From Panopea generosa (Eukaryota; Mollusca; Bivalvia; Adapedonta; Hiatellidae): a stretch of DNA of 64,000 bases. Location of the stretch: positions 43,973,769 to 44,037,768 of the forward strand of contig CM055903.1 of the NCBI GenBank assembly GCA_029582155.1. The letters run 5' to 3'. Positions 1 through 64,000 of the stretch are shown one piece after another. The notes below the pieces were generated by a model. It ran no database searches. It saw nothing but the letters and a program-made list of their open reading frames with translations, and was not told the DNA's origin. Position 1 is the stretch's first letter. Each line of letters opens with the position of its first letter. The translations under genes and the position numbers were made by a program.

Positions 1-175
1 GAGGACTGTTCTCAGTCTGGTCGGCCTGTTGTCAGTATAATGTGACTGGGTGGGGTATCAATTACCATGTGTCTGTGGCATGACACTTCAGTGTGGCACT
101 GCTCAGAATACTGTCTCAAGTAGACACTGACACAATATATGACTTCAAACAATTGTTGTATGAGACACTTATCAC
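1..175 (+). repeat. SINE-A, 3' part, cut by window start
   Basis: The segment holds the SINE-A body in order: the tctggtcggcc motif, tgtgactgggtggggtatc, the gcatgacact block, and tactgtctcaagtagacac. It then passes into a diverged copy of the aaaattgttgaaag tail. The tRNA-like head lies beyond the window edge. This family has about 15 copies here, mostly on the minus strand. Confidence 0.8.
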
Positions 176-662
176 CAAATAACTAATTTAGTAGATAAAA
201 ATTTAATGAAACATGTTTAAAAAAAGTTTAGCACATCATATGGATAATTCATTATCATTTGTAAATTTTAACATGACAATGTGACTGATCTTTTCTAAAG
301 TCTTTTGTTTTAAAAAAATTCACCGTTGACAATCCACACTGTATACAACAAACACAGCTCTCACTGCTTTGTTTGCAAGTTAGAAGCAGACTTACATGCC
401 CAATTAAACAAACCGTCATGCATAAACACATTAAGGTATCTAACAAATGTACATGATAATGGGCCAGACACATCATAATCAATCAAGCAGAAAATTGTAC
501 ATGATCAGGCGTTCGTATAGACAGATGATGCGTGAGTCAGAGGCACGCTTAAGCTGACAATATCATCAGTACTTACTCACTCCCTGGATCAAGGTCTCCA
601 TTGTTTGTAACTCAGTCGGTTTAATTCTAACAACTAAATTATTGTTGTTATTATTTTTTAAA
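176..662. other. No feature seen
   Basis: AT-rich unique-looking sequence. The only open frame of note, on the minus strand at 255-482, has no recognisable domain and is probably chance. Confidence 0.5.
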
Positions 663-966
663 TGGGGTTTCAACATGGTTTTCAAAACATGGCAGGTTAT
701 ATATAAAATATCAAGTAGTTATGACGGGAGAAGACCTCGAAATTAATCTTAGTTAGAACCACCCATCCTAACTGGCAAACTCGCTCACAATGAGTTTTGA
801 ACTGAGCTTGGCTTGAACCCTGGTGACGACCTTAGCAGTGACTATAGGTGACCTTGAGCTGTAGGTAACCTTAAAAGGTAGGTAACCAGTAATCTTGAGA
901 TGTAGGTAACCTTGAGAAGTAGGTGACCTTGAGATGGTGCCTTAGACCACATCGCCAAAGAGGACT
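663..966 (-). repeat. SINE-C, diverged, with expanded head
   Basis: Read on the minus strand this has the SINE-C tRNA-like head (gcgatgtggtctaaggc), then ggtggttctaact and the tail near ggggtttcaacatgg. The head has been lengthened by a short tandem repeat, listed separately. Confidence 0.75.
845..938. repeat. 17-bp minisatellite inside SINE-C head
   Basis: Five imperfect units of the type aggtgaccttgagatgt start near 846, 863, 879, 904 and 921. Most are spaced 17 bp apart. The unit resembles the aggtaagtgatcttgag stretch normally present once in the minus-strand SINE-C head, so it looks like a local expansion of that piece. Confidence 0.75.
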
Positions 967-1229
967 AAAGTATACTTACTCAACTTACATGGATGAAGAA
1001 ATTTATTCAGCAAACTCATTTACTACATGTGTTAAATCAGGGTAAAGAAATCCTGATACTCAAGGTTGAATTTGCAAAGAGGTAGCATTCCCAGCATTTA
1101 TAATAAAACACACTTACTGGTACCTTATTTGGTAAAGTATTTTTTTTTTATATTTAAAGCCTTTGGTCCCACAGGAGCCATAGCCTATGCACTGCCTTAG
1201 GGTTCCAAGTAAGGATTTCGAAGTATTGT

Positions 1230-1428
1230 GTTGTTTGGTGTTTAGCAAGACTATTTTAACAATTTATCATTAATATCAAGAAAGTATGACTGTGTGTCAA
1301 AGACAATCTAAGCACTGCCACTCCAGATCATCCTCTAAATGCTGATTGTCAAGCAAGGAAGCTCCATTAACCAATTAAAAAGTTTTCATTTATGACCTAG
1401 CCAGGTATCACACCCACAACTACAGTTT
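1230..1428 (-). repeat. SINE-A, old copy
   Basis: Recognised by tgttgtttggtgtttagc at the tail side, then atcctctaaatgctgattgtcaagcaaggaagc and a decayed B-box region (ccaggtatcacacccac). It is much more diverged than the copy at 46176-46508. The stretch 967-1229 before it holds nothing I recognise. Confidence 0.65.
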
Positions 1429-1473
1429 TATGACTATATAAAGTATAACTCATGATTATTTGTTCATCACAAG

Positions 1474-1656
1474 GGTCCTCTGTGACCAAGTGCTTTAAGC
1501 CATTGTCTCAAGATCACTTACCTATCACTGCTAAGGTCGTAGGTTTGAGTCACGCTTGCTCCAAAAACTTTATGTAAGAAAGTTTGCCAGTTACTTGCGG
1601 AAGGACGGTGGTTCGACACAGATTCATTCTGATGTCTTCCCCCATCAGTTTAACTG
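1474..1656 (+). repeat. SINE-C, 3'-truncated
   Basis: The head runs tcctctgtgaccaagtgc to a B-box-like ggtttgagtcacg. It is followed by the shared core (gaaagtttgccagttacttgcgga) and ggtggttcgacac. Similarity stops near 1656, before the usual poly(A) tail. Confidence 0.8.
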
Positions 1657-2120
1657 GTTGCTGCCTGCAAACCGGCAAGGGGCTTATGTATTGCTTGCAA
1701 TACCCCAGTGTCTTGTTCCATCTCTTTTACAATATCGAGACTGGTAGTACCTGGCGTGCATTATTGAGAAGTGGTGTGCTACCAACTGCACTATCTGGAC
1801 TTCCCAATCTGAATACCGTCATGTGTCTAAGACACACTCACAAAGAGGCTCTGTTATTCTGTATAATTCATTGTGTATACAGCCACTAAGCATTATTAAA
1901 CTGTCAACTAAAAATGTCAAAATAAGGAAACCTAAATGTGACATTCAACACCAGTATACAAGATTAGATCTATATATATATATATTTCTAATCCACAGAG
2001 AAAAGAAATAATTATACAAATACAATATACACTACAATCATGTTAATGTCACTGTACAGAATACCTCTGCTGAATCCATTGGAAACAATGGTCAAGGGTT
2101 TAATTATGCACAGTTAGTTG
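1657..2120. other. No gene seen; small hairpin and TA run
   Basis: Contains a short hairpin (gtattgc tt gcaatac near 1686) and a (TA)n run near 1970-1985. Overlapping open frames on the plus strand have no family signal. Confidence 0.4.
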
Positions 2121-2268
2121 TATCGGTGGAGGAAGACACCAGGATGAATACAAGCAGAACCACCACACTTCTGCAAGCAGCTGGCAAACTTTCCAATATG
2201 TAATTATTTCAGACCAACCTGGGCTTAATCCTACAACCTCAGCGGTAAGAGGTGATCTTAAGACAGGG
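2121..2268 (-). repeat. SINE-C fragment
   Basis: Minus-strand SINE-C from the ccaccgatac side through gtggttctgcttg and the core (ttgccagctgcttgcag) to the head end at tgatcttaagac. The first tRNA bases and the tail are missing. Confidence 0.65.
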
Positions 2269-2496
2269 GGTTTGACCATTCTGTGCAGTGGTCAGGCTAG
2301 ATGGTTGGGTCTTGCTGCTTCAGCTTACTCAATGCAGTGGTCAGACTGGTGGGTCCTGCAGTTTAAGTTTAACCTAGTTCCTTAATAAAATTTACTGGTA
2401 TAGAGCAAGCATCTTGTACATGTACAAACCATATTAGATGTCTTCATGAGCAATAACTGCAGATAAAAAGCTTATGCAGACAGAAAAAAGAGATCA
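2269..2496. repeat. Short direct duplication in unique DNA
   Basis: The phrase tgcagtggtcag followed by ct..ggt.ggt occurs twice, near 2285 and 2333, suggesting a diverged tandem duplication of about 50 bp. Nothing else is visible. Confidence 0.35.
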
Positions 2497-2678
2497 TGAC
2501 CAGAATCAGCAGTGGCCATCCGTGACCAGAATCTCCAGTGGTCATCCGTGACTAGAATCTGCAGCAGCCATCCATGACCAGGATCTGCAGTGGCCATCCA
2601 TGACCAGAATCTGCAGTGGCCATCCATGACCAGAATCTGCAGCAGCCATCCATGACCAGAATCTGCAGCAGAATCTGG
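2497..2678. repeat. 26-bp minisatellite, 7 copies
   Basis: Units begin tgaccagaatctgcag at 2497, 2523, 2549, 2575, 2601, 2627 and 2653, exactly 26 bp apart. The second half varies between cagccatcca and tggccatcca. Open minus-strand frames across it are a by-product of the repeat. Confidence 0.92.
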
Positions 2679-2740
2679 AAAACTCACTTATACACTTGAA
2701 CATAAGCGGATGGCACACATTTACAATGCTGTGGCCAGGA

Positions 2741-3047
2741 TAAATCAAAATCACATTGGAGGGGATGAAACCAAACCTGAATTGGAGGGGATGAAACCAA
2801 AATCACATTGGAGGGGATGGAATGAAATCTGCATTGTAGGGGATGAAACTAAAATAATATTGGAAGGGATGAAACCAAAATCACATTGGAAGGAATAAAG
2901 CCAAAATTGTACTGGAGGGGGTGAAACCAAAATCGTAATTGAGGAGATTGAAACTAAAATCATATAGGAGAAACCAAACCAAAATTGTTTTGGAGGGGAT
3001 GAAGCTAAAATTATATTGGAGAGGATGAACCAAAGTCGTATTGGACA
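2741..3047. repeat. Second 26-bp minisatellite, about 11-12 copies
   Basis: Unit of the type aaaccaaaatcacattggag plus gggatg, about 26 bp, decaying toward the 3' end. It lies 60 bp from the previous array and has the same period but no obvious sequence match to it. Confidence 0.88.
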
Positions 3048-3645
3048 GAAGTGAGTGTGCCACCCACTGCTCCGTCTGCACCACAGTAATCACTGAGTAC
3101 AACACCCATTGGTCTACATTATCTCAATCAGTGTGTACAAAACAGGGTAAGACCATGAAGTAATGCGTCAACAATAAACACAAGTGCCTACCTGTACTTA
3201 AATGCTCCTGGATTCCAGAAGAATAAAGCCATCTTGAATATTCACCGACTCCCTTTGCCTCACTAATAATAAGCTCACAGAGAGAGTACTGATATATCCT
3301 GCTTAGTATTATAACACATGAAACACATAGACTATATCCCCATATTACACAATTTATATTCTTACATATTTATACCACATATCTGTTCTAATTTCGTAGA
3401 AATGTTCGTATATTTGAATTTCAATAACGCACATTGGAAATTAAATATTACGGTGTTCATATATTGGAATTAAAATATTATACATAATAGCTGTAAATAT
3501 CGAATTCTTACGGCCCATCTCAGTCATATCAATTACATAAAACACAGTGTTGGTTTCTTTATCACAATATTTTATACATCCGACAGAAAGAATTTCATAC
3601 CTTAACCATATGCCTTCATTATCATTTTCTTACATATATTAAACA
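3048..3645. other. No feature seen
   Basis: AT-rich sequence without a recognisable element or convincing coding frame. Confidence 0.4.
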
Positions 3646-4110
3646 TTTTATGTTCTTATCTCATTTTTATAGCATAGTATAATCCTTACATTTTCAGGAG
3701 GGGTTGGGGGGAAAATAGTTTCTACTGGTATATGAAAATATCCATTTGAAAGCAAACAATAAATCCAAATTGTAAATATAAATGAGTTAAAAAAAACATC
3801 TAAAATATCAGTGCATATAGTACATGTTTCTGAATGTCCTTATCTCACTTTTAAAGTATAGTATAGTCCTTCCATTTTTAGGGGTGGGGGGAATAGTTTC
3901 TATGAGAAAATATCCACTAGAAAGCCAACAATACATGTATATCCAAATGAGCAACCTTAACTTATCACATTTTTATAGCATAATCCTTCCACTTTCAGGA
4001 AAAAAAAAAGTTCCTCTATGAGAATATACACTGAAAATCCAACAATAAATCCAATTGTAATAATAAACGAGTAAAAAAACTTATCGAAATATCAGTAGCA
4101 GTAATATTTC
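3646..4110. repeat. Tandem triplication, unit about 180 bp
   Basis: Three diverged copies start near 3648, 3831 and 3957. Each has the order ttatctca-ttttatagcat, tccttccattttcagg, a G- or A-rich run, tatgagaatat, and ccaacaataaatcc. The second is shortened by an internal deletion. Confidence 0.7.
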
Positions 4111-5070
4111 ATGTCGTTATTCCCCCACCTTTCCTCCAACACAATCATCCTTTTTAATCTTCCGACTGACAGCCAGTCAAGTAGGCAAGACCTACTTCTG
4201 GCTAAATATCGCCAAGCCAAGTTTTTTTTCGCCTTCAAAATTAGCACATATCATCACAATGAAGCTCTCTTCAGTACAGAAACTGAACTTTGGTTGGGTA
4301 TAAATCCACCATGGCAATAAAACAAAGTCCTGCAACAGCTGAGGGGTTCTTTTTTATATCCAGTAATATTCGAACTAGCACCTTTCTACTTATTTCTGCC
4401 ATCTTTTGGGATATCATTCCAGACAACAGCATCCATCATAATCGAAGAAGTGTTTATTGACGGAGAATTTGAAAAATACCATTCGTTATTCTGTGTTATA
4501 CGAAAAATACCATTTATTACACCTTGTTATATTATACAAACACTTCATCATATTATAATTGCCTTATCTCACAGAATATGTAAGATGGTTTTATACAGCG
4601 TGAAAACGACATGTGATTAATGAATTCACATTGTAATATCCTGCCTGTTGTAGGTATAAAATGTTCACATTTTACAGTCGGCTGTGAAGGTAGATGTCAG
4701 AGTACACATTCAGCGATTTTACAGCTAATTTCCAATGCAAGAAAAAAATAAAAAATACGGCCAGAAAATAATTTGCCAGACACATTTACCAGATCTTGTG
4801 GATTTCAAGTGTTTTTATTTCCATGTTGTTATCTAAATCCAAACTGTTTGCCGAATTCTAGTACTAACTTGTGAGTTCAAGATACAACCAAAGTTTTATA
4901 ACCTTACGGCAAAACGCATAAAGCGGTGTAAAAAAATCTCAATTTGTTGGCCATATTGTGGTTTGATGTCCCCTGTTGATTATATATCCCTCTTTTGAAA
5001 GTTAACTAATTAATTAGGGAATATTTGAGCACCTCTGTTATACATTATAGAATTGCCATACTTCTTTTTA
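4111..5070. other. No gene seen; one short duplication
   Basis: Mostly AT-rich. The phrase gaaaaataccatt occurs twice about 35 bp apart (near 4470 and 4504), each followed by a similar ttatt..gttata tail. No coding signal is recognised. Confidence 0.4.
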
Positions 5071-5385
5071 CGGCCCAGTTAGCTCAGTCAGTAGCACATC
5101 TGACTATATATCCAAGAGTTGTGAGTTTGAATCCACACTCAACCAGAGCCTCCGTGATGACTGATATACACCATTGTGTCTCATTGTCATTTCTCTCTCA
5201 CTGCTGATTCAAGGTTGATGTTATCAGTTACTTGCGGAGATGGGGTGTGCTTGAATACTGAACCTTTCAGGATCCCAGGAAACAGTAGTTATGTTAACTG
5301 ATCATCTTGTTAGCCTCTGATTGCATGAAAATGATGCTAAATATTCAATCTATCAATCAAACAATCAATCAATCAATCAATCCAG
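5071..5385 (+). repeat. SINE-B, near full length
   Basis: The tRNA-like head shows an A-box-like tagctcagtcagtagcac and a B-box-like gagtttgaatccac. Next come ctctcactgctgattcaag, the shared core (ttatcagttacttgcggag) and aggatcccaggaaacag. The tail is gatgctaaatattcaatc followed by (caat)n. Confidence 0.88.
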
Positions 5386-5741
5386 AAATATGTTTTACAA
5401 TAGATAACTTCTCTAAATGTATGTATTGTTGCATTACAAATACAAAGAAAAACAATACACCATTCATCAATATCCATTTTCTGCCCACCTTTAACATGAT
5501 AACCCAACCATAGAAAACTAGCCACATGTACAGTTATGTAGCAGTAAGTTCAAAAAGTGGCTTCATTTTATTTTATTCCAACTGTGAGTTTCCTTCCTGA
5601 GGTTAACTGTATGATATAGAACACTTTATAGGTGAGAGATTAGATGTTCCAACAGTTAGAACACTTTTATAGGTGAAATTGTTCAGAAACAAATGATTGA
5701 ATTTGCCACCTTCAACATGTGCTCACACTTGCAACATTCAT
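5386..5741. other. No feature seen
   Basis: Unique-looking sequence. A short phrase (agaacacttttataggtga) occurs in two versions near 5617 and 5660. No coding signal. Confidence 0.4.
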
Positions 5742-8677
5742 TCATGCTCCAGCACTAGACCGGGGAATCTATCCCACAACCATGTATGTGTGGGGAGGAT
5801 GCTCCACCACTAGACCTGGAAATCTGTCCCACAACCTTGTATGTGCGGGGAGGATGCTCCACCACTAGACCAGGGAATCTGTCCCACAACCTTGTATGTG
5901 CAGGGAGGATGCTCCACCACTAGACCTGGGAATCTGTCCCACAACCTTGTATGTGCGGGGAGGATGCTCCACCACTAGACCAGGGAATCTGTCCCACAAC
6001 CTTGTATGTGCAGGGAGGATGCTCCACCACTAGACCGGGGAATCTGTCCCACAACCTTGTATGTGTGGGGAGGATGCTCCACCACTAGACCAGGGAATCT
6101 GTCCCACAACCTTGTATGTGTGATGAGGATGCTCCACCACTAGACCGGGGAATCTGTCCCACAACCTTGTATGTGTGGGGAGGATGCTCTAGCACTAGAC
6201 AGGGGAATCTGTCCCACAACCTTGTATGTGTGGGGAGGATGCTCCACCACTAGACCGGGGAATCTGTCCCACAACCTTGTATGTGTGAGGAGGATGCTCC
6301 AGCACTAGACCGGGGAATCTGTCCCACAACCTTGTATGTGTGGGGAGGATGCTCCACCACTAGACCAGGGAATCTGTCCCACAACCTTGTATGTGTGAGG
6401 AGGATGCTCCACCACTAGACCGGGGAATCTGTCCCACAACCTTGTATGTGTGATGAGGATGCTCCACCACTAGACCGGGGAATCTGTCCCAAAACCTTGT
6501 ATGTGTGAGGAGGATGCTCCACCACTAGACAGGGGAATCTGTCCCACAACCTTGTATGTGTGAGGAGGATGCTCCACCACTAGACCGGGGAATCTGTCCC
6601 ACAACCTTGTATGTGTGAGGAGGATGCTCCACCACTAGACCGGGGAATCTGTCCCACAACCTTGTATGTGTGAGGAGGATGCTCCACCACTAGACCGGGG
6701 AATCTGTCCCACAACCTTGTATGTGTGAGGAGGATGCTCCACCACTAGACCGGGGAATCTGTCCCACAACCTTGTATGTGTGAGGAGGATGCTCCACCAC
6801 TAGACCGGGGAATCTGTCCCACAACCTTGTATGTGTGAGGAAGATGCTCCACCACTAGACCGGGGAATCTGTCCCACAACCTTGTATGTGTGAGGAGGAT
6901 GCTCCACCACTAGACCGGGGAATCTGTCCCACAACCTTGTATGTGTGAGGAAGATGCTCCACCACTAGACCGGGGAATCTGTCCCACAACCTTGTATGTG
7001 TGAGGAGGATGCTCCACCACTAGACCGGGGAATCTGTCCCACAACCTTGTATGTGTGAGGAAGATGCTCCACCACTAGACCGGGGAATCTGTCCCACAAC
7101 CTTGTATGTGCAGGGAGGATGCTCCACCACTAGACCGGGGAATCTGTCCCACAACCTTGTATGTGTGAGGAGGATGCTCCAGCACTAGACCGGGGAATCT
7201 GTCCCACAACCTTGTATGTGTGAGGCGGATGCTCCAGCACTAGACCGGGGAATCTGTCCCACAACATTGTATGTGTGAGGAGGATGCTCCAGCACTAGAC
7301 CGGGGAATCTGTCCCACAACATTGTATGTGTGAGGAAGATGCTCCAGCACTAGACCGGGGAATCTGTCCCACAACATTGTATGTGTGAGGAGGATGCTCC
7401 ACCACTAGACCGGGGAATCTGTCCCACAACCTTGTATGTGCGAGGAGGATGCTCCATCACTAGACCGGGGAATCTGTCCCACAACCTTGTATGTGCGAGG
7501 AGGATGCTCCACCATTAGACCGGGGAATCTGTCCCACAACCTTGTATGTGTGAGGAGGATGCTCCAGCACTAGACCGGGGAATCTGTCCCACAACCTTGT
7601 ATGTGCGAGGAGGATGCTCCACCATTAGACCGGGGAATCTGTCCCACAACCTTGTATGTGTGAGGAGGATGCTCCAGCACTAGACCGGGGAATCTGTCCC
7701 ACAACCTTGTATGTGCGATGAAGATGGTCCACCACTAGACCGGGGAATCTGTCCCACAACCTTGTATGTGCGAGGAGGATGCTCCACCATTAGACCGGGG
7801 AATCTGTCCCACAACCTTGTATGTGCGAGGAGGATGCTCCACCATTAGACCGGGGAATCTGTCCCACAACCTTGTATGTGCGAGGAGGATGCTCCATCAC
7901 TAGACCGGGGAATCTGTCCCACAACCTTGTATGTGCGAGGAGGATGCTCCAGCACTTGACCGGGGAATCTGTCCCACAACCTTGTATGTGCGAGGAGGAT
8001 GCTCCACCATTAGACCGGGGAATCTGTCCCACAACCTTGTATGTGCGAGGAGGATGCTCCAGCACTAGACCAGGGAATCTGTCCCACAACCTTGTATGTG
8101 TGAGGAGGATGCTCCACCACTAGACCGGGGAATCTGTCCCACAACCTTGTATGTGCGAGGAGGATGCTCCAGCACTAGACCGGGGAATCTGTCCCACAAC
8201 CTTGTATGTGTGAGGAGGATGCTCCACCACTAGACCGGGGAATCTGTCCCACAACCTTGTATGTGTGAGGAGGATGCTCCACCACTAGACCGGGGAATCT
8301 GTCCCACAACCTTGTATGTGTGAGGAGGATGCTCCACCACTAGACCGGGGAATCTGTCCCACAACCTTGTATGTGTGAGGAGGATGCTCCACCACTAGAC
8401 CGGGGAATCTGTCCCACAACCTTGTATGTGTGAGGAGGATGCTTTAGCACTAGACAGGGGAATCTGTCCCACAACCTTGTATGTGTGAGGAGGATGCTCC
8501 AGCACTAGACCGGGGAATCTGTCCCAAAACCTTGTATGTGTGGGGAGGATGCTCCACTGCTAGACAGGGGAATCTGTCCCACAACCTTATATGTGTGAGG
8601 AGGATGCTCCACCACTAGACTGGGGAATCTGTCCCACAACCTTGTATGTGTGAGGAGGATGCTCCACCACTAGACTG
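5742..8677 (-). repeat. 55-bp satellite derived from a tRNA-like SINE head
   Basis: About 53 head-to-tail copies of a 55-bp unit, for example 6601-6655 and 6656-6710. Read on the plus strand the unit runs ggggaatctgtcccacaacc, ttgtatgtgtgaggaggatg, ctccaccactagacc. This aligns over its whole length with the head of SINE-A at about 14840-14895 (gggatcgaacccacgacc, ttccgcatgtgaggcggatg, ctctaccactagacc). The A-box-like stretch (ggtctagtggtggagc on the minus strand) is kept in nearly all units. The B box has decayed (gacagattccc instead of gttcgatccc). Open frames on both strands inside it arise because the unit has few stops; 55 is not a multiple of three, so all frames cycle. Confidence 0.93.
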
Positions 8678-8756
8678 CAGCTGTTTTCTGCCCAACAGAA
8701 CATATGACATCACAAAATACATGTAACACACCCGTTACTGCTCACAATTTAGTTAA

Positions 8757-8893
8757 TACTAATGTTTTTGCTCGATTGCAAAGAAAGCTCAAACCTTATA
8801 TGAACCTGATAATTATGAACTGCTCTTGATTGCGCGTCCTGGGTAGAACCAGTATTGAGTGAGCGGTCAACACTCTATCAACTACACTACCAC
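8757..8893 (-). repeat. SINE-D, internally deleted
   Basis: Tail side gattgcaaagaaagctcaaa, then tatgaac, tgctcttga and cctgggtagaaccagtattg, then the head (gtcaacactctatcaac, tacactaccacc). The B-box portion is missing. Confidence 0.78.
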
Positions 8894-8970
8894 CTAACAT
8901 CTTCAGATGTAAAGCTTGGTATGCACATTTTTTGCTTCAAGCTCTTGCTATTTTTAATCTTCCACCCTAA

Positions 8971-9118
8971 ACAGTTAAACCTGCCTTAAGCAGCCAGTCA
9001 AGGGAGTGAGAAAAGGTTGTTGCTTAATACAGGTAAATTTATGCTGAAAGCATAGAATTAGGAATAAGCAAATGTGACAAGTGGCTGCTTAATTGAGTTG
9101 ACAGCTTACACAATTTTT
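8971..9118. mobile_element. MITE-F, right end decayed
   Basis: Starts acagttaaacctgccttaag, then cagccagtcaaggga, ctgaaagcatagaa and gtggctgcttaat. This is the MITE-F order, but the right inverted repeat is no longer recognisable. Confidence 0.7.
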
Positions 9119-9138
9119 GACAGAATATGATACAACAA

Positions 9139-9250
9139 GGTCCTCGGTAGTCAAGTTGTCTTAAGATGCCATCTTAAGATCAGTTACCTTTCACTGCCGA
9201 CGTTGTGGGTTTGAATCCAGCCTGTATGTTGAAAATTGTCCCTGCCACCC
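9139..9250 (+). repeat. SINE-C head fragment
   Basis: Head tcctcggtagtcaagttgtc, then ccatcttaagatcagttacc and a B-box-like gggtttgaatccagcctg. Truncated before the core. Confidence 0.65.
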
Positions 9251-9751
9251 TCCATTTCTTAGCACACACAAACTTAAATTATTTTGTTAATAATTTAACT
9301 CTGTATAATACAGTATCATACACCTGCTCATCTATCTGTACAGATTAAGAGTGATTTCCTATCATCATCATAAGCTTGGCACCGATCACGAATTTATGAA
9401 CTTATCTTTCAAATGTAACTAAGTTACCTATCTTTTTATCAGTGATCAAGACCCACATATCAACACTCGGGGAATATTACCAGGAAATCTTATTACGAAA
9501 ACATGAAAAATATATGACGATTATCAGATTCTGATGAAATGTAGATATCGGAATTTAGAGTTACATGCAAGTCTACCTCGGCATATATAAATATGAAAAA
9601 AAGATTATGTTCTGTAGATGCTTTCGCTGTATCTCACGATGTTTTACAAACTGAGGAAGCTTTCGCCAACTCTCATATCTTGCCATGAACATCCCTTACA
9701 TGCTGAAATTTATTTATTTTTGATACTCTTCCATCCAAGGCTCATAAAATT
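9251..9751. other. No feature seen
   Basis: AT-rich sequence with no recognised element and no convincing reading frame. Confidence 0.4.
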
Positions 9752-9897
9752 TAAAAATTAAAGCGAGGCAATAGTGCAATAAATAGAATGTTGACTGCTC
9801 ATGCTGTAGGTTGTGGGTTCGATTCCCAGCTCAACATGCTGTCTTTAATAAAACAACACTCAGTATTGGTTTTAAAATAAATAAGTAGATAAACTAA
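9752..9897 (+). repeat. SINE-D, internally shortened
   Basis: The head gcaataaatagaatgttgac leads to the B-box-like gggttcgattcccagctcaa and aacaacactcagtattggtt. It then jumps to the taaataagtagataaac tail. Confidence 0.8.
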
Positions 9898-10251
9898 ACC
9901 AGCCCATGTTTTTTACAGCCATGAGAATCTCACCTTTATATAATGCAGGAATGCTAAGATAGTCCTAAATCCCTCCCCTGTGTAATAAAGGGCAGCTTCG
10001 GAAATGATTCAAAAACCATAACTCAAACTAGATTTATTAAATTTGGTCAGGTTATATACTTATCTGACAGTATAATCATGTACACCAAGTGACAAGTCTT
10101 GTGCCAAGTTCCATTCAAATAAATGCAAACTCATGTACAACATCAACCAAAATGTAAATGACACTGATGTTAGTACAAGAAATCTGCCATTCATAGAACA
10201 GAAAAGTTAAAAAGTGTCCATTGGACATGGATGATCAATCCATGTTCAGGT
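9898..10251. other. No gene seen; possible unknown dispersed repeat
   Basis: Phrases such as gccaagttccattcaaat suggest a dispersed repeat, but no second copy in this window confirms it. Confidence 0.25.
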
Positions 10252-10408
10252 CAGTCAAACCTGTCTTAACCAGCCAGTCAAGGAAAGGGCAAAAGTTATA
10301 TATACAGGTTAATTTGCTCTGAAAGGATAGAAATGGGAAATAACAAATATGACTGCTTAATACAAGTGGTTGCTTAATAGAGGTGACCACTTACACAGGT
10401 TTGATTGT
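10252..10408. mobile_element. MITE-F, both ends present
   Basis: Left end cagtcaaacctgtctta, right end cacaggtttgattgt. The ends are inverted repeats of each other. The interior has cagccagtcaaggaa, ctgaaaggatagaaatggga and tggttgcttaatagagg. No coding capacity. Confidence 0.85.
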
Positions 10409-11046
10409 ACTTCCATTTTGGTGGGAAGAAAGAGAATGCAACTTTACACATAATGAGCCTCAGATGAAAACATCTTCCACAGGGTCAACATCAGGTCACC
10501 AAATTAACCATGGCAGTCACAATACACCACTTCTCCTTATAATGTACTTACCTGAAAATAGAAAGAACAAACATTTTAGTCTCAAATACAGAATTATCAA
10601 TAATGCATGGCACCACGCGTCACTTACAATAGGGAGGAATTAATATGAGTTTACAGGACTTATCACACGGTATGGTACTGTACGTAGAAGAGTTTTCTGT
10701 GTTACCATAGTTCCAAGGCCTTGTACTAGATGATTTTTTAAATACTGCATACCTTTAGTCATGTTTCAAAAATTAATGTCAGTGTTTGAGTGCACACACG
10801 GTTAAATTATACCACTTTGGGTGATTCAATGGCCATAAACCAGACATTATGATCATGTTTGGCCGGTTCAAAAACTTGTCATGGTATATTAATGTGATTA
10901 TATAGCTACATGTACTGTGCAAGTTTGGTAAAGATATAAGAGCCATAATTACTATGTAAGTTTGGTGAAGATCCAGTAAAAGCTGTGTACTGAGTGTACA
11001 CAAGATCAAATATAATTCTTTAACAATTCAAGGGCCATAATCCATA
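10409..11046. other. No gene seen; weak internal repeats
   Basis: The phrase aagtttggt.aagat occurs twice near 10922 and 10958, and aagggccataatcc closes the region. The open frames at 10383-10643 (+) and 10779-11009 (-) have no family signal. Confidence 0.35.
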
Positions 11047-11110
11047 TACCGTATATTCCCTAATTAACGCCCCCGGGGGCGTTACATTTTACAAGGTGGG
11101 GGCGTTTATA
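11047..11110. mobile_element. Terminal fragment of a DNA element
   Basis: Begins taccgtatattccctaatta and holds the perfect 18-bp palindrome aacgcccccgggggcgtt, then ggtgggggcgtttat. The inverted counterpart is at 41856-41937, and a worn copy is at 54510-54545. This supports a dispersed element whose ends read accgtatattccc. Confidence 0.5.
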
Positions 11111-11505
11111 AAAGATAAAAAAAAGCAAATTTAACAACAGTTAAAAATACCAATAAAACCAATAAAGCAATGGAAAAAACCTTAAATCCAGTTTAAATCT
11201 CCGAAAAAGTGGTTCAGAATTATTTGAGGGTGAATGAAATAATCGACATAGGACGAAAAAAAGCTGAAAATCTGTATGAAATTACTAGTCTGCATACTGG
11301 AATATCCTAATTTATGGTCAGTGTACTCTTCACTTTAAAATACTCGGACGCTTACAAATATTAACCAATCAGATTTAGGGACTGGCTTCAAGCTGAGATT
11401 TTCCTCAACTCAATAGCATTGCAAAAATCTGAGGCCAGGGATCGTATTCTTAAGACTTGCACTTGAAAATCCCAAATTTCATCCTTAGGCATCTTGTTTA
11501 CCATG
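11111..11505. other. No feature seen
   Basis: A-rich sequence after the element end; no coding signal. Confidence 0.35.
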
Positions 11506-11714
11506 ACAGATAGAATAATGTTGCTGTATGGTGTTTAGTGTCACTTTCAACAATTTTTCAGTCATTTCGCGACGGTGTCTACTTGAGACAGTATTCTGAG
11601 TGCTGTCACACTGGAGTATCATGCCGCAGACACATGATATGATACCCCACCCAGTCACATTATACCGACACCGGGCCAACCAGACCTCTAAATGTTGAGC
11701 AACAGATAGAATAA
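11506..11714 (-). repeat. SINE-A, 5'-truncated, with perfect target-site duplication
   Basis: The direct repeat acagatagaataa lies at 11506-11518 and again at 11702-11714. Between them is a minus-strand SINE-A with its tail (gctgtatggtgtttagtg), body and the start of the taaatg.tgagc block. The tRNA-like head is absent. A 13-bp duplication with 5' truncation is what target-primed reverse transcription produces. Confidence 0.93.
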
Positions 11715-12969
11715 GTATGAGTGTTTGTGTGTGTGACTATACAACTATTAATTGTCTGCCTATGTTTGCAAATTTTGGTCTCGAAAATCTGTCTGTGTGT
11801 GTGTTTTTCTTTCTTGAGTTCAAGTCTAAGAATATTTTTAAGAATGGTTGATGAAGCCACCCCAGGTTCTATGTTGAAACATATGAGGATCATATGAAAT
11901 TCTTGCAATACAATTTTACTAACATTATATTCTAATAATTATTCTGCTAATTGTCAGAGGTTTTATTGTATAGCTCTTACAGTTCAGTGCATGAACTATT
12001 GTATCTAACATATAAATGAAGAAGGGATACAACAGTTTTCTATTTATCTGTTTTACAACTAAATCTGGAACCAATTACAATGTGGTTACTAATGGCGAAC
12101 CCTTAAAATATCCCATAATGCAATTACCCCTATTTAAAATCTATCAACTGATGACTTTTTTATTTTTATCACCACAATATTGACCAATCAGATTTCACAG
12201 AAGAGCAGATGTGCATATCAGTACCTGCAATTAAAACTTGGGAATAAAAGAACATAAAGACGTGTGCCCTAACATAAACAAAACACAATTTTTATTCGAA
12301 CCCTTGCCACGCTTCTATTGACCCTAGTTACCTTTATCAGGGCAAAGGTCAAAAGCCCTTGAATTAAACAAATATCACCAGCTGCAGAATGATATTGGAC
12401 AGACGACATTGTTTGCTATCTCATCTAAACCTCACTTTTATCTGATTTTACATTAGCATAAAAAATCTCATTTTACCGGCTAATTTGACACCAGAAAGTG
12501 TCACCATAAACTTGATAGGTAAAGGTTGATTACTGATGTAAATCTTTTACCAGAGATAAGTAGGCTAATACTCAGCAAAAATTAGAGCTCGGCAAATATG
12601 ATACCTCAAACAAACATGAAAAAAGTGTCGATGCTTTTTAAATCTCCATTAAAAAAACTTAGCATTCCTCATAAATCTTTCACCACGCCTGTTGAATCAA
12701 ACCACCTAAAAACACAACATACTATTATGTTCTAAAAGTGTATTTACTTTCAGATTCTGAGATTGTAGGTTTTTTGTTGAATTTCTTGACATAAAAACAC
12801 CCGTGTGGCATGGTAGTATGGTTTCTTCTCACATAAGTCATGGGAGAAATGGGAGGAAACATAGAGGTTTGAAGTAAAATGCTAAAATGCTACAATTAAA
12901 ATCTCGAGATAAAAATAATGTTAATATGATTCGATGGTCAAAAATGATCACAAACAGGTTCAATGAGAT
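11715..12969. other. No feature seen in about 1.25 kb
   Basis: No repeat family, coding exon or RNA gene recognised. A (GT)n-like run (gtgtttgtgtgtgtg) sits near 11724. A minus-strand frame at 11660-11908 is partly SINE-A and not credible as a gene. Confidence 0.4.
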
Positions 12970-13562
12970 ATTCTGTTTGTTTGAATATTTAGCATCATTT
13001 TTATACCATCAAAGGCTAACAGAAGATCAATGATTGAGTGATTGAATATTTAGGATAATTTTTATGCCATTGAGGGCTAACAAACAATCAGTGAACCTAA
13101 CCACTATTTCCCTGGATCCTAGAAAGTTAACCAGTATTCAAGCACACCCCATCTCCGCAAGTAACTGATAACTATCCCACTTGAATCAGCGGTGAGAGAC
13201 GAATGATAATGAGACACAATGTCATATATCAACCATCACAGAGATTGTGGCCAAGCGAGGATGTCAAACTCATAATAGCCAGGATGCGCTAACGACTTAG
13301 CTAATTTGGCCAAGCAACAGACGATCAATTAACCTACCCATTCTTTCTTGGGATTCTAAAAGATTAACCAGTACTCGCAAAAACAGCTATATACACAAGT
13401 GACTGATAACTTTCCCACTTTAAATCAGTGGTGAGATATGAATGACAATGTGAAGCAATATCATACATCAATCATCACGAAAACTTGTGTCAAGCAGCGG
13501 ATTTGAACTCACAAACCCTGGATTGATAGTCGAGACATGCTACTGACTGAACTTACCGGGTA
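12970..13562 (-). repeat. SINE-B, outer copy split by another SINE-B
   Basis: The tail (ttgaatatttagcatcattt) is at 12980-13017. The remainder of the same element resumes at 13330 (taacctacccattctttctt) and ends in the head at 13562 (gctactgactgaacttaccg). An inner SINE-B interrupts it. Confidence 0.85.
13018..13329 (-). repeat. SINE-B inner copy with 14-bp target-site duplication
   Basis: Flanked by aacagaagatcaat (13018-13031) and aacagacgatcaat (13316-13329), which differ at one base. Inside is a near full-length minus-strand SINE-B, tail first (gattgaatatttaggat), head last (cttagctaatttggcc). Confidence 0.88.
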
Positions 13563-14165
13563 CAGTACAGTAAATTACCATTATCTGAAATATTATGTTT
13601 AATGACAAAAATATAAAGCCTCAAATTAAAAATTCCTCAATAAAACATCTTCCGCCAATCATAACTCCACACCAGCAGTCACATGATCATGTTCCCCAAC
13701 ATTCACCATCTGAACAGAAACCATCTTGTAATTTTAATAACATAATATTTAACATTTTTACAGACACAAAGACTATAATTATTACATTTATTGTTGAGAG
13801 GCAGCCATGCAGATAGTTTGTTTCCATCACCGACATGCAGCTGTTACCATACAAACTGACAGGGTATAATGAACCAAACGCAGTTATCATTTTTATAACA
13901 AATTATGGCATCGCCTTGTGGTAATTCATTTTTCAACATCTCTCTTGCACATTTTGGGAGCCAAAATGAAAATCGAGATGTTATGATACTGTGGTATTGT
14001 CAATAAAAAGATATTAAAATCTCTATCTGAAATCACATCATGTTGATATCATGATACGAGTCATTGCATTTTCAAATTTCGTTGATATTAGAAATGAGAT
14101 ACATTTTTTTCCCAGTGTATTTTTGCACATCAGATGTAGGTTTTATTCCCACTCCCTTTTAAACC
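13563..14165. other. No feature seen
   Basis: AT-rich; overlapping frames on both strands at 13595-13890 lack any recognisable protein signature. Confidence 0.35.
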
Positions 14166-15180
14166 TCAATTAAAATCAATATTTGGAAGCCATAATGAAA
14201 ACAAAGTTTTCTTAAATTTAAAATACCTGTGCAAAACATTAAAATCAATGTGTGGAAGCCATACCGTATTAATTTTTTTCCCTTAAATATAAAATACCTT
14301 GGCAGTATTCTGCACAAGTATAAAGCTGTAATACGGAAAAAAAGTTTTCTTTAATTTGAAAATACCTGTGTAGTACATTAAAATCAATTTGCAGAAGTCA
14401 TAATGAAAATTTAAAATACCTGTTCAGTTTGTCGTTACCAAATGAGTACAAAGCCGTAATACAGAAAAAAGGTTTTCTTAATTTAAAATATGTATGCAGC
14501 ACAGGTACTACATGAGTACAAAGCCGTAATAAGGAAAAATGGTTTTCTTATATTTAAAATACCTGTGCAGTACATGTACCACATAATTAGTTGTAGTTGT
14601 AGTTGAATGGTGTTTAGCATCGCTTTCAACAATTTTTCAGTCATATCGCAACGGTGTCTACTTGAGACAGTATTCTGAGCGCTGTCACACTGGAGTATCA
14701 TGCCGCACACATGGTATGATACCCCACCCAGTTACATTATACTGACACCAGGCCGACCAGACCTAGAACTCTCCTCTAAATGCTGAGCGTCAAGCGAGGA
14801 AGCTTCTAGTACCATTTTTAAAGTCTTTGGTATGACCCGGCCAGGGATCGAACCCACGACCTTCCGCATGTGAGGCGGATGCTCTACCACTAGACCACGC
14901 CGCAGTTACAAAGCCCTAGTAGACATTTTTTTTTTTTTCTCCATTTCAAAATACCTGTCCAGTTTGTAACCAAATGAGTACAACGCCGTTATACAGAAAA
15001 AAAGATTGTCTTAATTTAAAATATGTAACGAGCACAAGTACTACACGAGTAAAAAGCCGTAATAAGGAAAAAAGGTTTTCTTATATTAAAAATACCTGTG
15101 CAGTACATGTACCACATATTAAAATTTAATACAAAGCCCTAGTACAGACATTCTTTTCTCCATTTCAAAATACCTGGGCA
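14166..15180. repeat. Ordered tandem array (unit about 70-80 bp, block of three)
   Basis: Nine or ten units share aaagccgtaatac, a poly(A), ggttttcttaatttaaaata and cctgtgcagtac. Three consecutive units (from about 14443) are repeated as a block from about 14970: the members ending gcagcacaggtac, gtacatgtaccacat and ctccatttcaaaatacc recur in the same order. A SINE-A interrupts the first block. Confidence 0.82.
14593..14907 (-). repeat. SINE-A, full length
   Basis: Minus-strand SINE-A. The tail is tgaatggtgtttagcatcgc and the body is accccacccagttacatt. The head has B box gggatcgaacccacgacc and A-box side gcggatgctctaccactaga, ending ccacgccgc. It sits inside the tandem array between units whose duplicate at 15105-15140 lacks it. 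Confidence 0.92.
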
Positions 15181-15224
15181 GAGCATACACCACATTAGCA
15201 AGCTAATCCAGCTAAAATAAATCA

Positions 15225-15400
15225 ATTTGCTGTTTAGAATCAATTTCAATAATCTTTCAGTCATATAATGACAGTATCTTCCCAAGACAATGTTATAACC
15301 ATGTATCTTGTACCCAACCCAGTTACAATATGCATGTTTTAGACTTTTGCAGTGCATGTTCATTCCACTAAATGCTGATCTCCAGGCCAGGCTTGGTTCC
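15225..15400 (-). repeat. SINE-A, old copy
   Basis: Recognised by gctgtttagaatcaatttca, ctttcagtcatataatgaca, acccaacccagttacaatat and ccactaaatgctgatc. Highly diverged. Confidence 0.6.
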
Positions 15401-15897
15401 ATGGTGTACCACATAAAGAAGATATTGGCTATTTTAGTTGTTAAAATTAAAAAGTATTTTTTACTTGCTGCTACCTTTTGTTTATTACCTAGCAGCACAT
15501 CATAAATTGAAAAGCAAAATGTTTAATATTAACAAATTCAAAATGGTCCATTTTTTTAACATATCCATTCATGACATGGTCACCAATTTTTGACAAAGTG
15601 CAACATCTGAAGACTTGAAACAGGTTTTCAACCACAGCCAGTTGATTTATTACAGTGAAGAGATGTGTGGTAACTCTATAGCTGATCTCAGCTGGAGTGT
15701 AACAAAGGGTGTGATTTCTATATTTCCCTCATGTCATTCTCTTATGAAATTGGGACCCAGACTGTCTATTTCAGCTCTCCAGCGGTCAGTCAAGTTTGAG
15801 ATACTGTTTTATAATGGTGCAAGTACTCTTGTTCACAATGTAGGATAAATGAAACATTTGCTTTATATTCAACAGCTTGTGTAAAAACGTTGTGGGG
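15401..15897. other. No gene recognised
   Basis: Open frames on both strands (15308-15505, 15615-15848) have no motif I recognise. The AT-rich context argues against real genes. Confidence 0.35.
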
Positions 15898-16112
15898 TCC
15901 TCCATGGTGGAGTGGTCGATGACGCCATCTCTTACCTCTCACATTCCAGTCCAGTTTTGTCATTAATTTTATGTGAGAAAGTTTGCCAGTTACTTACAGA
16001 AGGATGATGGTTCAACTCAGATTCATTCATGTTCCTTTATCAATAAAACTGGATATGCCATCAAATTATAAAACCTGCAATGTGTTGAAGCCCAGGTTCT
16101 TTAAAAAATTTA
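15898..16112 (+). repeat. SINE-C, nearly complete
   Basis: Head ggtcctccatggtggagtgg, core gagaaagtttgccagttact, then gatggttcaactcagattca, aataaaactggatatgccat and a tail ending tttaaaaaa. The B-box region is decayed. Confidence 0.83.
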
Positions 16113-17286
16113 CTGTTCTAGTATGACAATTATGTACGCTGTTCTCAAGTCGTGGCATATATAAGAAATTAAGGTAAAGCCATAATGCCAGTCATATACA
16201 TTTATAACAGATTGTAAAGAATTGTGGTGCAGCTTGTTGTTCTTATAGCACTGGTACTCTGCACGTTACACTGGTACTCTGCATGTTGCATCTATGTAGA
16301 TTTAACTACCAGCATGATGCTGGTATGTTAAGTTTACATAAGAATTTGTATGACAGATTGGCCATTATAATATTTCAGAATTTGATGTTGTAATGGCATT
16401 AGTACTCTGCAGGCGTGTTACTTTTTTAAACGATAGTTGGAATGACGCCCAAAATCAGAGGCTGTGCCAAAGTCTCAGTCACGATGTATACTTGCTGACT
16501 GATGTCCAGTCCATTGACATTAATTACGCCACTAGCTTTTTAAGCTGTCACAAACTTGCTACAACTTAAACATCCCTATGTTGATGTCTTTTGGACGCTG
16601 GCCATGTTTGGTGTAGTAAAAGTCAGGAGTACAATGTCCTTAAACGTAACAACTGATTGTAACGACAAATTATTTTCACTTTTTTTCAAATTTTCACCAC
16701 TGCCAATTGAACTGGAGCCAAATTTTTTTATCAAACTTACTAACAGCTTGTAAAATAAGATGCCAGAAATTTGACAATTCTAATTCCATATACAGTGTGG
16801 TTTTAATTAATTCCTTACAACTGTTGGTTATCCCATCTTTTGTTCACTAGCAAAGGTGAACAAATGTTCTGTCAGCAATGGGATGTCAACCATCATTTTA
16901 AAAGAACATCCGAAATTAAGTGTCATCACAAAACACAAAATTATTCAAGTGACCAAACATCTGAGTGACTTGGAGTAGAGGGACACAGTCTTCAAGTGAC
17001 GGGAAGCTTACAGTCTAGACATGGGGGCTCCTACAAATGATTCAGGGTTGCATCTAAATCTGCATGTCATTTGGGTTGACCTGCAATTGTATCTGAAATT
17101 AATGTTATTTTATGGCGAATATTACCTATGATAGGCTTAAAATACGTAAAACAATATATCTGAATACAGATACATCTTTGAAATTCCAGAATTTCAAAGA
17201 TATGATTGCAATTAAAAATGGGAACATGAAGCCTCTGTGAGGAGTCCTTAATCAAAACTTTGTACTGTCAGTCTTGTATGCAAACC
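16113..17286. other. No gene seen; minor repeats
   Basis: The phrase ctggtactctgca.gtt occurs near 16250 and 16271, with a worn third copy near 16402. A 9-bp-arm hairpin (taccagcat g atgctggta) sits near 16309. No coding signal is recognised. Confidence 0.35.
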
Positions 17287-17578
17287 CTGTATGGAGCCAA
17301 CGCGTCTGACTATCAACCCAAGGTCATGAGTTCAAATCCCCACCTGGCAACAGTCTGTGATGATTGATATACGACATTGCATCTCATTATTATTCATCTC
17401 TCACTGCTGATTCAAGTGGGAAAGTTATCAGTTACTTGCAGAGATGGGGTATGTTTGAGTACTTGTTAACCTTTCAGGATCCCAGGAAACAGTGGTTAGG
17501 TTAACTGATCGTCTGTTAGCCCCTGATGGCATAAAAAGTACACTAAATATTCAATCAATCACTCAATCTGTATGGAGC
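17287..17578 (+). repeat. SINE-B, 5'-truncated, inserted in a minisatellite
   Basis: Flanked by ctgtatggagc at 17287-17297 and 17568-17578. The element begins at the anticodon-stem part of the head (aacgcgtctgactatcaacc). It runs through the B box, the core (agttatcagttacttgcag) and the tail to tcaatcaatcactcaat. Because the flank matches the ctgtatggagc array unit, the duplication may be array copies rather than a target-site duplication. Confidence 0.8.
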
Positions 17579-18120
17579 TCCTGTATGGAGTCATGTTTGA
17601 ACTCCTGTATTCAGCCCTTGTATGAAACACTACAAAGAGTCCTGCATCAAAAGCGCTTGTATGAAACACTGCATGGAGCCCCTGCATGGAGCCCCTATAT
17701 GGAACCCTGCACAGGGCCTAGCGAGACATATTGTTTGTCTCTAAGAAGCCTGTTAAAGATTTTTTATTTGCACCTCCCGAGACATGGACAGCAGATCAGA
17801 TATTCAAATAATAAAAAAGCTGTCCATCCACTTCTTATTTAATCAGGCTACATAGGGCCCTGCATGAAACGCCACTGTAGAAAACACTGCATTGAACCCC
17901 TGCATGGAGCAGGGCTTGAAAATTCCACCCATCGCTCGTCATGATGAGTGAACATTTGGTCAGGATGTGTAAGATTTAAGAAACTGACCTTAATATTTCT
18001 TTGATTTTAAGCATTCAGTTAAAAATGTTGAAAAGAGAGGACGAGTAGCTTTTATCAGAAATTTTCAAGCCCTGATGGAGCCCTGAAAGAGCCCATGTGT
18101 AGATCAGTAAGTGGTCCTGC
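17568..18120. repeat. Irregular minisatellite, ctgcatggagccc type, interrupted
   Basis: Loose units of about 15-30 bp built on ctgtatggagc and ctgcatggagccc run to about 17715. They resume near 17840-17910 and again after 18074. The interruptions are a unique stretch and a hAT-like MITE. Confidence 0.7.
17911..18073. mobile_element. hAT-like MITE, 163 bp
   Basis: Ends are agggcttgaaaatt and aattttcaagccct, perfect inverted repeats. The flanks are catggagc (17903-17910) and gatggagc (18074-18081), an 8-bp duplication with one mismatch. Eight-base duplications are the hAT hallmark. The host array repeats the same phrase, so the duplication is supportive but not conclusive. No coding capacity. 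Confidence 0.72.
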
Positions 18121-18261
18121 AACTAGTGCAATCATGAGCATAGCAAGTGTACAAAAGCCTGAATGAAATGTCTTCGAGAGTTGCCTCTGAGCTGCTTCAA
18201 CACACAGATCACAATAATGCTTTCATCATTGTCATAAACTACAGGCTTATAGCTTGTAGTG

Positions 18262-18520
18262 GCAGATGCATGGCTTGCTTCATTATCAAGATGCATGGCT
18301 TGCTTCATTATCAAGGTAAAATAAATAAAAGCTCCAAGTGCCAAGAGGAAAGAAGATGGTACTGAGCTGGCTTCATGAAGAAAGATTCTGGTACTCAGCT
18401 GGCACCAAGAAGAAAGAATACCACCAAGAAGAAAGAAGCTGGTACTCAGCTGATGCCAAGAGGGAAAAAGCTGGTATGCAGCTGGTGCCAAAAGTGAAAG
18501 AAGCTAGTACTTGGCTGTTA
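18262..18520. repeat. Two short tandem repeats
   Basis: First, a 25-26-bp phrase (gatgcatggcttgcttcatt) is present twice in tandem at about 18266-18316. Then about five imperfect 32-bp units of the type gaagaaagaagctggtactc, agctggtgccaa run from about 18345 to 18515. Confidence 0.75.
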
Positions 18521-18654
18521 ATCTGATATCTGTTTTTATCAACTTACTTGAAATAATGTCTGTTGCTAATATCTCTAACCTATTTAAACATTTTACCAAC
18601 TGATATTAAGTACCATGTTCAATAAACAAGCTTCAAGTATATTTGTGTAAGATT

Positions 18655-18968
18655 TGTTGTTATATGGGGTTTAGCGTCACTTTCAACAATTTTTCAGTCC
18701 TATTGTGATGGTGTCTGCTTGAGACAGTATTCTAAACCCTGCCACACTGGAGTATCATGCCACAGACACATTGTATTATATCCCTCCCAGTCACATATAA
18801 TACTGACACTGGGACAACTAGACCTAGAACTATCCTCTTAATGCTGAGCACCAAGCCTAGAAGCTCCTAGTACCATTTTTACAAGTCTTTGATATGACCC
18901 GAATGGAAACTGAACACACAACCTTCTGCAAACAAGGCAGATGCTAAACCACTAGACCATCACTGCGG
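18655..18968 (-). repeat. SINE-A, full length
   Basis: Tail side atatggggtttagcgtcact, body gtctgcttgagacagtattc, tccctcccagtcacatataa, and the aatgctgagcaccaagcc block. The head is decayed (aactgaacacacaacctt; gcagatgctaaaccactaga). Confidence 0.87.
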
Positions 18969-19030
18969 TCATATAAAAAAGGTCATATACCAGCAACATC
19001 TTTGTCAATAAATAAAACTGAACTGCATAC

Positions 19031-19217
19031 ACAATCAAACCTGTCTTTAGCAGGCAGTCAAGGGAAGGAGCAAAAGTGGCCTTCTAAGACAGGTTGCTGT
19101 TTAATAAATGCAGGTAAATTAACTCTGAAAGCATATAAATGGGAAATAACAAACATTGCTGCTTAAGACAAGTGGCTGCTTATAATAGAGGTGACCTCAT
19201 ATACAGGTTTTACTGTG
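19031..19217. mobile_element. MITE-F, near complete
   Basis: Left end acaatcaaacctgtctttag, right end tatacaggttttactgt. The interior has the full family order, including aagacaggttgctgtttaat and ggctgcttataatagaggtg. Confidence 0.85.
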
Positions 19218-19392
19218 TTATAACTTATGTCTTACAAAAAGTGCTGAAGTCTGTACTAAATCATTGATGAATATGTAGAAATTAACTGTTCTTTTACCAG
19301 TAGCTTTCTCAACTCTATATGGTCGAGAGGGCACTTGCACTCAAGACCACAGGAATCTGAGGTAAACTTATATATTTTACACCAATATCAAA

Positions 19393-19556
19393 CAAGTTCT
19401 TGTAGCAAATCACGCTTGAAATCTTTCTGGGCAGAATCAATACTAAGCATTATGCGGATAAAGTGTCTTTACAACACTACAAAATAGCCATGGTGGGGGA
19501 TCGAAAAACCCATTCCCCTGATCCTGGGTCCAATGCTGTATGACTGGACCACTCAC
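19393..19556 (-). repeat. SINE-E
   Basis: From the tail side: caagttcttgtagcaaatca, ctttctgggcagaatcaata, ataaagtgtcttta, ccatggtgggggatcg, and the head end ctgtatgactggaccactca. Matches the copies at 51372 and 53271. Confidence 0.75.
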
Positions 19557-20254
19557 TCAATCATTATGACCCCATGGCCAAGGTGGATCGAGTGATGAAG
19601 GTATTTATTTACATAGTGTTGCTTAGTATTATACCTTCTTGAGGTCTTAAAATGGACAGTCAACAACATAAGCAATAAACGACCCGTCATCTTTTATAAA
19701 AAAAGCAAACTGACCACATAAAAGTACTCTCCACTTGTGGAGACAGAATTGTGACACAGCCATTTATCAAGGTAATCATAGTACACCATGAGTAAGGGAT
19801 ATTCAAGTTGTTTTGAATCTTTGATGATATTATCCGATTTACAAATCCGCACTACCAATACATAACTATACGTGAACTGATTGTGGTTGTCTAATACACC
19901 AAATATTCACATGTTTTCTTAAACAGTCTGCCCGATTGGTAGCCGACAACCAGTTCACGGTTCCCAGTTTGTACTGTATAAACCTATAATAACAATATTC
20001 AACTTCTTTCAGTGATTTTGATAATTTATGGGTATTTAATTAAATGAAAAGAAAAGAATTCATGGCAGGTAGGCGGAGATTTAGAGAAAGGAAAAAACAT
20101 GAATCAAATATTGCAATTAAAGCTCTGAATGTGCAACCATTGTTCTCATCTATCAAATGGTGGCTAAGTATCATTAAGTGTGGACAAAATGGGGACTGGC
20201 AATTTCATACAGACAGATGTGATCATGCAAGTTTATAATTATATTGATGGCTTC
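19557..20254. other. No gene seen
   Basis: The frame at 20044-20238 (+) starts with a run of Lys/Arg residues and has no family signal. The complex sequence at 19790-19980 could be conserved non-coding DNA, but I have no evidence for it. Confidence 0.3.
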
Positions 20255-20318
20255 AGTTTTATTGGCAAAGGAAGACAAGTAGAACCGCCATCCTTCTGTA
20301 AGTAACTGGCAAACTTTT
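20255..20318 (-). repeat. SINE-C core fragment
   Basis: Short minus-strand piece: ggaagacaagtagaaccgcc, then tctgtaagtaactggcaaac. It directly abuts a SINE-A. Confidence 0.65.
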
Positions 20319-20327
20319 TTAAATATT

Positions 20328-20612
20328 AGTTGTGAGGCATTGAGCGGCGCTTTTAATAATTTTTCAGTCATCATGACAGTGTCTTCTCGGGACTGTCACA
20401 CTGGAGTATCATGCCGCAGACATATGATACCCTACCAAGTCACATTATACTAACCGACCAGACCTTGAACTATCTTCTTAATGCTGAGTGCCAAGTGAAG
20501 AAGCATATGGTACTTTATTTTCAAGTATTTGATATAAGCCAGTCAGGGATCGAACCAACAACCTTACATATCATGAGAAGCAGATACTTGACCACTTGAC
20601 CAGGCTGCAGTT
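20328..20612 (-). repeat. SINE-A, diverged
   Basis: Tail decayed (gcattgagcggcgcttttaa). The body holds ggagtatcatgccgcagaca and accctaccaagtcacattat. The head ends gaccacttgaccaggctgca. Confidence 0.85.
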
Positions 20613-20949
20613 ACTCAGTCAGATATTGTTTTTGGTCAGTCTTGTCATAATCTTGTTTGACTCTCGGTCAGAAAAAAAACCTTATAAACACCCCTTTTAG
20701 ACATTAATGGAATGGTCTAAACAGAAGGATTGAAGAGTTTATTATAGAAATTAAGTAAACGTACCAAACAAATATTTTTTGTCGTTCACCCTAAAGCAGA
20801 TGTTAGTCAGAAGCATGATGTGACAGTGTTTCATACAGATATATTAATATCAGCACGTAGGTACACAATAAAACATGCTGTACAACACAGGTAACCGAAA
20901 CACAGCTTGTCAAGAAGCCAGGTTGTGTGGTAGTAGACATCAATCATGA
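20613..20949. other. No feature seen
   Basis: AT-rich spacer between SINE-A and the 29-bp array. Confidence 0.4.
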
Positions 20950-21323
20950 ACAAACATCAACATTACAAACATCTATCCCAGAACATCAACATTACAAACA
21001 TCTATCCCAGAACATCAACATTACAAACATCTATCCAAGAACATCAACATTACCAACATTTATCCCAGAACATCAACATTACAAACATCTATCCCAGAAC
21101 ATCAACATTACAAACATTTATCCAAGAACATCAACATTACAAACATCTATCCCAGAACATCAACATTACAAACATCTATCCCAGAACATTAAAATAACAA
21201 ACATCTATCCCAGAACATCAACATTAAAAACATCTATCCCAGAACATCAACATTACAAACATCTATCCCAGAACATAAACATTACAAACATCTATCCCAG
21301 AACATCAACATTACAAACATCTC
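20950..21323. repeat. 29-bp minisatellite, about 13 copies
   Basis: Unit aacatcaacattacaaacat plus ctatcccag, 29 bp, very uniform. Variants are atccaagaa, aacattaaaataac and one cattacc. Plus-strand frames of 83 and 134 residues cross it only because the unit lacks stops in those frames. Confidence 0.95.
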
Positions 21324-21349
21324 CATGTTAAAATCAAACAGGGTATAAA

Positions 21350-21832
21350 GCGGACAGTGGTGTATTGGATAGAGTGTTGGCTGCTCATGCCAAACGTTGC
21401 GGGTTAAATCCCCAGCTCGACCAGATGTCTATCAAGAACATTCAGTACTGGTCCTACCCAGGAAGCATAATAATAACTTTCACCTTTCTTTGCAGTCGAG
21501 TTTCATGATTGATTGATTGAATATTTAGCATAATTTTTATGCCATCAAGGGCTAACAGATGATCAGTTAACCTAACCACTGTTTCCTGGGATTAACCAGT
21601 ACTCGAGTACACCCCATTTCCACAAGTAACAGATAACTTTCCCACTTGAATCAGTGGTGAGAGACGAATGATAATGAGACACAATGTCGTATATCAATCA
21701 TCACGGAGACTGTTGCCGGGCGGGGATTCGAACTCACGACCCCTGGATTGGTAGTCAGACGCGTAACTGACTGAGCTAATCAGGCCCGGCAGTCGAGTTT
21801 CAATAAATTAGTATAAACTAAATTCAATAAGT
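21350..21832 (+). repeat. SINE-D, interrupted
   Basis: Head cggacagtggtgtattggat, B-box-like gcgggttaaatccccagctc, then attcagtactggtcctaccc. It breaks at 21505 and resumes at 21803 (ataaattagtataaactaaa). A SINE-B occupies the gap. Confidence 0.86.
21492..21802 (-). repeat. SINE-B inserted in SINE-D, perfect 14-bp target-site duplication
   Basis: gcagtcgagtttca occurs at 21492-21505 and 21789-21802. The enclosed minus-strand SINE-B runs from tgattgattgattgaatatt to the head ctgagctaatcaggcccg. The head is well preserved (gggattcgaactcacgaccc), so this is one of the younger copies. Confidence 0.95.
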
Positions 21833-22286
21833 AAATCTGACACATTTTATATGCTTTTATACAGTATCTTACCAATGCATTGTGCACATTCTCAACATCC
21901 TATAATTTTTATATATATCTCGCTGAACCGTATTTATATTTACCCCTTACTTTGTGCAAATATCTTTCACAACTTCCAATCACAATTATAAGTAAATGAG
22001 ATTACTAGTTCAATTTCGGCTATAATAGTTCCAAATGTTTCAACGGCAGCTCAAATTACCATTGTACGCACGCTGTCAATAGAGTCAGAGGTATTTAACC
22101 CAGGTCAACCCATGGAAGACAGTAATTATAGACCTTTAATAATGTCTGTCAATTACTGTTATGGGGAGCTGTAACCAACAGGTTCCCAGTGGTGCAAGAT
22201 ATTTATCAAACTGGTGACAACTTGGCTATATTATATTTGTAATAAGAAAGATTTAACCAGAATGCAGCTGGATTGTGCCAGGACGT
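21833..22286. other. No gene seen
   Basis: Unique-looking, moderately complex sequence at 22080-22260 with no repeat match. Function unknown. Confidence 0.35.
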
Positions 22287-22287
22287 T

Positions 22288-22382
22288 GTTGACAACAACA
22301 ACAACAGCAGCAGCAACAAAACAATGACAACAACAACAGCAGCAGCAGCGGCAACAACAAAACAAAGACAGCAACAACAACA
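22288..22382. repeat. (CAA/CAG)n microsatellite
   Basis: Interrupted runs of caa and cag with a cgg, about 95 bp. On the minus strand it gives Leu/Val/Cys runs in a meaningless frame. Confidence 0.9.
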
Positions 22383-22910
22383 TCTTTCATTCAGTATAAA
22401 GTAAAGTTGCAATGCTTCTAGCTTACTAATTAGACATTGAATATACAGTGAAACTTCAATAGGCTGCCTTGAGGACAATAAAAAATTATTTGATCCTGAA
22501 CGTTTTTGTGAATATTTCATAGTATGCAATTGAGATGTTAATAAATACTAGAAATGTGTCCGTGGCACATGAATGCCCTCTCTATATGTGAGTGCACTTT
22601 ATAAAAATATGAGTCCAAATGAGTCAATAACTCCTGTAAAATTGGACTGATGTAAAAAAAAAAAGGAATTTGACCTGTATTTGATAACTATACAGCTAAG
22701 AACCAAATATTAAATACATAGAACCTTTTAGACAAAAGATGCACTCACGAAACGTAAGGATAGGGGCAATACTTCAATATCCTATTATCATATTTTGAAT
22801 GGGGCGGAATGAAATAAAGGAAAACACAATTTTAGTATTTCTTTTCATTTTCATTGTAAATTTGAGATTAAAAACACAGTAATGTATTTAAAATATATAT
22901 GCATTTTTAA
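22383..22910. other. No gene seen; possible unknown dispersed repeat
   Basis: The phrase ataactcctgtaaaatt.gac near 22628 recurs near 27821, hinting at a dispersed repeat of unknown type. Confidence 0.3.
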
Positions 22911-23125
22911 TGGAGTTTGATGCTATTCTCAACACATGACAGTTACACATGGAAATATTATCCAGTTTTACTGGTGGAGGGAGATCTCAGAGTAAATCTG
23001 AGTAGAACCACTGTCCATCCACAAGTGTTACTGCCAAATGTTCTCACATAAAATGTTTTGCCCCGAGCAGGGACTCAAACCCAAGGCCTCTACAGTGACA
23101 GGTAAGTCGGCATAAGATAACAGCA
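22911..23125 (-). repeat. SINE-C
   Basis: Tail side ttctcaacacatgacagtta, then ttttactggtggagggagat, gagtagaaccactgtcc and tgttctcacataaaatg. The head has B-box-like gggactcaaacccaaggcct and is cut at tacagtgacaggtaagt. Confidence 0.8.
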
Positions 23126-23589
23126 TCTTAATAATATAATACAAATGCTTATAAAAGCACAAACTGCTTTTTCATACCAAATATCACACAATTTTGTCTT
23201 TTGGTGCAAACCCCGCTAGTTTGTGTCAGTAACCTACATAATTCTGAAATTCTGGATTCCAATTATATAATGATGGACGGAATGTCTGATCAATAGCTCC
23301 ATCATCACTTTCCTTAATCAAAACTGGAAATTATCTGGGACACAATTTCTGTAGGAAACATTTAACCAATCAAATGATGTAAAATAGAACAATTCCAGGA
23401 TCCATATCATCTATTTTGATATAAACTGCATTTTATTGCACAACTGTTTCCACTGATCGATAAACATACAAGCAGTCATTTCAAAGAGTCTAAAGGTAGG
23501 AAAGTACCCAAACTCATTATTCAGGGAACGAAAGCACAAAATTCATTGGAAATTGTAGCATTTTATTAGTATTATTGGGTTTTTAAATG
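23126..23589. other. No feature seen
   Basis: No element or coding signal recognised. Confidence 0.4.
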
Positions 23590-23770
23590 AAGTGGGTGGT
23601 ATAGTGGATTGGGTAATGGCCAGTTGCGCCTAAGATTGTAAAATTCAATCCCAGACCCAACCAGATAGACTCACAAAAATACCACTCAGTACTGGTCTGG
23701 TCTACCCAGAAATGGACTTGAGATTCATATATATGCTAAGCTATCTTTTAAATCAATCTAAAATGAACTT
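23590..23770 (+). repeat. SINE-D, diverged
   Basis: Head gtgggtggtatagtggattg, B-box-like aaattcaatcccagaccca, then cactcagtactggtctggtc, tacccagaaatggactt and tatatgctaagc. Confidence 0.75.
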
Positions 23771-24726
23771 GTATAACCATGACTCATATTAAGGGCGGCA
23801 ATGTCCCCAACTCATTACAATGAGTAGCAAATGCCTTAAAGTCATTGTAAATGGCGACAAGAATAGTAAAGTAATAAAAAAATATGTACAAGGCATGCTA
23901 AAGCAATACCAAAGGGTAACGAGGACCTTGAACGTTATCCATTTTAAACAGTACCAATATCTGTAAATAATATAATGGTAAAAACACACCCAAATCAGTG
24001 AAATGGTACAATTAAGTACTTCACGGTCACAATAGAAGGATTTTTTTTACTTGGCCTAAGCACTACTACCCCAACTGCCATCATCATGAGCAATGATATC
24101 ATTTTATGATGACACAATTTTTCATTTTTCATTTTACATGTATTTTAAGGCAATGTCACAAAGGATACAGATAACTGTTTGAAATGTACAAAGATCTGAG
24201 ACCGTACTATATCAAATTAAAATCTCAAACAAACTCAAAATATCAAGATGACATACAGTCGGTCTATTTTTAACTTTAATTAATCCCTGAGAATACTTTA
24301 ATTCCGTGACCCTTAACAGTATCAATGTAATCGAAGTTATCGAAGCCACCTTATCAGAACCGCAAGACAACAGAACATGTGCCAGCACTTTCCAATATCC
24401 CAAGGGACATAATCCTGGGATTACTGGAATATTTGAGATATCTATATCTACATCTATTGGGGATTACAGTATCTCTGGTATGTATCAAGTAAACATCAAC
24501 AAAGGAAACATTAAAGGCAGTACTAAATGCAAATGGAATTGTGATATGCAAAATTAATTAAATGAGGAACAAATTTGAAGCCATCAATTATTTTGGACGG
24601 TATACAACATAATGAATCAAACCTGAAATAAGCACCATCGCTAAGCAATTCATAAGCAAGCAGTCACTGATTTTGTTTTCATGTTCATGGTTTAAGTTTA
24701 AAAAAAAGTTGTCGTTTTCTGTCAAA
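23771..24726. other. No gene recognised
   Basis: Frames of 65-83 residues overlap on both strands at 24212-24557 without any motif I know. Confidence 0.3.
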
Positions 24727-24828
24727 ATGGAGTTCTCCATGGCTGTGTGGTCTAAAGCGCTGCCACCTAATGATCACTTACATGCACCACTCATTGCTGA
24801 GGTCATTAAAGATTGTTGAAAGTGACAT
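24727..24828 (+). repeat. Chimeric SINE: C-type head, A-type tail
   Basis: Starts as SINE-C (agttctccatggctgtgtgg, tctaaagcgctgcc, gatcactta, cattgctgaggtc). It then continues with the SINE-A 3' part (aaagattgttgaaagtgac, attgaacaatacaata). The core and body of both parents are missing. Confidence 0.65.
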
Positions 24829-24911
24829 TGAACAATACAATACCAGTGTAGCTGCACAATAACTTCGTCTTTAACATTGTGAATTTTATAATGTTTTTCT
24901 TTTAATTTTTT

Positions 24912-25160
24912 AACTGTAGTCAGTGCACCTAACCATAGTTCCTGGTATCTGTTAGGCCATTTACTAGTACCAGACACACCATATCTCTGAAAGTCATTGA
25001 CTTCTTACCCACATATTTAGAGGTGGGAGATTAATAGCCTTAAAAACAAATTTCATAACTAATCATCATAGAGACTGTGGCTGGGTAGGGATTCAAACTC
25101 TTGACCATTGAACTGACAGTCAGTCAGGCAGTGTAGCAGCATGAGCTGGCCAAGCCAAGC
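24912..25160 (-). repeat. SINE-B, old copy
   Basis: gtgcacctaaccatagttcc, taggccatttactagtacca, tcatcatagagactgtggct and gggattcaaactcttgacca follow SINE-B order on the minus strand. Confidence 0.75.
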
Positions 25161-25586
25161 ATTGTGAGTGATGTGTCATATTGCATAATTGTAATTAGTG
25201 TAAAATAAAGTTTATTATAAGTACTGTACAAGTGGTGTATAAATACTGTATAAGTAGTGTATAATCCTACTGCAAAAGTGAATGTCGTGTCCAGAAAACA
25301 TGAAAAACAATTAACCTGAAAAGTTTACATATAATTTGTTTTTATTAATTATACATGTCTTTTCCAGTGTCCTCAGGCTTTGTTACAAATATCAACATTA
25401 TTTTCTCTCTTGCTGAAACATAATATTATACAACAAAATGAGATTAATTATCATCTTTGTAGGCAATTTGTGTGTTGAAAGATATACTTTTTCTCTTGGT
25501 TTGACCAAAGTATCAGAGAAGAGTGGGCCAGGTCATGAAAAACTCATACAGGGGTGAGGACAACTTTAATTAAATTGATTCCAGTT
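25161..25586. other. No gene seen
   Basis: A small tandem phrase (taagtactgtacaagtggtg, taaatactgtataagtagtg) near 25219-25262; otherwise nothing recognised. Confidence 0.4.
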
Positions 25587-25636
25587 GCTTTGTTTATGAT
25601 GTTGTTGTATGGTGTTTAGCGTCGCTTTGTTTATGA
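25587..25636 (-). repeat. Ultra-short SINE-A tail insertion with target-site duplication
   Basis: gctttgtttatga occurs at 25587-25599 and 25624-25636. The 24 bases between (25600-25623) are exactly the SINE-A 3' end read on the minus strand, tgttgttgtatggtgtttag plus cgtc. The full element continues with gcttt at this point, so the junction lies in a short homology between element and target. Confidence 0.88.
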
Positions 25637-25722
25637 ATTAACATATTTGCCATTATGTATAATTTTTCTCAATATTTTTCAAGAAAGATCTTGACTAACA
25701 GTAATAGTAATAGAAATAGTAA

Positions 25723-25965
25723 TTTTGAATATTTAGCACCTAACCACTATTTCCTGGGATCCTGAAAGGTTAACCAGTACCCCAACACACCCATCTTTGC
25801 AGGTAACTGATAACTTTCCCACTTGAATCAACAGTGAGAGATGCATGACAATGAGAAGCAATGTCATACATCAATCTTCATGGAAACTGGGGCAAGGCAG
25901 GGATTCAAACTCATGACCCTGGATTGGAAGTCAGACACCCTACTGGCTGGGCTAGTCAGACTCAG
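25723..25965 (-). repeat. SINE-B
   Basis: aatatttagcacctaaccac (a piece of the 3' part is missing), tgggatcctgaaaggttaac, gtaactgataactttcccac and gggattcaaactcatgaccc. The head ends ggctgggctagtcagac. Confidence 0.85.
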
Positions 25966-26075
25966 CTATTAGTTAGAGTAATAGTAGTAGTTGGTAATTG
26001 TAATAGTAATAGTAAGCAATTATAATAGTAGCGGTAGCAGAAACAGCAGCAGCAGTAATAATAATAATATAATTA
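25966..26075. repeat. Impure (TAG/CAG/TAA)n microsatellite
   Basis: Runs of agtaatagtaatagtaag, agcagcagcag and taataataataat over about 110 bp. Confidence 0.8.
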
Positions 26076-26424
26076 CAATCTACAGGATTTCACTGAACCA
26101 TTGATAATGTTGATGACTTAATCAATACCACAGCTGTACCAAACACTAGGGAGTAGGTGAAGACAACGTGTTTTGACCACAGCATGAAAATACAGCTGCT
26201 GCTATTATCAATCAACTAATTAAATAAACAATAGTGTGTGCAAGAGGGGGTCAGGTACCCTCATTAATTGGCTCCATTATCACATGGTATTTACACTAAT
26301 AATCATGAGGTGATTGCTAGATAAACTCCGAAACAATACAACTGCCACTCACTAATTGATATTACAGGGTTACTGTACTATACTTGGACTAAAAGATAGG
26401 GAAAATTTATTTATTTTTTTCTAT
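26076..26424. other. Unique-looking block, possible conserved non-coding DNA
   Basis: Complex, non-repetitive sequence with several TAAT/ATTA cores (ctaattaaat, tcattaattgg, actaataatcatg, cactaattgatatt). This is only a hint of a homeodomain-type regulatory block. Confidence 0.2.
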
Positions 26425-26700
26425 TTGAATATTAAGCATCATTTTTATGCCAGCCAGGGCTAACAGCCGGTCAGTTGACCAAATCATTCTTTCCTGGGAT
26501 CTTGGAAGGTTAGCCAGTACTCAAGCACATCCATCTCCAAGAGTAGCAGATAACTTTCCCACTTGAATCAGTGAAGAGAGAAAAATGACAAAGAGTTTCA
26601 ATGTTGCATATCAATCATCATGGAAACTGTTGCCCAGGTCTGTATTCAAACTTACAACACCTGAATTGATAGGCAGAGGCACTACTGGCAAATAGGCCCA
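26425..26700 (-). repeat. SINE-B
   Basis: ttgaatattaagcatcattt, gccagccagggctaacagcc, tgggatcttggaaggttagc, agataactttcccacttgaa, and a decayed head ending aataggccca. Confidence 0.85.
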
Positions 26701-26949
26701 TTCTTTCATCACATATTTGGACATTTAGTTTTAGTACTCATACACTGGGAGCAGATCAATGGCTTGGTGTTCTAGTCATATGATAACATTTGGCTATCAA
26801 GGGTCTCATCTAGGCTTAACAATGGTATCCTTGTATACAAATATTACTAAAGGCATTTAGTTATAGAGACACATAATGTTGGGACTGGCATGATATTGAG
26901 CAGTACTGTCCATAATACAACTTTGGACCAAATTTGATGACGCTAGGAC

Positions 26950-27165
26950 AAAATGATTTCAACACATAACAGGCTATCATTTCCAGTTTTATTGATGGAG
27001 GAAGACATGGGAATGAATCTGAGTAGAACCACTGTCCCTCTGCAAGAAGTTGGCAAACTTTTTCACATCAGTTTCCTGGACAAAGATGGGCTCAAATCCA
27101 AGACCTCAGTGGTGAGATTTAAGTGATCTTGAGACAGAACCTTAGACCAATCAGCCTCTGAGAAT
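26950..27165 (-). repeat. SINE-C
   Basis: gatttcaacacataacaggc, ccagttttattgatggagga, gagtagaaccactgtccctc and aagttggcaaactttttcac. The head has ctcaaatccaagacctca and ends gaccaatcagcctctgag. Confidence 0.85.
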
Positions 27166-27891
27166 ACTTGATGTTGTGAAGTTATGTCAAGGCATTCTGA
27201 GAAGTAGGAAATACACAGAAGAAACTCCCATAAAACATCAGATTCATTCATATGTTTCTTTAACTTGCTCAGGTGAAACATAATCTGACACTCGGCCAAA
27301 TAATGTACTCTATAAACACAGAGTGATTTATTATTTAATGTATACATCAGAATTTAAGTGGAAAAGAACTCTCAAAAACTGTTTACAATAAATCAAAACT
27401 CTGAAAAGAAAAAAAAAATTGCAGCAACCCAACTGGCAACATTATACACCCATGTAATTATTATGTGCATAATTCAGACTGCCCGTTTTTGCACCCGAGA
27501 CATTTGTATGGCATATCCAACATGTTTAAGCCAGATTTAGTATTCATTACCATAACTTTAGTGGCACCTTGCATTATACTGACTAGGATTTAATGTAGAG
27601 TTGTGTTTTTGTTGTACAGGTATAAAACTGATAATTTAGATATTTAAGTACCGTAGTAATGATAATGAATTTGATTTTACATTTTTATATAAATTTTGAA
27701 ATCCATATTCAACCAGAAACCTGTCTGTTAACGCAAGTTTCCCTGCTATTGATCGAAAACCAATCTTTTACCGAAAATGCGGTTGAAAAGTGGTCATAAT
27801 ATTATTTTTTATATAACTCCTGTAAAATTTGACCAACATTGACTAACATCAAACTTGACCTACACAGGTAAGCAATGTCATGAAATATTAA
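27166..27891. other. No gene recognised
   Basis: Frames at 27063-27347 (-) and 27358-27540 (+) have no motif. The phrase ttgatcgaaaaccaatcttt at 27748 resembles the SINE-C insertion site at 28131-28143 and 28394-28410, suggesting a short dispersed or duplicated segment. Confidence 0.3.
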
Positions 27892-28105
27892 TTAACCCTT
27901 TACTCCATAGATACGCGTTTTCTGCACCAATCACAGGCCTTTCAAAACAGTGCAGGAAGAGTTCAGATTGCTCGTGACAAGCAATCTGAACACTTCCTGC
28001 ACTGTTTTCCACTCTGTCAGTTAATATAAACATAATTCACCCAATAATTCCAAAGCCTCCTATATAAGAGGTCTCTAAAGGTGTCTATATGAAATAAAGG
28101 GTTAA
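27892..28105. mobile_element. piggyBac-like MITE, copy 1
   Basis: Bounded by TTAA at 27892-27895 and 28102-28105. Ends are ccctttactccatagat on the left and, read inward from the right, ccctttatttcatatagac. TTAA sites with CCCT-type ends are the piggyBac hallmark. Inside is a hairpin with 29-bp arms (27944-27972 and 27980-28008) with one mismatch and a 7-nt loop. The arms run aaaacagtgcaggaag to gttcagattgct. It is 206 bp without coding capacity. The copy at 40277-40492 is closely similar. Confidence 0.87.
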
Positions 28106-28132
28106 ACATCTAGACCCCTTTAGAAGTTATTG

Positions 28133-28404
28133 ATCAGAAACCAGGGGTCTTCTGTGACCGAGTGGTCCAAGGCGCCATCTCAACATCACTTACTTCTCAC
28201 TGCTGGGGTTGCAGGTTCGAGTCCCACTTGCTACAAAAACTTAATGTGACAAAGTTGCCAGTAACTTGTGGAAGAACAGTGGTTCTACTCAGATTCATTC
28301 CGGGGTCTTCCTCCATCAATAAAACTGGATATGCCATAATTATATATCCTGAAATGTGTTGAAAATGGGGTTAAACCCCATTTAAAAAAATTTATCAGAA
28401 ACCA
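28133..28404 (+). repeat. SINE-C, complete, perfect 11-bp target-site duplication
   Basis: atcagaaacca at 28133-28143 and 28394-28404. Full SINE-C between: head gtgaccgagtggtccaaggc, B box aggttcgagtcccacttgc, core aaagttgccagtaacttg, ctggatatgccata, and tail ggggttaaaccccatttaa plus poly(A). Confidence 0.94.
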
Positions 28405-28706
28405 ATTTTTTACCAAACAGACATGGGTTAGAATGGTGGGGGCATAAAAACTACCATTTCTTTTATCAGGATGATAAAATAGCATCCAGTTTTTTTGATG
28501 ACATAAATCAGAAGAGAACTTATTCCGCAAGTGGATGGTGAACTTTCTCACTTAAAATCTTAAAATGGAGCTGGCCAAGTCTTCTCAGCAGCGAGAAGTA
28601 TACAACTTGAGGCATTGACTCTTACAACTAAGCTATGGAAAACCATTCAATATATGGTTCAACTAGCCAGGATTCTCTGTGGCCACGTGGTCTAATGTAG
28701 CGTCTC

Positions 28707-28887
28707 AAGACTGGGTGGTAGTGTAGTGGATAGTGTTGACCGCTCACGCCTGCACGATCCGATGCCTCTCAATAAAAAAATAATTCAGCACTAATTCTAC
28801 ACAGGAAGCAGACTCAAGAGCGGTTAATATAAGTTCTGAGCCTTCTTCGCAATTAAGCTAAATTAAATTAGTATAAACTAAACGTTG
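28707..28887 (+). repeat. SINE-D inserted in SINE-C
   Basis: tgggtggtagtgtagtggat, agtgttgaccgctcacgcc, then a gap where the B box should be, agcactaattctacacagga, agcagactcaagagcggtta and the tail ttaaattagtataaac. No clear target-site duplication remains. Confidence 0.82.
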
Positions 28888-29025
28888 ATGATTCATCTAT
28901 CACCACTGAGGTCATGGGTTCAAATCTAGCATGGGTAAAAAATGTAATGTGAAAAAGTTTGCCAGTTACTTGCAGAAAGATGGTTGTTCTTCTCAAATTC
29001 ATTTCGAGGTCTTCATCCACCAATA

Positions 29026-29117
29026 GGGGCTAGGGTCAATACACATTTTATATCTCTATCCCTATATAATTATAGTAAACATTTTTTTATAGATTGCCCC
29101 TTGCCCCTGTGTCTCTG
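29026..29117. mobile_element. 92-bp insertion with imperfect inverted repeats
   Basis: ccaata lies on both sides (29020-29025, 29118-29123), where an intact SINE-C has it once. The left end ggggctagggtcaat pairs with attgccccttgcccc near the right end (29093-29107), but ten more bases follow, so the ends are not cleanly terminal. It may be a tiny MITE. Confidence 0.45.
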
Positions 29118-29175
29118 CCAATAAAACTGGATATCATAAAAGTCATAAATTGTCATGTGCTAAAATGGCATTAAA

Positions 29176-30469
29176 CCACTTCCAAAGACATGTATATATA
29201 TATATGTGTACATAATGTATTTGACTAGATTTGAACAAAAAATCATTATAATTTAAAACCTACCCAGTAATGCAGATATACATTTTTATCCTCTTCAGAC
29301 TTTTGCTAAAAAATAATCCAGATTTATAAATCCGTCAACGCATCTGGATATTATGACAATATCAAACCACGATCAAATCACTGATAAAAAGAAGTCTCTT
29401 GTGACTTTACACATTTATTTCAAATTTCCATATTTCCATACAACATTTTCATTCTTCTTTTCAAAAAAGTATCACACTCAACAGAGCACAATGACAATTT
29501 ACATCAAATCATTCATTTTATTCCATCAGATCCATCACGATTTACATATTAAATAAAATTATCAATAAAATCCACTTTTTCAATAGTGACAATTAACTTC
29601 ATTTCCTACAGATATTCTACAGATATTCAGGCATGAAAATCTCACAATCTGCTAAAATTAATAAACACTAATTAACAAATGACTGTTTTTCATCATCACA
29701 ATTACTGGTAATATCAATATAATTTGTTCCTCTGGTCAGTTTTCATTCCATCCATATCTCAGAAGTAAACAGAATTTGAATTCCAACTGATGCACATAGT
29801 GCTAATCCATTTCAAACAAAGGGGTTAAAAGTTATTTCAGTGTATCGCCCAAACAAACGACAGTACAAATGTTTTTTTTGTTTATGACAGTACTCCTAGC
29901 GTCATCCTACTTTCACTTTATTCGTAGTACACTACACTTAGTACACCTTGTCAAATACAGATCACCTGTCACCGGTCTCGCTCAAGTGAACACAGGCAAA
30001 ATATACCCAAGAACGGAGAATAAACATTGCAGCTTGACTGGTCGAAGGACAATTACTCCCCTTCAATTGTACACACATGGACTGGTCCCAAATGTGCAAG
30101 ATGGAGAACAGCTGTCCACTAATAGATAAATTCTCGCCTATAAGAATATAGTATCTAAGGAGAAAGTCTGATGCCAAATGGAAAGTTGGTGAAATTTTCT
30201 GGAACATAAAACCTGGAGACCGTTTGTCTGGTATATTTATGGAATTAACAGGTAGAATAAAATTCACAAAATTATCTCTTGCAAATGCATTAAACTTCAC
30301 ATTAATGTGAAGTAAAGTATCTTTATGGTGTAAAGAATAACTAAAGTTGAAAGCAGTTGCAAGCTGTAAGGATTGATTCCTGATTGTTTTATTTATAATG
30401 GATGATTATACCAAAAAAAGAATTAACAAAAAATATTTTTACAAATTGAAAAAAGTGGTTTGATTTTAT
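29176..30469. other. No gene recognised; perfect palindrome
   Basis: Includes a (TA)n run near 29193 and the perfect 20-bp palindrome acttcacattaatgtgaagt at 30294-30313. Overlapping frames at 29869-30129 (+) and 29962-30300 (-, 112 residues) are somewhat richer than background, but I recognise no domain. Confidence 0.3.
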
Positions 30470-30545
30470 TTCAGTAGGGTTAAACACCACTTTCAAAAAT
30501 AACTTTAATATGGTATACAGTTTTATTGATACAGGAAGACCTCAG
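30470..30545 (-). repeat. SINE-C 3' fragment
   Basis: cagtagggttaaacaccact, ttcaaaaat, acagttttattgatacagga and agacctcagtatt. It is cut off where SINE-D sequence begins. Confidence 0.65.
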
Positions 30546-30712
30546 TATTGTACACACCAGTGGTTGCGAGTTTGATCCCCATCTCAATCCAATGTCTCTC
30601 AAAAAACAACATTCAGAACTGGTTCTACCAAGGAAGTAGATTCAAGAGCGGTTCAAATGAGCTTTCAGTTTTCTTTGCAATCAAGTTAAAATGAATAAGT
30701 ATAAACAAAAAA
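30546..30712 (+). repeat. SINE-D, 5'-truncated
   Basis: Starts near the B box (ttgcgagtttgatccccatc), then attcagaactggttctacca, agtagattcaagagcggttc, and tail gcaatcaagttaaaatgaat. Confidence 0.8.
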
Positions 30713-30714
30713 TA

Positions 30715-30913
30715 TTGTGCAGGCTGCCACACCAAAGTGTCAAGCTGCAGCAGACCCATAACATGATACCACAGCCAGTAATACTGAGCCAACCAGTCCT
30801 TGAACATTGCCATTTTTACAGTCTTTAGCATGGCCTCCATGGCTGGTGATCAAACCTATAAAATGCTGTTTGCAAGGCAGATGGTCTACCAAATACTTGA
30901 CTACTGTGCAGTT
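30715..30913 (-). repeat. SINE-A, old copy
   Basis: aggctgccacaccaaagtgt, gataccacagccagtaatac and acagtctttagcatggcctc. The head ends gcaaggcagatggtctacca. Abuts a SINE-B. Confidence 0.7.
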
Positions 30914-31122
30914 TACAGTCTCAACGATGACTGGTATGTGATATTGTGTCTCAATGTCATTCATCTCTCACCACTGATTTAAGTGGGAAAGTTATCAGTT
31001 ACTTGAGAAGACGGGTGTGCCAAAATACTTGTTAACTTTACAGGATCCCAGGTAAGAGCGGTTAGGTCAACTTATCATCAGTTAACCTTTGATGGCATAA
31101 AAATGACACCAAATATTCAAAC
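30914..31122 (+). repeat. SINE-B, 5'-truncated
   Basis: Starts just after the head (cagtctcaacgatgactgg), then atctctcaccactgatttaa, the core gaaagttatcagttacttga, aggatcccaggtaagagcgg and the tail aaatgacaccaaatattcaa. Confidence 0.85.
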
Positions 31123-31605
31123 AATTGGAGTAAAGCATGAGTGTGTTTTCCAGCAAATTTAAATTACCAGGACAGACTGGGACTGACCAATAGTCTGGTA
31201 TATATGAAAATTCTGGTAGACTGGTTCAATGATAACGTGCAATATTTCTATCTGCAGCAGCACCTATCCTGACACTAAAGATAAAGAAGCCCTTTATCGG
31301 CAAATCAAGTGTAAATATTTTTACTATAAATAAATATTTTGACAGCTTAAGGTCATCTGATGTAAAAACTGATATTTGAAACATGTTACATTTATTTTTT
31401 TCATCAAATAATAAAATGTATTTTGTTGGACCAATTCCACTATGGTTAATATTTTAATAGGATCGTTTCAGTTTATTGGTTTAATTGATTTTACTCTTTT
31501 TTTACCAGGCTTTACTTTAAATTTTTCTACTCAGACTCACAGCCTAGTCATATTCTATTTATTGAAAGAATACCTGCAGTTTTATTGTAAATTCCTGCAG
31601 AAGTC
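31123..31605. other. No feature seen
   Basis: AT-rich, no recognised repeat or coding signal. Confidence 0.4.
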
Positions 31606-31775
31606 CTTTGTGGCTGAATGACGTGAGTTGTGACTAAGAAATTTTGAGCACTGATTCAAGATCATGAACCAAATCTCACTGCTACGGTTGTGAATTTGAG
31701 CCCGGCTTAGTTAAAAAAAAAAGTTTGTAATTTATTCTAGAATTGCCAATGGTTCATTCTACTCAGATTCATGCA
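31606..31775 (+). repeat. SINE-C head and core, diverged
   Basis: gtcctttgtggctgaatgac, B-box-like gtgaatttgagcccggct, a poly(A) tract at 31712-31722, tagaattgccaatggttcat and tctactcagattcatgc. Confidence 0.65.
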
Positions 31776-31844
31776 CACATGGTTATGTCCTTCTGTTTTA
31801 GCTGGATATATTTCTGCTTTGTATTTCCAACTTGTGACTTCATT

Positions 31845-32417
31845 TTGGCCATTTTTTTATGAGTGGGTATGATGGTTAGATGAGATTGTCCAATCAGGCA
31901 TTTGGACTCAAAGCTTAATTTTAGAGATTTTTTATGAGTTTGTATGACGGTTAGATGAGATTGTCCAATCAGGCATTTGGACTCAAAGCTTAATTTTAGA
32001 GATTTTTTATGAGTTGGTATGACGGTTAGATGAGATTGTCCATCAGACATTTGGACTCAAAGTTCCAATTAAGGCATTTTTTTATGAGTTGGTATGATGG
32101 TTAGATGAGATTGTCTAATCAGGCATTTGGACTCAAAGCTTAATTTTAGAGATTTTTTATGAGTTGGTATGACGGTTAGATGAGATTGTCCATCAGACAT
32201 TTGGACTCAAAGTTCCAATTAAGGGATTTTTTTATGAGTTGGTATGATGGTTAGATGAGATTGTCTAATCAGGCATTTGAACTCAAAGCTTAATTTTAGA
32301 GATTTTTTATGAGTTGGTATGATGGTTAGATGAGATTGTCCAATTAGGTATTTGGACTCAAAGCTCCAATTTAGGGATTTTTTTATGAGTTGGTATGATG
32401 GTTAGATGAGATTGTCC
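31845..32417. repeat. 75-bp minisatellite, about 7.7 copies, alternating types
   Basis: tatgagttggtatgatggtt starts units at 31858, 31933, 32008, 32083, 32158, 32233, 32308 and 32384. The unit end alternates: type a (gcttaattttagagatt) and type b (gttccaattaaggcatt), in the order a a b a b a b. Since 75 is a multiple of three, a 25-residue repeat appears in a minus-strand frame, but a one-base deletion in the b units breaks it. Confidence 0.94.
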
Positions 32418-33740
32418 CCAAAGCTTTAAGACATTTATTAGAGCATTTTATCCTCAAACAATCTCTTTAAATACATACAATCATGTTGGTTTGTCGACAA
32501 TCCCCTGCTCATGACTTACAACCACCATCCGTGCCATCAAGAGTTTCTTATATAAACGAAGTAGCTTGTTATTCAGAATGATATAAAATAAATGAAATTT
32601 CATGTAAAGTAATTAATAAAAGTTAATATATCTGTGTTAATAATTATCATCAATTGATGTAAACTTAATTTTCTTAATAAATCATTTAATTTTCTTTTAT
32701 ATGATGATAACATAAAAATATATGTTGTCAACTCTGACAACTAACAACGGTTCCCAGCTCCTGCTACTGTACATATACCTGTCAAGTGACATAGATTAAT
32801 GAAAAATGTAATGATTTATAGCATATGCCATTTGTGGTACCCATTCAATCAGCAGCTCATCCCAACAATAAAATATAAAAAATATATCTATAGATATTTA
32901 AAATGAAATGCCACATGGTTTGTGTATAACATAATGGGCTCAAACAACTTCTACAGATGCCATTTCTGTCATCAAGTCACAGGGAGTGATACAACTTTGA
33001 TTTAATTAAAACTTCATTCCAAGTACCTGCTCAATATAAGTCCATTAATTAGTTTATGGATATATATATTTCTAAACTTTGTCAATTCACAACAAAGAAT
33101 ACTGAAACCATTCAGGAGAAGGTAAATAAAGAATAAAAGGACAATGTGTAAATAAACTTTGAACATTGAATGGAAATACAAAAAAATGTCAGTCATTTCA
33201 ATACGCTACAACTGCAAATGAATACCTCAAATAAATATTTAAACGCAGGAACAAACATCTTTCAAAACGGAAACAATTTTCTCATGAAAAATGCGTTCAA
33301 CAATTCACTCCTTTCACCTACGTTTTCTTTGTTAACAATAGTATGAAATATTGAGAAATGTAGACAATGAAAGTTGGTAGGTAAAAAGATCGTTTTAGAA
33401 AACAGTAACCTGACATGTAGCAGTTGACATTTTTCTATTTATTCACGGGTGAATGTAGGGTTTGATTTCCTTCCAATATATGTTTTTTTCCCAATCCATT
33501 TGCAAGCTCGTTCACAGGATGTAATTAATCAAACAAGAGTTAGTTTTTACCTAACCTCTAAGTAGGCTATCACAATATTTGTTTAAGATACCAGCTCAAA
33601 CAATGAGTATCAAAATTCGGAAAGCGGTAACAATCTTAAACTTTCAAAACAGTTTCAATTACCATCTTCGGCTTAAATTTCAAGACACATGTAGTATTAT
33701 TTCATAAATTTTACTTTCCTATGTTTCTGATTGATATAAG
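32418..33740. other. No feature seen in about 1.3 kb
   Basis: AT-rich, no recognised repeat, exon or RNA gene. Confidence 0.4.
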
Positions 33741-34285
33741 GATAGATCAGAATTAGGCTAAAGTTGGTCCATTCAATAGATCAGTTGTTGTTGTATGGTG
33801 TTTAGCGTCGCTTTCAACAATTTTTCAGTCACATCACGACGGTGTCTACTTGAGACAGTATTCTTAGCGCTGTCACAATAGAGGATCATGCCGCAGACAC
33901 ATGGCATGATACCCCACCTATTCACATTATACTGACACCAGGTCGACCAGACCTAAAGCTTTCGTCTAAATGCTGAGCGTCAAGTGGGGAAGCTTCTAGT
34001 ACCATTTTTAAAGTCTTTGGTATGACCTGTCTGGGGATCGAACCAACTCAATAGATCAGAATTAGGCTAAAATGGGCCGATTCAATAGAACATAATTAGG
34101 CTAAAACAGGCTGTTTCAATAGATCCTTATGCTAAAAATGGGCCTATTCTATAGTACAGACTTCGGCTAAAATTGGTCCAGTCAAAAAATCATAATAAGG
34201 CAAAAGTTGGCCCAGTCAATAGATCAGTCTTAGGTTTAAAATTGACGTAGTCAATAGATCAGAATTAGGTTGATTAAATTGGCCA
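33741..34285. repeat. About 37-bp tandem array split by a SINE-A
   Basis: Diverged units of the type tcaatagatcagaattaggc, taaaattggtccat occur once or twice before 33772 and about six times from 34048 on. The array is interrupted by the SINE described next. Confidence 0.75.
33773..34059 (-). repeat. SINE-A, 5'-truncated, perfect 12-bp target-site duplication
   Basis: tcaatagatcag at 33773-33784 and 34048-34059. The element runs from ttgttgtatggtgtttagcg through the body and stops within the B box (ggggatcgaacc), so the A box is missing. Removal of the element restores a continuous array unit. Confidence 0.9.
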
Positions 34286-35878
34286 ATACAAGATTTACCT
34301 GGCCAATATGGCATAAATCTTTCTAAGTATTTCTAAATATGAATTTTCAGGTATGGCTCTTGCAAATTAATTAAATATCTCCTTATATGGTAATAGGTTC
34401 ATAGGTGTAAGGATTTATTTGCTGCATCAACATTAGAACAATAGAGATCCACCATTGCCATGTGTCTCTTAATTAACAATATGGCCAATTTTCTATTGAT
34501 CAGAATCATAAGACAGCAATTAGATACCAGAACAGACGCAAAACTGTCAATTTATCCCTATTTAATTACCGTGACTATCTATGTTTTTTTAATATAAATT
34601 ATAGTCAGATATCATAATAAAAACAAAACAGAAAAGAGCAGAACAGATATTTATACAACATACGTTTAATAAATATAATAATAATAATGATAATAACAAT
34701 AATAATAAGAAAGTCTTTATTTAGAGAGTATGGTTGAAATAATCTCCAATCTCCCCTGTGATCTTCTATATACATGGTAAAAAAGTGAGTAATGACAAAA
34801 TAATATACAACAGAATCAAACAATTTGGAAACATACCAACATAATAATTATTTTTGTTGAAATATCAATTAGTAATGCATATTTTCATTAACAATAAATA
34901 ATATATAAAAGGTCAATCTTTGACTGGGTGGGAAAGTAGCTGGGTGGACACACCTCACCTCTACAAACCACTAGACACTAGAGTATTGCAAGCAATGTAT
35001 AAGTACCCTACCAATTTACCTATTTTGTTTTCATAGCAAGCACATTTTTTGTCCTACTGAATGAAAAAACTGCATTATCTCCTTATTGCCCCTATCACAT
35101 GCAAAGTTTCACAAACCTAGCTTGGATACTTTTTGAGGAATCTTTTTTTAGAAAGACGACAGACAAGCTTAGCGAAGTCCAAGTTAAGAAATTCCTTTTC
35201 AATATAAAATTTTAGCATATTTAAATAGATGTCCTTTTGGCAATTCTGGGTCAGTGGGTATACATCATTGTCATGATGTATTAAAAACAAAAAGTTTTTA
35301 ACCAATTTTAAAAATGATATATTGATATATTGATATATAAAAATGATATATTGATAAAAAAAATGTTTTTAGCCAATTTTAAAAATTTAAATAATCCTGA
35401 TATATATTCCCTTTAGCATAACAAGGCCCTGCATATTGATGAATGGGAGAAAAGAACCCCTCTGACACACTGAAAACAGATTATACAATACATAATGATC
35501 GATAATTAATTACTGTTTTGTACATATCAATAGCCGGTAAAGTGATACAATGGTACAGACCCTGTACCTGTTTGTGTGGCAACAACAGATGTGAAAATGG
35601 AGACCCACGCTTCTCAGTATGTGTGGGGTCCTTACAGATCAAACTAGCCATACTAGAAATGACAGCAAACTTTCATACACATCCAGATAACAAGATTAAA
35701 GGATGAGATATTAATGCTGAAAGACAAAAAAATCCTCTTCACCAATGATTTATGCCAAACCAAACCATGGTCATTCAGTCTATCATCTTCCAATTTATAC
35801 ACAAGATAATGTTATGAACGTATAACTGGTAATTCATATACAAGCTGAGTGATTCTGAATGATCTGGTGGAAGAAAGG
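34286..35878. other. No gene recognised; small repeats
   Basis: An (AATAAT)-type run lies at 34674-34712 and a diverged duplication of gtttttaaccaattttaaaa is near 35295 and 35368. A 62-residue plus-strand frame at 35518-35706 has a cluster of cysteines (CTCLCGNNRCENG) but no motif I can assign. Confidence 0.3.
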
Positions 35879-35906
35879 ATCATTGCAATGATATCATTGC
35901 AATGAT
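35879..35906. repeat. Two adjacent perfect palindromes
   Basis: atcattgcaatgat, itself a perfect 14-bp palindrome, occurs twice without a gap. Confidence 0.85.
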
Positions 35907-35947
35907 GGACAAAGGTCGGAACTTAAAGAATCATCATAAAGAATATT

Positions 35948-36115
35948 ACAGTCAAACCAGTTTAAGTGGTCACCTCTATTTACAGTCACTTGTCTTAAGC
36001 AGCCACATTTACTATTTTGATTTCTATGCTTTTGGAGCAAATTAACCTGTATTTAGCAACAACTTGTCTTAAGAGACCACATTTGCTCCTTCCCTTGAAT
36101 GGCCGCTTAAAACTA
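35948..36115. mobile_element. MITE-F, one end lost
   Basis: acagtcaaaccagtttaagt, cttgtcttaagcagccacat, atgcttttggagcaaattaa and ttgctccttcccttgaatgg. The distal inverted repeat is missing, and a 20-bp array begins shortly after. Confidence 0.78.
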
Positions 36116-36190
36116 TATGATTTATTATGTATGGCGAGTGCAGGTTGTCAGAGAGACAAAGTTAATATTGTGCAACATTTAAGACCATTA

Positions 36191-36652
36191 GAGTGCGTAC
36201 CTCGATGTCTGAGTGCGTACCTTGATGTCTGAGTGCATACCTTGATGTTTGAGTGCGTACATCGATGTCTGAGTGCGTACTTCGATGTCTGAGTGCATAC
36301 CTCGATGTCTGAGTGCATACCTCGATGTCTGAGTGCATACTTCGATGTCTGAGTGTGTACCTTGATGTCTGAGTGCGTACCTCGATGTCTGAGTGCATAC
36401 TTCGATGTCTGAGTGCATACCTCGATGTCTGAGTGCATACTTCGATGTCTGAGTGCGTACCTTGATGTCTGAGTGCGTACCTCGATGTCTGAGTGCATAC
36501 ATTGATGTCTGAGTGCATACCTCGATGTCTGAGTGCATACTTTGATGTCTGAGTGCGTACCTTGATGTCTGAGTGCGTACCTTGATGTCTGAGTGCGTAC
36601 CTTGATGACTGAGTGTGTACCTCGATGTCTGAGTACATACATTGATGTCTGA
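36191..36652. repeat. 20-bp minisatellite, about 23 copies
   Basis: gagtgcataccttgatgtct unit, 20 bp, very regular. Variation is mostly gcg/gca and ctc/ctt/ttc. No stop occurs in any of the three minus-strand frames, which yields apparent proteins up to 207 residues with a 20-residue repeat (for example RHRGTHSDIKVCTQTSRYAL). Confidence 0.95.
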
Positions 36653-36654
36653 GT

Positions 36655-36868
36655 GGGGTCTTCCACGGCTGAGTGGTCTAAGGCCTCATCCCAAGACCAC
36701 TTGTCTCTATAATCACCAACACAGTTGAGGGTGTGAATCCGGATTGGTAAAAAAACTATATATAAGAACATTTGCCAGTGGTTCCATTGTTTTTAGAGTA
36801 AAAATTGATATGCATTTATATTAAGTTATGTAATGTGTTGAAAGTGGTGTAAAACCCCATTTAACTCC
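36655..36868 (+). repeat. SINE-C, internally shortened
   Basis: ggtcttccacggctgagtgg, tctaaggcctcatcccaaga, gggtgtgaatccggattgg, atttgccagtggttcc, and tail aaagtggtgtaaaaccccat. It directly abuts the 20-bp array. Confidence 0.82.
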
Positions 36869-37687
36869 ATTAAAGCATCTTAGGAAACTTATCTAGTCTG
36901 ATATAACAGTATTCACACTGTAAGTCAGGACCATTCCAGGTCCACTCTCTACTTACAAAGTCAGAACTCGTCATTTTTGAAAAGATTTGGCATTTTAAAA
37001 AGTGACATTTTTAGTTTTTTCCCCATAAAAGGCGAAAGAATTTACCATGTATATGTAAATACAGTATTTTATGGTCACATCTTCACTTCTTCTGTATCCA
37101 TTCATGGACAGTGTGTAATGCGATTTACAAACAACACCTTTTGTGACATTTTAAGTGCTGGAGAACCCAAATTATCCACATGTATAATAATTGTAAATAA
37201 AGTGTTCTCCCACTTTATTGTCACCATTTGTATACGGGGACAATATTGGTCAAACCAAAAGGCAATTTAATTCATATTAGAGTGTCTGAGAGGCCATTGT
37301 GAATAAATTGCAGCCCATTTGGATTTGCACAATAATTCTAGATATAAAACCTTCAAATAACGATTGCTTTAATCCAAATGGCAATCTACCGCAGATCACT
37401 TTGTGCAATTTGATTAAACTGGCTTCATCTTTATTCCTTCTGCCAGAAAAGCTTCAGGCTCTAAATAAAAGTCTCTTTAATGTAAATATATCAAAGAAGA
37501 ACAAATTCATTCTTGCTTATGAAATGAAAATTAATTAATAATCAATTAAAGCTGTCTTCAAATACTGATGGAAGATATTTGGATAAAATGACATAAAAGA
37601 CAAAATTTTCCTTTCGGCTTTCAAGATGGATGGTATATAAACTGTACCATATTCCTTGCTCGACAAATATGGGTCAGAACAATAAAT
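36869..37687. other. No gene recognised
   Basis: Plus-strand frames at 36977-37270 and 37299-37538 have no domain I know. AT-rich composition and the lack of splice context make them doubtful. Confidence 0.3.
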
Positions 37688-38412
37688 AAGAGGGCCAAGA
37701 TGACCCTATATCATTCACCTGAGTGACCTTGAGTCAACCAACATAAGTAGATTATAATAATACATGTACCCTCAAAATTCCAGAAAAACGAGATGGGCGA
37801 GTAGTTAGAAATTTGATTTGTTTTGAAGATGAAACAGATGTGTAGAAGAGTTCAAACTTGGTAGACATTCCCCCATGGTAAATGTCAGTGAAATTACATC
37901 AAAATCAGATTAGTAGATTCTGACAAGAAGGCTTTTGAAGTTTTTACTATAGATGCTAAGTCTTCGAACTAAGATAAAAATCCAGTTCCAGCACAAAACT
38001 AACCTGTTATGTTTGAGAACGGTTTCAAACTATTGTGCATGAAACAATCTGCAGTTCCAGCACAATAAATATTCCTATGAGTTTCAAACACAAGCCTTCC
38101 CAAAGTAAATCTTTGTCGCAGAGCACTCTCCCCCAAAAACAATTAAGCTCCTCCTCCAAGATTTAGGTAAACTGTGGCGGTCATGTTTTTAAACAAATCA
38201 CAACAGCTTGAACAAACTTGGTAAAGGGTCACCCAAGGAACATTTCTGCGAAATTGTTTTAAAATCGATCTGGTGGTTTCTGACAAGAAGATTTTTTAAG
38301 TTTTTACTAATTAAACTTGCCCTGCCTCCTGGCAGCCATGTTTTTTGACAAATCAAGATGGCTTGAACAAACTTGGTAGAGGGTCACCCAAGGAACATTT
38401 CTGTGAAAAAGC
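37688..38412. repeat. Composite dispersed repeat with about 150-bp internal units
   Basis: Begins agagggccaagatgacccta and tcattcacctgagtgacctt, a type I associate with mollusc genomes. Two clear copies of a roughly 152-bp unit follow (gcttgaacaaacttggta.agggtcacccaagg at 38206 and 38358). An older relative is at about 37846, with ggtttctgacaagaaga as a recurrent landmark. Confidence 0.65.
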
Positions 38413-38607
38413 AACCTGTTCAACCCCATGTTTTTTCTGCATATTTGGACCAACAGAGGACTATCTATGGGAATAAGGCACTTTTAGAACCATTGGTAAT
38501 GTATCCAGTGTTCCAGAAGTGCATGTCTCTATATGTAGAACAGTACAAAATTAATTGGTGTGTGAGACGTTCAACACCATGTTCAACCCATTGCAAATAA
38601 ATATGGC

Positions 38608-38762
38608 ATCGTCAAGTTTAGGTAGTTGAGGAACAACTCTAATAACGCTGATTAGAATCATCTTAACTGGCAAACTTTCTTGTATAAATGTTCTGAACTG
38701 AGCTAGTGTGAGTGGTATATGATCTTGAGCTAAAATCTTTGACCACTTGGCCAAGGGAACCC
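38608..38762 (-). repeat. SINE-C, diverged
   Basis: gattagaatcatcttaactg, gcaaactttcttgtataa, and head gatcttgagctaaaatcttt, gaccacttggccaaggg. Confidence 0.7.
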
Positions 38763-38821
38763 TAACTCTCTGTCATATCACAATGGTATCTCCTAGAAAT
38801 AATATTATGTATTATATTAAG

Positions 38822-38978
38822 TGCTGTAAAAGTCGAGCGATGAATTTGTGATACTCACCCAGTTACATTATACAGAACAACCAAACCTATAATTATCCTT
38901 GAAGTGCAGAGCGTAGAAAGACATAGTCATGGATCAAACCCACAACTTACCATGTGAGACAGACTCTGCAGTCATAGT
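38822..38978 (-). repeat. SINE-A, old copy
   Basis: gatactcacccagttacatt, tataattatccttgaagtgc and atggatcaaacccacaactt. The head is worn (gagacagactctgcag). Confidence 0.6.
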
Positions 38979-39083
38979 CCTACTTAAGATATCTTTTATA
39001 TAGATAAAAAGAGACAAGTAAGAATGCAATTTCTCTTTATTTTTTTTTAATTTAATGAATAACCATGAATTTGAGTATAACCA

Positions 39084-39218
39084 CGGTCCAACAAAGTAGT
39101 GGCAAGCTTTCTCACATAAAGTCCTTGGACCAAGCTGGGCTCAAACCCTATACCTCAGTGGTAAAAGGTAAGTGGGCTTGAGATGGCATCTTAAGCAACT
39201 TGGTCACAGAGGACACAG
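39084..39218 (-). repeat. SINE-C, tail missing
   Basis: ataaccacggtccaacaaag, ggcaagctttctcacataaa, gctcaaaccctatacctcag, and head gagatggcatcttaagcaac. Confidence 0.75.
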
Positions 39219-39324
39219 AATAAAATTTTATTCATTTGTAGTGAGATATTATAATACTATATAATTATGTGTGTGTAGATGAATAGACAAGCTATCAGAT
39301 ATCTGTATATCTTCAATGTGTTCT

Positions 39325-39628
39325 AGCCAGGCCCAGATGGCTCAGTCAACAGTGTGTCCCACTGTTAATCCTGGGGTCATGAGTTAAAATCCCCACCCAG
39401 CAACCATATCCGTAATGATTGATAAACAACATTGTGTCTCATTGTCATTCATCTCTCACCACTAGTTCAAGTGGGAAAGTTATGAGTCATTTGTTGAGAT
39501 GATGTGCTCCATTACTGGTTAACCTTCCAGAATCCTAGGAAACTGATTGTCCATTAGCCCTCAATAGCATAAAAATGACGCTAAATAGTCAATCAAACAA
39601 ACAAACAAACAAACTAACTAACAAACAT
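39325..39628 (+). repeat. SINE-B, full length
   Basis: gccaggcccagatggctcag, ggtcatgagttaaaatcccc, catctctcaccactagttca, core gaaagttatgagtcatttg, and tail aatgacgctaaatagtcaat then (caaa)n. Confidence 0.88.
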
Positions 39629-39987
39629 CAATCTACTCTAGGTATACTACTGTACTACAGATCAGTTGGGAATTTGAACAATTTTGAATAAAGGTTATGT
39701 TGGGAAATGTTTGTCTTTGCACTAATTTCACACAGAACTGCCCATCTACTACTGTTAAGTTCCCAGCAGTGCCCATCAATTATCCCCAGTAGATACAAAT
39801 TAGCCCTCTGTAATTGAGGAGCCAGGGATCTCCGCCCAGCATTCTCCCTCATTATAACTGCTCCCCAGTCTATGGTTTACCTTTAATACTGGGTATTATC
39901 TACTTAACACTCTTTATACTACTAATAAACCTGGTAATGAAGACGTAATGAAGACAGGGACAATATTCAGACAATGATAGACAGTAC
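39629..39987. other. No feature seen
   Basis: Unique-looking sequence; no coding signal recognised. Confidence 0.35.
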
Positions 39988-40067
39988 TACAATTAGTGAT
40001 TGTTCAACAGTATTTTTGTATAGGCTGTACAATTAGTGATTGTTCAACAGTATTTTTGTATATGCTG
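39988..40067. repeat. 40-bp tandem duplication
   Basis: tacaattagtgattgttcaa, cagtatttttgta and ta.gctg are present twice in a row and differ at very few positions. Complex unique sequence follows to 40276. Confidence 0.9.
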
Positions 40068-40276
40068 TAATGCCTGCATGAGAACACACTAATGGGATGA
40101 GAAAAATAATGGAAATGAAGATGATTAAGCTTGTCCACCCTACTGATTTCACATCTTAGTAGGAAATCAATCAACTCTGCATTAGGGTTAATTAATTAAA
40201 TCACCTTACCAAACAGGACATTGGAATTAAGGTAAATAATGTTTATTCATAGATTTACAAACTACCTCTCGTTATA

Positions 40277-40492
40277 TTAACCCTTTACTCCAAAGATACG
40301 CGTTTTCACGCACCAATCACAGAATGCCTTAGAAAACAGTGCAGGAAGAGTTCAGATTGCTCGTAATAAGCAATCTGAACACTTCCTGCACTGTTTTCTA
40401 CTCTGTCAGTTAATATAAACATAATTCACCCAATAATGCAAAAGCCTTCTATATGAGGTATCCAAAGGCATCTATATGAAGTAAAGGGTTAA
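40277..40492. mobile_element. piggyBac-like MITE, copy 2
   Basis: TTAA at 40277-40280 and 40489-40492. Ends are ccctttactccaaagat and, read inward from the right, ccctttacttcatatag. The internal hairpin has 32-bp arms at 40330-40361 and 40369-40400 with one mismatch and a 7-nt loop. Interior and ends closely match copy 1 at 27892-28105, so both came from one family. No coding capacity. Confidence 0.88.
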
Positions 40493-41436
40493 AACAGAAC
40501 AGAGTAGAATAGAGTATGACTGGAAATAATACAAAACAAATTCTTATTGGTAGGGGATCAAATCCATGACCCTCTCATCCTGATTTTTATAAGACTCCAC
40601 ACTCTAAAGTAACATGTTATAGGTTTTATATGGCAAATGATTTTATTGCTAGAGAAACATGTCAGGTTCACTTGTACTCAAATCTGAATAACATCACTTG
40701 TACCCGTTTAATTTTTACTTAAAATAGTTTTGACCAGGTTGGATTTGACCAGCCAAAAAGTCTGCATTATGAGGTAAATTATACTAAGATGGCGCCTAGG
40801 ACCAATTGTTTAGATGAAAAATATTTTGTAAATTGAAAACCATTTACCGAAGTTCAAATTCTGTATACATTACCTTAGAAACATTGTGCCGATAAATTTG
40901 ATGACAGACTGGGTTACAATCCATGCCGCGTCACATAATGTCCATTTCCTTGTATCTGGCCTTAGGGGATATTTGAGTTTTAAATATAAATGTTTAAACT
41001 TGGTATCATATACCATTAAATGATTAATAAATAGACATCAAAGGTGACCGCTCTGTCACTATAAAACGTGACCCCAGCAGGACCAGATTAATTGTAGTTT
41101 ATTGTACCTATTGTTAAAGCATTTCTAGAATTACCCCAGTCATTTACAGATGAGAAAAATAAGTCGTACTACAACTAAGCACAGCATGGTACAACTTTTG
41201 ACGAATTCGCCATCCAATACAAACATGTTTATTCGTCTTTTTTCTAACTTTTATCCATCATCTTTAAACTCCTACAGCACCGAAGGACACATTACAAAGA
41301 TTTATATGAGATATAACTTACAAGATATTATTATAAATATAATCATCATCATCATCAACAGCATCAGCAACAGCAGCACAGAGGTTTGGGGAATTGGGTT
41401 TAATACCATTGTTAACACAATATAGGTTATATATCA
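40493..41436. other. No gene recognised
   Basis: Includes an (ATC)n-type run near 41341-41360. The plus-strand frame at 41150-41425 is low complexity at its end and shows no domain. Confidence 0.35.
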
Positions 41437-41669
41437 GACCATCCTTAAAAAAATATTTGTTTGCTGTGCTCCGACCCAGTATTTTTCATGTGGGTAGGTA
41501 GGTAGCTATTTTTTTTTTGGCCTTAATTTTAATTTTTTACAGAAAATTGAACAGAAATCATGGGCAGAAAAAAAAAAACGCTTTGAAAGTCAATAAAAAG
41601 TTTGGGTAGCTGCAATTTTGAATGAGTAGGTAGGAGCATGGTAAACAATTTGTTTTTTAAGGATGGCCT
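41437..41669. mobile_element. MITE with ggccatccttaaaaaa ends
   Basis: Left end gaccatccttaaaaaaatat, right end tttgttttttaaggatggcc, inverted to each other over about 16 bp. The interior has gggtaggtaggtagc and a diverged counterpart gagtaggtaggagc. About 230 bp, no coding capacity. The target-site duplication is not clear. Confidence 0.65.
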
Positions 41670-41855
41670 AATTATCAAAATGAATTGTCTAAGAAGGATG
41701 TTGTTCAAACTGTGGATAAAGACCAGGAGGCTGAACATTTGAAAAACAGATAAAAAGAAACATACAAGCTGTCAAATTCTGAGATAATTTTGTTTGCAAA
41801 ACAATTATCAAACAAGTATGTTTGAAACACAATTTATTTTATTTCTCAGATCCAA

Positions 41856-41937
41856 ATAAATGTCCCACTCCCCACCCTCAACTCCATTTAAAAAATGCAT
41901 GGCCCAAAGGGCATTTATTTGGGGGAATATGGTATAT
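41856..41937. mobile_element. Terminal fragment of DNA element (counterpart of 11047)
   Basis: ccaaataaatgtcccactcc, then gcatggcccaaagggcattt and atttgggggaatatggtata. Read on the minus strand it starts taccatattcccccaaataa, matching the end seen at 11047. Confidence 0.5.
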
Positions 41938-41944
41938 ACTATTA

Positions 41945-42414
41945 CTTTTTACATGAAATATAATTTATAATTATATGGCTATCAATAGGAAAACCTCAGA
42001 ATTGATGCGAGTACAACCACCATCCTTCCATAAATAACTCACAAGCTGTCTCACATGAAAACAGACTGGGCTCTAACCCAAAACTTAAGCAGTGAGAATG
42101 GGTCCTCCGTGGCCGAGTGGTCTAAGGCGCCATCTCAAGATCACTTACCTCTCACCGCTATGGTCGTAGGTTCGAGTCCCGCTCGCTCCAAAAACTTTAT
42201 GTGAGAAAGTTTCCAGTTACTTATGGAAGGACGGTGGTTCTACTCAGTCTGACTCAGTCTGAGGTCTTCCTCCACCAGTAAAACTGGATATGCCATATAT
42301 AACCTGAAATGTGTTGAAAATGGCGTTAAACCCCATTCAAAAAAAAAAAAAAATAAGCAGTGAGAGGTGAGTGGTCTCAAGACTATACTTTATACCACTT
42401 GGCCACAGAGGACC
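41945..42414 (-). repeat. SINE-C, outer copy split by a younger SINE-C
   Basis: Minus-strand SINE-C from ggctatcaataggaaaacct to ctctaacccaaaacttaagc (42090). It resumes after the inserted element with agtgagaggtgagtggtctc and ends cacttggccacagaggaccc. Confidence 0.88.
42086..42365 (+). repeat. SINE-C, young full-length copy with perfect 12-bp target-site duplication
   Basis: taagcagtgaga at 42086-42097 and 42354-42365. Between them is the best-preserved SINE-C here. The A-box region is gtggccgagtggtctaaggc and the B box is ggttcgagtcccgctcgc. The core is agtttccagttacttatgg, then cttcctccaccagtaaaact, gttaaaccccattc and a poly(A) of about 16. It sits in an older SINE-C of opposite orientation. 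Confidence 0.96.
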
Positions 42415-42449
42415 CAACAACAACAGTAGTGGAATTATAATTTCACAAG

Positions 42450-42587
42450 ATCCTGGAGCAGTCAGATGACATCAACACTGATCTGGCCAGAAGTGTTCAA
42501 CTACCTGTTATTGTAGATGAATCATCAGCATTCCAAGACCTAATCACAGACTCACATTATCACAGACTTGTCTGCGAAGCAGTCCAG
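42450..42587 (+). CDS. Candidate internal protein-coding exon, product unknown
   Basis: A 138-nt open segment (46 codons, phase 0 at both ends) starts after a possible acceptor, tttcacaag at 42441-42449. It ends at a strong donor, CAG|gtaggta at 42585-42594. It reads ILEQSDDINTDLARS at the start and SHYHRLVCEAVQ at the end. The amino-acid mix is balanced: acidic and polar residues, hydrophobics at intervals, no low complexity. That is unlike the Ile/Lys/Asn-rich or repeat-derived frames elsewhere in the window. I do not recognise the protein or any domain. Weak points are a poor polypyrimidine tract, a stop only three codons upstream (which merely bounds the exon), and no second exon that I can pair with it. 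A SINE-C ends about 35 bp upstream and a minisatellite begins about 70 bp downstream, as expected for an exon surrounded by repeat-filled introns. It could also be a fragment of an old mobile element or pseudogene. Confidence 0.38.
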
Positions 42588-42659
42588 GTAGGTAATGATG
42601 CAAGTGCCTGATAACAGCTGTACTTGTATCTAGGACCAACTGCTGCTTTCTTCCTTCTC

Positions 42660-42955
42660 AGAGGCGGATGAGAATGGCACACAATGAGAATATGGCACAG
42701 TGAGAATAGGATAAAATGAAAATAGCACATGATGATAACAATAGGTGAGTAAGGACACAAAGAAAATAGCACATGACGAGAACAGGACAAAGTGAGAATA
42801 GGACACAATGAAAATAGATAATAGGACATGATGAGAATAGGACATGATGAGAACAATAGGTGAGAATAGGACACAATGAGAACAGCACCTGATGAAAATA
42901 GGACACAATGAGAATAGAACACAATGAGACTAGCACACAATGAGAATAGGACTTG
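42660..42955. repeat. 15-16-bp minisatellite, about 18 copies
   Basis: aatgagaataggacac-type units with gatgagaa and agcacatgat variants. Stop-free minus-strand frames of 92-126 residues across it (Ser/Leu/Ile/Cys-rich) reflect the repeat. Confidence 0.9.
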
Positions 42956-43289
42956 ATGACATTTTTTTTAACAGACTGGACTTGACCATGAAGTCTGCGT
43001 TAAAATGTCAATTATATATATTCTTTATATTTTAAGCCTAGTGACAATATTCATTATACCACTTGACTATTATGCAAGAGTTTCTTCAGTTAGTTCTTTA
43101 ACAGAATATTGATTTGAATACTATATCAGGAAAGAAAATTGATTTTTCTAAAGATGACACACTGAAATGACTACATTTACTAAGGAAAGAAAAAAATTGA
43201 TGTTTACAGAGCTGCAAAAAAATGTATGATTTGAGTCCTTCAAAAATCAGATGGATACAGACCATAACTAGAAATAAGATAGACAGATG
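42956..43289. other. No feature seen
   Basis: AT-rich spacer; an intron continuing from the candidate exon is possible. Confidence 0.3.
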
Positions 43290-43565
43290 CTGGTTTGGTG
43301 AGCAGCCTCCATTAATGCATTAGGTTGTAGGTTCGGTCCTGGACGGGGATGTCAAAGACTTCAAAACTATACTTAGAACTTTCTTGCTGTGCAGGCGGCA
43401 TTAAAAACTAGTTTTAGGACTGTTCTGTCCATTTCTGTGTAGGGTATCATTCTATGTGCCTGTGACGCGATAGATACTTCAGAGTAGCAGCTTTCAGAAT
43501 ACTATCTTCAGTAGACGCCACAGTGATCTGGATATGAAATATTGTTCAAAACAACACCTAATACC
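43290..43565 (+). repeat. SINE-A, old copy
   Basis: B-box-like taggttcggtcctggac, gatgtcaaagacttcaaaac, gggtatcattctatgtgcc, cagaatactatcttcagtag and aatattgttcaaaacaacac. Strongly diverged. Confidence 0.62.
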
Positions 43566-44120
43566 ATACTTTATAGTGCTTGACAGCTGGTTTTGGGGTG
43601 GTTGACACTTACGGGGGCCATCATTGACATCTCCCAAATCTGTGTATGACCGTTCTAATACAAAACTCATCGACACCAACCGGGATTGCCACAGCGTGTG
43701 AGGCCACAGAACTTTTTTTTATCTTCCATGGTACAAAATCATCAATGGGATCCAAGCATTAAATTTATTTACTAGTATTTACCACATGCATGGTATTAAT
43801 TATTAAAATACTTAGTAACCCAACAAAAATTCCAAAATATTTGCTCGAAAAATTATTCCTGATACTTATCTCTAACAGGAACTATAACAGGAACTAATAT
43901 TAACACTTTTCCAGAGAAGCATTCACTATGCAATATACCACACTGACAGGGGAGAAAACACAAATTAAAATTATGACAGCAGTGGTTGTTTTCCCTTTTG
44001 TGTCTATAAAGTTCCCACAACTCATGTGTTACAAATTCAATATTCTTGCAAGATTTATCTCCCTTGCTTCATTTTTTAGTCTTAAAAATACTGTTCAACC
44101 CATTACAGGTTATAAATAAA
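43566..44120. other. No gene recognised
   Basis: A 63-residue frame at 43928-44119 (+) has no recognised motif. Confidence 0.35.
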
Positions 44121-45351
44121 CAGTGTTTTCTCCAGCTCCAAATTTTTTGGGGTCATTGATGACCCACTGACTAAAAATCTGGGGGTCATCAATTGACTAG
44201 TTTTAAACTTAATCAATTTTAATAAATAGAGGTAAAAAATTCATTTTACTTAAACAGTTTTACTTCCTGTTTCACACAAAGTTCAAAATCAAAACGAGAG
44301 TTAACAACTTCAAAACAATTTAACTTCAAACAAATGTTTCACTTCTGGCAAGAAGTTACAACAACTACAAACTATTTGTCTTTTCCTTCCTAACAGCATT
44401 GTGCAACATTAACTTTGTTATGGTCATGGCCACAGGGCCATGATCTTTTCAAATGTCATGGCCCCAGTTCAATCATCATAGCCCTAACTATTTTTAATGA
44501 AAAACACTAAAATTATTTTTTTCAATATTTATATATTTCAGCTGACCTACATCTTTCGCAATACTAAGGATTATACTCCTTGGAAAAGAAACCTTTTGTT
44601 GTGTTCTTTTTCCAAAAAGCATTTCTTTTCTGGCTCATTGCTAGACACATTTTAGAGTAATGTTACCTTAAAATAAAATATATATATTATATTTTAACGG
44701 TAACTTAAAAAATAAAAAAATTTCTCAAATTATATAATCATTTTATTAATTTCTTTTTTCCATAACCTCTTAAACGTCCACCGAAGAAACATTAACGGCA
44801 CTGGGAATGTCGCTGTAAAAAATTGATCTGCTGATGTTCACAATGGTATGAAAATGTTATGCACGCGCATTTCAATACCTTATAAAAATCAAAATAAAAA
44901 CATTTTCAGACAGAATATGGTCTGAACAAATAACATGACTTTTTTTAATATTCACAATTTCCACATTTCATCTTTATCTTCATCTTCAAACAATCAAAAA
45001 CCAGGTATATATCAATGGAAGTGTTGCAGCGATCGTTTGTTATTGCTTTGCGGAAAATTATGTATGTGATCATAATCGTCTATGCGATTGCATCAATATA
45101 GCGGAAATAACAAATTAAACGTTTACGTAACTTAATAGAACCGCATGACCGGGGTTTCCCTGAATCATACCACGTGATATGTCAAACCAGCCAGCATTGT
45201 AAAATTAACTCTGAAAGCAACAATGAACACATGTGCTAATTTCTGTATTTTCAAGGTTGTGTCATAATGGACGCACTGAACAAACTTGATTGTGTCAAAT
45301 GAGATTTAATTGAGTCAAAAACGCAAGAAACGCGATCTGGAGAAAACACTG
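44121..45351. mobile_element. hAT-like non-autonomous element, 1231 bp
   Basis: Ends are perfect inverted repeats: cagtgttttctccag at the left and ctggagaaaacactg at the right. CAGTG-type ends are typical of hAT elements. The interior is AT-rich with no open frame of useful length, so it is non-autonomous or decayed. The 8 bases on each side (taaataaa, tatatatt) do not match, so the target-site duplication is lost or the ends come from different copies. Confidence 0.72.
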
Positions 45352-45397
45352 TATATATTCACTGGTAGAGAAAAAACATTGAGTAATCAATATTTTG

Positions 45398-45475
45398 AAT
45401 GGAGCTTGGCTTAAATCCATGACCTCACCAGCGAGGTAAGTGACCTTCTTGGGACAGCGCTGGAGACAACCAGGG
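45398..45475 (-). repeat. SINE-C head fragment
   Basis: gaatggagcttggcttaaat, ccatgacctcaccagc, aggtaagtgaccttcttggg. Only the head region remains. Confidence 0.6.
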
Positions 45476-45847
45476 CGCAGACAACCAGTCTGGGAATAGA
45501 CCAACAATCCATTTCATACAGAATTCCAATAGAAAAGTTGACATCTAGTCTAGAATCGTACTAACAATTTATTAATTACATACATATCTGTCACAGTCAA
45601 TTATACACAGCTGTTATTTTGTCCTAAAAAGGATTCATAATAAACTAAATGCGACACATATACCGTATAATTAATAGACCATATTTTCTCAAAAAAAAAC
45701 AACACTCCAAATGTTTATAAAATAAAGAATCACTTCCACAATTGATTGACATATTCAAACTACATCAATAAAATGAACAGCAAAAGTTAATGTTAATATG
45801 GTAAGTAAACATCATAAATATTGTAATATTTATATATTTTTCTTACT
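45476..45847. other. No feature seen
   Basis: AT-rich sequence without recognised features. Confidence 0.4.
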
Positions 45848-46056
45848 CGGGTTTAATGCCATTTTCGACATATAACATCTTACAATATATATTTATTGTT
45901 TATCCAGTTTGATTGGTGGGGGAGACCCTCAGAATGAATCTAAGTAGAACCATCGTCCTTCAGTAAGTAATTGGCAACTTACGAACAAACTCGTATAGAA
46001 TCAGTGAGTGGTCGCAAGACGTCAGCGCCTTAGACCACCAGGCCACAGAGGACTGT
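45848..46056 (-). repeat. SINE-C
   Basis: ggtttaatgccattttcgac, ccagtttgattggtggggga, aagtagaaccatcgtccttc and aagtaattggcaacttac. The head ends gccttagaccaccaggccac. The B-box region is deleted. Confidence 0.87.
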
Positions 46057-46175
46057 AGGTAAATTGTAGTCAACAGCTTTATATCAAAAAAAGTATTTTT
46101 ATTTAACTAGCAATCTAATTGACCTGATGCAGAACGACTATCATTATTTGTCAAAGTTAGTACAGTATAGTGTTA

Positions 46176-46508
46176 ACTTATATACTGTTGTATGGTGTTT
46201 AGAGTCGCTTTCAACAATTTTTCAGTCATATCACGACGGTGTCTACTTGAGAGAGTATTCTGAGCGCTGTCACACTGGAGTATCATGCCGCAGACACATG
46301 GTACGATACCCCACCCAGTCACATTATACTGACACCGGGCCGACCAGACCTAAAACTCTCCTCTAAATGCTGAGCGTCAAGCGAGGAAGCTTCTAGTACC
46401 ATTTTTAAAGTCTTTGGTATGACCCGGCCGGGGATCGAACCCACGACCTTCCTCATGCGAAGCGGACGCTCTAACACTAGACCACGCCGCGGTCCTTACT
46501 TAAATACT
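46176..46508 (-). repeat. SINE-A, full length, young
   Basis: Flanks acttatatact (46176-46186) and acttaaatact (46498-46508), a target-site duplication with one mismatch. The element is complete: tail tgttgtatggtgtttagagt, body gataccccacccagtcacat, B box gggatcgaacccacgacc, A-box side ctctaacactagaccacgcc. Confidence 0.93.
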
Positions 46509-47229
46509 ATCAACTTGTCTAAGGAAACCGGCAACACAGGAACCAATATTGATTGCTGACTGGATTATGGACTTGTTTGATTGACAGCCCACGTCAAGTC
46601 AATTGCCTTAAATGGTTTTCCCTGTAGAGAACAATATCCAACATTTGTGTTACTATTTTTGGATTTATTAGAGTACAATGCCTTATAGCAACATGTGAGA
46701 GGTTAATGAACCAATCAAATACAGTAAAAGCAAAATGACATTTTTATGGGATTTTTTAAAAGTGGGAAATTATTATGTACTGTAGACCTAAAGCAACAAT
46801 GAGAGGTGAATGAACCAAATCAAATACATAAAAATGGCATTAAGATTCAATATTAAAACCAAGAAAAAATGACATTTATTGTGGGGTTTTGCAGAAGTTA
46901 TTGTAAATATTTTGAAGCTGTCAGCATTAAAGGTCCCCACAAGCCATTATGGAAATCACTTTTATTCATAGCATGCATCGAATCAATTTTTACACCTATG
47001 GCCATATAACCATAACTTTTATGGAAATATTAATCTCAAAGGATTTCTATGCAGAAATTTATATTTCAACACAAAAAATTAAATTGAAACTAGTGCAGTC
47101 ACACTAGTTTTGAAAATATGCGATTTTATTTTTAAAACCACACACAGAAACTAATAATAAAGTATTTGTTACACTTTTTGTCACATTATGACCACAAATA
47201 TGCGGAATACAGTGCCTTTCAACCATATA
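46509..47229. other. No gene seen; loose repeats
   Basis: gagaggt.aatgaaccaa.tcaaata occurs near 46696 and 46801 with related flanking phrases, so an old duplication is likely. Confidence 0.35.
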
Positions 47230-47386
47230 CAGTAAAACCTGTCTTAAGCAACCAGTCAAGGAAAGGAGCAAAAGTAGCCTTTTAAGACAGGTTATTTTAA
47301 TACAGGTTAATTAGATCTGAAAGCACAGAAATGGGAAATAGCAAAAGTGGCTGCTCAAGAGAGGTGGCCGCTAATACAGGTTGTGC
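47230..47386. mobile_element. MITE-F, right end worn
   Basis: cagtaaaacctgtcttaagc, accagtcaaggaaaggagca, aagacaggttattttaatac and agaggtggccgctaatacag. Right end acaggttgtg only partly matches the inverted repeat. Confidence 0.82.
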
Positions 47387-47490
47387 CCCTTTACAAAACA
47401 GAAATGAAACGAACGTTCTGTACACAAATACTTGGTTTAATATTCTTATTTCATATTTGCATCATGTCGCTGTTAAAAATAAGTAAAAAC

Positions 47491-47745
47491 TAAAAATGTC
47501 ATACTCAGCTCAAAATGTTAAGCTCAACTAAAAATGTCATGCTCAGCTCAAAATGTCACGCTTAGCTCAAAATTTCGCACTCAAATCAAAATGTCATATT
47601 CAGCTCAAAATGTCACCCTCAAGTCAAAATGTCACACTCAACTGAAAATGTCATGCTTAAACTCAAAATGTCATGCCCAACTGAAAATGTCACACTCAAC
47701 TCAAAACGTCACACAAAATGTCATGTCACTAAAAATGTCATCCAC
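47491..47745. repeat. 19-bp minisatellite, about 13 copies
   Basis: ctcaaaatgtcatgctcaa unit. The phrase aaaatgtca recurs at 47588, 47607, 47626 and 47645, 19 bp apart. Confidence 0.92.
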
Positions 47746-48947
47746 AACTATAATACCAATGGACTCATTATAACAAATTAATGAAAACATCTGTAACTTT
47801 CTACTCCAACTCAGCATTAATTCTTTCTCAGCATTAAAATCTTTCAAACCCCGAGGCCAAATCAAGTATTTGCACTTTAATTTGTGTGTTTTTTATATGA
47901 ATCATGAAAATTTTTGTTGAGTACAAATTTGAAATTTGTACGAAAAAAGTTTTATAATCTCAGGGCCTGGTATAGGAACGACATTATAGTGATTTGAGTT
48001 TGCAACTCTAATTATGATACAATAATATTTTAGAAATAATACGGTAACAGATGTATCCCACTAAACAGTATCAGCTACAGCTAAAAGGTGGCGACAATTG
48101 TCAACATTTATCCAATGATAAGCGAAAAATATATACTGATACGCTTGTTTCACTCGCACAATCAGATAAAAGCATAGTAAAAATCATGTTCCCATAAATG
48201 GCCTGCTGCATATTTATGATATTTGTGGTATTTCTCTCATTTTCTCAACAACTCAGATGCAAAACCAGACCTAACATGAAAAAATTATAAAATTTTCATC
48301 TTTATAACCTCATCTTTTATTAAAGGAAGTAATGTCAGGATTTTTTAAAAATATTAAAGTACATTTTTTCCACAATACATCATGTCTATATATAATCACT
48401 GAGCTCATACTATGGAAAGGATATCTATTTAAAAAATGTCAAAATAATATATTGAAAAGGATTGCCTAACGCGCACAGATTAGATTGAAGTAGATTTCCC
48501 ACATAAAACTGCTAGGTACTTTGTGACATAACAAATGAGTCACATGATTTCAAATAATTTTGATATGCCATATTCGTGTACATATTGTTGACCTTAGAAA
48601 GTATCTGAATGGCAAGGTGAAGGTCATCAAGCAGTGTATGATATTTATTTGTAGAACACAAATATGATTTTCCATTGCACCACTCCATTAAAATATCGTT
48701 TTCGTCACGTTTTGGTGGATTTGATATACCAAATAATTTATATTTTATAACTAACAGATAGTAGGATACTTTGTATTCATTTTAATATAATTCTATTTTT
48801 CTAGATACTTACAGAGATTTTTCCTGACATATTGCCTTTAAAAGAAAAATAAAGAGTATAAAATGTCACAAATAAAAATAGTCACAGTAAACTCAATAGT
48901 GGTTAGATTGCTATTAATGAAAGGGTCTGCACAATCAGAATGGTATA
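47746..48947. other. No feature seen in about 1.2 kb
   Basis: AT-rich; no repeat family, exon or RNA gene recognised. Confidence 0.4.
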
Positions 48948-49090
48948 TGGGGTTCAGTCTAACACTCACTAATATAACCTCTCACCTCTGAGGTTATAGG
49001 TTTGAGCCCAACTAGGTCCAATAAGTTAAGAGAAAAAGCTTATAGGTAAGTGGCAGGAAAATGGTGGATCTACTCAGAGTTCTGTAAATG
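48948..49090 (+). repeat. SINE-C, diverged
   Basis: atataacctctcacctctga, B-box-like ggtttgagcccaactaggt, taggtaagtggcaggaaaat and gtggatctactcagagttct. Confidence 0.7.
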
Positions 49091-49179
49091 GGATACATGT
49101 GTGTACACCATAGGTCTATCTTAACCATTCACTCATTCTGCATTGAAAATGGCAGTAAATGTAAATCCCATGTATATTT

Positions 49180-49425
49180 TGGTGTTGTTGTCTACTTGAG
49201 ACAGTCTTCCAAGCTCTGCCTGACTATGCCTCAGACACCCAGTCACATTAAACTGACACCTGGCCCACCAGACCTAGAACTATGCTCTTAATGCTGAGCA
49301 CCAAACGAGGAAACTTCCAGTAACATTATTTAAGTCTTTGGTATGACCCGGTTGGGAAATAAACCCACTACCTTCGGCATGCAAGGCAGACCCTCTACCA
49401 CAAGACCATTCGCTGTGGTACATAT
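49180..49425 (-). repeat. SINE-A, tail decayed
   Basis: tgttgtctacttgagacagt, acacccagtcacattaaact, cacctggcccaccagaccta, and the head gcaaggcagaccctctacca, caagaccattcgctg. Confidence 0.87.
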
Positions 49426-49854
49426 ATATATATATATACATTATGTAAACCCCATATAAAATTAAATTATATACTTTTTGTAAACAAACAAAATATTTTT
49501 CTGTCCTTTAGCTGTACATATCGGCAAATGTTACTGTCTAGACATTTATCAAGTGCTAAGATATTTAACAAATGGCTAATTTTCAATGGCATTATTTCTG
49601 ACTGAATGGACACGAAAATCACTTGCGGAAAAGAAGTCCCACACTGCAAGACTGCTATCAGAGGTATATAATCAGTCGGCTATCTAACATGTTTTGAAAC
49701 ACTCTCCCTCTGAAAGCTCCACAATAGAGTCATTATTTAAAACAATGGGACAATAATATTTATCGGTACATTGGACAGGAAAAATACTGATTTATTTATC
49801 TGCTGTAATTAAAAGAAAACAAATATCTTGAAATCTTCTATACCTTTTACTAGG
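49426..49854. other. No gene seen; (TA)n run
   Basis: tatatatatatatatac near 49425-49440; otherwise nothing recognised. Confidence 0.4.
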
Positions 49855-49995
49855 ATGTTAGAGCATTGAATAGAGTTGTCTACTAATGCTCAAAGTCAAC
49901 AGTTCTATCCCAGACTCGACAAAGTGAAATCAAGGGATGTGACTTATCAAGGAAGTGGCAACAAAATAATTATCTAATTAAAATTAAACAAGTTA
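49855..49995 (+). repeat. SINE-D, old copy
   Basis: aggatgttagagcattgaat, agagttgtctactaatgctc, aacagttctatcccagactc and tatcaaggaagtggcaac. Diverged. Confidence 0.6.
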
Positions 49996-50498
49996 TATCT
50001 ATAATTATCTCCATACCAGGTAAAAAACGGGACGCACTGTCACATGGACACATCCAGGTCCTATGAGTCATGCAGGTAAACCTGTTGTGATAAAGGTAAT
50101 AAATTCACTTGAATTCCCTAATCTCTAGATAAAATGTTTAAATCTGTCATCAATACAACTTTAGTTTTTTGACAAATGCACTATACAACTACAAAATGCA
50201 GCACTGAAAATGAACTGTTTAAAGTTAAACAGATATGGCAGCCAGATAAATGCACAACTCTTTCTTAGAATAATTGCTGTATTTAATGTTTGATTCATGG
50301 AATTGTGAAATAATCGGCAGTGTGTTACTTTGATTCATGACATTTTGATGAAGTCCCAGGTGCGCACGACCTTAATGTAGTTTTTATAATTATTTAGAAC
50401 TTCTGCAAAGCCCCATAATAAATTTCTTTTGTAAATTTAAATTGATCAATGTTTCTTCTGTAAATATTTTAGATGCTATGTCAGTTTTGACATTGAAC
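49996..50498. other. No feature seen
   Basis: No recognised repeat or coding signal. Confidence 0.4.
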
Positions 50499-51320
50499 AT
50501 ATATAAAAGTACTTTGTGAGTGAGTTTGGCCTAAACAACTTTCAAACAAAAGAAACCTTGGACTTGAAGATATATAAAAGTACTTTGAGAGTGAGTATGG
50601 CCTAAACAACTTTCAAACAAAAGTAACCTTGGACTTGAAGATATATAAAAGTACTTGGAGAGTGAGTATGGCCTTAACAACTTTCAAACAAAAATAACCT
50701 TGGCCTTGACGATATAAAAGTACTGTGTGAGTAAATCTTGCTAAACAACCTTACAATGAAGGTATAGAAAAGCATTTTGTGAGCAAGTTTGACCGTAACA
50801 ACCTTCAAACAAACATGACCTTGAAATTGGAGGTATCGAGTTTAAATCACCTACTACAAGAACACACTAACAATTTCATTTGTGTGGAACTTGAGTACAT
50901 GGTAACTATGATTTAAATGATGACCTTGACCTTGATATAACCTTAATCTTGAAAGTATGGACCTAAAAGATGTACAAAAATAACCATGATAATGTCTTAT
51001 GTTTGGCATAAAGAACCTTTTGTCAACTGTAACCTTAACCTTGAAAGTATAGAGCAAAATCACTCACAATTTCTTTAAAGTGAAACATTAATAAATTCTA
51101 TTGATCAGCAGTTTATAAGACATTACTACCAATTTTAAAAACCTTCAAATGTAACCTTGACCTTGTACGCATGAATTTAACATGTGTACAAGAATGAACC
51201 TTATTTCATTGTTTGGAACTTAAAGATATCTCCATCAGTTACTGATCAGTAGTTTATACAAAGCTTAGACTTAACTTTAACAGTGTAACATTGACCTTAA
51301 GCCTAGAGACCAAACACATA
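50499..51320. repeat. 71-bp tandem repeat decaying into aaccttgaccttgaa repeats
   Basis: tatataaaagtactttg begins units at 50500, 50571 and 50642, 71 bp apart. Each carries gtgagtatggcctaaacaac, tttcaaacaaaag and aaccttggacttga. Further on the units are older, but aaccttgaccttgaa-type phrases recur to about 51300. Confidence 0.8.
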
Positions 51321-51371
51321 CATGGGGACATTGCATACAGATCATATTTTAAATGTATATATTTTACATTG

Positions 51372-51548
51372 ATTGTGAAACAAGTTCTTGCAACTTCGAC
51401 AAATGACGCTTGAATTTTTGCTGTGTAGAACCAGTACTAAGCAAATGCAGATAAAGTGTCTTGTTCAAGGACACCACAAATAGCAGTAACAGATGATCAA
51501 ACCCGTGCTTGAACCTCATGCTCTGCCACTGGGTCACCCGCTTCACAT
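51372..51548 (-). repeat. SINE-E, best copy
   Basis: gtgaaacaagttcttgcaac, gctgtgtagaaccagtacta, gataaagtgtcttgttcaag, gacaccacaaatagc and the head gccactgggtcacccgcttc. The tRNA-like head and the tail are both recognisable. Confidence 0.8.
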
Positions 51549-52118
51549 TCAAAACATCATCTCATTTCCCTTCAGGTAGCCGAGTGTTAGCCTCACAACA
51601 TTACTTGCATTAATGCAAACAGAACAGACAGGATAAAGCAGAATTAAGCCAAGACATTAATTTACAAAAAAAAACATGGCAAACGTATGCCATTACAAAT
51701 AGATGCAGTTTGATAAGATGTAAATCATGGCTGGCAATACATCAAACTTGATAGCAGCCAATTAAAGATCAGTTACAATAAGCAATTACTTCAACATAAA
51801 TCAAAAACAAACAGTTGGCAGGAGTTTCCACAGCACAGGGTGCAATCACGGCTCGTGTAGAAACTTATCATCAAATGCCAGCAGCAGAAACAGGACTGAG
51901 AAAATGATCCTTCTCCAGACAGAAGGTGCACTAATTACATGGGTCAGTCTCAAAAACATGTAAAATAAACAACTCATTCATTCCTTTGATGGGAATGTTT
52001 TGCTATCCTAAAGACTAGTATTATAAACTATTCTCTGAGCATGTTAAATAACTGTTGAAACAGATTCTACGGCAAGGTCGGTGACTACTTTTTTATGTAT
52101 GCAGCATATTTTTTTCCC
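51549..52118. other. No gene recognised
   Basis: Complex sequence at 51700-51960, not matched to any repeat here. A pyrimidine-rich acceptor-like run (ctcatttcccttcag) ends at 51576, but no open exon follows it. Confidence 0.3.
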
Positions 52119-52357
52119 TACTAATCCAGGGGTCATGTGTTTGAATCGCCATCTGGCCAAAGTCTCTGTGGTGATTGATATACAACATTGAGTCTCATTG
52201 TCATTCATCTCTCACTGCTGATTCAAATGGGAAAGTTGTAAGTTACTTGGGGAGATAGATGAGCTCGAGTGCTGGTTACTCTTCAAAGAATGTTAAGCTA
52301 ACTGACCGTCTGCTAGCTCTCAATGGCATTGAAATGATGCAAAATATTCAAACAAAC
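52119..52357 (+). repeat. SINE-B, 5'-truncated
   Basis: ctaatccaggggtcatgtgt, ttgaatcgccatctggcc, catctctcactgctgattca, core gaaagttgtaagttacttgg, and tail gaaatgatgcaaaatattca. Confidence 0.87.
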
Positions 52358-52361
52358 ACCA

Positions 52362-52508
52362 TTTTCCTGATACTGATAAAGACCACGATAGTCCAGACTC
52401 GAGATATTTGGGACTGAAGTCAGCTCAAACTCCTAACCTCAGTGGTAGGAGGAGACAGGCTTTTGTGATCTTGAGACAGCACTTTTGACTGCTCGCCTGC
52501 TGAAGGTC
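52362..52508 (-). repeat. SINE-C, old copy
   Basis: accattttcctgatactgat, agctcaaactcctaacctca, gtggtaggaggagacaggct and gatcttgagacagcac. The head end is worn. Confidence 0.6.
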
Positions 52509-52539
52509 CATCAACTGATTGTAGGAATATGTGACAATT

Positions 52540-52668
52540 TTTTTCTTTAAATACCATTTTTCAACACATTATAAGTCGAAGTTGTATGCATCTAGTTTTA
52601 TTGGTGGAGCAAGACCTAAAATGAATCTGAACACAACCATCGTCATTTTGTGTAAAAATGGACCATGC
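52540..52668 (-). repeat. SINE-C 3' part
   Basis: taccatttttcaacacatta, ctagttttattggtggagca, agacctaaaatgaatctgaa and cacaaccatcgtcattttgt. Confidence 0.78.
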
Positions 52669-53132
52669 GCAGTTTACAAGTTGCTACTTGGAAATAGTAA
52701 TGAAATGACTATGAAATTTGAACAGTTCTGAGTTTTCATTTTTTTGTGAGATAGGATCATACCAGTAAACCAGACCGCTAGCATGCATTGTAAACGACCC
52801 ATGGGTACATTAGAAGGTGCATGTGTTGTATTGATCGTGTGTCATGTCAAAGTGCTCCATGGAATTTTGTCATATTACATGATTAACATTGCGTCATGAT
52901 GGTGCATTGTACGCCCTTCCATACAAGGTTATGTAAGTGCATAACAGATCAGCTGGTGACAAAGCATGCATTCTTTGTCTTGAGATAGTCATTATAAAAA
53001 CCGTGTAAATTTTTCTCCATTTGATGTAGAAATATCAATTTCACATCATATGAAAAGGTAAGACATTGTGTAATGAAAGCCACTGTCAATAATTAATACC
53101 AGTTTTATTAAGAGAAACACTTTTAATTACTA
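52669..53132. other. No feature seen
   Basis: No recognised repeat or coding signal. Confidence 0.4.
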
Positions 53133-53500
53133 AGTGGAGCAGCGGATAGAGTGTTGGCAACTCACACCTTAGATTGTGGGTTTGTTCCCTAGCTCAACCC
53201 AATGAGCTTTCAATAAACAACTCAGTACTGGTTCTACTCAGGAATCAGGACCGAGACTGGTTAGTTTAAACTTATTCATTTTACTTCCTTTGTGAAACAA
53301 GTTCTTACAACTTAGGCAAATCGTGTTAAAGTCTTCCTGGTTAGAACCAGTACTAAACATATGTGGAAAAGTGTCTTGCTCAAGGACACCACACATAGCC
53401 GTGGTGGAAGATCAAACCTACAACCCATGTGCTCCACAGTGGTTCATATAAGCTCTGAGCTTACATCGCAATCAAGCTAAAATAAATAAGTATTAAATGA
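53133..53500 (+). repeat. SINE-D, split by a SINE-E
   Basis: Head agtggagcagcggatagagt, B-box-like gggtttgttccctagctcaa and cagtactggttctactcagg, to gagactggtt at 53260. It resumes at 53434 with cacagtggttcatataagct, then gcaatcaagctaaaataaat. Confidence 0.82.
53271..53435 (-). repeat. SINE-E inside SINE-D
   Basis: tgtgaaacaagttcttacaa, tcctggttagaaccagtact, aaaagtgtcttgctcaagga, caccacacatagccgtggtg and ggaagatcaaacctac. gagactggtt and cacagtggtt at the two junctions may be a worn target-site duplication. Confidence 0.78.
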
Positions 53501-54509
53501 CCTTAACATGTCATGTTGACCAGTGACCATGAACTTTGACCTAAGATGTGAGATCAAAAACATCAGACATCATTTAGCCATATTACAACAAATCATTCAA
53601 TTTATTTCTTAATAATTGAAATTTAAGAATATTCGATACTTAATAATACATGCCCCGAGAGTCTTCGATTCAAACATTACAAAATGGGCAATAAATTAGT
53701 ATTGATTATATAAATTATAATTGTCTCAACACACGAATGATGAAAGTTATGGAAATATAAACCGCCAACTTCAAAGGATGAATTTATATTGCACCTCGAG
53801 CACAATGATTGGTCTCATCCTTCATCCGAATTATAACACCCACATTCCTCCCTTTCCAACAGGCATATGATCACATAAAACGTACCTAATGCTATTTATG
53901 AGATCAGCAGATCGAAGAATAATTAAGAAGGACAAGAAAATAGGGTGTGAACTAATCTACAGATGAAAATCTGTTGTTCGCGCCAGTAATGGTAGCCGAC
54001 CATCCCTGGAGAATATTTAGACAGGACACTGACAATGTAATTATTCCTTATGTGACCTAGTTCTGTCATATACTTTACCATTTCCGTGAGAGATGTACAA
54101 TTATTAAGGCTCTTAGAGAAAAGCGATTTTGAACAAAAATATATACATCTTCTTGTCATAATTCATTATTCTACAGGACGTAGGCTGCATGCAACTTTCT
54201 GTTGATCAAATTATATAAATTACTGCACCTGACTCTTGGTAAATTGATAAATTATAGACACTGTGACATTCTATCTATCTACTACCCCGCTATCGTTATC
54301 ATGATGTAGACATTTACCAGTTAAATGTTCTGACATTGTCATTATGTGTATGACCTTGACCTCTTACAGAACGTGCAGAAATATAATACGATAAATATGA
54401 CCTTGGCACTATAGAAAGGGCTCTCAATATTTATGAGACATTTGCATGACCTTGTAGTAGCAGTGTAATCATCACCTTGACCTTAATCTAAATGGACCCT
54501 AGTAATAAC
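53501..54509. other. No gene seen; TGACCT-type motifs
   Basis: Contains tgaactttgacct at 53530-53542, which on the minus strand is AGGTCA-A-AGTTCA. Several tgaccttg phrases follow at 54350-54490. No coding signal: the minus-strand frame at 53923-54159 has no motif I know. Confidence 0.4.
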
Positions 54510-54575
54510 CATATACCCTAGAATAAATGCTTCCCCCTAATAACACCCCCCCCCCACCCCTCACCCCCCCCCCCC

Positions 54576-54606
<31 letters not shown>

Positions 54607-54628
54607 ACCCCTCACACACACACACCCC

Positions 54629-54676
<48 letters not shown>
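54510..54676. repeat. Worn element end, then poly(C) and (CA)n
   Basis: ccatataccctagaataaat resembles the element end at 11047. It is followed by C-rich tracts, including one uninterrupted run of about 30 C, and then (CA)n with CCCCTCA interruptions to 54676. The minus strand is a long G run, so quadruplex formation and length instability are likely. Confidence 0.93.
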
Positions 54677-54679
<3 letters not shown>

Positions 54680-54711
54680 TTTTTATGGAAGTTGGTCTTT
54701 AATATAAACGA

Positions 54712-54834
54712 TGACTGACTGAATATTTAGCACCATTTTTATGCTATCGAGGGCTAACAGATGATCAGTTAACCTAACCACTGTTTCCTGGGAAGGTTAA
54801 CTAATAACTAATGACTAAGCTTACCGGGCCTGGC
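54712..54834 (-). repeat. SINE-B, large internal deletion
   Basis: gaatatttagcaccattttt, cgagggctaacagatgatca, cactgtttcctgggaaggtt, then directly the head end ctaagcttaccgggcctggc. The core and B box are missing. Confidence 0.85.
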
Positions 54835-54993
54835 TTAATATAAACAAATTACATGTACACTTCACATCCGGTTTAAACATTTTATAAATGGCTAAATGTC
54901 TCATTACTGGCACTTAAGACACATTTCATACAAACTTTTACTCTGGCCAAAATGCATTGCTGCCAAGGGGCGTTATTTTGCTGGATATGCGGT

Positions 54994-55145
54994 CAGTGGC
55001 ATAGCTGATCCTAAAATTATGTGCAAGCCCACCAGGTTCTAGGGGGTTCAGGGGGCATGGCGCCCCACCAGAAAGTATTTGATTTTTAGGATGCATTTCC
55101 TGCATTCTGGGGCATTTCCAAGAGATATAACAAATTGTGAAATAT
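54994..55145. mobile_element. hAT-like terminal fragment
   Basis: cagtggcatagctgatccta, then tagggggttcagggggcatg, gcgccccaccagaaag and atttcctgcattctggggc. I recall this combination from one end of hAT-type elements in animals. The other end is not visible. Confidence 0.45.
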
Positions 55146-55849
55146 TGCAATGATGGTAAGACATCCCAGTAACAAGTTCATCAAAATTTTATATGGTTAA
55201 TAAAGTGCTACTATAATTATATAGTCTAACACTTGTATTACAAATGAAACAGCTAAAATTTCAAACCAAGTTAGGCTAGGGTTCAACAATTTTCAACTAC
55301 CAAATCAAGATCATACCAAGATAAATAAAATGCTCGATTTAAACAACATTTACCTTCTTACTAAATGATTTGATTGTATACCATTGTATGCCATTGTTAT
55401 ATATATACGCAGCAGAAAAGTGGTCTACAGATGAAAAAGATAGCAGAATTTCGAATCAAAAGGCCTCTATTCTATAAATAAATTGGACATTTAAACAATT
55501 CTAATCCTGCCAAAAATAATTATATAAAAATATAATCCGGGTCTATACAGATGATACAAAACAGTCGGTTATACTGTAATCCAAAAATGGATAACTTTTC
55601 TGTATGAAAACAGTTATACTATAATTCAAATAGAACACTTTCCTATATGAAAACAGTCAGTTATACTATAATTCAATCTTTTTTTAAAAATAACACCCGT
55701 AAACAGTATTGGAATGGTCTTAAAACATGGAAGGGAGAGTTTAATATGAAAAATTAGCAAGTTAAGGGTTAAAGAGAAATAACTTGTGTTCAAGTATATT
55801 CAATCAATTGCTAAAATAACTAAGTACAAATAAAAAAATATTCTTACCT
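55146..55849. other. No gene seen; short tandem repeat
   Basis: Two to three diverged units of the type cagttatactataattcaa, atgaaaa lie at about 55562-55680. AT-rich otherwise. Confidence 0.45.
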
Positions 55850-56690
55850 TTTGTGATACTACTGATATTGCCAAATGTACTATTATAATACTACTAATGT
55901 TGCTGAATGTACTATTGTGATACTACTGATATTGCTGAATGTACTATTGTGATACTACTGATATTGCTGAATGTACTATTGGAATACTATTGATATTGCA
56001 AAATGTACTCTTGTGATACTATTGATGTTGCTGAATGTACTCTTGTGATACTACTGATATTGCTGAATGTACTATTGTGATACTATTGATATTGCAGTGT
56101 GTACTACTGTTGTACTATTGATATTGCTTATATACTGCTGTGGTACTATTTATATCGTGAGTGTTCTGTTGTGATACTACTGATATTGTTGAATGTACTA
56201 TTGTGATACTATTGATGTTGCTGAATGTACTCTTGTGTACTGATATTGCTGAATGTACTATTGTGATACTATTGATATTACAGTGTGTACTACTGTTGTA
56301 CTATTGATATTGCTTATATACTGCTGTGGTACTATTTATATCGTGAGTGTACTGTTGTGATACTACTGATATTGCTGAATGTACTATTGTGATACTATTG
56401 ATATTGCTGAATGTACTCTTGTGATACTACTGATATTGCTGAATGTACTGTTGTGATACTATTGATGTTGCTGAATGTACTGTTGTGATACTATTGATTT
56501 TGCTGAATGTACTCTTGTGATACTACTGATATTGCTGAATGTACTATTGTGATACTATTGATGTTGCTGAATGTACTCTTGTGATACTACTGATATTGCA
56601 AAATGTACTATTGTGATACTACTGATATTGCAGAATGCACTATTGTAATACTATTGATATTGCAGGTTAACTTCTATTGCAATAGTAATA
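55850..56690. repeat. 32-bp minisatellite, about 26 copies, with higher order
   Basis: gtactattgtgatactactg, atattgctgaat unit of 32 bp. A variant stretch beginning cagtgtgtactactgttgta recurs about 186 bp apart (near 56095 and 56281), so a block of several units was duplicated. The end passes into a 33-bp duplication of ttgcaggttaacttctattg at about 56659-56720. Confidence 0.94.
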
Positions 56691-57596
56691 TTGCAGGTTA
56701 ACTTCTATTGCAATAATAATATACAACACATTTTGGTATATCATAACGACAATAAAGTATCATTAGAAATGTAAGACACTTAAAAGTATCTTTTAGTTTG
56801 GTGTTATTGCAGGAATGAATAAATATTCTTACACAGCAAACAGTAATAAATTAATAAAACTGTTCACTATTATAGTCAACACAGTCAAGGTTGTAAGAGT
56901 CTGGTCATACATTATATATGCTATACCATCATAGTCAGATTATAGCAGTGCAGCTATTCAGAAATGAAATTACAAAAAAGCAATGAAATAAAGTAACAAA
57001 ACTTTGAACGAATGACAATTTTTTGGTTATATATATATTTTACTACATGCCAATAATCCGTTACAATACAATGATGTTAAACTTGCCGACGACAATAAGC
57101 TCGATCAACATTTCATACTACTAAAGTACTTTAGGCAAATAAACTTGCCGGAATAAATAACAATTTGTTATGGCCATTTTACAATTTTTATTGTGGGAAA
57201 TAATATTACAAACTACTTAACACAGTTGTAAATTACGCTGACCTATTATTGTGATTCTTCGATTGACGAGGCAATTTTTGAAACATTTTTACACACGCTT
57301 AATTGAACATGGAGTGTGTAAAGATCTTTGTCAATTGAGAAACAATCCATCTTGCGTGACACATGCTGATCTTGCGACAGTCAGACTACATGTAACTAAC
57401 AATGTCCCTGTTACTCCATCATGATTTACCCAATGCGGTCATCTTGATCTATTGCTGCGCACAATGGTTCATAATTGGTTGAACAGTTAATGATCGTTAG
57501 CCATTAGAATGACCTCACTCAATGAGATTGTAGTTGTGCAATAGTATCTTCAACATGTTTAGAATAATGTTATATTAGTATCACGTTTTGATTTTT
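56691..57596. other. No gene seen; possible conserved non-coding block
   Basis: 57120-57540 is complex, unique-looking and contains several TAAT/ATTA and CAAT-type cores. Regulatory function is only a guess. Confidence 0.2.
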
Positions 57597-57765
57597 TAAA
57601 CGGGTTTATAAATGGCCATTATCAATACATTATAGGTATATATGGCAGCAACTGCCAGTTTTACTGGTGGAGGAAGATTCCAGCCACATTATACATCGTT
57701 CATCTCACTTAGAATGCTTAGACTAAACTAGTCTCAAAACAATGACCTCAGCGATGTAGATTATT
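57597..57765 (-). repeat. SINE-C, old copy
   Basis: tttataaatggccattatca, atacattataggtatatatg, cagttttactggtggaggaa and gtctcaaaacaatgacctca. The middle is diverged. Confidence 0.65.
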
Positions 57766-57892
57766 TTGTTTGTTTCAATATTTTGCATCATTTTTTTTTA
57801 TGTTGTCAGTTTTTAAGCATAACACTCTATACATGAAAGCTATACATTACAATCTACTATAGTACTAATAAAAATATGTAATTTCTTTACCA

Positions 57893-57965
57893 AAGCCAAG
57901 CCAGTAACACATCTGACTGTCAAACCAGGGGTCGTGAGTTCCATCCTAGCCCAGTCACAGTCCCT
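57893..57965 (+). repeat. SINE-B head fragment
   Basis: gccaagccagtaacacatct, gactgtcaaaccaggggtcg, tgagttccatcctagcccag. Only the tRNA-like head, running straight into the 69-bp array. Confidence 0.75.
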
Positions 57966-57974
57966 GATTATCCG

Positions 57975-58210
57975 CCATGAGATTTGTTCTACAGCCAGGA
58001 ACCTCCCACCTCTGACTATGTGGAGAAGTAGTCGGTGACTTGGTCATGGGCTTTGTTCTAAAGCCATGAATCTCCCACCTCTGAATATGTGGAGAAGTAA
58101 TCAGTGACTTGGTCATGGGCTTTGTTCTAAAGCCATGAATCTCCCACCTCTGAATATGTGGAGAAGTAATCGGTGACTTGGTCATGGGCTTTGTTCTACA
58201 GCCATAAATC
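57975..58210. repeat. 69-bp tandem repeat carrying a SINE core-like motif
   Basis: About 3.3 units of gggctttgttctaaagccat, gaatctcccacctctgaata, tgtggagaagtaatcagtga, cttggtcat. The last part resembles the SINE-B core (agtgggaaagttatcagtta, cttg). As 69 is divisible by three, a 23-residue repeat appears on the minus strand; it has no known counterpart. Confidence 0.88.
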
Positions 58211-58751
58211 TATGTGGTAGTAATCAGTGTTTTGCAAAGATAAAGTGTGTCTTATAACTGGCTAACAATACAAATCCTGTTGCCTGAAATGTTTCAAATA
58301 ATACCTGCATTTACCAAAAATCAGCAATTTTAAATCTTTACTGGATCCCCCCCACTAATATCCGCCTATGTATTTTATGAATAATAACAAGGAAGATTTT
58401 GAATTCTTTACTTGTTTTAAGCAGACATTGCATGTTGTACGACATATAAATCACCTGTAGTCTGCTGGCTCGTCATTCAGACAAACAAGATGACATACAA
58501 CAAAACATCATGTTAATATTCATTACACACCATCACCGGCTATACCTGGAATGCCATATTATATAATAATGACATTATATAACACTTTTGCCTATTCAAT
58601 TGATAAAATAATTTAGTTCAAATTCCTACGATATGGAATGCAGTCTCAACAGAATTGGTTTTAACTAAAATCCACCACATTATCATAATGTAACCATACA
58701 TTGTCTATATGACGTCCTGTTTGGGGAGTAAAACCTCAGACTGTGGTTGTA
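58211..58751. other. No feature seen
   Basis: No recognised repeat or coding signal. Confidence 0.4.
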
Positions 58752-60530
58752 AAATCAGTTGAGTAAATCAGGTTCTTCAGGTTCTAAATGAGTAGATCAG
58801 TTCTAAATGAGTAGATGAGGTCCTAAATGAGTAGGTAAGTCCTAAATGAGTAGATGAGGTTCTAAATAAGTAAATCACATCCTAAATGAGTAAATCAGGT
58901 TTTAAACAAGTAAATCAGATCCTAAATCAGTAGAGCAGGTTCAAATCAGTAAATGAGGTCCTAAATGAGTAAATCACACCTTAGATGAGTAGATCAGGTC
59001 CTAAAAGAGAAAATCATGTCCTTAATGAGTAAATCAGGTCCTAAATGAGTAAATCAGGTTCTTCAGGTTCTAAATGAGTAGATCAGGTCCTAAATGAGTA
59101 GATCAGGTCCTAAATGAGTAAATCACATCCTAAATAAGTAAATCAGGTTCTAAATGAGTAAATTAGATCCTAAATTAGTAGATCAGGTCCTAAATCAGTA
59201 GAAAAGGTTCTAAATGAGTAAATCATGTTCTAAATGAGTAAATCAGATTCTTAATGAGTAAATCATGTTCTAAATGAGTAAATCAGGTTCTAAATAAGTA
59301 AATCAGATCCTAAATCTGTAGATCAGGTCCTTAATCAGTAGATTAGGTTCTAAATGAGTAAATCATGTCCTAAATGAGTAAATCAGGTCCTAAAGGGGTA
59401 AATCAGGTCCTAAATGTAAAAATCAGATCCTAAATCAGTAGATCAGGTTCTAAATGAGTAAATCATGTCCTAAATGAGTATGAGTAAATCAGATTCTAAA
59501 TGAGTAGATCAGGTCCTAAATGAGTAAATCAGGTCCTAAATGAGTAAATCAGGTTCTAAATGAGTAAATCAGACCCTTTAATGAATAGATCAGGTCCTCA
59601 ATGAGTAAACCATGTTTTAAATGAGTAAACCATGTTTTAAATGAGTAAACCAGGTCCTAAATGAGTAGATCAGGTCCTAAATGAGTGGATGGGGTTCTTA
59701 ATGAGATAATTATGTTCTAAATGAGTAAATCAGAACCTAAATCAGTAGATCAGGTCCTAAATGAGTGGATGAGTTTCTAAATGAGAAAAGCAGGTTCTTA
59801 ATGAGTAAATCAGGCTTTAAATGAGTAGATCACATCCTAAATGAGTAGATCAGGTACTAAATGAGTGGATGGGGTTCTAATTGAGAAAATCAGGTTCTTA
59901 ATGAGTAAATCAGGTTTTAAATGAGTAGATCACATCCTAAATGAGTAGATCAGGTACTAAATGAGTAAATCAGATCTTAAATCAGTAAACCAGGTCCTAA
60001 ATGAGTAGATGAGATTCTAAATGAGAAAATCAGGTTCTAAATGAGTAAATCAGGATCCAAATGAGTAAATCAGGTCCTAAATGAGTATATCTTATCTTAA
60101 ATGAGTAGATCAGGTTCTAAATGAGTAAAGTATGTTCCAAATGAGTATGTCGGGTTCTTCAGAACCTAAATGAGTAGATAAGGTTCTAAATGAGTAGATG
60201 AGGTCCTAAATGAGTAAATCACATCCTATGTGAGTAAATCAGGTCCTAAATGAGTAAATCACATCCTAAATGAGTAAATCAGGTCCTAAATGAGTAGACC
60301 ATGTTCTATATGAGAAAATCAGGAGCTAAATCAGTAGATAAGGTCCTAATTGAGTAAATCAGGTTCTTAATGAGTAAATCAAATCATAAATGAGTAGATC
60401 AGGTTCTAAATGAGTAAATCAGGTTCTAAACAAGTAAATTATGTTCCAAATGAGTAAATCTGGTTCTTCAGGTCCTAAATCAGTAGAATAGGTTCCAAAT
60501 GAGTAAATTACATCCTAGATGAGTAAATCA
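58752..60530. repeat. 20-bp minisatellite, about 88 copies
   Basis: taaatgagtaaatcaggtcc is the basic 20-bp unit, with aga/aaa, cca/cag and tcc/ttc variants. Higher order is visible. A 100-bp block (gtagatcacatcctaaatga onward) recurs at about 59825 and 59925. A ggttcttcaggttctaaatg variant recurs about 289 bp apart near 58771 and 59060. Confidence 0.96.
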
Positions 60531-62047
60531 CTAAAAATATTGGACTAATCTGAAATAAAACCCAAGCACTCAGTGGCAAGACTGCATCTAAGACCATAGA
60601 AAACCGCTATGTGTATGCCCCCAAGTCAATGGACAATTTCCTTGCTTTCTTCATGTTAAATGTTAAATCTCCAGAATGTTACGTAGTAATTCATGATGAA
60701 AGGTGAGTAATCAGTATTGTATGTGTAGTAATACATATGCTGCTGTCATCATTGTAATTTCTTCTTAATAGTCTGTAAAACGTGTTAATGACCAACAATA
60801 TAAAATAATGTATTTTCCATTTGTCTGTCAGTTATCACACATGTATAAAGCCGTTCACGCAATACCATTACTTATTTTGTCAAGAATTGCATGAACGCTT
60901 TTCCAATATTTGAGAACAGAATTTTAGAAGTTGAAACCACCAAAGAGTGATTATAAATATCGACATATGATATCTTCAGAAATAGTGGTTTTGTTCAAGT
61001 CGTTATCTAAATTTTATCTACATGTATCTATTTAAGACTGCAGCTGCTCAGGTTACAGACTTGATCAAAAGATTTGATGTAAGAATCTTTGCCAGTTAAA
61101 TGTAAAAGGATGATTGACCAATAGTATCCCAAGTAATGTACCAATAATACATGTTCATGCAAACATGTACATCCATCTTAGTATTTCCTCAACCAGCAAA
61201 TCTGACAGCCATAAATTATGACCTATAATATGCTGTTGCAATGTTATATAGGATAGCGATTAATATAATTCAATTATGTCGTCAAACGAAAGTTTGTTTT
61301 ATAAAGTCTCTATATTTATTAATGAAGCTTAAAAATGCATCGAAGGATTTAATTATTCCGTAAATAAATCTGATGACATATTTCCATGTACATTTTGTAT
61401 ACTTAACAATTCCAATAAACATTAAGAAATTTATACTTTTTCACTTGTCAGTTAGTTTTAATTCTGAATTGATGTATCATCATATTTTCACATATAATAT
61501 TTGTCTTCATGTATATATATATATATGTCTTTATCATATTTCTTGTAATTATATTTGTAAATGACCATTTGTAAATGACCAAAGGCATTACTGATTCTGG
61601 TTTGCCAATTACTTGATCTTGTGACAATAATTGTATTATCATCCTGTGTTTTTAACAAGCTCAAAAGATGACAGCTATATATATACATATTAAATCTTCG
61701 CTAGGGTTTACATTGTTTAACACATATTCAATTCTTATAGCCAACCCTTTTAAATTATAATATTTGGTTTTTAAACCAGAATTGGAACATTTATTATAGC
61801 AATCCAACAAGCCAAGGTTTACAGGAACCCGCTGAAAATATTGGTAAAGTTAATTTTTTCATGAATATTTTTGCAGTTTTGCCTATATGTTACGAACTGT
61901 TTTAAAGTTTTACCAAATTTTACCATTTTAGCAATATTCGCATGCTTGTGTATTGACTGATGACTGGCTTGGCAAAGAGGGGAAAATGTGTGCATGCAAG
62001 TATATGCATATATAACATGTTCTCATTTTATCATATTATAGTTTATG
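60531..62047. other. No gene recognised in about 1.5 kb
   Basis: Contains a weak SINE-C remnant at about 61040-61115 (gcagctgctcaggttacaga, ctttgccagttaaatgtaaa) and (TA)n runs near 61512 and 61677. Short frames on both strands are AT-rich and have no motif. Confidence 0.35.
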
Positions 62048-62226
62048 CAAATTTGCTTTAGTTCGACTGTGAAGAAAGCTCAAAGTTTGTATGAACCGCC
62101 CTCAAATCCGCTTCCTGGATAAAACCAGTACTGAGTGTGTTTTTTTTAGGGGCATCGGGTTGAGTTGGGTATTGAACCAACAACATCTGGCGTGAGCTGC
62201 CAACACTCTATCCACTGCACTACCGC
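62048..62226 (-). repeat. SINE-D
   Basis: cgactgtgaagaaagctcaa, gtatgaaccgccctcaaatc, tggataaaaccagtactgag, gggtattgaaccaacaacat, and head gccaacactctatccactgc. Confidence 0.87.
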
Positions 62227-62279
62227 TGTTATCATCTCCATACAGTCACTGTCTTACAGTAAATGTATAAAACATAAAA

Positions 62280-62644
62280 CTAATTAATTAATTATCCCAT
62301 ATAGTGGTTAGTTCCTTGGTGACTAAATACTACATCAAGTACATTTGTAGTAATTGCAGCAGTGGTCTAGTGTTAGGGCACCTGCCTCACCTCGGAGGTT
62401 GTGGGTTCAATCCCAGGCCTGGTCATACTAAAGACTTGAAAATTGGTACATGTATAAGCTTCCTCGCTTGGAAGAGGATAGTTCTAGGTCTTGTCGACCC
62501 GGTGTCACCATAATGTGACTGGGTGGGGTATAATACCATGTGTCCGCGGCATGATAGTCCAGTGTTGCAGCTCTTGGAATACTGTCTCAAGTAGACATCA
62601 CGATATGGCTGGAAAATTGTTGACAGCGATGCTAAACACACCAT

Positions 62645-62682
<38 letters not shown>

Positions 62683-62715
62683 AATTAATCCATTATCCTC
62701 TATAGTGGTTAGTAC
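62280..62715 (+). repeat. SINE-A, full length, inside a larger direct duplication
   Basis: The element (about 62355-62682) has head gcagtggtctagtgttaggg, B box gggttcaatcccaggcc and body gtgactgggtggggtataat. The tail is gatgctaaacacaccatac followed by (aac)n. About 32 bp of similar sequence (attaattatcc..tatagtggttagt) flank it at 62280-62313 and 62682-62715. Confidence 0.87.
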
Positions 62716-63278
62716 CATCACTGCGATATTTTTTCTTTTTCAAACTGATATGTAAATAGTAATTTATCTTCTGTAATGCACCAAGCAGATAATTTTAAGT
62801 TTACTTAAATTACAGGAAACATGACTATGATATCATTTTAATGAGGACATAAAATGATAAAAAATACCCTTTCCATGAAATAGAGCTCCAATAGGTGATA
62901 TGGGTTTAAAGTAATTTGACAATAGGTGTGACCTAATAGGATGCCATTTCTTTCACATGAATTGCATCTGCTGAATAGATATATTTGGCAAATCAAAAAG
63001 TGTGATATCAAGATGATAGGGATGCTCATGTTTATATGAAAAAAAAATGTAGACAAACTTGAAAAAATGTAGACAAAATGTCATAGTATGAGACTTGTCG
63101 TCTATATGATAGCCAGAGACTGAATGCAGAGAGTGGGTTGGGTTGTCTGAATGCCATTATGGGGTTTAGCACCATTTCGAAAACATTATACATGTGTTTT
63201 ATCTCATCATCAGATACCCATCGGCAATCCATTCTGATACTCTCCATTCATTGACGGATGGAGAGTTATCAGAATATA
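62716..63278. other. No gene seen; SINE-C tail remnant
   Basis: A minus-strand SINE-C 3' remnant (tatggggtttagcaccattt) lies near 63160-63192. A gtagacaaacttgaaaaaat duplication is at about 63049-63080. Nothing else recognised. Confidence 0.4.
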
Positions 63279-63452
63279 CAGTCAAACCTGTGTAAGTGAC
63301 CTCCATTAACAGCCACATGTCTTAAGCAGCCACATTTGCTATTTCCCATTTCTATGCTTTTAGAGCAAATTAACCTGTATTAAGCTACAATCTGTCTTAA
63401 AAGTCACTTTTGTTCCATCCGTTGACTGGCTGTTTAGACAGATTTGACTGTG
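63279..63452. mobile_element. MITE-F, both ends present, opposite orientation
   Basis: cagtcaaacctgtgtaagtg at the left, acagatttgactgtg at the right. The interior is inverted relative to the copies at 10252 and 19031 (ttgctatttcccatttctat, gcttttagagcaaattaacc). Confidence 0.87.
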
Positions 63453-63809
63453 TAAGACATCTGCCAACAGTTTTACCTGTATACAGCAGTCAGTAGACCT
63501 CAGACTGGTGCAACAGCATGTTTAAGAAGTCAATCACGGAGAACCCAGGTACTGCAGAATCTGGCAAACTTTCTTACTGACTGTCAGGAGGAGGTATATT
63601 GGAAAGCATTAACACTAAATTTTATTTCTACATCAATCATTATCTCAACTTAACAGAGAGAAAACTATGCTTTCCCATAGGTTAATTACTAAAATATATA
63701 GCCCTTAACACTGTGGATGATCTAAAAAGAATCCGTCCAGGTAAGAGGGGTCAGTGATATATCACCTGAATGTATTTGGGAAGAACTGAGTTGATCACAA
63801 TACACCACA
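63453..63809. other. No firm feature
   Basis: A short SINE-C-like phrase (agaatctggcaaactttctt) is at about 63557. A possible 39-nt exon at 63702-63740 is discussed as a finding, not annotated as a gene. Confidence 0.3.
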
Positions 63810-63882
63810 GCGGCAGGGATTGAACCCACAACCTCTCCAATCCGCAGTCTGATGCAATACCACTAGTCGCAACGCCCTTCAT
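63810..63882 (-). repeat. tRNA-like SINE head, family unclear
   Basis: On the minus strand: gcgttgcgactagtggtatt (A-box-like), gcatcagactgcggattgg, gaggttgtgggttcaatccc (B box). A tRNA-like layout without an acceptor-stem match, so a SINE head rather than a tRNA gene. Nothing is recognised from here to the window end. Confidence 0.6.
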
Positions 63883-64000
63883 ACTGACAGCTACAATGGC
63901 AATAACACATGTGCACATTATCATTCTTATTGGTACAAGCAGCGCTCTCAGAAATTCTCCTGTACAATGCATGAAAAGTATGAGGACAAAATGATCATAA

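Follow-up and report, generated by a model that had tools for sequence, protein, structure and literature searches.

Tandem repeats that derive from SINEs have been described in several vertebrates. The part of Vassetzky et al. (2023; PMC10702118) drawn on here presents three SINE-derived satellites of squamates, sSat1, sSat2 and sSat3, with units of ~70 to 290 nt that come from the head, the body or the tail of the SINE, and a minor gecko variant, sSat3Ppi2, is said there to match the tRNA portion. The same part discusses the amphibian repeats Hy/Pol III (Hydromantes), Satellite 1/OAX (Xenopus), PolIII/TAN (newt) and Rana/polIII, and considers it inconclusive whether they are linked to SINEs; by that account, the newt repeat can be transcribed in vitro. 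For humans, the portion of PMC9659126 used here cites 7276 TE-derived minisatellites, of which 2663 are associated with Alu, and names tRNA-related regions among the sources.

The window analysed in this study, a stretch of 64,000 nucleotides of the Panopea generosa genome, contains a 55-bp minisatellite of 53.3 copies at 5744-8675 (minus strand; Tandem Repeats Finder, 95% matches), in agreement with the ~53 copies that an earlier sequence-only reading had counted. Its unit runs from the D arm to the T arm of the head of SINE-A, a family of ~320-bp elements that is also present in the window. As far as the sSats are characterised in the part of PMC10702118 drawn on, the array resembles them in that a tRNA-derived SINE found in the same genome supplies the unit, which covers less than the full SINE, and long loci are the more uniform ones. 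An sSat is recognised there by a unit shorter than the SINE and by at least four uniform middle units; here there are 53, and they are uniform. It differs from the sSats in being restricted to the D-arm-to-T-arm core and in occupying a single interior locus, whereas sSats occur at many loci with a subtelomeric tendency. According to the same part, most sSats have a longer terminal unit that reaches the SINE end, which is usual but not obligatory; the array has no such unit, whereas a second locus of the clam, L048, keeps its SINE context. With the human Alu-derived minisatellites, as outlined in the portion of PMC9659126 used, it has in common that a minisatellite arose from a SINE. The amphibian repeats, again as treated in that part of PMC10702118, are likewise tandem repeats with a tRNA-related part, but their units are longer (~200 to 360 nt where sized), whereas our array has a direct link to a SINE and a dead promoter.

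With its small size and clean structure, the array belongs to this known kind of SINE/TE-derived minisatellite. The sequence-only reading had considered a satellite born from only the promoter part of a SINE unusual. In view of the SINE-derived tandem repeats already in print, as reported in the consulted parts of PMC10702118 and PMC9659126, and of further SINE-derived arrays in this genome, that view is not supported. What is less usual is the confinement of the unit to the tRNA core, together with an intermediate stage within the same genome. The literature searched yielded no description of a mollusc minisatellite made from the head of a SINE alone, which does not prove that there is none.

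SINE-A copies lie in the window at 14590-14909 (minus strand), at 46180-46494 (minus strand) and 62350-62661 (plus strand), which served for comparison of the family, and at 18650-18959, 20320-20614 and 49180-49408. The head of the first copy, in which ARAGORN calls a tRNA-Val(cac) at 14834-14905, is the best match of the array unit in the window. In its tRNA-like nature the SINE-A head is unlike that of Alu, which derives from 7SL RNA and not from tRNA. Written on the minus strand, the unit (rotated) is GGTCTAGTGGTGGAGCATCCTCCTCACACATACAAGGTTGTGGGACAGATTCCCC. It comprises the tRNA-like core only, from the D arm with the A box through the T arm with the B box, and has no acceptor stem; hence it spans both boxes, rather than lying between them as had been supposed.

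When the unit is aligned with a SINE-A head consensus drawn up by eye, identity extends to 45 of 57 columns (score 51), and none of 5000 dinucleotide-preserving shuffles reached that score, the best attaining 35. The copy ending at 14909 alone gave 36 identical columns out of 44 (score 48; 0 of 5000 shuffles), while the other single SINE-A copies scored 31, 28, 28, 25 and 20, values reached by 0, 0, 1, 1 and 113 of 5000 shuffles, respectively. The unit and SINE-A disagree in roughly a fifth of the aligned columns, five of which form a block in the anticodon arm. The alignment that had been noticed from the letters alone is observed directly and goes beyond chance. Minisatellites are abundant in this genome, and a reversed control pattern for pairs of A boxes is also rich in matches (323 versus 517 for the true pattern), as might be expected if an unrelated minisatellite resembled tRNA-like sequence by accident. 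Such accidental similarity is refuted at the shuffle level, however, both for the whole unit and with its A-box 10-mer masked, when again 0 of 5000 shuffles of the remaining letters reached the score of the unit, and we regard its probability as negligible.

A search of the window with Rfam yielded no family that reached its gathering score. With permissive settings no row fell within the array, and the top-scoring row was a SINE-A head recognised as tRNA, at 25.9 bits versus a cut-off of 29. Weak Rfam matches to different families were also obtained for two similar long hairpins at 27939-28013 and 40318-40407 (AAACAGTGCAGGAAGTGTTCAGATTGCTT and its complement), perhaps members of one palindromic mobile element family. 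At 14187-15181 and 33742-34223, SINE-A copies are inserted into other minisatellites or border them (70-bp and 34-bp arrays).

Alternatively, the unit might descend directly from a tRNA gene or pseudogene, with no SINE involved. The limitation of the unit to the tRNA-like core and the absence of flanking SINE body would fit this origin; neither side of the array, including the sequence beyond 8675, gave a match to the SINE-A acceptor or body. Five host tRNA genes (Arg TCT, Arg TCG, Cys, Thr and Pro), however, scored only 14-21 on the better strand, against 43-51 for the best SINE-A heads. The comparison with shuffles and host tRNA genes that the sequence-only reading had proposed as a check came out for the consensus SINE-A head (51, versus a shuffle maximum of 35 and tRNA genes at 14-21). 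The highest of these genes, Cys at 21, is at the level of the oldest SINE-A copies; stretch L046, where SINE-A sequence is present and ARAGORN makes no call, scored 23. Young SINE-A heads score well above the tRNA genes scored, whereas old ones do not. When 284 kb plus stretch L009 were scanned by motif for tRNA-like heads whose B box is fairly intact, 53 hits were obtained, including a few overlapping duplicates; the best five distinct heads for the unit were all SINE-A copies (48, 43, 34, 31 and 28, the next being 25), among them the heads in stretches L025 and L028. A tRNA isotype with CACACATACAAGG or ACAGATT in common with the unit would favour a tRNA-gene source. As matters stand, and because a second locus repeats the same D-arm-to-T-arm segment within a SINE-A copy, we consider a direct tRNA-gene origin very unlikely, and judge from the alignments that the array unit very probably derives from a SINE-A head. 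Concerning the tRNA genes of this genome, ten top-scoring tRNA matches lie ~280 bp apart at C9:62676714-62679307, and a member of the C9 group at 62665606 is a tRNA-Arg(TCT).

This second locus was found with a pattern of the array junction that carried an intact B-box core, TTCGA. At up to 3 mismatches, the pattern gave four matches, all at C9:25806812-25806974, and its reversed control gave none. The locus is a SINE-A copy with two internal expansions (L048 1102-1513 and 1610-3000, continuing into L049 1-2500; C9:25806602-25811000). The first consists of eight head copies at spacings of 55, 54, 54, 54, 40, 40 and 54, in which the core TTCGA is present eight times and GGTTCGATGC six times. 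The last head copy continues directly into the SINE-A body, head and body together matching at 85% along 221 bp, so that the repeated heads are seen directly inside a SINE-A copy. The body contains at least 62.6 tandem copies of a 62-bp piece (SINE positions about 165-231), which extend past the stretch read. The head unit of L048 agrees with that of the window array in 41 of 55 columns, and the junction is common to both, although this agreement in breakpoints is partly built in because that junction was the search query. The proposal that the array originated in a tRNA-like SINE head is supported, and L048 strengthens it.

The distribution of the unit is very restricted. In a search that skipped very common words, a 110-nt dimer of the unit occurred at this locus only. 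Two further patterns, one of 31 nt across the junction and one of 30 nt inside the unit, each gave 52 matches genome-wide at up to 3 mismatches, and all 52 lay in the array in both cases. These searches covered 1.474 Gb, and relatives that have diverged past 3 mismatches would escape them. The window lies at 43.97-44.04 Mb (the array at ~43.98 Mb) on a contig of 70.8 Mb, away from its ends. The array is a single locus of 2.9 kb and does not belong to an abundant satellite family of long arrays; at the sensitivity used, the name satellite, given to it at first, is not appropriate for a repeat with one locus in 1.474 Gb. Its single locus, and a unit of tens of bp that comes from a dispersed element, are the marks of a TE-derived minisatellite. 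A search of the assembly for other arrays, which the sequence-only reading had also suggested, was negative for the same unit at up to 3 mismatches and positive in that it revealed L048 and further SINE-derived arrays.

The occurrence of the unit at only one place in the genome also bears on transport by a mobile element. The part of PMC5874043 drawn on describes bivalve mobile elements with a tandem-repeat core, and the array could be the core of such a CvA/pearl-like transposon that carried it along. Besides the single location, inverted repeats of at least 12 bp were absent within 5300-5800 and within 8600-9300, each stretch searched separately. We give this explanation only a slight chance, and prefer the in situ expansion of a SINE-A head.

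The B-box consensus GGTTCGANTCC has no match in the array at 0 or 1 mismatch and a single one at 2 mismatches, which confirms that the B box is degraded, as had been stated. In the units the TTC of the T arm is replaced by ACA, and GGACAGATTCC occurs 51 times per 53 units, a loss of the B box that is thus directly seen to be common to the copies. For the A box, the claim that nearly all copies keep the A-box-like 16-mer ggtctagtggtggagc is incorrect, as there are 28 exact matches for 53 full units. The A-box consensus TRGYNNARYGG has four strict matches in the array, and 36 when its first letter is left free (53 units).

The D-arm/A-box part (17 of 55 positions) contains 40 variant cells out of 901, of 13 variant types; the anticodon part (22 positions) contains 44 out of 1166, of 9 types; and the T-arm part (16 positions) contains only 4 out of 848, of 3 types, versus 84 out of 2067 elsewhere and 88 in total. 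Hence, the A box is not the conserved portion of the unit, which is a description and not a test of selection. From the low variability of the T arm no conclusion is drawn either, because the copies have a common history.

These counts bear on the suggestion that TFIIIC is attracted to rows of weak A boxes, which would then serve as an insulator or extra-TFIIIC site. The part of PMC5340127 drawn on portrays tRNA genes and extra-TFIIIC sites as organisers of chromatin, and the 36 A-box matches with a free first letter might be taken to fit such an element. Yet there are only four strict A boxes and no B box within one mismatch, and the D-arm/A-box part carries 40 of the 88 variant cells compared to 4 in the T-arm part, so that the A box is not the part that has been kept. 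The array is, moreover, a single locus, and five of the 13 long open frames of the window, compared with Pfam, revealed no convincing gene: four had no match, and the fifth crosses a 20-bp array at 36191-36655, where the sole row above the Pfam cut-off (PCC_BT) is unconvincing. The sequence gives no support to the TFIIIC binding or insulation raised in the sequence-only reading, as the A box is drifting and not more conserved than the rest, and a chromatin element of this kind seems highly improbable. Given the lost B box, the numbers of A-box matches and the way in which variants are distributed, we would reject a promoter or insulator role; the absence of function is what we infer, and the array is very likely a passive minisatellite that plays no Pol III or TFIIIC role. 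That it both stems from a SINE-A head and is passive in this sense we hold to be likely.

The order of the units retains information on how the array formed. Mean pairwise identity among the 53 units is 0.948. At each lag from 1 to 4, units resemble one another more closely than when their order is shuffled (0 of 2000 shuffles in each case), with a maximum of 0.965 at lag 2; the likeness of near and second-next copies is a direct observation. The ten outer units are more divergent from the consensus than those inside, with 3.1 versus 1.33 changes (3 of 10000 permutations). At the low-coordinate edge (5744-6018, minus strand), five units have a mean of 3.8 changes, against 1.33 in the inner 43, and at the high-coordinate edge (8384-8675, minus strand) the last five units, followed by a partial A-box piece, have a mean of 2.4. 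Likeness of neighbours combined with divergent outer units is what one would expect after unequal exchange or slippage in which some of the steps involved two units.

The ends of the array and its interior are about equally distant from the SINE-A head, with means of 42.6, 41.0 and 42.6 matching columns for the two ends and the inside. Since, in addition, the loss of the B box is common to practically all units, the founder had probably already changed, and the head that was amplified was probably already dead, its B box lost, before expansion. This founder head has to be postulated, because no single head near the unit sequence was found genome-wide at up to 3 mismatches in 30. In most copies the junction from unit to unit reads ATTCCC[C/T/A]GG-TCTAG. 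SINE-A copies have a T arm that ends in CCC[C/T/A]GG, or nearly so, and a D arm that starts with (T)GG-TCTAG. The junction of the array is hence consistent with a duplication whose two breakpoints each lie at a GG; a match of only 2-3 bp often arises by chance, and this one may have done so.

Based on these observations, formation of the array may have started from an inserted SINE-A head in which the B box had gone beforehand (TTC to ACA) and the anticodon arm had been altered. The segment that begins with the D arm and ends with the T arm would then have been duplicated in tandem, with GG at both breakpoints (...CCC[C/T/A]GG joined to TCTAGTGG...). This pair could have grown to ~53 copies through unequal exchange or replication slippage that often proceeded two units at a time, and the remaining SINE sequence would have been lost thereafter. 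We infer both this order of events and the GG breakpoints as their cause.

Tandem arrays are frequent in this genome. In a sample of 284 kb, consisting of the window and 22 stretches of 10 kb (L020-L041), two of which flank the window, 77 non-redundant arrays (period of at least 15, at least 2.5 copies), with the window array counted in, cover 40,835 of 284,000 bases. The units of 21 of the 77 match sequence outside arrays, compared to none of the 77 reversed units; several of the 21 are spill-over from the same or a neighbouring array and not transposon-derived. At 57976-58211 (plus strand) of the window lies a SINE-derived minisatellite of 3.4 copies, a 69-bp piece of a SINE-B-like body with a relative at 24991-25050 (80% over 60 bp). 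Another SINE-derived case is L027 6218-6410, where a 45-bp unit of 4.3 copies, covering the T arm and the start of the body, lies inside a recognisable SINE of another family with flanks that are SINE-like by eye. In a SINE-like stretch at L009 1400-1590 (C16:60293891), two tRNA-like heads, as read by eye, follow each other as T arm-GA-D arm, with no acceptor stem between them.

Pairs of the A-box 10-mer 46-70 bp apart gave 517 matches. The raw count was rejected as evidence, as the reversed pattern gave 323. By eye, the matches listed (C1 to a point within C5) fall into 21 loci, of which several consist of a single pair. One row per locus was compared to single-letter shuffles with the 10-mer masked, at a threshold of at most 5 of 5000. 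Among these listed matches, six of the 21 loci show similarity to the SINE-A head beyond the A box by their first rows, and seven when a later row is admitted. The seventh, C5:24031048, is doubtful, as it passes only with the later row (first row, 143 of 5000), and at C5:30402418 the later row fails, as does the first (4997 of 5000). The units of the six first-row loci span 66, 67, 69, 69, 66 and 25 bp, and that of C5:24031048 spans 48 bp. In unit length, six of the seven supported loci differ from the window array. At C3:27095749, however, two 54-bp units are listed along with 69-bp units, with the junction ATCCCTGG-TCTAG and breakpoints as in the window array; with the A-box 10-mer masked, the 54-bp row matches the head beyond all 5000 shuffles. 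The masked matches at several loci indicate that SINE heads turn into tandem repeats at several places, with varied unit ends.

Among the matches listed was also an array with a 28-bp unit, such as GGTCTAGTGGTAGAGCATCCCGCAGCAT, at C1:94174732-94176205, with an A box and no B box among those matches; TGGTCTAGTGG is found there, and some copies are one G shorter. In the masked test this array did not pass as a SINE-A head (254 of 5000 shuffles). As a candidate A-box array it is preferable to the 55-bp array of the window.

A broader explanation might be that tandem arrays have repeatedly been seeded by the tRNA-like head of a SINE. Its D-arm-to-T-arm core, with GG on either side, would have expanded separately in the window, at L048 and in part of C3:27095749, whereas at other loci the full head or pieces of it would have been amplified, possibly including the 28-bp unit on C1, and some of these, but not the window array, could be true A-box arrays that load or titrate TFIIIC. 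Taken as a whole, this scenario appears unlikely.

A SINE-A head amplified into a passive minisatellite, our preferred interpretation, makes the window array a clear example of the conversion of a mobile element into a tandem repeat, with no new function indicated. L048 and this array represent two stages of the path from SINE to minisatellite, the first within a recognisable SINE and the second free-standing. A process that is usually only inferred becomes directly visible in one genome, and this genome could serve to measure how often, and from which of their parts, SINEs seed tandem repeats.
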